A stretch of DNA of 52,815 nucleotides from Candidatus Uhrbacteria bacterium (GTDB lineage: Bacteria > Patescibacteriota > Patescibacteriia > UBA9934 > GWF2-40-263), in NCBI GenBank assembly GCA_013204385.1, contig JABMNY010000029.1, positions 1-52,815 of the forward strand. Direction: 5' to 3'. The notes under the pieces are model-generated. The model saw nothing but the letters and a program-made list of their open reading frames with translations, was not told where the DNA came from and did no database searches. Positions 1 through 52,815 of the stretch are shown here, piece after piece. The position numbers were made by a program, and so were the translations under genes. Within the stretch, counting starts at the first letter, position 1, and each line of letters starts with the position of its first letter.

Positions 1-48
1 CCCGCGCTCGCATCAGCTACCCGAGTGGGTTGCTGAGCGAAGCGCGGG
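1..48 (-). terminator. Large GC-rich terminator-like hairpin downstream of the 87..1153 gene
   Basis: CCCGCGCTTCGC-TCAGC-AACCC-ACTC-GGGT-AGCTGA-TGCGAGCGCGGG on the minus strand folds end to end; a similar fold occurs at 26188-26238. The window edge prevents seeing a U-tract. Confidence 0.6.
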
Positions 49-86
49 AGAGACGTCGCTCACCGTAGGAGCGACGCTTCGTGCGA

Positions 87-1153
87 TCAGCCGGCGGGGC
101 TGGTCGCGGAGTTGTCGGCGCCGTCCGAGGTGGACGGCGGGTTGTGGATGGGGTCGTCCGCCGACTCAGGCGAAGCGGCGGCGACAGTGTCGTCGTTGGG
201 GTCCATGGAGGCGGCGTCGGGAGTGGTCCAGATGTTCATCGCCTCACGGTACTTCAATTCGACCTCATTCATCCTGGCCGCAACGGCTTCCGGATCGGAA
301 TCGCCGAAGGTCGCCTGGAGAGAGCTCATGGTGTTGTCCAGCGCACGGCGCTGGATGTCCATCATGGCACTGGCCTCGACCAAGACCTGCTCGGTGATCT
401 CGGGGATCATCTCGCGCACCTGCTTGGCGAGCTCGTCGTTGAGCAGGTCGGCGAAGGGAGACATGTGGTACGACAGATAGCTGACCAAGAGGGCCTTCTT
501 TCCATCGACGCGATCGCGAGCGACGTCGAAGCGCACACCCTCGTGCTCCGAAGGAACACAAAAGGCTTCTGCGCTGGACATGTCCATCAGAGCATTGACA
601 AGATCACCAATCCGTCCAGAGAGAGAGAACCCGCAACCGCAATTGGAGACACCACGAACCACAAGGGTCCGCGGATCTGCCACCTCGACGGTCTGCAGCA
701 CGGCAGTAGCGAGAGAACCCTCGATCATCTGGGAGACGACCTCACGAGTAATGAACTTGATCACCTCGCGACGCGGGAAGGTGCGCAGGGCGGTGGTGTA
801 GCTCTCGAAGTAGGCCAGGAGGTCGACGAGGTCCGTGAGCCACATCATGAGCGATCGGCGCTCATGGGTGGCGGTACCTTCGGGGACGTCGGTCAGGACC
901 AGACCTTCTTGGTCGTCGATCTTGAACTCGTACTTGCCCAGTCGCGGGGTGAAGCCGGCGCTCCTGAAGTAGTCCTCGGGGGACTGCTTGAGGCGAACGT
1001 CTCCGACGCTGGTATTGCACATGTACTCGACCGTATCGCCCTCACCCTCGCTCACCACGATAGTGAAGAGGATTGCAGCGTCGCGCCAGCTCTCGGCATG
1101 ACGTAGGCGGGGGTCTCGGGGTTGGCGTTGGTGGCGCCGTTGGGGGATGTCAT
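87..1153 (-). CDS. High-GC hypothetical protein (ORFan), apparently frameshifted near codon 14-16
   Basis: Long ORF to stop at 87. The track's N-terminus (from 1247) overlaps a TTGACA-17-TATCTT promoter, so the real start is likely ATG at 1151-1153 (GGAG upstream; MTSPNGATNANPETP...), in a different frame from the body. Confidence 0.6.
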
Positions 1154-1218
1154 CAGGACTCCAGTGTGGCGGAATGTGAAAGGAGCGAACCAGGTGCCAC
1201 AAAACCCAGAACTTGAGG

Positions 1219-1247
1219 AAGATACGCTTTATCTGTTTTTTTGTCAA
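1219..1247 (-). promoter_or_regulatory. Sigma70-type promoter for the 87..1153 gene
   Basis: TTGACA (1242-1247) - 17 nt - TATCTT (1219-1224) on the minus strand. Confidence 0.7.
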
Positions 1248-1519
1248 TGTAAATAGAAAACCTGTACTAACGATCTCAGACGAGTTGTCGATTCTTCTTA
1301 GTAACCCTCGAGGAAATGTCGTCGTTGTAGGGTAAAAGGAACTGGATCGACTTCGTTATGAGACAATTTCGCAATAGCAGGATAAAAAATCACAAAACAA
1401 AGTAATTACGTTCGATTTGAACACTTGTGTTATGGATAGATGTCCTATATAAGTAGATTGGTTTGAATGTTACTACAACCTGAATCACCAGGACGTAGGC
1501 AAAATCAGTAGGGGAATAT

Positions 1520-2056
1520 ATGCTTCGACCGGCAACAGCTGTTCTCAACAACGCTCGAGACCTAGAAGAAACCGATGGTATTTGGGGAGATGGATGCGGT
1601 TGCACAGGAAACACTTCAACGCTTACTGGAGACATCACCAAACTCACAGGCTGTCTCTCTCCGTTGGATGGAGCTGTGCACCCAGACCTCTCTGGTAATG
1701 TTGATAAGATTCGTGGCGACATCACCAATTTGAGGGGGCTCATTCCACAGCTCAGTGGTGAGTACATATTCACCGGTCATGGCGGCGATGTTCAACTTCT
1801 GGGAATCATCGAAAACGAAGTGGACCTAATACTACATGAAACGGTAGATCTTCCTCTAGCTGAGTGGATTTTGAACTACGTCATAGACTGGTTCCTCTCT
1901 CATCCAGAAAAGGATTCGGAGCATGAGGGCACCTACTCACCAAGTACATTTATCGGCATCCTGAACAAATACGGACTGAAAGAATACTTCCGAGAAATGA
2001 TTCCAAGCCTCAAGCTTTCTGTACCTGAAGAGGTTCTCGAAGCTCTCAACGAGTAA
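1520..2056 (+). CDS. Hypothetical protein with 7-residue tandem repeats
   Basis: 178 aa ORF; repeat region LTGDITK-LTGCLSP-LDGAVHP-DLSGNVDK-IRGDITN-LRGLIPQ-LSGEYIF; purine-rich RBS-like sequence upstream. Confidence 0.6.
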   Translation: MLRPATAVLNNARDLEETDGIWGDGCGCTGNTSTLTGDITKLTGCLSPLDGAVHPDLSGNVDKIRGDITNLRGLIPQLSGEYIFTGHGGDVQLLGIIENEVDLILHETVDLPLAEWILNYVIDWFLSHPEKDSEHEGTYSPSTFIGILNKYGLKEYFREMIPSLKLSVPEEVLEALNE

Positions 2057-2112
2057 CCTCTACGCGGAGTCACATCTTCCATATGATGGATTGTTGGCTC
2101 TTTTTTCTTACA

Positions 2113-2141
2113 TTGATCTTTCTGAATCTGTCCTGTATTCT
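2113..2141 (+). promoter_or_regulatory. Promoter for tRNA-Ala
   Basis: TTGATC - 17 nt - TATTCT, about 20 nt upstream of the tRNA. Confidence 0.6.
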
Positions 2142-2159
2142 TCCTTTCACTGTTCAACT

Positions 2160-2235
2160 GGGCCGTTAGCGCAGTTGGTAGCGCGCTTCCATGGCATGGA
2201 AGAGGTCATCGGTTCGAATCCGATACGGTCCACCA
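2160..2235 (+). tRNA. tRNA-Ala(GGC), CCA encoded
   Basis: Complete cloverleaf: GGGCCGT/ACGGTCC acceptor, CTTCC-ATGGCAT-GGAAG anticodon arm, GGTTCGAATCC T-arm, CCA. Confidence 0.95.
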
Positions 2236-2269
2236 AAAAGACTCCATCAATTGATGGAGTCTTTTTTTG
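2236..2269 (+). terminator. Rho-independent terminator after tRNA-Ala
   Basis: AAAGACTCCATCAATTGATGGAGTCTTTTTTT. Confidence 0.85.
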
Positions 2270-2340
2270 TTCAGAAAGTTGCATCAGTTAATGCTTTTCG
2301 CTAAGGTTTCATCCTCCTCCCTGAGACCTAGGAAGTATCC

Positions 2341-3465
2341 ATGACTCCGAACGAAGCGTATTGGCAGTTGCTCTACCATGTCGGTGAAGTTCACCTCTGG
2401 GACGTCAAAACGGCCAGAACTCTGGAGCGAATCCTCGCTCAGCACAAGGAAGGGATTCTCCATCTCCTCGAATCCCCCCTCGTTCGTCGACTCACCGGCC
2501 TTGCCCAGATGGGTGTGAAACTCATTGCTGGGCGATTCGTCACACAATACCACCGCTTGGCACACTCGAGCCACGTCGGTGTCATCGGAGGAACTCTCGC
2601 ACTTCGCCTGAAGGCATCCGATCAGGAAACCCTCACAATCCTCATCGCCGGTCTCCTCCATGATCTTGGGCACTCCGCCTTCGCACACGATGGAGAGCGT
2701 GCCCTGAAATGGGAGCGCAACTGGTGTCACGAACGTGCGGGCAAGCAGAAGATCCGCGAAGACCCACAGATTCGACAAGCTCTCGAATTGATGAATATCG
2801 ATCCCGAGATGGTCATTCGCATCATCAGCGAAGAAGGACGCTTGGGAATGATCCAGAACATCGCAGACACGCTCGCATACATCCTCGACGATGGGCGACT
2901 GGCAGGGGTTGAAGCCAATCAGGATCTCGTCCAGAGAATTGCAGAGAGTTTCCTGAGTCTCGATCTCGAGCGCGGATTTCAGGTCCGGGATTCAGGACCC
3001 CTTCAGGAACTCCTCGACCATCGAGCGCGGTTGGGAGCGGAGATCTACCATCTGTTCAACAACCAACTCATTCAGAAGTCGCTTCTGCATCTCCTGTTCG
3101 ATGCCATCCGTTCTAGAAGGCTTAGTCTGGATCTCATTGAGACTGGCGTGGACGCGCAGGTGAGACAGATCCTCGACGACACCTACCGTGACCATGACGA
3201 TGAACGCCTTCGATCCATCCACCGGATCCTGTGTGGTCATGTCGCAACTGAACTCTCTCAACACTGGAGTGCTACCATCCACCCAAACGGGGTACAGGGT
3301 GGGGGGAACGACGGAACTCTCCGGTACAACATCTTCGATCTGGGATTGCATCTCAAAGGCAAGGAAATTCCTGTCACAATCGAAGGGGTACCACGCAGAC
3401 TCCACACAATACCCTCTGCAGAACAACTCTCCAAAAGCACGAGGGTTTTCACCTGGATTGGATGA
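2341..3465 (+). CDS. HD-domain phosphohydrolase (dGTPase-like / COG1078-like)
   Basis: HRLAHSSHVG ... LIAGLLHDLGHSAFAHDGE HD motif. Confidence 0.8.
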   Translation: MTPNEAYWQLLYHVGEVHLWDVKTARTLERILAQHKEGILHLLESPLVRRLTGLAQMGVKLIAGRFVTQYHRLAHSSHVGVIGGTLALRLKASDQETLTILIAGLLHDLGHSAFAHDGERALKWERNWCHERAGKQKIREDPQIRQALELMNIDPEMVIRIISEEGRLGMIQNIADTLAYILDDGRLAGVEANQDLVQRIAESFLSLDLERGFQVRDSGPLQELLDHRARLGAEIYHLFNNQLIQKSLLHLLFDAIRSRRLSLDLIETGVDAQVRQILDDTYRDHDDERLRSIHRILCGHVATELSQHWSATIHPNGVQGGGNDGTLRYNIFDLGLHLKGKEIPVTIEGVPRRLHTIPSAEQLSKSTRVFTWIG

Positions 3466-3516
3466 GTCTCAACACGCAACATCGTAGGATCCTCCTACGA
3501 TTTTATTATCCAAAGT

Positions 3517-3544
3517 AAAACACCCGTCGTCGACGGGTGTTTTT
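3517..3544. terminator. Bidirectional terminator between convergent genes
   Basis: AAAACACCCGTCGTCGACGGGTGTTTTT. Confidence 0.85.
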
Positions 3545-3546
3545 AT

Positions 3547-5916
3547 CTATTCTTCTATGGCCTCTGGAATACGTGTTGAAATCTGTCCCGTGGATAACCG
3601 CTCAAGTCGTGAACGTACAAGCTCATTGTTTGGATTGAGCTGAAGAACAATCTCGATCTCCTGAACAGCTTCTGCAATATCCCCCTCCTGTTCATAGATG
3701 GAGGCCAGGAACCAGTGTGCATTGGAATAACTTGGCATGAGTTTGATGGTATGTAGAAGCGCAGATTTTGCTCGATCTAAATCTCCTGTTTGATTGCGTT
3801 GCAAATAGAGCATGCCAAGCTCAAAGGCAACACCTACATCGAACTGATTATACTGGGCGACACTCTCCATCTTTGTGATCGCATCAATCATCCGACCTTG
3901 GCGTTCATAAGTCACCGCAAGTTGAAAATGCGCAGGCGCATAATTTGGTTTTAATTCAACCGCCTTTTCAAACGCCGTCTCTGCCTGATCAAGCATCTGC
4001 GTAAGTGTCTGCTGGGCCTTCATTGCAATGTCCGTGTTGGAACTTAGAATCAGCGGGCGTGTATGCTCTGCAGCCGCCAAGTATGTCTTTCCAAGCTCCG
4101 TCCAATTGGAGGGGTTCATCGGTTCGAGTTCTATTGCTGTCTGATAGCTCACAAGAGCAAACTCGGAAGCCTCCCCCAGTACTGGAATCAACTCTCTATA
4201 GATATGCCCACGAGACAACCAGTTCAATACATTATGCGATGAAAGAGTCGTTGATTTTGCAACCGCATTTACGGAAGCAGCGGCAAGCGACTGAATGTAC
4301 TGTGTTGATTCATCTGTGAGCGTATCGATTGAATTCACTCCCGACAATTCTTCATCGAGACGAAGTAGTAGCGCTTCTCCAAGATTTCGATAATACGTAT
4401 CAAGATGAGAATTCAGCATACTCGCCCGATCAAGATACCTCACTACCTGTTGCAGATCCCCTTCGTCACGATCAATTTCAATCGCCTGAGCAAAAGCAAT
4501 CTCCGCTGTATAGCGCTGTGTCATGACAAAGATTCCAACAAGAAAGACAATTGATAGCACTGTGAATACACTAGAAATGACGAGTGAAATTCCTGGGACT
4601 TTTTTAAGAGTTGTATTCCACTCCTTGCGCAAGACTTGTGAAGCAAGCAGGCCCGAAAAAATTCCAAAACTCACAACGAGGGTCATATTCCAGGAAACAA
4701 GAAATCCGCTGACGATAAGTGTAAGCCATGGAGTTAGGTGAACAAAACTCTCAAGCCACTCATCCCGAGATGAAGGACGTATTACCTGTGTCAAAGATCG
4801 ACCCAAAAGAAAGAGGATGAACAAGGCGAACATTCCGACACCAAACAACCCGATCGTTGGAACCAAGGTGAGAAAATAACTTGAACCTCGATCAAACCGT
4901 GTGTTCCAAAAATCAGTCTCATTTAAATTCACGTTTCGAAACTGACTGAAATCAAATGTATAGGTTCCAGGACCTGATCCAAACGCAGAAGAAAAAGTCT
5001 CAAGCGTCTGTGTTGCCACACTCCTCGAAGCTTCCCCATTGAGCGTAATCTCAAGTGGAATAGAGAAAGATGTAATTCCAGGAAGAACAAACCAAAATAG
5101 AACAGCAAGAACCAGTAGACACATGGGCCAGATAAGTCGTGCGTGACTTGGAAAATCTTTTGCTCGAAAGACGACAAATGAAAAAAGTATTGCAAGCGAT
5201 GCCATCAAAAGCGCCCAAAGTCCCCCATCGTCAAGAACAAGTAAGAAGAATAACGTTGAACAAGAGAGAAAAAAGATGAGAATCTGCTCAATCACACCAA
5301 GCTGCTTGTCATAAAGCAGTGAATCCCCTTTTTTGTGAGCAAGAACTGTTCCGAGGGAAAAACTGTGAGAAACAATGAGAAATGTCGTGAGTGCTGTAAG
5401 CGTTCCAACAGTATTTAACGTGAGAGAAGGAGCAAGAGCGGTTACGACATGAACCCCAAGAATTTCCAGCACGGCAATAAACGCGACAAGAGAAGAGGAT
5501 ACAAGAAGTGTGAGATGAATTTGCTGATGCTGTTTGCGTTCCCCCATGGTATTTGTGAGCAAATAGATCAGCAACGCAATTGCACCAACTGTGAGCACGC
5601 TCATATATTCTTGACGATGCGCGCCGACCCAAGAAAGATACGGAGCCACAGAGAAAATAGCAGGAAGGACAAACGCAGAAAGAATCAGTAATGGCAAAAC
5701 ATTTACCCAACCAGATCGCACTCGAACATGCTTAGTAAGAAGCATTGATCCCAACCAACACAGAGCTGCCGCACATGTCAGAACAACGAGAAGCGTCTGC
5801 TTGTTAATCTCTAGTGGCTCCAGCGTGACCGGTAAAAAAAAGAGCGGCATCAAAAAAATCAAAATCATCAGCAGTCCCCGAGCCGCAGAAAGTACGTGTT
5901 GTCCTCCATGTTTCAT
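3547..5916 (-). CDS. O-antigen ligase/polymerase-like membrane protein with C-terminal TPR repeats
   Basis: 789 aa; multiple TM segments followed by TPR-like repeats (YAPAHFQLAVTYERQGRMIDAITKME; YSNAHWFLASIYEQEGDIAEAVQEIE). Confidence 0.75.
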   Translation of the reverse strand: MKHGGQHVLSAARGLLMILIFLMPLFFLPVTLEPLEINKQTLLVVLTCAAALCWLGSMLLTKHVRVRSGWVNVLPLLILSAFVLPAIFSVAPYLSWVGAHRQEYMSVLTVGAIALLIYLLTNTMGERKQHQQIHLTLLVSSSLVAFIAVLEILGVHVVTALAPSLTLNTVGTLTALTTFLIVSHSFSLGTVLAHKKGDSLLYDKQLGVIEQILIFFLSCSTLFFLLVLDDGGLWALLMASLAILFSFVVFRAKDFPSHARLIWPMCLLVLAVLFWFVLPGITSFSIPLEITLNGEASRSVATQTLETFSSAFGSGPGTYTFDFSQFRNVNLNETDFWNTRFDRGSSYFLTLVPTIGLFGVGMFALFILFLLGRSLTQVIRPSSRDEWLESFVHLTPWLTLIVSGFLVSWNMTLVVSFGIFSGLLASQVLRKEWNTTLKKVPGISLVISSVFTVLSIVFLVGIFVMTQRYTAEIAFAQAIEIDRDEGDLQQVVRYLDRASMLNSHLDTYYRNLGEALLLRLDEELSGVNSIDTLTDESTQYIQSLAAASVNAVAKSTTLSSHNVLNWLSRGHIYRELIPVLGEASEFALVSYQTAIELEPMNPSNWTELGKTYLAAAEHTRPLILSSNTDIAMKAQQTLTQMLDQAETAFEKAVELKPNYAPAHFQLAVTYERQGRMIDAITKMESVAQYNQFDVGVAFELGMLYLQRNQTGDLDRAKSALLHTIKLMPSYSNAHWFLASIYEQEGDIAEAVQEIEIVLQLNPNNELVRSRLERLSTGQISTRIPEAIEE

Positions 5917-6117
5917 ACGAGGGTATTATAGCGCATTCCTTGACGAAAGACGTTATCTTTTGTAGATTGATCTCTGCTTACATGAGCAGAAACAAAGCCG
6001 ATGTCTGCGATAACCGGACGTCACGATGTGCTTTGTCGTTCTCTGCGCTAACCGGAGAACAAGGAATCGATCCGAACAATCCAAAAAGACGGCGTTCATC
6101 GTCGCAACAAGGTAGTC

Positions 6118-7665
6118 ATGACCAAAACTGACACACACAACAAACCAACCCCAAGTCAGCGAGTGATTGGCCTACTCGCCTCCATCACACAACTCGTCAA
6201 CAACAACACTCTGCCACGACCGGAACTCGAAACGCTCTCCCGAGCCCTTCAGCTTGCCAAGGAACACAAACTCGGACACGTCATCGAACGATCTGAGTCG
6301 ATGCCAAGCACGACTGAACGGCACAGGCTCCTGAGCGAGCAAATCGCGAACCTCACCTGTCTTTCGCCCAAGCAGAAAAAATACTTGCGCGAACGTGGTA
6401 TTCGTTATGTGGGCGAGCTCTACTACGTGCACTTTGATGCGCGAAGTCGATTCGCGACCGAGGCCAAGAATGGAATCCTTGAGGCACTCAAGACCTTCCT
6501 GGGACTCCCTCTAGAATTCGATCCACTCACCGATGGTTGGATACCACCCTACTGGTCGACCCCAGGCTTCCTGGAAGCACTCAGTGCTCCGGTCATCGAA
6601 ATCTTGGGCGACAGGCCCTCTCGCTACTTTGGTTTCAGACCTCGGCGAAGCGAATTCAATGGCTATACCTCCGAAGCGCGCTGGGTCCACAAGCGTGGAA
6701 TCCACTACATGGGAATCTACTTGGAGAATCTGCGTGGAGCCACCTCGAACACGGCTGGAAGTCCAGTGAACGGTTGGAGCGTAGGAAAACTCAAAGATCT
6801 GCAGGGGAAGCTCAATCAATCGCGCCGCCTTTGGGCAGCCGTACTCGTCCCGCCCTACTGGCAGGCTCCTGAGGGTGTGCCGGAAGTTTGGACACGCCTC
6901 CACGAAGACGAGATCCTCCCGGCCATCAAGGCAGAGGAAGATCGAGTACGCCTTGCAGAAGAACGCAAGCGTAGCTTTGCTGCGTGGCAGGTGCGACAGT
7001 CTCGACACGAAGCGCAATTCGCACGCGGTAACCCGGTCATGTTCGACTTCCTTGCTTCCGACCTCGCTCTTGCGAGACCGATCATGGAGCTCTGTGATGT
7101 TCTGTGGCCAGACGAGCCGGTCTTCCTGACAAGAATGAACGAACTCGGTGTCACAACACTGGGCCAAGTTCTGCAGTTGAGTAAGGAGGAGGTCCATCTC
7201 CTTATTCGCAAGACGATCCGTGATGATGTAGCCACCTCGTACTACTACGCCCGTTTCGCAGAGTGGTTGCATGATCAAAGTGGGCTTCTGCATCCTGTCG
7301 CTCTCAAGCCAGAAGATGCAGACAACCACCCGATTCCACAGTGCATCATCGAGCACCGTGTCTATCTCCAAGAACTCAAGTCAGGATTGTCTGCAGGCAC
7401 TGACGCAATCGTCGCCAGCAATCTAAATAACCTGAACAAGAGGATCGATGAGCTCGAGCTCTCAGTACGCACGGCCAACTGTTTGCAGAACGCACACATC
7501 GAATATGTCTGGCAACTCTGTGAATATACGGAAGCTCGACTACTCAAGACCAAGAACTTCGGTCGCAAGAGCCTCAATGAGAGCAAGGAGATTCTTGCAG
7601 AGCTTGGCCTCAAGCTGGGTATGGAATTCTCCGAGCAGGCACGAAGCCTGCTCTCCACCCACTAG
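6118..7665 (+). CDS. Hypothetical protein with C-terminal RNA polymerase alpha-CTD (helix-hairpin-helix) domain
   Basis: C-terminus [60 protein letters not shown] closely resembles bacterial RpoA alpha-CTD; TTGACG-17-TAGATT promoter upstream near 5940. Confidence 0.8.
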
Positions 7666-7700
7666 GATCTGAGCTCACACGAGACTCAAACCCAAACGCC

Positions 7701-7730
7701 CGTGATCACGCATCACGGGATTTTTATTAA
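7701..7730 (+). terminator. Terminator of the 6118..7665 gene
   Basis: CCCGTGATCACGCATCACGGGATTTTTATT, followed by two more hairpins (AGGTCGGAAGC-GAA-GCTTCCGACCT; AAAAACCGCG...CGCGGGGTTTTT). Confidence 0.8.
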
Positions 7731-7972
7731 AACCGCATTTAAGTCAACCAGGTCGGAAGCGAAGCTTCCGACCTGTAAGGTTTTTGTATACAAAAACCGC
7801 GCATGTGGGGACGCGGGGTTTTTGCTCTTTAATTGTGTTGATCCCGTTGGGATCTCATTTGCATCCAGGCAAAAGCAACTTCGCCTGAGCGCAAATGTCT
7901 TCCTTGTCACTGACGCAAGGTGTTCGATTGTACATCTCATACCGTTTGCGTACGGTCACAGGGCAAGCATGG

Positions 7973-8081
7973 ACCCCGCCGGTGGTCAAAGATCTTCGTT
8001 AATCTACCACTCTGAAAGCCGCAAGGCGCCTCCGGCTTCTTACATTGATAAACCATGAACATCACAGACCACCAGCGGGGT
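7973..8081 (+). repeat. Structured repeat element, copy 1 (109 bp)
   Basis: Terminal inverted repeats ACCCCGCCGGTGGTC...GACCACCAGCGGGGT; central hairpin AAGCCG-CAAGGCGCCTC-CGGCTT; second copy at 34372-34482. Confidence 0.75.
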
Positions 8082-8209
8082 GGACCCCAAGTGCGGACCA
8101 CTGCTGTCCTCCTTAATAGAAGGAAAGAAAGGTCCGATGAAATGGATTGAAAGAGCGTTTTGGCGTGTAGGAGTTGTGTAGACGAATGAACGCCAATGAC
8201 TGTGGTCGA

Positions 8210-11200
8210 TTACGACGTTGGTGGTTCCTCGGCTATTGCGCCGACATCACTTTGCGTCTGAGAATCGATAAGGGTTTCATCCGGACTCTCCGGAGTTGCA
8301 GGAACATCAACTATAACAGCAGGTTCTTCAATAAGTATTTCTCCGGCAATAGGTTCTTCTTCAAGGACTGAATCTTCAGATACCTCTTCTTCAATTTGAT
8401 CGATAACAACCTCCTCCATACTCTCGATCACAATTTCTTCTGCTACCTCTTCTGCAGGTTCATACCCCTTTCGATAGGCTGTAACAATCCAATCGAATTC
8501 AACATCCGCAGATCCAGCAAAACGCTGAACGACGAAATGGTTTTGATCACGCTCTGAGACATACAATGAGGCAGGTCCGTTTGGTGTCACAATAACTCGA
8601 ATTGGAGCCACCGCAGAAATAACATCGTTGTATTCAGGAACAACAGATTCAAATCTAACTTCCGCTGATCCATTCACAAGAGTCGCTGTTCCCGTCAGTG
8701 TGATTAACACTTCCGGAGATGTCACTGCGATCGTCTCTACTTTCTTGTTTTGATAAGAATTGATCACTGTTTTGAGAAGTGCTTCTGTTTTTATTGTTCC
8801 ATCTGCTTCAATGGACCAAAGAGAGCTTATTCCTTCAAGTCTACCAATACTCAAAATCTGATGCGTCGCCATGTAGATGTTTCCACTCATGTTAAGCGCT
8901 GAGAAATTGTTTGATCCTGATACCTGAATGACAGAAGCCGTATTTTGAACAATCGGAACAGCATCGGTTGGAAGCCCCGACCAATACCCAACACTCACAT
9001 AAGCCAATATCAAGTTGTCTGTATCCTTACTTGAATAGGTTTCCAACGCATATCCTACAACCTGTCCAGCCTTTTCGGCTTTCATGGCGACTCCTGGAAC
9101 AGAAGAGGTAGTAAGTGGGTCTCCAACGGCAATCGAGCCATTTTCTGTATTGACCTTTGTAGGCACTCGACCTGCGAGTGCAATTGGATAGGCTCCTTCT
9201 ACATTTTCTCCCGCAAGAAATCCTGGACGTGTTGAAACGATACCAGCAAGTTGTTGCTTTCCAGCTTCTCCCACTGCTCGCTGAACAGCTTCTCCACTTC
9301 CTGCAAACGTAACGATATCTCCTGCGGTGAGCTTTTGATTTGAAGGGAACATCTCCGCAAAGTCATAAGATCCTGTCGACCATCCCTTCGCATTTGTGCG
9401 CATAAAATCTCCTGCGGCACCTGCAGAACCATCGTAGTAAATATATTTGTCTGTTTGTGGCGTCCCACGATCTGATGGATAAATGCGTCCACCCACGATC
9501 ATATCACCAGCAATCTTCATTGTTCCTTCATTTGTAATGTAGGCAACTTCTGACTCAGCTGTATTTTGGATACTCAAACGATAGGAATCTTCATTGTCGA
9601 CAACATTCCTCAGCATCAGCTCAACAGCACTTGCTTCAGAGCCGTTCCATGCTGAGCCTCGAAGAGCTAATCCATAAGAATCAAAAGTGGTTTCACTTAC
9701 GGTCGCTGTTCCCACAGATGAAACAATGACATTATCTGTCACGAGCGTAGATGTCCCGTCGGTTCCAAGAACATCTCCCATCGACCAACTATTGTTTACC
9801 TGAACCATCACTGTAGAACTGACTCCATTCCAATCTTCAAGCGCCATTCCAATTACACGACCCACCTTTGAGGCACGCATAGCCTTTCCTGGCGTTGATG
9901 ATGTTGTGAGGTAATCTCCAACGGAAATTGATCCACCTTCACTCACAACTTTTACAGGCACACGTCCAACCAATGCCACCGGCATTGGATTATCAGATTC
10001 ATTGATATTGTATCCGGCACTTGTAAAGTCTCCATAGTTATTTGAAACGATTCCAACAACAGGACCTTGATAAATTTCTGTCGACTTCACTAGTTCGACA
10101 ATTGTGTCTCCATCTATTGTTGTTACTTCACGAGAGCCTGGAACAACAATATCTCCATAGTCAATTCCTGTAGCCATTGGATATTGCTCTGCATAGTCAG
10201 CAATTGGCGCACCTGTACAATCCTGAATATCGCTATACCCGACTCCATCAGAACACAGAGCCTTGTCATATCCTCCTGCTGTCCCGAAGGTGAAGAATGC
10301 CACACCTGAAGAAGTGATCAACCAATCATTTCCACCTGTGAGAGCGAATACGGTCGAGGCATTGGCATTTCCGATGGAAATGTTGTCTGCAGTAGTTCCT
10401 TCTGTCGCAATCCGAATGGTGTCGTTTGCATCTGAAGTAACTCCTCCTAAATCAATTGTCTTTGTGACTGTATTATCAAAAAGATTGACTGCTGTAGTCG
10501 TATTGGTAATCGTTTCGATCGCAAGCGTTCCAGAAGTTCCTGAATCAGCTAATTCCATGAGTGTATTTCCGGCTGAATCAGAGAATTTCAGTGTTCCAGC
10601 ATCTTGCAGAGAGATGTTAGATGAGGTGTCGTCAAAAAATAGCTGACTATCCCACCCTGCAGCAAGTCGCAATCCATAGGACTGAATCGTTACGCCTGGA
10701 TCTGTTATAGGACCTATATCAATTCCATTCACCGTATCAATTCCTGCTGCATTCGTTGCAGTAAAAGCTCCTAACGCAATCCCTGTATAGTTGCGTCCGT
10801 CTGTAGCCCCACCTGTATAACCCAAACTAAGAGAAAGTGCGGATGAGGACGCGTTCGTTGCAAGAAACGTTAAATCAATTCCGTCGGCTCCACTTGTTGT
10901 TGTTGCTTGTCCTGAATTTGTGATCGAAAGAAGATCCATGTTTGCAGGAGCACTTGCGACAATTTCTACTCCCGTATCAGCATCTGCTCCAAATCGCACA
11001 TCTCCTGATCCAGCTGGCTGAATAAAGAGGCGCTGATTATTTAGTGTTGTGATATCAATGTCTGTATCGGCCGTACTATCAAACATCAATGCCGTATTGT
11101 TATCGATACTGATGCTATGATTATTCGCGTTTGAGAGATCTTGAAGAATAAAAATATCATTACCTCCATTATCTTGAAAAGCTAATCGCGCACCGTTCCC

Positions 11201-13234
11201 GATCCAAAAATTTGGAGAAGCCCCTTCTATATAAATTCCTGCGTCCCACCCATCTGCAATATTGATCGCTGTTTCATTAGTTGAAGCAGAACCTGTAAGA
11301 GCTTCAATCCGCAACGCATGAAGCTCTGAGACTTCTGCGTCACCAATCATGGCATCTGTTGTGATTGCAGAAATTCGATTTGTTCCACCTGTTGCATTCC
11401 CTATATCAAGATCAATCTGAAGTCCGGTGTGAATGTTTGTGCCCGTAGTATCAGCAGGAGTTGCGTAGTTAATTTCTAAAATCGGATTGATGACAGAACT
11501 AGCATCATCCGCTAAGAGCGGATCACGCATGATGATTGTTTGTGCAATTCCTCCTATTTCCCAATCGATTTGATCATCAGTACTTGCAATCAAAGAAGTG
11601 TCACCATCTGAATCTAAATCAAGAAGAGCCCCTTTGAGACTGATACCCCCTGAGAGATTTGCGATTCCCGCCACATCCAATACAGCATCTACTTCCAGAT
11701 CACTGGTCACATACAGATCTCCTGCGCCTGTAGCGACAACGGGTGTTCCCGTTCCAATTCGAACCTCATCCGCAGCCGTAGCATTAAGAACAAGATGTGC
11801 TCCAACAGAATCGATATTATCTCCTCCAACAAGCAGATCCCCGTCCATTGTGATGGCACCAATCCCTGTGAGATCTCCTGTCGTCGAGATATCCCAATCT
11901 GATGAATTGATTTGCATGGTATCACCTCCATCCCCTAATAAGACTGAACCTCCTGGGGTGAGTGTAAACACACCCGTTGAAGTGAATGTTGTAGAGGCTC
12001 CATCAAATGCAATATCTGTATCCGCAATCGAAACATTTCCATTCGCATCAAACAGACCGCCCATCGTGATGGCACCAATGCCAGTGAGGTCCCCTGTTGT
12101 TGAGATATCCCAATCTGATGAATCAATCGAGAGAACATCTCCTCCATCACCAATCACTGTTGCTTGCGCGAACGCCAAATCTCCTCCTGCAATCGTCAGA
12201 AGAAGATCTGTCGTTCCCGTCGTTGTAATAAGTCCTGACCCAAATGTTGTATCGGCTCCTGCAAAGAACCCTCCATCTGTATAAATTGCCCCTTCAACTC
12301 CTAAGGTCCCAGCAACAAATAGGTCATCCCCCCCTAAGGAAAAGGAGGTATGAGCAAGTGTTTCTGTCGCTGATGTAGATGCCCCAATAACAAGATCATT
12401 ATCAATAAATGCATCCCCCAAGACTTCAAGCTCATCGGCAATCCGTAGATCACCGACTCCACCTGATCCATAAGTAAACGCGGCATCAATACCGATGATC
12501 GTTGCTGCATCATCTTCAAAAGATCCGTTTGTTCCTGTCTCCCAATGAGCAGCATTTGTAATATCGGCGGAGTAAGCCACTGTCCCAGAAGCATTCTGAA
12601 ACGTAATCGTTCTATTTAGGGTTGGATCTGTAAACGCAAATGTTGTTGTCACGCTATTGTTTGTTCCTCCTTCGAATACGAGCGGTGATGCGCCGACAAG
12701 CTCAGCACCACTAAAATCATAATCTCCGGTTCCGGTATCCCCATTTGAGGCGAGAAATCCCGTTGAATCAATACCATCTAACCGCTGGGCGTTGAGAGCA
12801 TATGGCGAGGCAGTGAATCGTCGTCGAGGAGTGAGTGTCTCTCCAGCGATAATTACCTCAAGGTACACAGATGCGTTATCTGCGAACACAGAGTCTGCAA
12901 TCGCGGCATAAGATGCTCCTGTATCTCCCAAATTCTCTGTAAAAAGACCTGAGGAAAGAGTTACAGAACGAGCGACGATGGACGCGGGAGTATTTGTGTA
13001 ACAATCAGCTGAATCATTTGACCAAAGACAGGTTCCACCAGAAAGAGCTGTATACAGAGCGAACTTTATACTGAGGGATGCATCTGCAACAGGAACTCCA
13101 TTGGCATTTAGGACACGACCCTGATACGTCACGATATTTGGAGGAGCAACTGCTGCATTCAAAAAGCCAAAACTGCTGAGTAACATTGTCAGCATCAGTA
13201 AGGCTCCGAATTTTTTCCTCCACGTACGGAACAT
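8210..13234 (-). CDS. Very large secreted repeat/adhesin-like surface protein
   Basis: About 1674 aa from MFRTWRKKFGALLMLTMLLSSFGFLNAAVA (signal peptide). Internal repeats (SSDWDISTTGDLTGIGAITM) and duplicated GRVPxKVxxExGSIxVGDxLTTSSxPGxAM module. Confidence 0.8.
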   Translation of the reverse strand: MFRTWRKKFGALLMLTMLLSSFGFLNAAVAPPNIVTYQGRVLNANGVPVADASLSIKFALYTALSGGTCLWSNDSADCYTNTPASIVARSVTLSSGLFTENLGDTGASYAAIADSVFADNASVYLEVIIAGETLTPRRRFTASPYALNAQRLDGIDSTGFLASNGDTGTGDYDFSGAELVGASPLVFEGGTNNSVTTTFAFTDPTLNRTITFQNASGTVAYSADITNAAHWETGTNGSFEDDAATIIGIDAAFTYGSGGVGDLRIADELEVLGDAFIDNDLVIGASTSATETLAHTSFSLGGDDLFVAGTLGVEGAIYTDGGFFAGADTTFGSGLITTTGTTDLLLTIAGGDLAFAQATVIGDGGDVLSIDSSDWDISTTGDLTGIGAITMGGLFDANGNVSIADTDIAFDGASTTFTSTGVFTLTPGGSVLLGDGGDTMQINSSDWDISTTGDLTGIGAITMDGDLLVGGDNIDSVGAHLVLNATAADEVRIGTGTPVVATGAGDLYVTSDLEVDAVLDVAGIANLSGGISLKGALLDLDSDGDTSLIASTDDQIDWEIGGIAQTIIMRDPLLADDASSVINPILEINYATPADTTGTNIHTGLQIDLDIGNATGGTNRISAITTDAMIGDAEVSELHALRIEALTGSASTNETAINIADGWDAGIYIEGASPNFWIGNGARLAFQDNGGNDIFILQDLSNANNHSISIDNNTALMFDSTADTDIDITTLNNQRLFIQPAGSGDVRFGADADTGVEIVASAPANMDLLSITNSGQATTTSGADGIDLTFLATNASSSALSLSLGYTGGATDGRNYTGIALGAFTATNAAGIDTVNGIDIGPITDPGVTIQSYGLRLAAGWDSQLFFDDTSSNISLQDAGTLKFSDSAGNTLMELADSGTSGTLAIETITNTTTAVNLFDNTVTKTIDLGGVTSDANDTIRIATEGTTADNISIGNANASTVFALTGGNDWLITSSGVAFFTFGTAGGYDKALCSDGVGYSDIQDCTGAPIADYAEQYPMATGIDYGDIVVPGSREVTTIDGDTIVELVKSTEIYQGPVVGIVSNNYGDFTSAGYNINESDNPMPVALVGRVPVKVVSEGGSISVGDYLTTSSTPGKAMRASKVGRVIGMALEDWNGVSSTVMVQVNNSWSMGDVLGTDGTSTLVTDNVIVSSVGTATVSETTFDSYGLALRGSAWNGSEASAVELMLRNVVDNEDSYRLSIQNTAESEVAYITNEGTMKIAGDMIVGGRIYPSDRGTPQTDKYIYYDGSAGAAGDFMRTNAKGWSTGSYDFAEMFPSNQKLTAGDIVTFAGSGEAVQRAVGEAGKQQLAGIVSTRPGFLAGENVEGAYPIALAGRVPTKVNTENGSIAVGDPLTTSSVPGVAMKAEKAGQVVGYALETYSSKDTDNLILAYVSVGYWSGLPTDAVPIVQNTASVIQVSGSNNFSALNMSGNIYMATHQILSIGRLEGISSLWSIEADGTIKTEALLKTVINSYQNKKVETIAVTSPEVLITLTGTATLVNGSAEVRFESVVPEYNDVISAVAPIRVIVTPNGPASLYVSERDQNHFVVQRFAGSADVEFDWIVTAYRKGYEPAEEVAEEIVIESMEEVVIDQIEEEVSEDSVLEEEPIAGEILIEEPAVIVDVPATPESPDETLIDSQTQSDVGAIAEEPPTS

Positions 13235-13244
13235 AGTATTTATC

Positions 13245-16200
13245 TTAGTTTGAAGTCTCCTCTGAAACGAGAGGGACTTCTTCTGCGAATCCTTTTGGCT
13301 CCTTTGCAAGAGAATAATCAATCGGATCAATCTGATTTGTTTTGTACCCTTGTTTTTGGAAGGTGGCGAAATACTGGTTTGGACCCAACATAAACGCGTA
13401 TCTCCCTTTACTGTCCGTTACCTGTGTTTCAAGAAGCTTGTTGTATTTTGGTTCAAAGATGCGTGCTACCACTCGCGAAAGTGGTCGCCCTGTTTCTTTG
13501 CTGTAAACAATCCCCCAACTGATCGGTCGGTGAGGTTTTGCGAGCCGTCGAACAACGAAATACATGAGAGCCTGAATCCCGACCATGAGAATCGAGAACA
13601 AATTTGGTCGAATAATGGCAAACACCACAGCACCGATAAAACCTACAACCGCAATTCCATGTTGAAGAGCTCTAAGGATCTTTCTTTGCTGAATAGCTTT
13701 TGGAGCTTGATACTTTTCTGCTTGTGATGGATCGAGTGGAATGTTTGCGGTGACAACGACCCCGTCGGATGCAACCTCCAATGATTCTCCATGATACACA
13801 TCCAGGTACGCTCCATCTGTTGTCTCATCTTTTAGATAATCAGAAGGAAATGTGAATCCAGGTTTACTGACTTGAATTCGATACGTTCCTGGTGGCACCA
13901 AGAAATAGTATCTTCCTCCTTTATCTGTTACACGACTCTTAACGAGACGACCGTGCGCACCGGTCGCCTCATCTTGAGATTCAATGCGGAACAGGCGCAC
14001 AACCGCCAGATCCACGGGAGTTTTCGATATGGCATTGTAAACGATTCCGTATCCTTTTCTCCGTCGTCGCCATAAAAAGAGAATTGGCGCCGTGAATAAG
14101 TATTGAAGAAATGGAAGGAAGTCGAATGCTACTGAAAGAACAACGACGCTTACCCCAGCACTGATCGCCAAAGCAGGTGTTGAAATTTCTGCCGTCTTTT
14201 CTACTCCTGGAAGATCTCGAATGAGATCTAATGTCTCTTGAACTACCTGAATAGGTAGAGATTGAATGAACGACTCACTGATTGAGGCTTGATCCTCAGT
14301 TTGCACTCCAGCCAATTCTTCTGCAGGTGTTTCTTCTATGACTCCTACTTCCTCTTCTTCTTGCTTGACCAGAGTAAGAAGAATTCGAGGATTCACAATG
14401 AAGTTACTGATGGTTAATTTTGCACTGTTTGCAGAATTGAATCCATCAGACGAAGCAGACACGAGATATGTTCCGTTTTGAACATACCAAGCAAAGGAAC
14501 CATCTGTAGTGACTGATGTTGGATTGAACTGACTCCATGGGGACCCATCCCAGACAATCATTTCGTTTCCAACTTCTTGAAAGAGCGTAACGGATGCAGA
14601 ACTCACGACCGCTTCTTCACCATCGATGACCTGAGAGATATTGCCTTGTGCAACAACGTTCAAGTATGAAGAAACGGTATCCGTAACTCCATTCTCATAG
14701 GTGACAAGCACGGACACCTGAAGAATGGTTTGCACGTTTGGAATTGTGAAATCTGCGATGTAAAGAGCGAGTGCATCATCAAGACGCATGAGATATGTGT
14801 CCGACCCTACTGTCAGAATGATTGTACTGACGCCGTCGGATAGGGAAGATTCGGGAATCGCAATCCGCATCGTACTTGTGGGAAGTACATCGACCACACC
14901 GGAGCGCGCGACCGTGAGCGTAATGGATTCATCTGCTACCAGATAGATTAGATCGGTATCGCTGAGGACTCCTGCTTCCGTACCCAAGGAAGTAGGTTCT
15001 TCAGTTTCACCGCAATCTTCTGGACATGACTCTGAGGATTCAGACTCTGAACAGACAGCATCACCGCAGGAAACCGCCGAATCCGTTGGAGTTGTGTCAG
15101 TTGCTGTGTCTTCTTCCTCGTCTTCTTCTGTTGAGGTATCCGTTGAAGGTTCAGGCTCGGTGGAGTCATCTATAGCTTCACCGTCCGTCCCCTCGTCAGA
15201 GGGCACCTCTTCTTCTGAAGCCTGTGGTGTACCCATCACCAAAGCTCCAGAAGCAAACTGCCCTGCTGTATCGTACGCAAAAACGCCGAAATAATAAGGT
15301 GTTCCATTTGTGAGACCTGTCTGAGTCAACGAAGTTGTAAGACTTGTTGAAACAACCGTGCACGCACTGTCTGTTGGTCCTGTTGGATACCCAGTCAAAC
15401 AGCGAACAACTCGAATACCTGCAAGATCACTGTCTGTTGGATTCGTCCAAGAAAGAATCAACTGTGTGTCCCCTTCGCTTACCGACAATCCAGCAACATT
15501 TCCTGGAGCATCATCTGCATCTGTCTCAAACGTCCCATCACTCGATGATGCTTGATTGGATGAAGCATCTGTGGAAAGGACTTGGTAGTGATAGCTTGTC
15601 CCTGCATTCAATTCTGTAAGTAGTACAGAATGACTCAACTCCAGTGTCGCACTTGAGCCAGAAGAACCATAAGAAGCTGTTTCCCCGTAGTACACAAGAC
15701 TGTCTGCCAATTCATTTGTTGTCCAAGTCACTCGAGCAGATGTTGTCGTAATGTCTGTCACCACAACGGATGAAATTACAGGAGCGGTTGCATCAAGTGT
15801 TGTAAACGTCTGAACACTTGAAGTTGACGTGTTTCCTGAACTGTCCGTTGAGGTTACGGTAAACGAATAGCTTGTTCCTTCTGTAAGTCCTGACAATGAA
15901 ATTGCGTGCGCAGTGTAATATCCGCTCCGCGTTGCTGAACTACTCGAAGATGAGCCCGTCACCCAATACAAGACGGAACTTACAGCAGCTTCATCCGTCG
16001 ACCACGAAACAGTCGCAGTTGAAGTGGTAATTCCGGACACAACAATCCCAGAAATGACTGGAGCAGTTGTATCTGATGTTGCTGGGACCGTTTCTCCACC
16101 TCCTCCTCCGCCTCCACCACTTGAGGGAACGGTTGCTGTTACTCCTATCGAATCATCACCTCCAATAGGCAAAACAATTGATCCAGAGTCCGCAAATGTT

Positions 16201-16697
16201 CCTCCAATTGAGATGAAATAGGCTCCAGCGTTTGGTGGATTCGTTACTTGGTTTGCTCCTGTTCCAGAACTTGTTGCATTCGTTCCGATTTCAACAGTCA
16301 CAACACTTGTTGCAGCCATTGCTCCGCCATCGCCTGCACAAATAGTGATCGTGACAATGTCTGAAGCAATCGAGACAGAAGCTTGTTCTGAGCCAGCACA
16401 CGTTCCTGCTGTTGTCAGATCAACTCCATCATCTGCGACGTCAATATCATCTTCTGTAAGAGAAGATGTATCAAAGGCGGACGCAAATTGAACAGTAATC
16501 GTTTCTCCTTCTAAGACACCTGTTGGCGTTGTAAAGAGCACTTTGTGATTTGAGGCTTGGGACGTTTGAAGTGTCGATGGGTAGTCGTTTGCACTTGAAA
16601 CGGTTGCTGCCAAGGTTGTCGAAACAACCACAACAGCCGCTGTCAAAATGACCGCGGCTAATGTGAGTGTTTGACTGACCCTCCTAAGTATTCGCAC
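13245..16697 (-). CDS. Membrane-anchored surface protein with fibronectin type III-like domains and C-terminal carboxypeptidase-regulatory-like domains
   Basis: Signal peptide; repeated DTTAPVISxxVVxxITxTSAxVxWxTxE FN3-like units; TM segments; two GxVYxxxTxxPLxxVxVRxF modules. Confidence 0.75.
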   Translation of the reverse strand: MRILRRVSQTLTLAAVILTAAVVVVSTTLAATVSSANDYPSTLQTSQASNHKVLFTTPTGVLEGETITVQFASAFDTSSLTEDDIDVADDGVDLTTAGTCAGSEQASVSIASDIVTITICAGDGGAMAATSVVTVEIGTNATSSGTGANQVTNPPNAGAYFISIGGTFADSGSIVLPIGGDDSIGVTATVPSSGGGGGGGGETVPATSDTTAPVISGIVVSGITTSTATVSWSTDEAAVSSVLYWVTGSSSSSSATRSGYYTAHAISLSGLTEGTSYSFTVTSTDSSGNTSTSSVQTFTTLDATAPVISSVVVTDITTTSARVTWTTNELADSLVYYGETASYGSSGSSATLELSHSVLLTELNAGTSYHYQVLSTDASSNQASSSDGTFETDADDAPGNVAGLSVSEGDTQLILSWTNPTDSDLAGIRVVRCLTGYPTGPTDSACTVVSTSLTTSLTQTGLTNGTPYYFGVFAYDTAGQFASGALVMGTPQASEEEVPSDEGTDGEAIDDSTEPEPSTDTSTEEDEEEDTATDTTPTDSAVSCGDAVCSESESSESCPEDCGETEEPTSLGTEAGVLSDTDLIYLVADESITLTVARSGVVDVLPTSTMRIAIPESSLSDGVSTIILTVGSDTYLMRLDDALALYIADFTIPNVQTILQVSVLVTYENGVTDTVSSYLNVVAQGNISQVIDGEEAVVSSASVTLFQEVGNEMIVWDGSPWSQFNPTSVTTDGSFAWYVQNGTYLVSASSDGFNSANSAKLTISNFIVNPRILLTLVKQEEEEVGVIEETPAEELAGVQTEDQASISESFIQSLPIQVVQETLDLIRDLPGVEKTAEISTPALAISAGVSVVVLSVAFDFLPFLQYLFTAPILFLWRRRRKGYGIVYNAISKTPVDLAVVRLFRIESQDEATGAHGRLVKSRVTDKGGRYYFLVPPGTYRIQVSKPGFTFPSDYLKDETTDGAYLDVYHGESLEVASDGVVVTANIPLDPSQAEKYQAPKAIQQRKILRALQHGIAVVGFIGAVVFAIIRPNLFSILMVGIQALMYFVVRRLAKPHRPISWGIVYSKETGRPLSRVVARIFEPKYNKLLETQVTDSKGRYAFMLGPNQYFATFQKQGYKTNQIDPIDYSLAKEPKGFAEEVPLVSEETSN

Positions 16698-16705
16698 ACA
16701 TGAAT

Positions 16706-17623
16706 CTATTTAGACTTTTTTTGACGCTTTCTGAACAGGGCCAGGAGAACAAGAAGTCCTCCAACAAGGATCGAGATCAGCTCCCATGGAGTCGACCAGA
16801 TGGAAGCTTCTGCAGTAATTTCTCCGCTTGTTCCGTAAGAAAGATGTAACTCTGCAGTCATTGGCCCGATTGCAAGGTGACTCAACTGGTACCCGGCACG
16901 TTCCATGAATGAAAGACCATTCATTTCATACAAGACTTGGAACAAACGTGTTGAATCCGGGAGCACTCGTCCCTGAGCCTGATTGGCGTCCAAAACGGCG
17001 ATAACATTTCCAAAGGGGCCTTTGAGTTTCACAGACCCTTCTGGAGTCAGATGCACATTCCCTTGATTCTGAACACGAAAGGAAAATAAGCTTTGTGGAA
17101 GTGTTGTTCCTTTATGCTCTACATTGAATTCAAGGAGCGCCAAGGACTCGGTTGTTTCTCCTTCTACAGTAAGGAATACGAGCATTGCTGTTTTAGCCTC
17201 GATCGTTGCTCCGTTTGTAGTTACAACATCTGTCGGAGCCGTTGAGACTGTAATGGCAATGTAATATCCACCAGAAGGGACATCGTCTGGGACAATTACT
17301 TGAAAAGGAACAGAAACTTTGGATTGGGCTGGCACGAGAACTTCCTTTGTAGGAAATTTGATCCAGTAAGCAAGCTCATCTGTAGGGTCTATGGGGGCAA
17401 ATGCTGGTGTACCTGTTTCCTCAGTTGGTGTGAACCCAAGTAAATCGAGAAAATACACTTGTTCACTTGCGCCTGTGTTGATAATCGTGACAGCGGATTC
17501 AATCTCTTGACCCCGAGCAGATGTCAGCTCGATGGTGCTTGGAGAAATTGTCGCCGCTCTTCCTATATAAGGACTCAACAAAAGCGTAAGTGCACAAAAT
17601 CCAATTGTTAAATACGTTCTCAT
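16706..17623 (-). CDS. Secreted/membrane-anchored DUF916-like surface protein
   Basis: MRTYLTIGFCALTLLLSPYIGRAATISPSTIELTSARGQEIESAVTIINTG; C-terminal TM followed by basic tail (RKRQKKSK). Confidence 0.65.
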   Translation of the reverse strand: MRTYLTIGFCALTLLLSPYIGRAATISPSTIELTSARGQEIESAVTIINTGASEQVYFLDLLGFTPTEETGTPAFAPIDPTDELAYWIKFPTKEVLVPAQSKVSVPFQVIVPDDVPSGGYYIAITVSTAPTDVVTTNGATIEAKTAMLVFLTVEGETTESLALLEFNVEHKGTTLPQSLFSFRVQNQGNVHLTPEGSVKLKGPFGNVIAVLDANQAQGRVLPDSTRLFQVLYEMNGLSFMERAGYQLSHLAIGPMTAELHLSYGTSGEITAEASIWSTPWELISILVGGLLVLLALFRKRQKKSK

Positions 17624-17624
17624 A

Positions 17625-18524
17625 CTAGAAATTTGCCGAAGCGATGAGTGAAATGGTCTGACTATAGGACCCAGAAGTCGTTGATGCATTAATTGAGGTC
17701 TTCAATGTGATGAAATTTCGACTTTCGAAACTTGCTGTTGATTCAGAAGCAATATCTTGATACGTCGTAGTGATCCCTGTATCAGCTGTATCAAATGTGG
17801 AAGTGCTAATAGATGTGTCAGAGGATATTCCTCCATACTCTTCTGATCCTGCTGTAACTGCTCCATCAGATACATCGTCTATATCACTAGCTCCTGATCT
17901 TAATGCTCCGTCTTCAAAAATCTGTACAACATAGCCATTGTCATTCACGGCCGTTACCTCAAAACCAATGATTGCAGTACTTACTGTTGATGAACTTAGA
18001 TTTCCAAGTGCTACGGATGTACCACTCAAGAGGTACACTTTGTCTCCTGACCCATCAATCGTTGGAGTCGTTCCACTTGTTTTCCAAGCATCCACCGTGA
18101 CCACACCGCTTCCAATCGAGGATATTCTACCGATTGCTGAAATTTGAGAAACTCCTTCATCTTGAATAACGACGATCAAATCATTCACCGACAGTCCCGT
18201 TGTGCTTGTTGTTACAGTTGTTCCTGAGAGAGTAGTCGCTGTTCGCCCAGATGAAGCATCTTGCCCAACTGCTTCAAATGTAATGAGCTGAGTATCCACT
18301 CGATATCCTTGGTTCAACTGATACGATGCACTTGCTGAGGTACCTGCGGTTGTACTCTCAACCGTGTCATTGAGAAGGTAAGTAGATGAAGAAGCAGTAT
18401 CAGAACCTCCAGTGCTGACAGTGTCCCACCGAATAATGAAATTGCTGGAAGTCATATCTGCCTGAGCAAAACTTGCCCATACAAAAAACCCCACAATCGC
18501 AAAGGAGAAAATTTGTTGCTTCAT
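17625..18524 (-). CDS. Secreted hypothetical protein, first gene of surface operon
   Basis: Signal peptide MKQQIFSFAIVGFFVWASFAQA; stop adjoins the next gene's start. Confidence 0.65.
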   Translation of the reverse strand: MKQQIFSFAIVGFFVWASFAQADMTSSNFIIRWDTVSTGGSDTASSSTYLLNDTVESTTAGTSASASYQLNQGYRVDTQLITFEAVGQDASSGRTATTLSGTTVTTSTTGLSVNDLIVVIQDEGVSQISAIGRISSIGSGVVTVDAWKTSGTTPTIDGSGDKVYLLSGTSVALGNLSSSTVSTAIIGFEVTAVNDNGYVVQIFEDGALRSGASDIDDVSDGAVTAGSEEYGGISSDTSISTSTFDTADTGITTTYQDIASESTASFESRNFITLKTSINASTTSGSYSQTISLIASANF

Positions 18525-18734
18525 ACCTTTTACCTTTACAACAGTAGTATATCATGAATACTAAATGTAGTCAACCCATTTCTTCGCTAATCTTAGCGAA
18601 GAAATCAACGTTCTTTTTCCGGAAAGTAAACAAATTGAGATCTTTTAGTCAATTCTTCAAGCATTTTCGACACTTATCCCCAAATGTCCATCTTTGTCCA
18701 GTCTAGTGTGGACAAATATATCGATTTTCTTCAA

Positions 18735-18750
18735 TGTTTCACGTGGAACA
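18735..18750. promoter_or_regulatory. parS-like ParB-binding site
   Basis: TGTTTCACGTGGAACA (reverse complement TGTTCCACGTGAAACA). Confidence 0.7.
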
Positions 18751-18751
18751 A

Positions 18752-18784
18752 AATAAACACACCAGTTGACTGGTGTGTTTATTT
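18752..18784. terminator. Terminator hairpin
   Basis: AATAAACACACCAGT-TGA-CTGGTGTGTTTATTTT. Confidence 0.7.
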
Positions 18785-18881
18785 TAAAACTGATTGATTT
18801 TTTCTACAGACTTCTTATGTGCACAAAAGAGCTTCTTTCAACTGACCAACAAACGAACTTAATCTATTATATTATGTGGAA

Positions 18882-19541
18882 CTACATGCCTAACCCCTCA
18901 AGGACTTCGATTACACCCTCAAGGCTTTCGAGAACATAATCTGCTTCATCGAAACCTTTTCTTTCAGCAAAGGCGGTTGGAACAGCTATCACAGTACAGT
19001 TTGCTCGCTTTCCAGAAACAGTCCCACTACTTGAGTCTTCGAATACAATGCAATCTGACGGCATGCATTGTATTAAATTTGCTCCTAGTAGATAAGGATC
19101 TGGTTCAGGTTTTCCTTTCGGACTCACTTCTGCAGTCACTCTTATATCAAAATAACTTGATATTCCCAAAAGTTCTAGATTTATCGAGGCATTTTCAGAA
19201 TTCGAGCTCGTTACTAAACATTTCTTATAACCTCTGCTGCTTACCCAACTTAGAAGATCCTTCGCACCTGGCATGAAGTCTATTTCTTTATTGAGTATGT
19301 TTCTGAACCGAATGTAAAATTCTTGCTTGAAATGCTCTTTATCAATTAATAAACCACATTGTTCAACAATATAGCGAGACCAGTAGTCACTTTCTGTACC
19401 GAGAATATTTGAGTGAATCTGATTAGTAAATGTGCCACCATACGCTAAGCAAACTTCTTGAAAAACTTTGTGAGCAACCGTTTCAGAATTGATTAACAAG
19501 CCATCCATATCAAAAAGGAAGCCGATCTTTTCTTTGTTCAT
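18882..19541 (-). CDS. HAD-family hydrolase (beta-phosphoglucomutase-like)
   Basis: FLFDMDGLLINSE; VTSSNSE; KPEPDPYLLGA; VFEDSSSGTVSGKRA. Confidence 0.85.
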   Translation of the reverse strand: MNKEKIGFLFDMDGLLINSETVAHKVFQEVCLAYGGTFTNQIHSNILGTESDYWSRYIVEQCGLLIDKEHFKQEFYIRFRNILNKEIDFMPGAKDLLSWVSSRGYKKCLVTSSNSENASINLELLGISSYFDIRVTAEVSPKGKPEPDPYLLGANLIQCMPSDCIVFEDSSSGTVSGKRANCTVIAVPTAFAERKGFDEADYVLESLEGVIEVLEGLGM

Positions 19542-19546
19542 ATATA

Positions 19547-19562
19547 TGTTTCACGTGAAACG
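19547..19562. promoter_or_regulatory. Second parS-like site (15/16 to the palindromic form)
   Basis: TGTTTCACGTGAAACG. Confidence 0.65.
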
Positions 19563-19565
19563 TTC

Positions 19566-19640
19566 TGGTGTCCCTGGAGGGAATCGAACCCCCATCGTCA
19601 GCTTAGGACGCTACCGCTCTATCCGTTGAGCTACAGAGAC
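19566..19640 (-). tRNA. tRNA-Arg(CCT), CCA encoded
   Basis: GTCTCTGTAGCTCAACGGATAGAGCGGTAGCGTCCTAAGCTGACGATGGGGGTTCGATTCCCTCCAGGGACACCA. Confidence 0.93.
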
Positions 19641-19735
19641 ATATTATGTGTCGTAAAATGACTGACCCGAAACCATGTTATACTTATCACAAGGCGACAT
19701 CATAGTACGCCACACCCCATTCACCGTCAAAACTT

Positions 19736-20848
19736 ATGACTACTGAAATTATTCTCGCATTCTCTCTTATTTTAGCTGTTATTCTCTTGATACAGCAGTT
19801 CTTAAAAAAGAAACCCTCCCAAGAAGCCTTTGACCCGCAGCTCTTTAACCTTATTAATGATCTTCGAAAAGAGATTCAAGACACGACAAGTTCCGGACGA
19901 AAAGAAATGGAAGGAAAGCTAGATAACATGCACCAACGACTTGTACAAAACATGCAGGAATCTTCTTCAACATTACAGAAGCATTTTACACATACATCAG
20001 GGATCATTCAGGGGGTCACAGAAAAACTCACAAAATTAGATGAAACCAATAAGCAGGTTTTGAATTTTTCTGAACAGCTTCAAAGTCTTGAAAACATTTT
20101 AAAAAATCCAAAGCAACGAGGAATTCTTGGAGAGTATTGGCTCGAGACACTTCTTAATCAAGTTCTTCCTCCTGGTAATTTCCAAATGCAGTATCAATTG
20201 GGGACTGATGAGAAGACTGGACAAGCTCTCATTCCTGACGCTGTCATCTTTATTAAAGAAATGTTGATACCTATTGACGCAAAGTTCTCACTCGAAAATT
20301 ACAATAAGATTAGCCAAGAAACGGACTCTGCTCGTAGAGAACAACTTGAAAAAGTTTTCAAATCAGATGTAAAAATGCGGATCGATGAAACCTCAAAATA
20401 CATCCAGACACAAAAGGGAACGAGTAACTTTGCGTTTATGTTTGTGCCAGCAGAAGGCGTTTATCATAGCCTTATAAGTGAATCTGTCGGAACAGTACGT
20501 GTAAATTCTCGAAATCTGCTGGAATACGCATTTGAAAAAGGTGTCATGATTGTTTCTCCGACATCGTTTTTTGCCTATCTTCAAACCGTGATTCTTGGGC
20601 TTCGAGCGCTTCAAATTGAAGATTCGGTCAAAGATATTCAAAAACAGGCTGAAAATTTGATGCGTCACATGAAAGCCTATGAAGAACATCACAATAGACT
20701 TGGAAAACACCTTGAAACAACTGTTCGTGCCTATTCAGCATCTTCGGGAGAACTCAGAAAGATTGACAAGGATATTTACAAAATCACTGAAGGAGTGGCA
20801 GGAAAAGAAATGGATCCAACCGAATTGTCCTTCCCAACAATTGAGTAA
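19736..20848 (+). CDS. rmuC: DNA recombination protein RmuC homologue
   Basis: GILGEYWLETLLNQVLPPGNFQMQYQ...PIDAKFSLENY...FVPAEGVY. Confidence 0.9.
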   Translation: MTTEIILAFSLILAVILLIQQFLKKKPSQEAFDPQLFNLINDLRKEIQDTTSSGRKEMEGKLDNMHQRLVQNMQESSSTLQKHFTHTSGIIQGVTEKLTKLDETNKQVLNFSEQLQSLENILKNPKQRGILGEYWLETLLNQVLPPGNFQMQYQLGTDEKTGQALIPDAVIFIKEMLIPIDAKFSLENYNKISQETDSARREQLEKVFKSDVKMRIDETSKYIQTQKGTSNFAFMFVPAEGVYHSLISESVGTVRVNSRNLLEYAFEKGVMIVSPTSFFAYLQTVILGLRALQIEDSVKDIQKQAENLMRHMKAYEEHHNRLGKHLETTVRAYSASSGELRKIDKDIYKITEGVAGKEMDPTELSFPTIE

Positions 20849-20938
20849 AGCCATTGACAGCCGAGGACATTTCGCTATACTATCCCTGTCTTGAGTCCAA
20901 CATTTGTTAATCTTACATCCAAATTAAAGAGCTAAGTT

Positions 20939-21208
20939 ATGCCAAATCTACAGAATGCAAAGAAGGCGCTGCGCCAAAGCATTAAACGAGGACAGCGAAA
21001 TAAAATTGTAAAAGCAGAAATCCACTCACTTCGCGTAAAAGTTCGAAAAGCTCTTACAGCAAAGAACGTCGAGGAAGCCACCGAGACTGCACGTCTTGTT
21101 GGAAAGAAACTTGATAAGGCTGTTCAAAAGAACGTCTACAAGCGAAATACTGTTGCTCGATACAAATCCCGCATCATGAAAAAGATCAACGCCCTCAAAA
21201 AAGCGTAA
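20939..21208 (+). CDS. rpsT: 30S ribosomal protein S20
   Basis: MPNLQNAKKALRQSIKRGQRNK...NTVARYKSRIMKKINAL. Confidence 0.93.
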   Translation: MPNLQNAKKALRQSIKRGQRNKIVKAEIHSLRVKVRKALTAKNVEEATETARLVGKKLDKAVQKNVYKRNTVARYKSRIMKKINALKKA

Positions 21209-21211
21209 TCA

Positions 21212-21243
21212 AAATAACAGACCCGTACGGGTCTGTTATTTTA
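21212..21243. terminator. Bidirectional terminator rpsT/holA
   Basis: AAAATAACAGACCCGTACGGGTCTGTTATTTT. Confidence 0.85.
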
Positions 21244-22215
21244 TTGAGTCAGTTTTATTGTTGCTAGATCAACGGCCATGTCGGCATTGATTTGGCCTGT
21301 CTTTAACTGATAATCACTCTCAAACAAGAAGTCATGCACGGATTTTAATTGAGCGAGTGAAAATGCTCGAGATTGTGCCAATGCTTTTTGCGCGACAAAT
21401 GGATGGATGTTAAGTGTGTCGGCAAGTTCTTGCTTTGTGGCTTGTGGATGCTCTTCAAGAAGTCCTTTTGCTCCGAGTAAGATGCGTACCTGTCTTCCTA
21501 GCATTGTGAGTAGGTAATGATCGTTTGCTCCGCTCCACCGTTCTTCTTGTAAAAGACGAATTGCCTCCGTAGGACGACGTTGAGAAACCGCATCAATCAG
21601 TTGAAAAATCTTTCCTTCAAAACTCGCACGCACAAGCTCCTCAACCATTGCGATTGAAATCGTTTCTGTATTTGCGTATGCGACGAGCTTCCCAATCTCA
21701 TTATCCATCTGCCACAAGTCTGCTCCAACGCGCTCCACAAGTACTCTGAGTGCACTGACATCGATTGTTCCGCGATGCTCCTTCACTCGATCCTTCACCC
21801 AACTCGTGAGCTCGGAACCTTGAAGTTGTGGAAACGGATAGTGATGCACTTCTGCAACGTCTACGAGTGCCTTGAATAGTGGCTTTTTTTCGAGTGCTTT
21901 AGGTTCCGTGGACTCCCAAAAGATGACAATAGTTGAATCTGGTGTTTTTGTAAAACCATCAATCCAAATTTGCATCTCAGGTTTTTTAACCTGCCCAATG
22001 AGATCTTTTAACACGACCATACGTTTGGTCCCAAGAAAGGGGAGTGCGTGCACAGCTCCCAATATATCCCCCACATCCGCCCCCTTTCTCCCAATAGTCG
22101 AAAACTCGGCAATATTGAGTCCTGTTGAATCAAATTTCTGTCGGAATGTCTTAATCATGAGATGAACTTTCTCAGACGCTCGAAATCCATCATCTCCGTA
22201 AATAAATATCAGCAT
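21241..22215 (-). CDS. holA: DNA polymerase III subunit delta
   Basis: MLIFIYGDDGFRASEKVHLM...LVERVGADLWQMDNEIGKL...LTMLGRQVRILL. Confidence 0.88.
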   Translation of the reverse strand: MLIFIYGDDGFRASEKVHLMIKTFRQKFDSTGLNIAEFSTIGRKGADVGDILGAVHALPFLGTKRMVVLKDLIGQVKKPEMQIWIDGFTKTPDSTIVIFWESTEPKALEKKPLFKALVDVAEVHHYPFPQLQGSELTSWVKDRVKEHRGTIDVSALRVLVERVGADLWQMDNEIGKLVAYANTETISIAMVEELVRASFEGKIFQLIDAVSQRRPTEAIRLLQEERWSGANDHYLLTMLGRQVRILLGAKGLLEEHPQATKQELADTLNIHPFVAQKALAQSRAFSLAQLKSVHDFLFESDYQLKTGQINADMAVDLATIKLTQ

Positions 22216-22218
22216 AGT

Positions 22219-24837
22219 TTATTTCAATTCTCCCCAGTTTGTCCCCGTCTCCACATCAACTACGAGAGGCACGTCGAAGTTTGCCACACTCTCCATCATT
22301 TCTCGAACTCCTTGTACCACGGGAACAACCGCTTCTTTATCGACTTCCAACAAAATTTCGTCGTGCACTTGAAGCAACATCTTTGCGGGCCACTTTGATG
22401 TTTGAAGCCAACCGTCTACGCGCAACATCGCCATCTTCATAATGTCCGCTGCGGTTCCTTGCACTGGCATATTAATCGCCATACGTTCTGCAGAGGCCAC
22501 AAGCATTGGAACTCCTGACTGAATTTCAGGTAAATAGCGTCTACGGCCAAAAAGTGTCTCTACATAACCTTCAGAATGCGCTTTCGCTTTTGTTTCATCC
22601 AAATACGTCCGAATCGCAGAATGAATTTCAAAATAACGTTCAATGAACTCTTTCGCTTCTGTCATGGTGAGTCCTGTTGATTTTGAAAGTGCTCGAGGGC
22701 CCATTCCATACAGCACCCCAAAGTTAATCGCTTTTGCTGCACGTCGTTGTTCCTTGGTCACTTGATCCTCAGAAACTCCCCAAACTTCCGCAGCTGTTCG
22801 TGTGTGAATATCTGCTCCGTCTTGAAACGCTTTGATGAATGGTTCGTCGTGCGCAATGACAGCCGCAAGGCGCAGTTCGATCTGACTATAATCCACGGCA
22901 ACCAACACCTTTCCGCGCGGGACAACAAATGCTTTACGAATCTCTCTTCCTAACTCTGTCTTGATTGGAATATTTTGAAGGTTTGGGTCTGACGAAGAAA
23001 GTCTCCCCGTCGCAGCAACAGTCTGATTAAAGCTTGTATGAATACGACCGTCTTTTGCAACCAACTTTGGCAATGCCTCCACGTACGTCGACTGCAATTT
23101 AGAAAGTTCACGGTATTCTGAAATGAGTGGAATAATTTCATGTGACCCCCAAAGCTTTTCCAACTCAGGAGCGGCAGTCGAGTATCCCGTTTTTGTCTTC
23201 TTAATTCCTTTTGTTGGAAGCAATAATGTCTCAAACAAAATTTCTGCAAGCTGAGAAGGGGAGTTTACATTAAACTCGACCCCCGCAAACCCAATAATCT
23301 TTGTTGTGAGGACAGCAATATTCTTAGCGAGACTCTTTGAAAACACAGCGAGACTCTTTGAATCAAGCTCAATTCCTTGAGACTCCATTTTGTAGAGAAT
23401 AGGAAGCAGAGGCATCTCAATTTCATCAAACACCTTCTCAGCACCCGCCGTCTTCAGTTCTCCACGCATTTTTATTGCGAGTTTTGGCAATCCAGAGACT
23501 ATCTGACCAAAACGTTCATAGTCCTTCTCTTTTGAAAATGTCTCTGGAACTTCTGCACCTGATCGACCAAGCCACGTATGCATGGCTCCCGCAAGATCAT
23601 GTGCGCGAGAACCGGAATGAAGTAGGTACGATGCGATCATCACATCAAAAGCGAGGGGGGTGAGAACAGTACCCATTTCGTGCATGAGCCCTTTCAAATC
23701 ATGGCCGATAATCCCTTTCGATTTTTGAAGCACTTGAACAACGCTTAAAAGCACCGCTTGTGAAGGATTTGGAATCACAAATGTATGCGTTCCATCTGTG
23801 AACCCTACTGCTGCGAGCGTTGCCCCAAACAAGTCGGCTGGTTGCTTTGCGATCAAAACGCCAAGCATTTTTCCATGATCGATTCCTGCCCCTATGAGAG
23901 ACATATCCTTAATCACCTGCACCTGAACTTTCTCCTCCTCACTTTTTTTCACTATCTTTACCTTCTCCTCTTTCTCTCCATGCTTTCGCAAGAGTGACCG
24001 AAACTCAAGATCGCGATACAACTTCATTAACTTCGTCTCGTCAGGCGCCCCTAGCTTTGCAGACTCAAAAGAAAAAGGAAACTTCATATCACGCACAATT
24101 TCAACGAGCTGAAGAGAGAGTTTGATAAGTTCCTCTTGTCCACGCAGTTTCTTCGCGTATTTTTCTTCTATAATATTGATGTTCTCAAGAATCCCTGTGA
24201 TCGTCTGATATTTTTGTAATAAGAGGATTGCCGTCTTTTCTCCAATCCCTGCTAGACCTGGAATATTATCTGATGGATCTCCACGCAATGCTTTATAATC
24301 GATCAATTGATCTGGAGTGAGACCATAACGCTCCTCAACAGCGGCCACGTCATATAATTTTGTTTCACTGATCCCTTTCTTGAACGTAAGAACTTGTGTG
24401 TGCTCATCAACAAGCTGAAGACTATCTAAATCTCCCGTCACAATGAGCGCACGCATCCCAATCTCTCCTGCCATTTTGGAGAGCGTGCCAATAATATCGT
24501 CCGCTTCAAACCCAGGAACCTCAATCGAGGGGATTCCAAATGCGTTAAGAATTTCTTGAATAAGTGGTATCTGATCGTAAAGCTCCTGTTCTTTTTTTTC
24601 ACGATGACCTTTGTAGTCCGCATAAATCTCATTGCGAAATGTTCCACCAGGAACATCCCAAGCAACCGCCATATATTCAGGCTTTTGAAGCTCGATCATT
24701 TTTTCAACAATCATTGTAAATCCGTATGCGGCGTTTACAACAAGACCGTCTTTGGTCGTCAAAGGGGGGATCGCGTGCCAAGCCCGATGAAGCAAGGCAT
24801 TACCGTCTAATAATAGGATCGTTTCTTGATTTTTCAT
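22219..24837 (-). CDS. polA: DNA polymerase I
   Basis: N-terminal 5'-3' exonuclease (LLLDGNALLHRAWHA; GVPGFEADDIIGT) and polymerase motifs (VAVDYSQIELRLAA; LQVHDEILLEV). Start taken at MKNQETILLLDG. Confidence 0.93.
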   Translation of the reverse strand: MKNQETILLLDGNALLHRAWHAIPPLTTKDGLVVNAAYGFTMIVEKMIELQKPEYMAVAWDVPGGTFRNEIYADYKGHREKKEQELYDQIPLIQEILNAFGIPSIEVPGFEADDIIGTLSKMAGEIGMRALIVTGDLDSLQLVDEHTQVLTFKKGISETKLYDVAAVEERYGLTPDQLIDYKALRGDPSDNIPGLAGIGEKTAILLLQKYQTITGILENINIIEEKYAKKLRGQEELIKLSLQLVEIVRDMKFPFSFESAKLGAPDETKLMKLYRDLEFRSLLRKHGEKEEKVKIVKKSEEEKVQVQVIKDMSLIGAGIDHGKMLGVLIAKQPADLFGATLAAVGFTDGTHTFVIPNPSQAVLLSVVQVLQKSKGIIGHDLKGLMHEMGTVLTPLAFDVMIASYLLHSGSRAHDLAGAMHTWLGRSGAEVPETFSKEKDYERFGQIVSGLPKLAIKMRGELKTAGAEKVFDEIEMPLLPILYKMESQGIELDSKSLAVFSKSLAKNIAVLTTKIIGFAGVEFNVNSPSQLAEILFETLLLPTKGIKKTKTGYSTAAPELEKLWGSHEIIPLISEYRELSKLQSTYVEALPKLVAKDGRIHTSFNQTVAATGRLSSSDPNLQNIPIKTELGREIRKAFVVPRGKVLVAVDYSQIELRLAAVIAHDEPFIKAFQDGADIHTRTAAEVWGVSEDQVTKEQRRAAKAINFGVLYGMGPRALSKSTGLTMTEAKEFIERYFEIHSAIRTYLDETKAKAHSEGYVETLFGRRRYLPEIQSGVPMLVASAERMAINMPVQGTAADIMKMAMLRVDGWLQTSKWPAKMLLQVHDEILLEVDKEAVVPVVQGVREMMESVANFDVPLVVDVETGTNWGELK

Positions 24838-24891
24838 GCTTGCAGTGTACCAATCGTCTAATCGAAAAGCCAGGCATGAAGACATGGCTTT

Positions 24892-25653
24892 TTAAACGCA
24901 TACTTTGGCATTCTCCCACACAAGATCAAAGAGCGTTTTGTATGTTGTCGCAACATCACCACTCGCAAGAATGATAATCGTGTTTTCTTTTCGTGTTGTT
25001 ATAAATGCGACTTGATCTGCAAAAATGATAACAGTTGCGGGAAGTTCTATGTCTGCAGGTAAAATCCGAGATTCACGTAATTCGTCAGAGTCCTTTCGAA
25101 TAATATTCATCGCATCCTTTCCGCTTCTAATAAGTTGTCGACTTTTGATTCCACGTTTTTTTCTCTCTTCAACAATACGTTTTACTAAGTATGGCTCTTT
25201 CACGTAGTCCAAAAGACCCGTTCCAGATGTAATCAAACGGTATTCTTGCACTCCTGAATCTAATAATTGTTTCCAGAGGCGCTTGAAACCTTCTGTTCCT
25301 TCGTAAAAAGTCACACCTGGAACTGTATGTGTTGTGTCTTGAAGAAGTTCGAGCTCTGACATGCTTTGTTCAAGCTCTCTTTCTCGTTCCTTCATTTTTT
25401 CCAACAGTCGAGTTGGTGTTTCAGGAAAGTAAACGATTGCAGATTTATTTTTTCCTTCCCGAAATACACCACCCTGCTTTAGTTTTTCTAAAATTGGATA
25501 AAGGGTTGTACGTGGCAATTCTGTTCGACGAGCCAGTTCAAGCACAGTCGAAGACCCCAACTCCAATCCAGCCAAGTACACCTTCGCTTCTTTTTCATCG
25601 AGACCGTACGCCTCGAGACCAGCAATGAGCTCTGGAGGGTATTGCATCTGCAT
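24892..25653 (-). CDS. TrmB-family transcriptional regulator
   Basis: LEAYGLDEKEAKVYLAGLELGSSTVLELARRTELPRTTLYPILEKLKQ. Confidence 0.85.
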   Translation of the reverse strand: MQMQYPPELIAGLEAYGLDEKEAKVYLAGLELGSSTVLELARRTELPRTTLYPILEKLKQGGVFREGKNKSAIVYFPETPTRLLEKMKERERELEQSMSELELLQDTTHTVPGVTFYEGTEGFKRLWKQLLDSGVQEYRLITSGTGLLDYVKEPYLVKRIVEERKKRGIKSRQLIRSGKDAMNIIRKDSDELRESRILPADIELPATVIIFADQVAFITTRKENTIIILASGDVATTYKTLFDLVWENAKVCV

Positions 25654-25693
25654 ATACTTTACGATCCCACAGTAATTCTACCTAGTCAAAACA

Positions 25694-25712
25694 TTGTCGA
25701 ACTATTCGACAA
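25694..25712. promoter_or_regulatory. Inverted repeat, candidate operator upstream of trmB-like gene
   Basis: TTGTCGAACTATTCGACAA. Confidence 0.45.
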
Positions 25713-25790
25713 CACCTATATGCTCTTTTCTACATACTTGCTAAGTTGTAGATAGTCCGATATCCAGTCGGTACTTCAAAGGAGAGCATC

Positions 25791-26129
25791 ATGAGTCTCG
25801 CGCTCCCACTCGTCCGATTTCTCGTCTATATGGCGCTCCATATGATCGGGGACTTCCCATTCCAAAGTCCTTGGATGATTCAAGGAAAGGAGACAAGTTG
25901 GGAAGTGTTGGTCTACCACTGCATGACCTACACTGCGATGTTCGTCCTAGGCCTCCTCCACCCAGAGCTGGCTAGTCACATCACCGTACAAGGACTTGCC
26001 CTCATCTTCGTAAGCCACATCCTCATTGATGCTGCCAAAGCACGATGGAAGTGGATCAAGCAGATCTGGGTCGATCAGCTCCTGCACTTCTCCATGATTG
26101 CTCTGGCAATCCTCCTTGGGTGGATGTAG
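25791..26129 (+). CDS. DUF3307-family membrane protein
   Basis: LHMIGDFPFQSPWMIQGKE...HILIDAAKARW...QLLHFSMIAL. Confidence 0.7.
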   Translation: MSLALPLVRFLVYMALHMIGDFPFQSPWMIQGKETSWEVLVYHCMTYTAMFVLGLLHPELASHITVQGLALIFVSHILIDAAKARWKWIKQIWVDQLLHFSMIALAILLGWM

Positions 26130-26187
26130 ATGATCTACCCACGCCCCGTCTCCTGCAGGCGGGATTTTTCTTTTTGGAATAAAAAAA

Positions 26188-26263
26188 CCCGCGTTCGTTC
26201 AGCACCCTTCAGAGGGGGTAAGCTGTGCGAAACGCGGGGGAGCAACGCTCACCGTGTGGAGCG
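26188..26263 (-). terminator. Two-hairpin 3' element downstream of the 26280..27171 gene
   Basis: Minus strand: CGCTCCACACGGTGAGCG, then CCCGCGTTTCGCACAGCTTACCC...GGGTGCTGAACGAACGCGGGTTTTTTT. Homologous in sequence and shape to 1-76. Confidence 0.7.
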
Positions 26264-26279
26264 AGGCTCAGTTGTAGGC

Positions 26280-27171
26280 CTAGGAGGCCTGGGCGAAGGC
26301 CTGGGCGTAGTTGCCGGTGGCCTGGTTGCGGGGGACGGCCTGGACCTTCCAGCTCTCGTCGTTCCCACTGACCAGGACCAGGTGGCCGTTGGTGTTGCCG
26401 GTGGCGGTGATGCCGGGGATCACGACCTCCTCGCTCTGGAAGGTCCCGCCGTCGACGACCTGGAAGTCGGTGTCGAGGATGGTCATCTGACCGTCGGAGA
26501 CGACGGAGAGGGCGTGGCCAAGGCCGGTGTCGGCGCGGACCAGGTAGCTGTGCTTGTCGATTTCGACGGTCTCGAGCTCGTAGCCATCGGTGATGACTTC
26601 GTTGAGCTTCTTGGCGTCGAGGAGCGTATCGACCAGGTCGTTGGCGGGGACGATGGCGACGTGGTTGTCGCGCAGGATGCCGTAGTTCTCGTCGGTCGAG
26701 AGCTGGACGCTGGTGAATCGCAGGTTGGCGAAGCTCCAGTTGCCGTCCATGTCCTCGGTCAGGACCAGGGTGTTCCAGCGGCCGTAGAGCTGCTGACCCT
26801 CGTCGATGATGCCGATCGCCGCGGTGGCGAACTGCTTGGTGCCGGTGCTGTCCATGTAGGCCTTGATGGTCTTGCCGAGGCGGGTCGCCTTGAGGCTGTC
26901 CATCCCGCGGGTCGACTGGAGGCGGACCACGTAGATGCTCTTGGCGCCGAGATCGGCGGGGATGAACTTGAAGGGGATCTGGATGGCGTCCATCAGCTCG
27001 ATCTTGCCGTCCTTGCGGGGGCCGTGCTCGGCGCTGAACTCCACCGTCTCGAAGTCCTTGTCGAAGGCCATGCGCTGGATGGCGTCGGGGGTCATGCCGT
27101 CGTTGGTCTTGCCGTAGTCGTTGCCGGGGGGTCACGAAAGCCAGGAGGCTCAGGATCAGGGTCGGGTTCAT
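26280..27171 (-). CDS. High-GC hypothetical protein (ORFan), apparently frameshifted at a C6 tract near codon 14-15
   Basis: Start MNPTLILSLLAFVTP at 27169-27171, continuing in another frame as GNDYGKTNDGMTPDAIQRMAFDKDFETVEF. Confidence 0.6.
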
Positions 27172-27284
27172 TGGAACTTCTCTCTTTTGGGGTGTCCTTA
27201 GGCGTTTTTTTTGATTGCCTTTCGGACGGGATACCGGTTGGTGCGAACCGGTCACGCTGTCACTCAACTGAGCGAACGAGCGAA

Positions 27285-27313
27285 AGAGTATCAGAGGGGG
27301 AAAATTGCGTCAA
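27285..27313 (-). promoter_or_regulatory. Promoter of the 26280..27171 gene
   Basis: TTGACG (27308-27313) - 17 - TACTCT (27285-27290) on the minus strand. Confidence 0.5.
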
Positions 27314-27373
27314 GTGATTATTCCCAATACAACTAAACGAAACGGCTATCGACTAATGATACAATACTCAAGT

Positions 27374-28459
27374 ATGAAAAATATTTTGGCACTTTTGGGG
27401 ATTATTGGACTGCTTATTGCCCTGTTTGCCGGGGCGATCTGGGCGGGATCGAGAATGATAGACTCAAAGGCAAATTCAGAAACCCAAACATCGCAGAACA
27501 CAACCACAGAAGAGGAACTCCCTCATCTTGGAACATTCCCTCCTATAGAAGGGATTGCTTCTTGGATCAATTCAGAAGAACTTTCATCTGAATCGCTCAA
27601 AGGGAAGGTGGTGCTCATCGATTTTTGGACGTACTCCTGTATCAATTGCATCCGCACATTTCCGTACTTGCGTGACTGGTGGGAAAAGTATGAGGACGAT
27701 GGTCTTGTCATCATCGGAGTGCATGCCCCAGAATTTGAGTTTGAAAAAAGTCGAGAGAATGTGCTAATCGCCGCAGAAAAATACGGACTGGCGTATCCGA
27801 TTGCGCTCGATAATGATTTCGTAACTTGGAAGAATTTCCGCAATCAGTACTGGCCTGCAGAATATTTGTTTGATCAATCAGGAGAGTTGCGCTACTTCCA
27901 TTTTGGAGAAGGACACTACAATGAAACGGAACGTGCGATCCAAACACTCTTGAATGTGAAAGCAGAAATGACAGAAGAGGACCTTCCCAATTTTGCTGGC
28001 ATCAAATCTCCAGAAACCTATTTCGGTTGGTGGAGGGCGGAACGATTCGCAAGCCCAGAAGGAATCGTAACTGATCTCACAACAGACTACTCATTTCCTG
28101 ATTCAAACCGTAGCAACGAATGGGCACTTGAAGGAGCATGGACCATTAACGAAAAATATAGTGAAGCAAACTCATCTGGAGCACGATTCCGATTCACGTA
28201 CAACGCAAGCATCGCAAACCTCGTCATGGCAACACGTGATGGAGTGATCCAAGACGTTGTTGTAAGGCTTGATGGGGAAGTGGTGTCACCTGACCTGCTT
28301 GGAACCAATTTAGTAGTTGATGAGCTCACTGAACAGACATTCGTCCAAGTCGAATTCTCTCAACTCTATGAACTCATAGATGGTGATCCTGCAGTTCACA
28401 CGCTTGAGATAGAAACACTCGAACCAGGACTTCAAATCTACGCCATTACATTTGGATAA
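27374..28459 (+). CDS. Membrane-anchored thioredoxin-like (TlpA/DipZ-type) protein
   Basis: VVLIDFWTYSCINCIRTFPYLRDWWEKY with CxxC (CINC); N-terminal TM. Confidence 0.85.
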   Translation: MKNILALLGIIGLLIALFAGAIWAGSRMIDSKANSETQTSQNTTTEEELPHLGTFPPIEGIASWINSEELSSESLKGKVVLIDFWTYSCINCIRTFPYLRDWWEKYEDDGLVIIGVHAPEFEFEKSRENVLIAAEKYGLAYPIALDNDFVTWKNFRNQYWPAEYLFDQSGELRYFHFGEGHYNETERAIQTLLNVKAEMTEEDLPNFAGIKSPETYFGWWRAERFASPEGIVTDLTTDYSFPDSNRSNEWALEGAWTINEKYSEANSSGARFRFTYNASIANLVMATRDGVIQDVVVRLDGEVVSPDLLGTNLVVDELTEQTFVQVEFSQLYELIDGDPAVHTLEIETLEPGLQIYAITFG

Positions 28460-28571
28460 AAATAATCGAGGGGAACCTCGATTTTTCATTCCAGATCCAT
28501 TGACTTTTTTCCATATAATTGCTTGAATCCTAGAGCTGCGAGTAGTCATTCCCTCTATTGGAGTTGAAGTC

Positions 28572-29852
28572 TTGCCACAACCACGATTGTTTCGTCCTTC
28601 GGACGCACTCATCTTTCATTCCCTCCCTGTTCAATTCGCGATCATCCGTGAAATGCGCACACGCTACGATGAGTTCAAAAATCTCGGCTATGCTTCAGAA
28701 ACAGCGTTCTACTACGCTTTTGTACGCTCCAACACAAACAAGTACGGTGTCACAACAGACCTCGGCGCGAAAGAATTCCACAAAGAAATGACAACACTTC
28801 TTGGAGTCGCTCAAGACATTGTCGAGTACATAATCGAGCAACGGTTTCGTCCATTCCAAGAACGCATTGCCTTTCACAATACCGTTGCCAACTGTCTGAA
28901 TCCAATTCAGATGCTTCTCATGGCAACCGATGATCCTGGACTTCACGCAGATCGTCTCGTACGACGTAAGCACTTCGAGGCGGGGAGACAGCTTGGAATC
29001 GCTCTTCAACTGTTCTCCATCTCGACGGTCGACCCTGAAGCATGGGTTCCAGAAGACCTCGGACAAATTGAACGGCTCTCCTGGGAACGCCTGTTTGAAC
29101 CCGATCGCTCAGAGAATCTGTGGATCCTCGCAAAGCTCTACAGGTCCTCTTCCATGGGTGGTCGGGTAGAGAATATTCAAGTGTTCATTTCAACGAAAGA
29201 AAAAACGCATGCTCTCAAGCACCTGCGCAAACGTGGAACAACAAAAGAAAATCAACTCTACTGTCGTGTCGCGATTGTAGAAGGTGTGCGCTATTACGTC
29301 TACGCCATCAATCGGCGCAAGCGCCTACTCTCTACACTCCTAAAACTCGAGAGAGGTCGTCCCTACTCAGACCGACGGGGATGGAAGTATGTTGTCGTCG
29401 CAGTAGAATCTCCTGAAGGACTTCGAGTCGCTACTCCTGATGACGCCAAGACATTCAGTGAGCATACGCGTCGCGTTCTGTGGCACCATCCACTCATCGA
29501 AGAAACGGACACCTCTCCTCCAAACCCTGACTCTGACGCACGGTATCGGGACGAGAAAATTATTGGCCGCTACGAACGTCCGGACAATGGAAGGATTGTT
29601 GCGAGTCCCGCCGAGCAACTTGTCACATCCATTGGTCCTCACATCGACACACTGGTGGCAACAGACGGCGAACTCAATCACACCATCTATAGTGCACGCA
29701 AAGCACTCAAACACATCGCTGAACTTTGGTTCCCGCATCGTCGCGGACCCTATGACGAGATCTCGGATTTTCGTCTTCCGGGTTACGGCATCGCCTGGAG
29801 AGAAGCGTATTTCCGTGACCAGCTTGAAGCCTGGTGGCAAACGCAACTCTAG
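28572..29852 (+). CDS. Hypothetical protein, ORFan island
   Basis: 426 aa ORF (TTG start); CCACGACATACGGTCGTGGTTTTTT terminator downstream. Confidence 0.6.
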   Translation: MPQPRLFRPSDALIFHSLPVQFAIIREMRTRYDEFKNLGYASETAFYYAFVRSNTNKYGVTTDLGAKEFHKEMTTLLGVAQDIVEYIIEQRFRPFQERIAFHNTVANCLNPIQMLLMATDDPGLHADRLVRRKHFEAGRQLGIALQLFSISTVDPEAWVPEDLGQIERLSWERLFEPDRSENLWILAKLYRSSSMGGRVENIQVFISTKEKTHALKHLRKRGTTKENQLYCRVAIVEGVRYYVYAINRRKRLLSTLLKLERGRPYSDRRGWKYVVVAVESPEGLRVATPDDAKTFSEHTRRVLWHHPLIEETDTSPPNPDSDARYRDEKIIGRYERPDNGRIVASPAEQLVTSIGPHIDTLVATDGELNHTIYSARKALKHIAELWFPHRRGPYDEISDFRLPGYGIAWREAYFRDQLEAWWQTQL

Positions 29853-29918
29853 CTCACCCTCTCCACGACATACGGTCGTGGTTTTTTATACTCCAATCTC
29901 TCAACAAGGATGATTTGA

Positions 29919-29960
29919 TTGACAAATGAGAAGTATTACTTTATTCTAAAAGTAATACTT
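29919..29960 (+). promoter_or_regulatory. Promoter with overlapping operator for the VapBC-like operon
   Basis: TTGACA-17-TATTCT overlapped by perfect inverted repeat AAGTATTACTTT-ATTCTA-AAAGTAATACTT (29931-29960). Confidence 0.75.
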
Positions 29961-29980
29961 ATTCAAAACTGTAGGATTCT

Positions 29981-30223
29981 ATGACAACCACAACCATGAC
30001 GCAAAAAGGGCAAGTTACAATCCCGCACGCCATCCGCAAGGCGTTGAATGTCGATCGAGATTCAAAATTTTTGGTGCGTCTAGATGAAAAAAATGGTCGA
30101 GTCATTTTAGAACCACTGACAGACCTCCTTTCTTTGGCAGGAAGTCTCTCTTCAAACGTAACTCTCACGGATGAACAACTTACAAAAGCTCGTTCTGCCT
30201 CGTGGGGGAGTCGAAAAAAGTAA
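29981..30223 (+). CDS. AbrB/SpoVT-type antitoxin (VapB-like)
   Basis: TMTQKGQVTIPHAIRKALNVDRDSKFLV. Confidence 0.88.
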   Translation: MTTTTMTQKGQVTIPHAIRKALNVDRDSKFLVRLDEKNGRVILEPLTDLLSLAGSLSSNVTLTDEQLTKARSASWGSRKK

Positions 30224-30225
30224 GT

Positions 30226-30612
30226 ATGGATTCCATGATTGACACAAATGTCCTCATCCGCTTTTTTGTGGGGGACAACAAGAAACAAAAAGAACAGGCG
30301 ATCGTGTGGTTTAAGGAAGCAACAAAAGGTGAGCGCACGATTATCATCACACCAATCGTCGTTGCTGAAACCGTATTCGTCTTAGAATCATTCTATAAAC
30401 ACTCTCGAAAAGACATTATGGCATCCCTACTTCCGTTCTTAGCGATGCCTGTCTTAAAGGTAGAAGAGCGAGATCTATTGCTAAATCTATGGGAGGAATA
30501 TCTGAATGGACTCCATTTTGTCGATGCCTACTTACTTACAAGCGCCAGACGACAATCGCAAGAGCTTCTTACGTTTGATAAACAGTTACTCAAGCGATTA
30601 CAATCTCAGTAA
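30226..30612 (+). CDS. PIN-domain toxin (VapC-like)
   Basis: MIDTNVLIRFFVGD...VVAETVFVLE...FVDAYLLTSARR...LLTFDKQLLKRL. Confidence 0.88.
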   Translation: MDSMIDTNVLIRFFVGDNKKQKEQAIVWFKEATKGERTIIITPIVVAETVFVLESFYKHSRKDIMASLLPFLAMPVLKVEERDLLLNLWEEYLNGLHFVDAYLLTSARRQSQELLTFDKQLLKRLQSQ

Positions 30613-30654
30613 AAATCAAACAAAAAAACCGCCCATTTCTGGGGGGTTTTTTTG

Positions 30655-30730
30655 TGGGGTGCCTAGAGGGAGTCGAACCCTCGCTATCAGTACCACAAAC
30701 TGATGTGCTAACCGTTACACCATAGGCACC
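30655..30730 (-). tRNA. tRNA-His(GTG), CCA encoded, encoded G-1
   Basis: GGTGCCTATGGTGTAACGGTTAGCACATCAGTTTGTGGTACTGATAGCGAGGGTTCGACTCCCTCTAGGCACCCCA. Confidence 0.93.
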
Positions 30731-30824
30731 ATAAACAAACTACGAACCCGAGTATAACCAGTCTTCGACTCTTTTGCAAGACCTGATAAAAGAAAAACCT
30801 GCTGTTTAAAGCAGGTCGTAGCCA

Positions 30825-32171
30825 TTAGGGCATGCGATTGATCGAAAGCACATCAAACCAGTAGACGAGTTCTCGATCCGTGAGGTGATACGGTCCCTGT
30901 CCGTGAGCGGGGAGAACAAGAGACGGGTTTGCCTCCATGCGTTCGTAGATGAGTGGATCTACACGAACTGCACGTTCACCACCAAGATACTCTCGGTAAC
31001 GAACCGTAGGCCAGGAAGCTTCACGCAAAAATAGGACGGGAAGTTGTCGAATCTGCGGATGCACGTGAGTCATGGGAAGGATCTTTTGTGCGAGCACAAT
31101 GCAAGAGACGGGGTCGTCGATGAGCTCTGCGAAGATCCGCAAGACTTCTCGAACAGTCACTGGCCCCATCTGTTCCTTGTACGCATTCATGAACCTTGCG
31201 ATGTGCTCGTGAATCGTCGAGGAATCCAGATGAAGGTCCTGAACTGTCAGACCATGGAGAAGATTCCAGAGCCAGCTCGCCGTCTGACGATGTGTCCCAT
31301 CGACATTCGCACCGTACTCATTCACGACTACCGGAGCGAACCCTCGCTCAATGAGCGTACAAAGCTCCTGCAGAACACGTCCCGTTTGAGCGATTTCCGT
31401 ATTGCGAATCTCAGACAATTCCATGAGGTAAAGTTCGAGGTAGCATCCACGGTAGAAACCTTGTCCCACACACGGATGTTCGCGCGTCCAGTACAGATGC
31501 GCGAGCGTGTCCTCGAGTTCGAAGAGGAGAGGGAGATTCCTTTTGTGCTCTTGCAGACACTGTCGCATTTGATCGCCCTGAGCAACCTCATGACGAGAAC
31601 GTGTATGTGGCGACCATGCGGTCTCAATCAGCTTGATTGGATCTCCTGAAGAGAGAACGTCATCTGAGAACGTCTGTAGACGAGCCTCTGAGACGAGCTT
31701 TCGCTCTGCCGCAGGAATGATCGTCGAAAGCGCTGGCTCAGGATAACGCCATGGCCACAGATGAGCGCGGGGAGTCTCTTCGATTGAGAATATTTCATCA
31801 GTTCCATCTGACAAAACCCCACCCTGCCAGGCGGACGCACGCAGGAACCGGTCAATCGCCAGTGAACCCAGAGAATACACGTGCCCCCTGTTTCCAAGAA
31901 GCGGAACATGCGTTCCGGGAAACCGCGCAAGGAAGTCGTGCCCCAGGTCTCCACGCCCAGCGAGCGAAAGACGTGGTCCATAGAAGAGATCAAACCGATC
32001 GTTTCCAACCTCCTCACGCAAGGCACTGAAACCTGGTACGAGGACAGCATCTCCAAAACTCACACCAGGCTGATGATCAACCACCACAATGTGCTTGAGG
32101 TCTGCGTAGAAACCACCATCAGGTTCGCGAAAAGGAAGATCCGTCTTAAATTCCATTTTTGACTCCTGCAA
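30825..32171 (-). CDS. Hypothetical protein, ORFan island
   Basis: 448 aa ORF; own terminator downstream (AACCTGCTTTAAACAGCAGGTTTTTC on the minus strand). Confidence 0.6.
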   Translation of the reverse strand: MQESKMEFKTDLPFREPDGGFYADLKHIVVVDHQPGVSFGDAVLVPGFSALREEVGNDRFDLFYGPRLSLAGRGDLGHDFLARFPGTHVPLLGNRGHVYSLGSLAIDRFLRASAWQGGVLSDGTDEIFSIEETPRAHLWPWRYPEPALSTIIPAAERKLVSEARLQTFSDDVLSSGDPIKLIETAWSPHTRSRHEVAQGDQMRQCLQEHKRNLPLLFELEDTLAHLYWTREHPCVGQGFYRGCYLELYLMELSEIRNTEIAQTGRVLQELCTLIERGFAPVVVNEYGANVDGTHRQTASWLWNLLHGLTVQDLHLDSSTIHEHIARFMNAYKEQMGPVTVREVLRIFAELIDDPVSCIVLAQKILPMTHVHPQIRQLPVLFLREASWPTVRYREYLGGERAVRVDPLIYERMEANPSLVLPAHGQGPYHLTDRELVYWFDVLSINRMP

Positions 32172-32227
32172 CAGAGAGTGACTGTTCCAAACAACTTCGG
32201 AACAGGAGGCTCTGTTGCAGTATTCTT

Positions 32228-32887
32228 CTAAAGAGATTCTCTTTCTTGTTTAGTAAGAAGATGTGGGAGAAGAGCGAGAGCTGATGCTTCTTCGACAAAT
32301 ACATCTGCCTGAGCTCGAACGGCTTCGCGTGCGACGACACCTGCAAATCCAATAAACGTTCGGACTGACGGCTGACAGGCAAGATCTGTCACAGAGTCCC
32401 CGATCATGACAGCCTTTTGTTTATCTTGAATATATCGATCGATCATGATGCGCTTCCCCCCAGTGTGTGCGAGCGCGTTGCTTGCATTCATTCCAAGATA
32501 GTTACCTTCATCATCATGAAAGAGCTCATTTGCAATCACACACTCACTTCTGATACCGAGTTCTTCCGCATAGGGTGCAACGATCATTCCAAAGTTTGAA
32601 GTCAAAATAAACACTTCCTTTCCAAGTCGATGAAGAGTCGCCACAAGTTCTTCAACTCCCTCAACAAACGGAGGATGAATCTTATGCAGACGATCAATCA
32701 TGGCAAGGCTTGGAGAAATCATCGCAAGCTTTTTTTCAAAGACTGCTTCAATCGGAAGCTCTCCATTCATAGATGCTTCGGTGAGTCGTCGGACTTCTGG
32801 TCCAACACCAGCAAGATCAGCGAGAAGATCTAATGTCTCTGCATGAACAAGCGTGCTATCAAAATCAAAGAAGATTTGTTTGTACAT
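32228..32887 (-). CDS. HAD phosphatase, phosphoserine phosphatase-like
   Basis: IFFDFDSTLVHAETLDLLA...FILTSNFG...VMIGDSVTDLAC. Confidence 0.8.
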   Translation of the reverse strand: MYKQIFFDFDSTLVHAETLDLLADLAGVGPEVRRLTEASMNGELPIEAVFEKKLAMISPSLAMIDRLHKIHPPFVEGVEELVATLHRLGKEVFILTSNFGMIVAPYAEELGIRSECVIANELFHDDEGNYLGMNASNALAHTGGKRIMIDRYIQDKQKAVMIGDSVTDLACQPSVRTFIGFAGVVAREAVRAQADVFVEEASALALLPHLLTKQERESL

Positions 32888-33087
32888 ATATGGAAAATAA
32901 AACGACGCCCTTATGGGGCGTTTTTCTGATTTACATCATCAAGAAGAAACACCCACCTATGGCGTTGTTGTTGTCATCTTAGATGTAGAATTTTGGAGTG
33001 ACATACCTAAATGACAAGTTAAAGACTTTTTGATGACTTGGCAAATGAACCTGTGGACGAAAAAAGCGTTATTCACAAAAACAAAAC

Positions 33088-33118
33088 AAAAACAGCACTT
33101 AATTGAGTGCTGTTTTTG
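33088..33118 (-). terminator. Terminator directly downstream of the split tRNA-Arg locus
   Basis: CAAAAACAGCACTCAATTAAGTGCTGTTTTTG abuts the CCA end. Confidence 0.75.
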
Positions 33119-33280
33119 TGGTGTCCCTGGAGGGAATATGGTTGCCAACAGACTCCACCATATTGCTCTCGTTCGCTCGGAATCATCCAAACTCCGTTTG
33201 TCTGTTCTCTCGCTCGCTCCAGCATCGAACCCCCATCAAGACCTTAGAAGAGTCCTGCTCTATCATGAGATGAAGTGAGT

Positions 33281-33302
33281 GTACAAAATACATACCCCTT
33301 AC
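33281..33302. repeat. Left arm of perfect 22-bp inverted repeat around the inner tRNA
   Basis: GTACAAAATACATACCCCTTAC; pairs with 33388-33409. Confidence 0.95.
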
Positions 33303-33304
33303 GA

Positions 33305-33381
33305 TGGTGGCCTGAGCAGGACTTGAACCTGCAACCTTGAGTTTAGAACACTCCTGCTCTATCCAGTTGAGCTATCAGGCC
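33305..33381 (-). tRNA. Inner tRNA-Arg(UCU), CCA encoded, nested in the D-loop insertion of the outer tRNA-Arg(UCU)
   Basis: GGCCTGATAGCTCAACTGGATAGAGCAGGAGTGTTCTAAACTCAAGGTTGCAGGTTCAAGTCCTGCTCAGGCCACCA. Confidence 0.93.
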
Positions 33382-33387
33382 AAGGGT

Positions 33388-33409
33388 GTAAGGGGTATGT
33401 ATTTTGTAC
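33388..33409. repeat. Right arm of perfect 22-bp inverted repeat around the inner tRNA
   Basis: GTAAGGGGTATGTATTTTGTAC. Confidence 0.95.
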
Positions 33410-33553
33410 CGAACGAGGCGATATGATCTGAGAATCAGATCCGTTGAGCTACAGGGACGAATATAAGAAAGTCTAGCGCAACGCAATCATAGCGAATCTT
33501 TCGAAAAAGAAAAAGCGACCGTGCGTTATGGTCGCATTGAGAGGAGTTTGGCT

Positions 33554-34297
33554 CTAGGAAGCACGCTCTCCAAGCTTGAGACTCAGAAGCGCCCTTGAAG
33601 AACCGCGATCCACGATAGGAGCATAGGCTTTGGACGACATGAACTGAGCCCTCAAAAGACGATGACGACGCTCAGTCTCCGCAGCATCGACCAGGACGAG
33701 TACACATGCCTGCGAAAGAGACTCACGCCTCAGTACCGTCTCGACCACCTTCCAGATGAGCCCCTGCAAAAGTGACTGTTCCCGCGAGATCCCAACCTCT
33801 CCGATCCAGAGATGATTGATGACCAGATAAGGACCTTCTCGACCAACCCGTGAGTAGATCTGACCAAGAAGGGTCATCGGCATGTTCGTGACACCAAGCA
33901 CAGTACTCGAGTCACATACGACACAGGTCGCGAAGCCAGCACACTGAGCGGGAGAGGTGAGACTCTGAGCCAGAGCAATGCCCCCAGCATTCAGGTACCG
34001 ACAAAGTTCCTCTCGAGCTGACTCCTCATCCCACTGAAGAACGACTGTTCCGCCACAGATTCTGAGACCGACTCTCTGGACACACTTCGCATCCCGTGGG
34101 GGACTCAGGTAGACATGTGCGCAGGAGGCACACACAGAATCATTCCGATGAGGCGCAGACCCGACCTCCTGAAGGAAGCCGTGGATCATGCTGTCTGAGA
34201 TCGTCCAGTTGATGGGCTTAGGTGGCGGAGGGGAAGAGAAGATCTGGATAGGCCGACGAGCGTCAGTCAGATAAGAATCAGGTTGAGCCACGTGCAT
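33554..34297 (-). CDS. Hypothetical Cys-rich protein, ORFan island
   Basis: 247 aa ORF with CASCAHVY/CVVC cysteine pairs; promoter TTGACC (34367-34372) - 17 - TAGCAT (34344-34349) upstream. Confidence 0.6.
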   Translation of the reverse strand: MHVAQPDSYLTDARRPIQIFSSPPPPKPINWTISDSMIHGFLQEVGSAPHRNDSVCASCAHVYLSPPRDAKCVQRVGLRICGGTVVLQWDEESAREELCRYLNAGGIALAQSLTSPAQCAGFATCVVCDSSTVLGVTNMPMTLLGQIYSRVGREGPYLVINHLWIGEVGISREQSLLQGLIWKVVETVLRRESLSQACVLVLVDAAETERRHRLLRAQFMSSKAYAPIVDRGSSRALLSLKLGERAS

Positions 34298-34371
34298 CTC
34301 CGTGTATGAGTGTTCTCAGACACAATCGTCATTGAACGAAGAAATGCTAAAGGAAATGTGAACTTTGGTCA

Positions 34372-34482
34372 ACCCCGCTGGTGGTCTCCCATCAAAAGAA
34401 TATTAACTATCGGACAAAGCCGACGGCGCCTAACGGCTTAGAGATATGTCTCCTGCTTAACATCTTTGACCACCAGCGGGGT
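34372..34482 (-). repeat. Structured repeat element, copy 2 (111 bp)
   Basis: Perfect 15-bp terminal inverted repeats ACCCCGCTGGTGGTC...GACCACCAGCGGGGT; central hairpin AAGCCG...CGGCTT; overlaps the stop codon of the recombinase gene. Confidence 0.8.
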
Positions 34483-35411
34483 CAAGCTCTCCGACTCTTT
34501 CCATGAAACTTTTGATGGACGTCTTTCATCTGTTTATTGGTGATATGTGTGTAAATCTGGGTTGTGGTGATTGAGGCATGACCCAGAAGTGACTGAACGG
34601 ACCTGATATCCGCACCCCCCAACAGGAGGTCTGTCGCGAAGGTGTGACGCAACGTATGAGGGGTAATATGTTTTGTAATACCCGCCGATTTTGCATAACG
34701 CTCCACAAGCCGCTGAATGGATCTAGGAGTAAGGCCCCCTGAAGCCTCTCTGCCACTTTTTGCTCGATCATGACCAACAAAAAGAAAGGGGGAAGCGTCA
34801 CGTCGTTTCCCAAGATATTCCTTGAGAGTCTCTTTTGCTGTTGAAGACAAAAACACGACACGGAGTTTCGAGCCTTTTCCTCGAACCGTGAACTCATCAC
34901 GTTTCAAATTAATGCTTTCGATTTTTAGTTTGGAGAGTTCGCTTACCCGCAACCCTGTTGAGAACAACAATTCAAGAATCGCCTTATCACGCAATGCCAC
35001 CAACCCTTCACTTTGCAACATCGGTTGAATGAGGAGACGATCAAGCTCCTCTACCTCCAAAAACTCCACCTGACGTTGCTCTTGACGAGCAAGTTCTATC
35101 TTGTCAGGAGCCAGCGAAATAATATCTTTGCGAGCGAGGTACTTCAAAAAACTCCGAAGAGCGATCAAGTGATAATTCTGTGTCGACTTCTTAAGCGTTT
35201 CTGCCTCACGTCCTTCTGGAGTTCTGTTGAGCCATAAACGATACTTATGCACGAGATCATCTGTAATCTTTTCAGGTGAAGGATGTTTTGCCCATCTAGC
35301 AAATCGACGCAAATAAAAATCATAATTGCGAATGGTGAGTTCGCTTCTTCCTCGCTCAACCTCTAAGTACTCTAAAAAATCTGTAATCAGTTTGTCGATC
35401 TGAGTTCCCAT
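34482..35411 (-). CDS. Tyrosine recombinase, XerC/XerD family
   Basis: LITDFLEYLEVERGRSELTIRNYDFYLRRF...LLFSTGLRVSELSKL...HTLRHTFATDLLLGGADIRSVQSLLGHASITTTQIYTHI. Confidence 0.92.
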   Translation of the reverse strand: MGTQIDKLITDFLEYLEVERGRSELTIRNYDFYLRRFARWAKHPSPEKITDDLVHKYRLWLNRTPEGREAETLKKSTQNYHLIALRSFLKYLARKDIISLAPDKIELARQEQRQVEFLEVEELDRLLIQPMLQSEGLVALRDKAILELLFSTGLRVSELSKLKIESINLKRDEFTVRGKGSKLRVVFLSSTAKETLKEYLGKRRDASPFLFVGHDRAKSGREASGGLTPRSIQRLVERYAKSAGITKHITPHTLRHTFATDLLLGGADIRSVQSLLGHASITTTQIYTHITNKQMKDVHQKFHGKSRRA

Positions 35412-35468
35412 ACTCCACAAGTATAACATCGCCTGAGAGTCTTCTCTATGATAGGATAAGGACGTTCT

Positions 35469-35846
35469 ATGAAAGACTTGCTTCATACAACCCTAGCGCT
35501 TACAACAATGATCACACTTGTGGCATGTTTGTTTGTGGTAAATCATCAAACGCATTGCGCGATCCCATCAGAAAATAACTTGCTTCTAGGGAATGCTTGT
35601 ACGGCGGAAGCACTCTCAAATCCAACCATCTGGACGCTGAATGAAACAAATGGAACTCTTCCATCCGAAAAATTCCAAATCATTATTGCCTTCGTCGTCT
35701 TATTTTTCACTCGTCATCTCTTCTCTCAAATCAAGCGTCCTGAGAGAGGTCTCTCTTGGTTGCAACGACGTAAAATTACAATCCGTTCTGGTCCCGCCCC
35801 CAATCAACTTTTTCTTCCATACTTGTTTGCAACCCACGGATGGTAA
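35469..35846 (+). CDS. Small hypothetical membrane protein
   Basis: 125 aa ORF with two hydrophobic segments. Confidence 0.5.
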   Translation: MKDLLHTTLALTTMITLVACLFVVNHQTHCAIPSENNLLLGNACTAEALSNPTIWTLNETNGTLPSEKFQIIIAFVVLFFTRHLFSQIKRPERGLSWLQRRKITIRSGPAPNQLFLPYLFATHGW

Positions 35847-35892
35847 ATCAGTCTTCGTCTGAGTCATTCACTTATTTATTCGAAATTATCTT

Positions 35893-36657
35893 ATGGAATC
35901 CACACACACAACAAAAAATTTCTTTGATGCCCTTCAATCTAAACAAGCATTCTGGCTTGGTTTCATCACGGCTGTCCTTGCTCTTGGAACCCTCGGTTTT
36001 GTACTCCTTGGATCTTGTCTCTTAGGAGGAGATTGTTCCGTTGCTGGTATTGCCGTAGCAGAAGATAGTGGATCAGGATCCGGTGCGGCTGCGGCAGCTG
36101 CGGTTGCCGCTGTTCCAACACCAACGGCAACAGGCGTCCCTGCTGTTACAGATGCGGACCACATTCGTGGAAACAAAGATGCCGCCATCACCATTATCGA
36201 ATACTCTGACTTCCAGTGCCCATACTGCAGTCGTTTCCATCCAACCATGCTTCAAGTCATGGAAGAGTATACGGACTCAGTTCGATGGGTCTTCCGTCAT
36301 TTCCCACTCTCATTCCACCCAGAAGCGGTTCCATCTGCAAACGCAGCTGAATGCGCTGGTGCACAAGATAAATTCTGGGAATATGCAGATGAACTCTTTG
36401 CAAACCAAACAAGCTTGAGCTCTGAATTCTACGCACAACTTGCAGCTGACCTTGGATTGAATGTGAGTAAGTGGCAGACCTGTTTTGACGAAGGTACATA
36501 CAACGACGTAATTGAGGCTCAGGCTCAAGCCGGTGGGGCCGCTGGTGTCTCTGGAACACCTGGATCATTTGTGATCGATCAAGATGGAAACGCCATCCCA
36601 ATCAAAGGAGCGCTTCCATTCAGCTCAGTCGCCGCAGCCATCGATAGCGTGCTCTAA
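35893..36657 (+). CDS. DsbA-family thiol oxidoreductase, membrane anchored
   Basis: IIEYSDFQCPYCSRFHPTMLQVMEEY (CPYC); GVSGTPGSFVIDQDG. Confidence 0.9.
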   Translation: MESTHTTKNFFDALQSKQAFWLGFITAVLALGTLGFVLLGSCLLGGDCSVAGIAVAEDSGSGSGAAAAAAVAAVPTPTATGVPAVTDADHIRGNKDAAITIIEYSDFQCPYCSRFHPTMLQVMEEYTDSVRWVFRHFPLSFHPEAVPSANAAECAGAQDKFWEYADELFANQTSLSSEFYAQLAADLGLNVSKWQTCFDEGTYNDVIEAQAQAGGAAGVSGTPGSFVIDQDGNAIPIKGALPFSSVAAAIDSVL

Positions 36658-36773
36658 ACAAGACAAACGAAAACAGACTCCCCAGGGAGTCTGTTTTTTG
36701 TAACCTTGCTTTTCTTGACCTTCCTCGCACCCTGCTTTATTGTTCCACTTCGTTCTTTCCAGATGGAGTTCAC

Positions 36774-37532
36774 ATGAGAAAGGTAAAACTGTATACCTGG
36801 CTTCTCTTTGTCTACCTTTTCTTAATTGCCGTCCACGAACTTGCACACGCATACACAGCCGTTTACTTCGGAATTGAAGTAAGGGAAATTTCCCTCGGAT
36901 TTGGACCAACAATCCACACCTTTGAAACAACGGTCGTTCCACTTTCCCTGCGTAGCATTCCGCTTGGTGCATTTGTTACTCTTGCAGGGGAACCAAAACC
37001 ACCAAGCCTGACTTCTGCACAACTTTGTCTCATTGCTCTCGCTGGCCCAGGATTGAATTGGTGCATTGGATTTATGTCTGGAATCTTCTCCCAAAACAGA
37101 AGACTGTTCTACATCAGAACCATGCGTCTTGGATTCACGAATTCCCCAGGACACAATCGAGGCTCCATCATTGAACTACTTAAGTGGTCCCTTCTTGGAC
37201 ACTTCTTCCTCCTTTATATCCTCCTAAGAATGATTTTGAGTTCATGCTTCAATATAGACTCAGAGAAAGCTGCCTTGCAGATTGAAGAACAGTCCTCAAC
37301 GGAATTCATCCAACAGAATCTCAACTCCATCATGACGATTGCATTCGCACTCGGAGCATTCAACATGATGCCCTTGATTCCGGTCGACGGAGGGAGGATC
37401 GTAAAAGAACTCCTCACATGCATCACACCAATGCTTGGGACAATCTTTCAGTTCTTGTCCATTTCTTTGTTCTCACTCGTCTTCACCTACACACTGTTTC
37501 CTTCATTGCTTCATCGCAAGAAGGAACCTTAA
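36774..37532 (+). CDS. Site-2 protease-like (M50) membrane metalloprotease
   Basis: AVHELAHAYTAVYFG (HExxH) and NMMPLIPVDGGRIV (NPxPxxDGG-like). Confidence 0.75.
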   Translation: MRKVKLYTWLLFVYLFLIAVHELAHAYTAVYFGIEVREISLGFGPTIHTFETTVVPLSLRSIPLGAFVTLAGEPKPPSLTSAQLCLIALAGPGLNWCIGFMSGIFSQNRRLFYIRTMRLGFTNSPGHNRGSIIELLKWSLLGHFFLLYILLRMILSSCFNIDSEKAALQIEEQSSTEFIQQNLNSIMTIAFALGAFNMMPLIPVDGGRIVKELLTCITPMLGTIFQFLSISLFSLVFTYTLFPSLLHRKKEP

Positions 37533-37555
37533 TCGCTACCCTGGTAGCGATTTTT

Positions 37556-38800
37556 TTATCCCTCACTCTTTGCATGATAATCAACCAACCAATTGATTCC
37601 GAGCGACACGATGGCCGCTACAAAGAATGAGGCACTAATAGAAAAATACGTTGTAACTAGAATAAGAAAAAGAAGCATCACAACACGCCCAATCCCGAGA
37701 GCAATTTCACGTAACACGGTGTATTCATCAATATAGTGACCTGAGTCAGCTGCCTGCTCGTACATGAGTGTATCCATTGGGGTACGCAAGAGAATCGAGC
37801 CAAGATTATGAAACGTAGACGCAGCAAATACACCAACAACCGTCTCCACAAGCCCCTTCCAAACCCAACCAAGTGCATACACACCTGTTCCGAACTTCAA
37901 CATTTTTCCTGGCGAAAATCGATCTGTTTCCTTCCCAACAATCAACTCGAGTACAAACCCAATCGACACAATAATTGCGGCAAACGCTCCAATTTCCAAA
38001 TACTGACCTTCAAAAATCGCGTACAGAAAAATCGGCCAGATGACGACTCCAACAATATTTTCTGCTCCGTAAGCCACCATAGATAGACTCATCCCTCGAA
38101 ACCGTTTCGAAAAGAGACGCTGAAAACTTTCCCAAAAACCAAATTCATACACCACCTTGAATGGAGGTAAAAATAACAACGGAATAACTGAAACTCCTGC
38201 TAACACGAGCCCCAGGAAAAAGTTAATGCGAAATCCATGCTCCATGATCACCCACCCAGCAATAAGCGGAGCGATAACTGTAATGAGTTGTTGAAGCGCA
38301 TACAACTTTGCAAGACTCGCTCCACGCTTCTTCTGTGGACTGAACTCTGTGAAATCAATGTTGAATGGAGCCCAGTAGAATGAAGAAACGAGAGTAAGAC
38401 CAAACATTCCGATTCCCATCAGAAGATAGGGGTGCGTGCTTGGATTTGAACTTAAAAGAAAAAAAGTCCAATAAAACAGCATAATCCCCAAAGTTCCAAT
38501 CACCATACTTGGAACAAGACCGATACGAGAGAATATTTTTGCTGCCCAAATTTGAAACGGAAATTTCACCGCAAAGTTGATTGCATACCAAATGAGAACA
38601 AAGGTGAGTGAAAAATCAAAAAATTCGTAAAGAAAAATGGGGAGAAAAACCCCAACAACACTTGATGCTGAAAAAGAAAGTATTCGATTCATTGCAAGAG
38701 AGGGAAGCGGAGCTCCGTGCGCTAATGAATGACGATGATGTCTAAATGGAAAAGACTGATTCGGATGAGCAATTGGCATAGTAAGGCAAGTATACCCCAA
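37556..38800 (-). CDS. MFS-type transporter
   Basis: 414 aa polytopic membrane protein with MFS-like topology. Confidence 0.65.
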   Translation of the reverse strand: MGYTCLTMPIAHPNQSFPFRHHRHSLAHGAPLPSLAMNRILSFSASSVVGVFLPIFLYEFFDFSLTFVLIWYAINFAVKFPFQIWAAKIFSRIGLVPSMVIGTLGIMLFYWTFFLLSSNPSTHPYLLMGIGMFGLTLVSSFYWAPFNIDFTEFSPQKKRGASLAKLYALQQLITVIAPLIAGWVIMEHGFRINFFLGLVLAGVSVIPLLFLPPFKVVYEFGFWESFQRLFSKRFRGMSLSMVAYGAENIVGVVIWPIFLYAIFEGQYLEIGAFAAIIVSIGFVLELIVGKETDRFSPGKMLKFGTGVYALGWVWKGLVETVVGVFAASTFHNLGSILLRTPMDTLMYEQAADSGHYIDEYTVLREIALGIGRVVMLLFLILVTTYFSISASFFVAAIVSLGINWLVDYHAKSEG

Positions 38801-38938
38801 TTTAAAGAACTCCCTCTATTCTTGACAGTTTTCGGGATTTTGAGGTAGTCTTAGCATGTTATTCATTTATAAAGGACGTTTTCTTGGTTCTAGGAGTGAG
38901 TTCCTAAGACTCGGATTACGCCACGAAATACACACACT

Positions 38939-39202
38939 ATGCTCAGCGCTACAAAAAAGCAGAATCTCATCAAGAAGTTTCGAACACATGATTCCGACAC
39001 AGGTTCCCCTCAGGTCCAGATCGCCATTTTAACAGCTGAAATTGAGGATCTTACGAAGCACTTACGTGACCACAAAAAAGACAACTCTTCACGCCGTGGT
39101 CTCATCAACAAAGTGAATGAACGTCGTCGTCTCATGAAGTATTTGGAACGTGAAGATGGAACCGCTCTTGCAAAGATTAAAGAAGAGCTCAAAATTCGTT
39201 AA
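38939..39202 (+). CDS. rpsO: 30S ribosomal protein S15
   Basis: HDSDTGSPQVQIAILTAEIEDLTKHLRDHKKDNSSRRGLINKVNERRRLMKYL. Confidence 0.95.
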   Translation: MLSATKKQNLIKKFRTHDSDTGSPQVQIAILTAEIEDLTKHLRDHKKDNSSRRGLINKVNERRRLMKYLEREDGTALAKIKEELKIR

Positions 39203-39290
39203 CCCCCCATACCCCCGCGTATCCCGCGGGGTCTTGGCTTTTATAAGCGGGACTCCCATTTTGGAATCTCAAATCGTTTTTTACAAAACT

Positions 39291-39983
39291 ATGTTTAAAC
39301 ACAAAGACCAACGTGTTGGTGTTTTCATCGACACACAGAACATGTACTACTCAGCGAGAAATCTTTTTAAACGCAAAGTAAACTTTAAAAACATTGTCGA
39401 AGATGCTGTTGCTGGACGCAAACTTATCCGTGCAACCGCCTATGTTGTCTCAACAGAAGGAGGAGAAAATGAACCATTTTTTGAGGCACTTGAAAAAGCA
39501 GGCATTGAAACGAGACGGAAAGCTCTGATTGAATATACCTCGGGACACAAAAAAGGGGATTGGGATGTTGGACTCACAATTGATGCGGTCCAAATGCTCG
39601 ACACACTAGATGTGGTCGTTATTGTTTCTGGAGATGGAGATTTTCAACCTTTGGCAAACTATATTCAAGCTCGCGGAAGAATGGTGGAAGTCATGGCGTT
39701 TGGAAAGACAACTTCATCGAAACTCGCTGAGATGGTAAATGATTACATTGATCTATCAGAAAACCAACGACGATACCTCATAGGACCTAAACTTGAGACT
39801 CGCACAGAGCGACCGCAGACAACCACCACTTCTGATGAAAAAAAGAAGTCGCTTCCAAAAAGATCGACAGAAACGGATGTACAAGAGGAAGATCTAGAAG
39901 ACCCAAGCGATAGCTTTTTTATGGAACTTGATGATTCTGTTTCTGATCAAATAGAGTCTCGAACACGCCGACTTGAGTTCTAG
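39291..39983 (+). CDS. NYN-domain (LabA/DUF88) putative RNase
   Basis: RVGVFIDTQNMYYSARNLF...KGDWDVGLTIDAVQMLDTLDVVVIVSGDGDFQPLANYIQARGRMVEVMAF. Confidence 0.88.
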   Translation: MFKHKDQRVGVFIDTQNMYYSARNLFKRKVNFKNIVEDAVAGRKLIRATAYVVSTEGGENEPFFEALEKAGIETRRKALIEYTSGHKKGDWDVGLTIDAVQMLDTLDVVVIVSGDGDFQPLANYIQARGRMVEVMAFGKTTSSKLAEMVNDYIDLSENQRRYLIGPKLETRTERPQTTTTSDEKKKSLPKRSTETDVQEEDLEDPSDSFFMELDDSVSDQIESRTRRLEF

Positions 39984-40050
39984 TTTTTAGACAATCTACT
40001 CATGAAGTACATCTGTATTTCATGAGTGACATGGTCTAACAACTAATTCA

Positions 40051-40107
40051 TCCTACAGAATCTCTGAGAACTCGAAGGGAACTTCGATATCTCCCGTTTC
40101 TGTAGGA
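40051..40107 (+). promoter_or_regulatory. Long hairpin in pnp 5' leader
   Basis: TCCTACAGAA (40051-40060) pairs with TTCTGTAGGA (40098-40107); inner hairpin TCGAAG-GGAA-CTTCGA. Confidence 0.6.
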
Positions 40108-40119
40108 TTAGATACAATT

Positions 40120-42411
40120 ATGAACGAAGCAAAACGTTTCGAAACTCAATGGGGAGGCCGCACTCTTTCTATTGAGGTAGGTAAGTACGCTCAACAAGCA
40201 GGTGGATCCTGTGTGGTTCAGTATGGAGACAGCGTGATTCTCGCAACTGCCACAATGAGTTCTGATGTGCGCGAGGGACTTCCATTCTTCCCGCTCATGG
40301 TGGACTACGAGGAAAAACTTTATGCAGCAGGTCGCATCAAAGGAAGTCGTTTCATGAAAAAAGAAGGACGCCCAACAGATGAAGCTGTTCTTATTTCTCG
40401 ATTCGTCGACCGCGCACTTCGACCACTCTTTGATGACCGCATCCGCAACGACATTCAAATCATCGTCACAGCGCTTTCATTTGATGGAGAAAACGACCCA
40501 GACATTCTTGCACTCATTGGGGCATCTTGCGCCCTGCACATCAGCGACATCCCATGGGGAGGCCCTATTGGATGTGTGCGTGTAGGACACGAAGACGGAA
40601 AGATGATCCTCAACCCAACATATAAAGAACGAGAAACTTCCATTCTTGATTTGAGTTTCGCAGGAACAAGCGAAAAAATCATCATGGTCGAAGCAGGTGG
40701 AAAAGAAACTCCAGAAGAAATAGTTTTGAATGCATTTTGGTTCGGACAAGAAAATATCGATGCTCCTATTAAATTGATTGAAGAAATTCGAACAGCTGTA
40801 GGAAAAGAAAAACGAGACCTTCTAAGTCCAAAAACAGACGAGGAAAAAATGGCTCTTGTAAAAAAGGAGGAGATTGAAACACTCGCACGACCATTCATTC
40901 TCGAGCAAGTGAAAGATTTATTCTTCTCAAATCTTCAAGCAACAAAAGGAGATCGAGGAACTCAGAAAAAGGAAGTAAAGGCTCGAACAAAAACATTTTT
41001 GAAAGAAAAGGGGATTGAATCAGAACACATCCACTTTGGAACCGACATCATCACTGAAGTACTTGAAGCAGAAGTTTCTCGTGCAATTATCGAAGAGGAT
41101 AAACGTGTCGATGGTCGTGGGATTACCGAAATCAGAAAGCTTGTAAATGAAGTCGCCGTACTTCCACGCGTTCATGGATCAGGTCATTTCATGCGTGGGG
41201 AAACACAGGTCCTTACGGTTGTAACCCTTGGTGCGCCTGGTGACGAGCAGACACTCGACGGCATGGAAACCGTTGGCACACAACGCTACTTTCATCACTA
41301 CAACTTCCCTCCATTCTCTGTAGGAGAAGTGAAGCCGATGCGCGGACCTTCACGTCGTGATATCGGGCACGGTGGTCTCGCTGAAAAGGCCTTGATGCCT
41401 ATGATGCCAGATAAGGAAACGTTTCCATACACCGTTCGAGCTGTTTCAGAGGTCTTTGGATCAAACGGATCAAGCTCTATGGGATCAACATGTGGATCAA
41501 CACTCGCCCTCATGGACGCAGGAGTACCGATCAAGGCACCTATTGCAGGACTAGCGATCGGAGTCGCAACGGATGATCAAGGTCGATGGAAGGTGATTAC
41601 AGATCTTCAGGACCTTGAAGATGGAAAGGGTGGAATGGACTTCAAAATTGCCGGTTCACGTGAAGGAATTACCGCCATTCAAATGGACACAAAAACAACT
41701 GGACTTTCGCCAGAGATTGTAAAACAGGCGTTCGCACAAGCACGAGATGCTCGTATAGAGCTCCTTGATGAAATCGCAAAAACGATTGCAGAACCTCGAG
41801 CAGAACTCTCTCCATACGCGCCTCGCATTATCACACTCAAGATCAACCCAGAACTGATCGGAAATGTGATCGGTCCTGGTGGAAAGACTATTAACGGTAT
41901 TATTGCAGACACAGGCGTTCAGGCGATTGATATAGATGACGATGGACTTGTCATGATCACTTCAACGGACGCAGCTGGTGCACAGAAAGCCTTTGACACT
42001 GTTCAACAACTCACCAGAGAGCCAAAAGTTGGTGAAACCTTTAAAGGAAAGGTAACCCGCATCATGGATTTCGGTGCCATTGTCGAATTTCTTCCTAAAC
42101 GTGATGGTATGGTGCATGTCAGCATGCTTGCTCCATGGCGCGTGGAGAACGTAACTGATATCGTAAAGATGGGTGATGAAGTATTCGTTAAAATCATGGA
42201 ACTTTCAGAAGGACGAACCAGTCTTTCAATGAAAGATGCTGAAGGAAATGTCTACCCAGAACGACCAGCAGGTGCTGCAGATTCAGGATCAGCTGGTGGT
42301 CCTCGCTCAGGTGGTCCTCGCTCAGGAGGGCGATCTCATAGCTCAGGTGGGGGACGACCAGGTGGAAGCAGACCTCCTTCTGCTCCACGACCTCCACGAA
42401 GTGATGCTTAA
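40120..42411 (+). CDS. pnp: Polynucleotide phosphorylase, Gly/Arg/Ser-rich C-terminal tail
   Basis: GGRTLSIEVGKYAQQAGGSCVVQYGDSVILATAT; KH and S1 domains; tail GGPRSGGPRSGGRSHSSGGGRPGGSRPPSAPRPPRSDA. Confidence 0.95.
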   Translation: MNEAKRFETQWGGRTLSIEVGKYAQQAGGSCVVQYGDSVILATATMSSDVREGLPFFPLMVDYEEKLYAAGRIKGSRFMKKEGRPTDEAVLISRFVDRALRPLFDDRIRNDIQIIVTALSFDGENDPDILALIGASCALHISDIPWGGPIGCVRVGHEDGKMILNPTYKERETSILDLSFAGTSEKIIMVEAGGKETPEEIVLNAFWFGQENIDAPIKLIEEIRTAVGKEKRDLLSPKTDEEKMALVKKEEIETLARPFILEQVKDLFFSNLQATKGDRGTQKKEVKARTKTFLKEKGIESEHIHFGTDIITEVLEAEVSRAIIEEDKRVDGRGITEIRKLVNEVAVLPRVHGSGHFMRGETQVLTVVTLGAPGDEQTLDGMETVGTQRYFHHYNFPPFSVGEVKPMRGPSRRDIGHGGLAEKALMPMMPDKETFPYTVRAVSEVFGSNGSSSMGSTCGSTLALMDAGVPIKAPIAGLAIGVATDDQGRWKVITDLQDLEDGKGGMDFKIAGSREGITAIQMDTKTTGLSPEIVKQAFAQARDARIELLDEIAKTIAEPRAELSPYAPRIITLKINPELIGNVIGPGGKTINGIIADTGVQAIDIDDDGLVMITSTDAAGAQKAFDTVQQLTREPKVGETFKGKVTRIMDFGAIVEFLPKRDGMVHVSMLAPWRVENVTDIVKMGDEVFVKIMELSEGRTSLSMKDAEGNVYPERPAGAADSGSAGGPRSGGPRSGGRSHSSGGGRPGGSRPPSAPRPPRSDA

Positions 42412-42412
42412 C

Positions 42413-43696
42413 ATGCAACGACTCAATATTCCATTTTCTCGACATACAACAACAACCCGCCGTAATCGGCGGGTTGTTTGGCTTTTGATAGGCCTATTAG
42501 GAGTTTTTCTCGTTCTTCTGAGTCGAATCGGAATACTTTGGTTTAGTCGAGGGGAAATCCTTTCTCTTGCACCATCCAACACGGTCTTAGCTATCCAGGT
42601 ACAAATCACTCAAACAACCGAACCTTTTCTCTCAAATTGGCTTTCAGGAGTTCCGCTTATCTCAAATCGAAGTATTGAATTTAGTGATATTCTCCCAATG
42701 ACAAAAGGAGAACTCGCTCTCTTTGTAACGAGTTCTGGTGGAAGAAGCATTGCTATTAGAGCCAACAAAAGTGCTATCAATACAGAACTTCTCGAAACCT
42801 ATTCTATTTCCATTCAAGAGAGTGGTTCATTTTTACTTCTTTCTGAAACTCTTCTCCCAATTAGTGGAACAGATCCGTTGGTACACAGATCCTTTTTCCC
42901 CTCAGTAGGAAAAAGATGGTTTGGAAGAGTAGTTCTCCCAGAAGAAGGAATTGGAGGGAACATCTTTTCATCAACCGACAAGCTCTCAATTGAGTTCAAT
43001 ACTGAGAAAAAGCAAATAAAGGAACAGCAAGTCATTCCCAATCTCGGTCTTTCAATTGGAGACCTTATGTGGGGGGAGGAGATTCCACTTACACCTCTTA
43101 CACACCTAATCGAACCGTTTGTCCAAGATGGAGTAGACAAACCATTTTTCCTAAATACAAACTCTCTCCTTAAAGTTTTCATTCAAGAGACGGAAACAGG
43201 AAGAAGGACTCTTATTGTACAAAAAGAGGCAAATCCGGATTCGACAACAATCATTCGTGATCTTCAACTCATTGGAGCATTTTCAAAACCAACAATTAGC
43301 GCGACAACACTCTCTGACGGGACTCTTTATCAAGAAATTGAGGTTCATCCAGATCTTGTAAGTGTCGAAGAAATATCTACAAATCTTGGGCTTTCTTATC
43401 GAGTTTCAACAGAAAACGGCTCCGCTGTTTTTGCAAGTGTCTATGAGAAAGATCTGCTTATATCGGATAGTCAGGAGCTTCTTGAGTCTTACGGGAAGGA
43501 CGCGGTTACGGTAGATGAATCCTCTGTCTGTCTTGCGAACTCAGATTATTTAAACCCATCATTTATTCTTTCTGAAACATCAAGCAATTACTATAATCCA
43601 CAACATAGTTTCTTCTATGAACTTTTTGATCAAATATCTGGTATTTCTCTTGAGTTCAATAAGTATTCAACGATAGTTACTCTGTGTAAAAATTAG
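42413..43696 (+). CDS. Hypothetical single-TM protein
   Basis: MQRLNIPFSRHTTTTRRNRRVVWLLIGLLGVFLVLLSRIGILWF; immediately follows pnp. Confidence 0.6.
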   Translation: MQRLNIPFSRHTTTTRRNRRVVWLLIGLLGVFLVLLSRIGILWFSRGEILSLAPSNTVLAIQVQITQTTEPFLSNWLSGVPLISNRSIEFSDILPMTKGELALFVTSSGGRSIAIRANKSAINTELLETYSISIQESGSFLLLSETLLPISGTDPLVHRSFFPSVGKRWFGRVVLPEEGIGGNIFSSTDKLSIEFNTEKKQIKEQQVIPNLGLSIGDLMWGEEIPLTPLTHLIEPFVQDGVDKPFFLNTNSLLKVFIQETETGRRTLIVQKEANPDSTTIIRDLQLIGAFSKPTISATTLSDGTLYQEIEVHPDLVSVEEISTNLGLSYRVSTENGSAVFASVYEKDLLISDSQELLESYGKDAVTVDESSVCLANSDYLNPSFILSETSSNYYNPQHSFFYELFDQISGISLEFNKYSTIVTLCKN

Positions 43697-43819
43697 GTGT
43701 GGATAAACTCTTCATAAGTTCATAAAACTGTGGATAAATAGAGGAGTGTGAACTTTTGTATGAACACCTAATTTCTCATCACGCTCATTATCACACTAAT
43801 ATTAGCGAATATTCATGGA

Positions 43820-43848
43820 TTGACTTAAGGTCAATTTTTTGGTATCAT
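43820..43848 (+). promoter_or_regulatory. Strong sigma70-type promoter for the structured RNA
   Basis: TTGACT - 17 - TATCAT. Confidence 0.75.
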
Positions 43849-43854
43849 ACTTGT

Positions 43855-44235
43855 GTAAGTAGTTCTTTCACACCACTCTTGGGAGGTTTTCCGAAACCAC
43901 TTCGCGATTCATCGCCAGACACCCCACGTCTGAGTGATTATTTCGGGGAACGTCCTACCGTCTTTACTGTTCAGCAAACAAAAAACAAAAACAAAAGCGA
44001 AGTTTCTAGGTTCGCTCGCAATTATGACGCACCTTCGGGTGCGCCCGTGAGTAAAACCAATGAATGGTAAGAACGGACGAGTACGATTCTCGCTGGATGA
44101 TTGTGTGTGTCTTAAGGGTATTGAGTCTTGTAACCAAACCACTTGGTTCCAGAACCCAATACCTAAACAGATCCTCATCATACAGCCCTTAGAGGGCACC
44201 CCCACTACTTCAACAAGCGGGCTTGCCCTCTTTCT
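43855..44235 (+). ncRNA. Candidate structured non-coding RNA, class unassigned
   Basis: Serial hairpins GGTTT-TCCG-AAACC, GCGAT-TC-ATCGC, CAGAC-ACCCCAC-GTCTG, GCGAA...TTCGC, CGCACC-TTCG-GGTGCG, GGTATTG...CAATACC; terminator GAGGGCA...TGCCCTCTTT. Confidence 0.6.
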
Positions 44236-44325
44236 ATTTCTCAAATTAATTGCTATTCTTAGTTTACTTGATACGTATTTCGTTAATTATTCATACGTTC
44301 TACACCTGATCATAAAAACACTTAT

Positions 44326-44700
44326 ATGGGATCTGATTTTGTCGAGAAAATGAAAACACACCTCGAAGCTGAGAAAATTCGACTAGAAACTGAACTTTCT
44401 CGATTTGCGCATCGAAATACTAAACCTGGCGAACCAGAGTTTCAGTCCGAATTTCCAAATATTGGCGATAAGGAGGATGAAAATGCCTCTGAGGTAGCTC
44501 AATTCTCAGACAACCTCTCACTTGAGGATGAGCTTGAAAAAGCACTTCGAGATGTTGAGTCTGCATTGAAAGTGATTGAAAAAGGGGAATACGGTATCTG
44601 TAAATATTGTCATCAAAAAATTGACGAAAGACGACTCGTCGCTCGACCAACATCAAGTTCATGTATTCAGTGTAAAAAGACACTCACCCAAGAAGTGTGA
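44326..44700 (+). CDS. DksA/TraR-type zinc-finger protein
   Basis: ALKVIEKGEYGICKYCHQKIDERRLVARPTSSSCIQCKK. Confidence 0.88.
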   Translation: MGSDFVEKMKTHLEAEKIRLETELSRFAHRNTKPGEPEFQSEFPNIGDKEDENASEVAQFSDNLSLEDELEKALRDVESALKVIEKGEYGICKYCHQKIDERRLVARPTSSSCIQCKKTLTQEV

Positions 44701-45182
44701 AAATAAGCACAAAGCACAATTACTGGACACTATTACCTGTGATGGCCCTCATCATTCTTGATGAATGGTTGAAATACATGGGGATTCAGAAACTTCCTGA
44801 GGAAGGAAGTCTTATCGATCCAGGTCCGATCTCCTTCGCGATACACAAAAATTGGGGAATCGCATTCGATTTCCCTTTCAGACTTGAGTTCATCATCATC
44901 TGTTCTCTACTCATCGGTGCAGGACTGGTTCACATTGCTTACAAAAACAGATATAAACATCCTGACATCACATTAGCTGCGTCAATCATCATTATTGGGG
45001 CGCTTGGAAATCTGTATGATCGTGTCGTTTACGGATTCACTGTCGATTATATTATTCTCTTCGCGCGATCAGCTATTAATCTCTCTGATATTGTGATCGT
45101 TTCTGGAGTCGTCTTACTACTCCTTTCATCAAGACGTACACGAAAAAGTAAACGCACCATTCCAAGCCAACCTGTTTTGTAA
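44697..45182 (+). CDS. lspA: Signal peptidase II (lipoprotein)
   Basis: LDEWLKYMGI...NWGIAFDF...GALGNLYDRVVYGFTVDYIIL...INLSDIVIVSGV; GTG start overlaps previous stop. Confidence 0.9.
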   Translation: MKISTKHNYWTLLPVMALIILDEWLKYMGIQKLPEEGSLIDPGPISFAIHKNWGIAFDFPFRLEFIIICSLLIGAGLVHIAYKNRYKHPDITLAASIIIIGALGNLYDRVVYGFTVDYIILFARSAINLSDIVIVSGVVLLLLSSRRTRKSKRTIPSQPVL

Positions 45183-45260
45183 AGTGAGTTGACAAAACAG
45201 AAAAACAAGATCATCATACCAATATAAATAAACCCCCTCTCTTAACTGAGCTGGGGGTTT

Positions 45261-46772
45261 ATGTTTCACATCACAACAAGCGCCACAATTGGCATTACTT
45301 CAACACTCGTAACAGTAGAAACAGACGTATCGTTTGGTCTTCCGATGTTTTGTCTCGTTGGACTCCCAGACACAACCGTAAAAGAGGCACGCGACCGCAT
45401 TCGAGCGGCGATCAAAAATAGCGGATTCACATTCCCTCGGGGGAGAGTGACCGTGAATCTGGCACCAGCAGACGTTCGTAAACAAGGTCCACTCTACGAT
45501 CTCCCAATAGCCCTTTCGATTCTTCTTGCAACGGGTGATATTCCTAGAAGTGCCGTTGAATCTTGCGTGTTCTTGGGCGAACTTGCCCTAGATGGAAGTG
45601 TACGTCCCGTTCAAGGCGTGCTAACGGCGGCCATTATGGCAAAAACGATTGGTCGCAACTCTCTTTTCGTTCCAGAACAAAACACACAGGAAGCGACCGC
45701 CATTGGTGGTCTGTCTGTTTTTGGAGTTCCTACACTATGCGACGTTGTGGATCATCTGACTGGGACAGCACTTTTAACGCCCACGCAAAAAAGTCCTTCA
45801 CCCATTCAGTTTCACACAACGGATTTTTGTGTCGTGAAGGGACAAGAGGGAGCAAAACGCGCTCTGGAAATTGCGGCCGCTGGAGGACACAATATTCTTC
45901 TCAAAGGACCACCAGGATCAGGCAAAACACTCCTTGCACGATCACTGCCATCCATTCTTCCATCGCTCACCACTGAAGAATCAATCGAGGTTACTGCCAT
46001 CGCCTCTGTCTCAGGCCTACTTCACACAAACCAAGGACTCATTTCCACACGCCCCTTTCGGTCTCCACATCACAGTTCTTCTGCGATCTCGCTCGTAGGA
46101 GGAGGCACATGGCCGAAGCCTGGGGAAGTCTCTTTGGCGCATCGAGGCGTCTTGTTTTTGGACGAACTCCCTGAGTTCTCTCGTTTTGCTCTTGAGCATC
46201 TGCGACAACCACTTGAAGACGGTAACGTGACGATTTCTCGTGCGGTTGGTTCCGTTGTATTTCCCGCACGCTTTCTTCTTGCTGGTGCCATGAACCCATG
46301 CCCATGCGGTCACCTCACGAATCCACACCAGCCATGCACCTGCACAATGAATCAAATTAGTCGCTACCAAAAAAAGATTTCAGGACCTCTGCTTGATCGT
46401 TTCGATCTCATCATTGAAGTTCCAGCCGTAGAGCATGAAAAACTTCTCTCAGATTCAAAGCCAGAATCCTCTGAAATCATTCGAGAACGTGTCGAGCAGG
46501 CAAGAACAGCACAGCTTACTCGGCTCACGCAATTCCAACTCTATACAAACAGCGAAATGGAAGTGAAACACTTGGATGAACTCTGCCCACTCACTCCAGA
46601 AATTAAAGACCTTCTTCAGGTTGCTCTACGCACAAACAAACTCTCCGCTCGCGGATTCATGCGCGTACGCAAAGTCGCTCGTACAATTGCAGATCTTGCA
46701 GGAGAAAAAGACGTTGCCATTGAGCACATCGCAGAAGCGCTTCAATATCGAGAGCAGGTGAAAATCGGATAG
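45261..46772 (+). CDS. YifB/ComM-family Mg-chelatase-like AAA ATPase
   Basis: VGLPDTTVKEARDRIRAAIKNSGFTFPRGRVTVNLAPADVRKQG...LLKGPPGSGKTLLARSLPSILP. Confidence 0.95.
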   Translation: MFHITTSATIGITSTLVTVETDVSFGLPMFCLVGLPDTTVKEARDRIRAAIKNSGFTFPRGRVTVNLAPADVRKQGPLYDLPIALSILLATGDIPRSAVESCVFLGELALDGSVRPVQGVLTAAIMAKTIGRNSLFVPEQNTQEATAIGGLSVFGVPTLCDVVDHLTGTALLTPTQKSPSPIQFHTTDFCVVKGQEGAKRALEIAAAGGHNILLKGPPGSGKTLLARSLPSILPSLTTEESIEVTAIASVSGLLHTNQGLISTRPFRSPHHSSSAISLVGGGTWPKPGEVSLAHRGVLFLDELPEFSRFALEHLRQPLEDGNVTISRAVGSVVFPARFLLAGAMNPCPCGHLTNPHQPCTCTMNQISRYQKKISGPLLDRFDLIIEVPAVEHEKLLSDSKPESSEIIRERVEQARTAQLTRLTQFQLYTNSEMEVKHLDELCPLTPEIKDLLQVALRTNKLSARGFMRVRKVARTIADLAGEKDVAIEHIAEALQYREQVKIG

Positions 46773-46816
46773 TTCATCAAAGATGGCAATCCACATACTT
46801 TTTAAAAAAACCTATA

Positions 46817-46832
46817 TGATCCGATCGGATCA
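46817..46832. promoter_or_regulatory. 16-bp palindrome upstream of the Cas2/PaaX-like gene
   Basis: TGATCCGATCGGATCA. Confidence 0.7.
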
Positions 46833-46846
46833 CTTATGATTAATGT

Positions 46847-47374
46847 ATGAGCAAACGAAACCAGATTCTTCACGAAATCTTGGATGTTCTCTCAGAAGGA
46901 GGTCGGCTTATTTCTGAGTGGATGGAAAATCCACACGCACTACGACGAAGGATTCGTGGAACAATTCCTTCTGCTGAATGGGACAAAATCTTTGAAGATC
47001 AGAGAAAAAATAGAACTCTTCAACAGATAAGAAAGAAAGAATGGATCCAAGATCAAAGAAAAGGGAATGAGGTTGTATTTATTTTAAGTAATGAAGCAAT
47101 CGTAGCGTATTTAACAAATTCAGCAATAAGCGAAAGTCAGAATAATCATACCTTTGAAACCTTGGTTGTTTTTGATATCCCCGAGGTTGCAAGGAAAGCT
47201 CGACAACATTTCAGGAGACTGCTAAAAAAGTTTGGATTTTCACAAATTCAACGAAGTGTTTGGTCATCTATGAATAATATGGGACAACAGATGCAAACTC
47301 TCGTAAAAATTCTCGGAATTGAAAAGTGGGTAAACGTTTACCATGCATCTCTCATAGACAAAACACACAACTGA
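46847..47374 (+). CDS. PaaX-like / Cas2-fold protein with N-terminal winged-helix-like region
   Basis: LVVFDIPEVARKARQHFRRLLKKFGFSQIQRSVWSS...VKILGIEKWVNVYHA, a Cas2-type ferredoxin-fold signature; no CRISPR nearby. Confidence 0.7.
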   Translation: MSKRNQILHEILDVLSEGGRLISEWMENPHALRRRIRGTIPSAEWDKIFEDQRKNRTLQQIRKKEWIQDQRKGNEVVFILSNEAIVAYLTNSAISESQNNHTFETLVVFDIPEVARKARQHFRRLLKKFGFSQIQRSVWSSMNNMGQQMQTLVKILGIEKWVNVYHASLIDKTHN

Positions 47375-47398
47375 TCCGATCGGATCAGTTGTGTGTTT
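47361..47398. terminator. 38-bp perfect palindrome overlapping the stop codon of 46847..47374
   Basis: AAACACACAACTGATCCGATCGGATCAGTTGTGTGTTT; contains the same 16-bp palindrome as 46817-46832. Confidence 0.8.
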
Positions 47399-47453
47399 AA
47401 GGAAAAACGAAATATTTTGGACAGATATATTTATTCCGTGTGTTCATGCTTTT

Positions 47454-48128
47454 CTATTTCCCATACCTTCTCTGTCTCCCTTCAAAATCCTCAAGACATT
47501 CTTCTAAGTCCTCCACAGAGAACGCGGGCCAATGCTGATCGACAAACATGAGTTCACTATAGACTCCACTCCAGGTTAGAAATCCAGACAAGCGCTGCTC
47601 ACCGCTCGTGCGCACAATCATGTCAGGCTCGGGAATTCCATTCGTCCAAAGCGCTCCGCTCACCAACTCCTCATCTATCTCCTCAACCGTCTTTCCCTGA
47701 GCGATAAGTTTCTTGATCCCGTCTACAATTTCAGCTCGCCCTCCGTAATTGATACAGAGATTTATCTGCCCGCGAGTCCCAAGAGCTGTTTTTGTTTCTG
47801 CCTCGTCGATCGCACACTGAATCTTGTCGCTCAATCCCTCGCGCCGTCCAACGACTTTTAGCCGAACATCGTGTTCCAGAAAAAAATCTAATTCTTTTGT
47901 GAGCGCAAGAAACAACAACTCCATGAGATAACCCACCTCTTCTTGTGAGCGTTTCCAATTCTCCGTTGAAAATGCAAAGACAGAAAAATGCTCTACTCCA
48001 CGGTCAAGCGCCGCGAGCCCAATGGTTTTTACGTTCTCATATCCCTTACGGTGCCCCTCAAGTGAGGGAAGCTTCCGTTCTTTCGCCCAACGCCGATTTC
48101 CATCCAGAATGATTGCAAGATGTTTCAT
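47454..48128 (-). CDS. uppS: Isoprenyl transferase (undecaprenyl diphosphate synthase)
   Basis: MKHLAIILDGNRRWAKERKLPSLEGHRKGYEN...FAFSTENWKRSQEEV...MIVRTSGEQRLSGFLTWSGVYSEL. Confidence 0.93.
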   Translation of the reverse strand: MKHLAIILDGNRRWAKERKLPSLEGHRKGYENVKTIGLAALDRGVEHFSVFAFSTENWKRSQEEVGYLMELLFLALTKELDFFLEHDVRLKVVGRREGLSDKIQCAIDEAETKTALGTRGQINLCINYGGRAEIVDGIKKLIAQGKTVEEIDEELVSGALWTNGIPEPDMIVRTSGEQRLSGFLTWSGVYSELMFVDQHWPAFSVEDLEECLEDFEGRQRRYGK

Positions 48129-48508
48129 AGATACCGAGTGTAAACATATACACCTCCCAATATCAACACCCAAGCCACTCCAAGAAGATCCAATCGACGC
48201 ATCCTTTCTGTAAACTCCTCCCAATCTGTCCATCCACCGTATTTCCAACTAAGTCTTCGTCCAAAGAACAAGCCAACAAAGAGGACAACAAATCCCACAA
48301 CAGGTAGTAGGGAAATAAGAAACCAAAAATACAGCCTGGATCCTAACGCCCATCCTTGGGTAAATAATAGCGCTCCCAGAGCAGGACCGCGTAAGTAACG
48401 CGCTTTTAATTGATCATCAGGAACGAGCTCAAGTGTATACCCACATGAGCCACACTTCTCATTCCAATCTTCAACTTCTTTTTTGCACGAGGTACAGGTT
48501 CGATTCAT
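48125..48508 (-). CDS. Zinc-ribbon membrane protein
   Basis: CTSCKKEVEDWNEKCGSCG plus TM segments. Confidence 0.65.
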   Translation of the reverse strand: MNRTCTSCKKEVEDWNEKCGSCGYTLELVPDDQLKARYLRGPALGALLFTQGWALGSRLYFWFLISLLPVVGFVVLFVGLFFGRRLSWKYGGWTDWEEFTERMRRLDLLGVAWVLILGGVYVYTRYL

Positions 48509-48552
48509 ACGACTCTAGTATAACAGCAAATGCAGGCCTTATCAGCCTGCAT

Positions 48553-49866
48553 TTATCTTACGTAATCTAATGGGTTTTGAAACTTTCCATTTCGCAACAC
48601 CTCAAAGTGAAGATGAGTTCCTGTACTACGTCCCGTTGTTCCGGTTTGTGCAAGGACCTGCCCCGCACTCACAAGATCACCTACTGATACATAGTTTTTG
48701 GAATGATGCGCATATCGCGTCATATAACCATCTCCGTGATCGATCTCAACGGAAAGTCCATATCCATTCCGCCATCCAGAATAAACAACAACCCCCTCTC
48801 GCGCAGCATAACTCGAGGTTGTGTAATCACCATCAATATCCACTCCTGTATGCTTCCACCCATAATATTGAGTGATGACATGCCAATCCGTCGGCCACAC
48901 CCATCCTCCACTCACTGCCGTGCTTGGAGCACTGATTTGTGGAGCTGTGAATAGTGTTGCGATGGATGCCGTACTTCGCGTCGTTGTGACAGGGGATGGT
49001 GGTGCTCCACCTGGCAGAATGAGCTCGTTACCAATGGCCAGTGTATCAGCACTCGACAATCCGTTCTCCTCCATGATTGTTTCCACATCCACCGAGTAGC
49101 TTCGTGCAATACTTGAAAGCGTATCTCCACTTTTTACTTTGTATGCTAGACCATCAATCGGAAGGATTGTCAGGCCCTGACCAATCTTAAGCGTGCTTGT
49201 ATAGGTTAGCCCATTTGACCAAAGAATTGTCGAGAGGCTTAAACCAAAGTTCTCTGCAATTTTTCCAAGCGTATCTCCTTCTTGAACCAGATATGTTTCT
49301 GTTTCAGATCTCGTAGCGACCACAGGTGTTGATGAGGCAGTCTCTCCCGCAAGTGGCGTAACAAACGTCTCATTAAGGTAATCGAGATCAATATGACGCC
49401 TCGCATCAACAAGCGTCCCTGCCACATAAGATGAATTTGCACCAAGTGTCACAATAGGTGTTCCGGCTTCTACCACTTCCAATACCGCAAAATCATCATC
49501 TGCCACCATTTGATACAACAGACTCTGTTGACCAAAGTTTTCTGCACGCACATCTCGTGCAGAAAGATTCACCCACGCGACCCCCACCACAATAAGCGCC
49601 ATGACGACGTGCATGGTGTAACGATTTGAGAGGATAAAAATGAAGCGATGCTTTGCAGGAAGTAAAACTTTTTGAATGTATCGCTTTGAAAAAAAGAAGA
49701 CGCGATAAAATGGAACACCAATGTAACGAACAAAAAATAAACTAATTCCTTTCAAGGGAGCGGTTAGTCTTGAAAGCCAATTTCCCCCAAACCGCTTTAA
49801 CACAATCAATCCGCGCAGAAGCCCTAGAAGAGACCGAACAATGAATTGTTTAATGGAGAGATGCAA
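48553..49866 (-). CDS. M23-family peptidase with two LysM domains
   Basis: YLVQEGDTLGKIAENFGLS; YKVKSGDTLSSIARSYSV; HTGVDIDGDYTTSSYAAREGVVVYSGWRNGYGLSVEIDHGDGYMTRYAH...GTTGRSTGTHLHFEV. Confidence 0.93.
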   Translation of the reverse strand: MHLSIKQFIVRSLLGLLRGLIVLKRFGGNWLSRLTAPLKGISLFFVRYIGVPFYRVFFFSKRYIQKVLLPAKHRFIFILSNRYTMHVVMALIVVGVAWVNLSARDVRAENFGQQSLLYQMVADDDFAVLEVVEAGTPIVTLGANSSYVAGTLVDARRHIDLDYLNETFVTPLAGETASSTPVVATRSETETYLVQEGDTLGKIAENFGLSLSTILWSNGLTYTSTLKIGQGLTILPIDGLAYKVKSGDTLSSIARSYSVDVETIMEENGLSSADTLAIGNELILPGGAPPSPVTTTRSTASIATLFTAPQISAPSTAVSGGWVWPTDWHVITQYYGWKHTGVDIDGDYTTSSYAAREGVVVYSGWRNGYGLSVEIDHGDGYMTRYAHHSKNYVSVGDLVSAGQVLAQTGTTGRSTGTHLHFEVLRNGKFQNPLDYVR

Positions 49867-49924
49867 AGAAATTGCTTATTTACCCAAGAAAATATACAGA
49901 AAATAGCCCTTTTTGTCAACCAAT

Positions 49925-50296
49925 CTATTCTCCATGTGGAGTCGTTTTTCCCTCTCGTCCGTAATCATCTTCAAAGCGCTCAATATCATCTTCTCCAAAA
50001 TAGTCCCCTCGTTGTACCTCGATGAACACGAGCGGTTCATCACTAATACAAGCAACGCGGTGCTTTGATTCAAACGGAATTCTCAGAACATCTCCTGCGA
50101 TGTGCTCTGACTCAATATCATCTAATGTAAATCGGGCCCTTCCTAAAATAATCACCCAAAATTCTTCACGACGTTTATGTCGTTGATAGGAAAGTCGCTC
50201 GCCAGGATTTACGGTAATACGCTTCACTTGATGTGTCGGCATCTCCTCAAGGATGTCGTATCTCCCCCAAGGTCGGACATTTTCAGGTGTATTCAT
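49925..50296 (-). CDS. Cupin, mannose-6-phosphate isomerase type II-like
   Basis: RPWGRYDILEE...KRITVNPGERLSYQRHKRREEFWVIILGRARFT. Confidence 0.85.
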   Translation of the reverse strand: MNTPENVRPWGRYDILEEMPTHQVKRITVNPGERLSYQRHKRREEFWVIILGRARFTLDDIESEHIAGDVLRIPFESKHRVACISDEPLVFIEVQRGDYFGEDDIERFEDDYGREGKTTPHGE

Positions 50297-50907
50297 AGAA
50301 ATGTTTTATACGTGAGTCGATGATGCAGACATGGCCCGTACTTCACGATTGCCTCTTTATGAATTTTTGTTCCATATCCTTTATGAATCTCGAATCCATA
50401 TTGAGGAAACTCTGTTGCAAGCTCTCTCATTATCCTATCACGTGTCACTTTTGCAATCACGCTTGCGGCCGCAATAGACTTCACAGTTCGATCTCCTTTT
50501 ATGATCCCGCGTTGTGGAGTTGAAATCCCTGGGATTGTCCATGCGTCTACCAGGGCGTAGTCCACATCTTCAATTTCTTCGACCGCGCGTCGCATTGCAA
50601 GCAGGTTTGCTACTCGAATATTTAGTTTTGTAATTTCTTCTACACTTGCTGTCCCGACTGCCCACGCCAGAGCTCGCTCAACAATCAGCGGATAGAGTTC
50701 TTCACGTCTGCGCTCGTTCATTAACTTACTATCCTGGATCTCTCCAATACGTGAATCTAGGGGTAAAATGACCGCTGCAGCCACAACTGGCCCTGCCAGC
50801 GCCCCACATCCAGCCTCATCTACCCCAACTATCCTTCTATAGCCTTGAGTCAATAACTCGCGCTCAATCTTAAAGGTTGGGGGTACTTTGATTGACATAA
50901 AGCTCAA
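50293..50907 (-). CDS. rnhB: Ribonuclease HII
   Basis: IVGVDEAGCGALAGPVVAAAVILP...DSKLMNERRREELYP...VIAKVTRDRIM. Confidence 0.93.
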   Translation of the reverse strand: MSFMSIKVPPTFKIERELLTQGYRRIVGVDEAGCGALAGPVVAAAVILPLDSRIGEIQDSKLMNERRREELYPLIVERALAWAVGTASVEEITKLNIRVANLLAMRRAVEEIEDVDYALVDAWTIPGISTPQRGIIKGDRTVKSIAAASVIAKVTRDRIMRELATEFPQYGFEIHKGYGTKIHKEAIVKYGPCLHHRLTYKTFL

Positions 50908-50953
50908 ATTTTCTTAATATATCCCCGTATTTCTTTATTATCGTACGTCACTT

Positions 50954-52783
50954 ATGACCATTATACAGTACGCACTCGCAGCCGGAGTTCTCGCCATCCT
51001 TTGGGGCGCTTTTCTCACCCAGTGGATTCTTAAACGTCCTGCAGGTGAAGGAAAAATGAAAGGAATTGCTCTTGCAATTCAAGAAGGAGCAAATGCCTAC
51101 ATGGCTCGTCAATACAAGATGATTGCCGGAATCGGTGCTGTCATCTTTCTTGTTCTCGGATTCAGTCCACTTGGATGGACGCTTGCGATCGGCTTCTTAG
51201 TCGGCGCTGTTCTTTCAGGTCTTGCTGGATTCATCGGAATGTCAGTTTCCGTTCGTGCAAACGTTCGCACAACAGAAGCTGCAAAAACAGGTCTCGCAGA
51301 GGCTCTTGATGTCGCTGTAAAAGGAGGAACTGTAACCGGACTCCTCGTTGTAGGTCTTGCTCTCATTGGAGTAGCTGGATTTTATGGCGCGACCGGGGAC
51401 ATTCATGCGCTTATCGGTCTTGGCTTCGGAGGATCACTCATCTCTGTGTTCGCACGTCTTGGAGGAGGAATCTTCACAAAAGCTGCTGACGTGGGGGCTG
51501 ACCTTGTTGGAAAAACCGAAGCGGGTATTCCAGAAGACGACCCTCGCAACCCAGCCGTGATTGCAGACAACGTTGGAGATAACGTTGGAGACTGTGCAGG
51601 AATGGCTGCTGACCTTTTTGAGACCTACGCCGTCACACTTGTTGCCACCATGGTTTTGGGAAACATCTTGTCTCCTGGATCAGATGTTCTCGTCATGTAC
51701 CCACTCGCCCTTGGTTCAATCGCCATCATTGCAACCATTGTCGGAACCTTTTTTATCAAACTTGGTAAAAAGCAAAACATCATGGGAGCCTTGTATAAAG
51801 GTCTCGCGATAGCAGGAGTTCTTGCGGCGATTGGATTCTGGTTTGTCACCAATCAATTTGATTTTAGTGGAACTGACCTCAACCCAACAAATCTTCTTTG
51901 GACCAGTGTCTTAGGACTCGCCATCACTGCACTGCTTATCATGATTACCGAGTACTACACCGCAACAGAATATAAGCCTGTTCAAAAACTTGCAGAAGCT
52001 TCTGAGTCAGGACATGGAACAAATATCATTGCAGGGCTTGCGCTCTCTATGAAAGCAACGGCTCTTCCCGTTCTTACGATCGTTGCAGGAATCTTGATTG
52101 CCTACAACCTTGGAGGACTCTATGGAATTGCGATCGCTGCTGTCGCCATGCTCTCTCTTACGGGAATTGTTGTTGCAATGGATGCCTACGGTCCAATTAC
52201 GGACAATGCAGGAGGAATTGCAGAAATGGCTGAGCTTCCAGAATCTGTTCGAGCCATTACAGACCCACTCGACGCTGTTGGAAACACCACAAAAGCTGTA
52301 ACAAAAGCATACGCCATTGGCTCTGCTGGACTTGCAACTCTCGTCCTCTTTGGAGACTACATTCACACAATTGAAGCAACAGGTGCCACCATCGAATTCA
52401 ATCTTGTGGATCCAAACGTGATCGCAGGACTCTTCTTAGGAGGAATGGTTACGTATCTCTTTGGAGCGATGGCGATGGAAGCAGTTGGAAAAGCAGCAGG
52501 GGCCGTTGTTGAAGAAGTACGACGACAGTTCCGAGAGATTCCTGGCATCATGGATGGAACAGGGAAGCCTGAGTACGGACAATGTGTCGATATCGTCACC
52601 GCTCGTGCCATCAAGTACATGATCGCCCCATCACTCTTAGCCGTCCTCGCACCAATCGTCGTTGGCTTTGGTCTTGGACCTGAAGCTCTTGGTGGACTCT
52701 TAATCGGATCCATCATCACAGGACTCTTTGTCGCAATTTCTATGACCACCGGTGGTGGCGCATGGGATAACGCGAAGAAGTAG
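50954..52783 (+). CDS. hppA: Membrane-bound proton-translocating pyrophosphatase
   Basis: [50 protein letters not shown]; truncated-looking C-terminus [12 protein letters not shown]. Confidence 0.93.
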
Positions 52784-52815
52784 ATCGAGTCTGGAAACTA
52801 CGGTGGAAAGGGAAG

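Follow-up and report, generated by a model that had tools for sequence, protein, structure and literature searches.

A candidate trans-acting structured RNA gene with upstream DnaA boxes and a DksA/TraR-like neighbour in Candidatus Uhrbacteria and other Patescibacteria

We identified a gene for a structured noncoding RNA of ~385 nt in the genome of a member of Candidatus Uhrbacteria, which are placed in the class ABY1 of Patescibacteria. Members of this phylum are tiny, mostly uncultured, and represent a large part of bacterial diversity; their genomes are ~1 Mb in size, and few of their regulators are known. The DNA we analyzed, hereafter the window, is 52,815 nucleotides long and corresponds to an entire contig (G000:C20); the assembly totals 1.05 Mb. 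The gene occupies 43855 to 44240 on the forward strand, with ends estimated from its promoter and terminator. With a probability of roughly 0.6, we consider it a standalone gene whose highly structured RNA would act in trans. Judged by sequence and covariance-model searches, the RNA is a family without a known relative in the resources searched.

The hallmarks of a trans-acting structured RNA were found together: a covarying structure, a promoter and terminator of its own, and no conserved open reading frame (ORF). The original prediction had proposed a strongly promoted, terminator-bounded structured RNA without a convincing ORF, and each element was borne out. The consensus promoter TTGACT-17-TATCAT is in place, and promoters of similar build (TTGAC-15..19-TANNNT) precede the core of the RNA in 76 of 86 homologous loci, compared with 2.4 expected. 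The terminator hairpin, AGAGGGCA/TGCCCTCT, is followed by a run of T residues. The folding energy of the region has a z score of -4.77, and none of 100 shuffles was equally stable. We rejected a coding gene: of 19 homologues, 17-19 had a stop codon in any given forward frame of their core, and the length of the longest ORF ranged from 35 to 111 amino acids. One copy of the RNA was detected in nearly every genome with a match. The intergenic region that holds the gene also carries two DnaA boxes and a boxA-like site. The features are collected in Table 1.

Table 1. Positions of the RNA gene, its structural elements, its presumptive control sites and its neighbours in the window
Feature	Position	Strand	Remarks
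pnp	40120-42411		upstream neighbourhood
Membrane-anchored protein gene	42236-43696		between pnp and the RNA; no Pfam match; ~450-aa gene at the same place in much of the class
DnaA box 1, TGTGGATAA	43698..43706	+	113 bp before the -35; spacing nearly fixed across Uhrbacteria genera
DnaA box 2, TGTGGATAA	43729..43737	+	31-bp spacing to box 1; 82 bp before the -35
Palindrome CTAATATTAG	43796..43805	.	upstream of promoter; many homologues have similar sites (CTAA...TTAG)
Promoter TTGACT-17-TATCAT	43820..43848	+	-35 at 43820-43825, -10 at 43843-43848
RNA gene	43855..44240	+	comparison, folding, homologues, covariation
boxA-like AGTTCTTT	43861..43868	+	near RNA 5' end; GTTC[CT]TT in 42/86 loci vs 3.9 expected
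P2 5' strand GGGAGGUUUUCCGAAA	43881..43896	+	pairs with 43941-43956; 96% of cells paired
P2 3' strand	43941..43956	+	covariation analysis, 77-pair structure
P2 internal G.G mismatch	within 43881-43896/43941-43956	+	A.A in L019 and L020
P3 hairpin CAGAC-ACCCCAC-GUCUG	43916..43932	+	4/5 pairs with two-sided changes, 96% paired
P5 5' strand, CUUUACUGUUC and outer CCGU	43958..43972	+	U of the near-invariant U.G wobble lies here
A-rich single-stranded tract, core AAAACAAAAACAAAA	43976..43997	+	near-invariant in alignment A1; retained in most distant homologues
P6, GGUU/AACC and GCUCGC/GUGAGU	44009..44058	+	covariation; capped by P6a
P6a CGCACC-UUCG-GGUGCG	44028-44043	+	covariation; caps P6
P5 3' strand, GAAUGGUAAGA and outer ACGG	44062..44076	+	covariation, core and 77-pair structure
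P7 long hairpin	44116..44164	+	13/19 pairs with two-sided changes, 93% paired
P7 conserved A.C mismatch	44124/44156	+	comparison of homologues
Intrinsic terminator	44191-44198/44224-44231; whole 44191..44239	+	hairpin, then T-run; sequence; helix 7 of 77-pair structure
DksA/TraR-like C4 zinc-finger gene	44326..44700	+	PF01258; E. coli DksA is the nearest solved structure, E=1.9e-10

Comparison of homologues revealed a conserved, covarying fold. For 16 Uhrbacteria sequences, a structure of 77 pairs had 91.4% of its cells paired and two-sided changes at 35 pairs, with a covariation value of 0.314 against a maximum of 0.111 in slid controls (0/500 shuffles). Across the class, the core domain in 76 sequences showed two-sided changes at 22 of 25 pairs and a covariation value of 0.446 (control maximum, 0.089), a value favoured by the fitting of this alignment to the structure; the MAFFT alignment A1 gave 0.423, with a control maximum of 0.129. 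In 73 of 74 sequences, P5 contains a U.G wobble beside near-invariant C-G and A-U pairs.

Several helices had been drawn beforehand from the window alone. The CAGAC/GTCTG hairpin (P3), the UUCG-capped CGCACC/GGTGCG stem (P6a) and the GGTATTG/CAATACC stem with its inner AACCAA/TTGGTT proved to be real, being conserved or covarying, and the A-rich linker was likewise real and conserved. Other pairings gave way to alternatives. A GGTTT/AAACC hairpin was not supported because its bases belong to the longer conserved helix P2, and a pseudoknot between the CCCC of the P3 loop and a downstream CGGGG fell because the latter sits in the 3' strand of P2. A GCGAA/TTCGC stem was abandoned since many homologues read TTAGC at this place, and GGTT pairs instead with AACC (44055-44058).

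The most conserved element of the RNA was the single-stranded tract AAAACAAAAACAAAA. Hfq (PF17209) was found in five control genomes and in none of 20 relatives, and we therefore rejected an Hfq-binding A-tract. Four loci outside the class (L236, L239, L243, and L244) carry a second A-rich tract (for example, ACATAAAACAAAAATTG) 3' of the first. Relatives outside Uhrbacteria have an extra hairpin before the A-tract, the loop of which pairs with a loop just 3' of P5. These loop-loop pairs are maintained while their sequence changes (UCUAGUC/GACUAGA, UCUAACC/GGUUAGA, GCCGAUC/GGUCGGC, and UCCAAUCU/AGAUUGGA). An unrestricted test for loop-loop complementarity was not significant, with the observed value reached in 618 of 2000 permutations. 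A restricted test, which was framed after inspecting the sequences and ignores relatedness and is hence supportive only, gave 0 of 5000.

The RNA is widespread. Using blastn, we found it in 21 of 59 relatives; three successive rounds of covariance models of the P5-P6 core then recovered it from 33, 69, and 138 of the same 384 genomes of the class. As the count approximately doubled with each round, the true share in the class is probably higher than 138/384. Within the window's own family, Candidatus Uhrbacteria, 20 of 22 sampled genomes contained the RNA, while the sampled genomes of another family of the order (f4) had none. A phylum-wide sample of 300 genomes yielded 20 matches, 13 of them outside the class, so that a few further classes also have homologues. 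Six of these out-of-class loci (L234, L236, L239, L242, L243, and L244) share the same downstream gene, which the covariance model did not use in finding them. Two matches, L082 and the out-of-class L240, lie within coding DNA and were discarded as false positives of the model. A likely homologue also occurs on a partly N-masked contig labelled Candidatus Firestonebacteria (L089:6592-6737); this may be a mis-binned Patescibacteria contig or a true occurrence outside the phylum.

No known RNA family accounted for the region. When the window was scanned with cmscan against the 4227 families of Rfam 15, tRNAs were the sole matches, and the RNA region had no credible family at E<=10. At loci with distant homologues, tRNAs alone exceeded the gathering score and matches at E<=1 were at chance level. 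ARAGORN detected nothing in the RNA region, and the covariance models for OLE, ROOL, and GOLLD matched neither this region nor the distant-homologue loci. The original prediction had left the choice between a divergent tmRNA and an undescribed class. The tmRNA half of this proposal failed, as the genome carries its own tmRNA on a separate contig (G000:C22, 98.5 bits). The other half was supported: the RNA combines strong covariation and wide conservation with no Rfam match, and we came across no account of it in the searched, mostly open-access papers on structured RNAs in this phylum, an absence that, given this scope, is weak evidence.

We next consider the sequences upstream of the RNA. The two exact DnaA boxes are the only ones in the window (43698-43737), and at 70 of 84 loci (0.27 expected) the 450 nt preceding the core contain an exact box. 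In most Uhrbacteria genera the boxes are 31 bp apart and the pair lies 82-85 bp from the -35; where the distance to the -35 differs (71 bp in L074, 63 bp in L072 and L076), the shifts are roughly whole helical turns. An arrangement this constant is suggestive of DnaA action at the RNA promoter. In two genomes (G008 and G009), the pair is the sole exact close pair in 400-kb stretches, and the cumulative GC-skew minima are 11 and 22 kb from the RNA; GC skew in a third, G131, was uninformative for oriC. In seven genomes dnaA and the RNA share a contig, where they are 5-56 kb apart. The boxes are a candidate oriC or a candidate DnaA-regulated promoter for the class. Other potential control sites are the upstream palindrome CTAATATTAG, which is possibly the site of an unknown regulator, and the palindrome TTGACTTAAGGTCAA (43820-43834), in which the -35 is embedded. 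Both arms of the latter are kept in many Uhrbacteria (for example, TTGACCAATGGTCAA), and it looks like an operator. The boxA-like site recalls ribosomal RNA leaders, where GUUCUUU also occurs shortly after the start site; here, however, the ~385-nt structured RNA and its terminator come next rather than 16S rRNA, which was not found in this assembly.

The gene downstream of the RNA encodes a DksA/TraR-like protein. In 75 of 86 loci, some of them outside the class, it follows the RNA on the same strand; one further locus has a DksA/TraR-like frame upstream of the RNA, and about ten have a recognizable RNA without this gene. From ORF lengths and the Pfam matches in the window, we infer that the gene order in much of the class is pnp, the ~450-aa protein, the DnaA boxes, the RNA, the DksA/TraR-like gene, and lspA. 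In two out-of-class loci (L236 and L243), the upstream gene is recA-like by eye and the DksA/TraR-like gene is retained. Farther downstream, the window contains an ORF with a PaaX central/Cas2-like domain (PF20803, PF09827; 46847-47374).

This recurrent neighbour raises the question of whether the RNA is a long cis-acting leader, a riboswitch or attenuator that controls the DksA/TraR-like gene through termination or read-through. The linkage, which persists where recA rather than pnp lies upstream, and the position of the terminator just before the gene would fit such a leader. However, 39 of 76 loci have promoter-like extended -10 sites beyond the terminator, compared with 10.1 expected, favouring two transcription units, and the DksA/TraR-like gene is apparently transcribed separately. 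The loci that have the RNA without the gene, and the distance of the most conserved parts of the RNA from the terminator, also make a leader unlikely. Alternatively, the conserved entity could be the DNA, if the region is a replication origin and the transcript reflects only origin-proximal transcription. The recurrent boxes, the proximity of dnaA, the nearby skew minima, and the solitary box pairs are all consistent with an origin, but the covariation and the conserved single-stranded elements are located past the boxes, within the RNA, and out-of-class homologues such as L236 and L243 retain the RNA with no evident DnaA box. We therefore regard an origin by itself as quite improbable.

Two further alternatives concern the nature of the RNA. 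Its size, strong promoter, and wide conservation resemble those of housekeeping RNAs, and a small SRP RNA (RF00169) was not found in the genome (G000) by model search; these points would fit a strongly diverged tmRNA, RNase P RNA, SRP RNA, or 6S RNA. tmRNA (RF00023) in particular is of comparable length, with several stems and an A-rich single strand, but we found neither a tRNA-like domain nor a tag ORF in our RNA. RNase P RNA (RF00010) is similar in length and complexity, but its covariance model did not match, and a separate copy scores 146.8 bits on another contig (G000:C18). The presence of both RNAs elsewhere in the genome led us to reject these identities. We also rejected SRP RNA, as the RNA region had no SRP match at E<=10, and 6S RNA (RF00013), whose model did not match. 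6S RNA, which binds the RNA polymerase holoenzyme, is likewise terminator-bounded and single-copy, and a possible link of our RNA to the polymerase would run through its DksA/TraR-like neighbour. The folds differ: 6S RNA forms a single extended hairpin that opens into a central, open-promoter-like bubble, whereas the covarying fold of the Uhrbacteria RNA is multi-domain with an A-tract. With neither the region nor its distant homologues matching Rfam credibly, a diverged housekeeping RNA is extremely improbable. Somewhat less remote, but still very unlikely, is an ornate RNA-only assembly that oligomerizes through loop-loop contacts, as OLE/ROOL/GOLLD-type RNAs assemble through A-minor contacts and kissing loops (PMC12286853). 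Those RNAs are also large, structured, bacterial, and found by covariation, and the elaborate fold, the A-rich strand, and the covarying loop-loop pairing in relatives, which could be intra- or intermolecular, are compatible with an assembly of this kind. Against this, our RNA is smaller, has no Rfam match, differs in fold, hosts, and gene context, and in Uhrbacteria, the window's own family, lacks the loop-loop hairpin.

We thus favour a standalone, trans-acting housekeeping RNA, most likely part of a ribonucleoprotein, with the counterpoint that linkage to its neighbour could reflect slow rearrangement of the region. The chances are about even that transcription of the RNA is modulated by DnaA bound at the boxes, which would couple it to growth or replication; the boxes may instead belong to oriC. 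At somewhat less than even odds, the boxA-like leader would help RNA polymerase through an untranslated, hairpin-rich unit. It is doubtful, though conceivable, that the A-tract and loops bind a protein of the transcription machinery, be it RNA polymerase, the DksA/TraR-like factor, or both, making the RNA 6S-like without being 6S. The 20 relatives had no match to Hfq, which would be the obvious protein to bind the A-tract, and the RNA has no single long bubbled hairpin. Joint action of the RNA and the DksA/TraR-like factor on transcription would be the weakest step of the mechanism. The complete picture, an ancient Patescibacteria housekeeping RNA that is expressed from a DnaA-controlled promoter near the origin and, together with a DksA-like factor, targets RNA polymerase, is more speculative still, and we consider it rather unlikely.

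An RNA of ~385 nt that occurs across dozens of families and is absent from Rfam and from the papers searched would rank among the more widespread structured bacterial RNAs with no assigned function. With a covariance model for it, its gene could be marked during genome annotation, and the DnaA-box promoter and DksA/TraR-like neighbour provide concrete handles on its role. The RNA may be a basic component of these cells that has not yet been described and, if the complete picture is true, would provide a route by which an RNA ties gene expression to the initiation of replication, in a phylum whose regulation is minimal.
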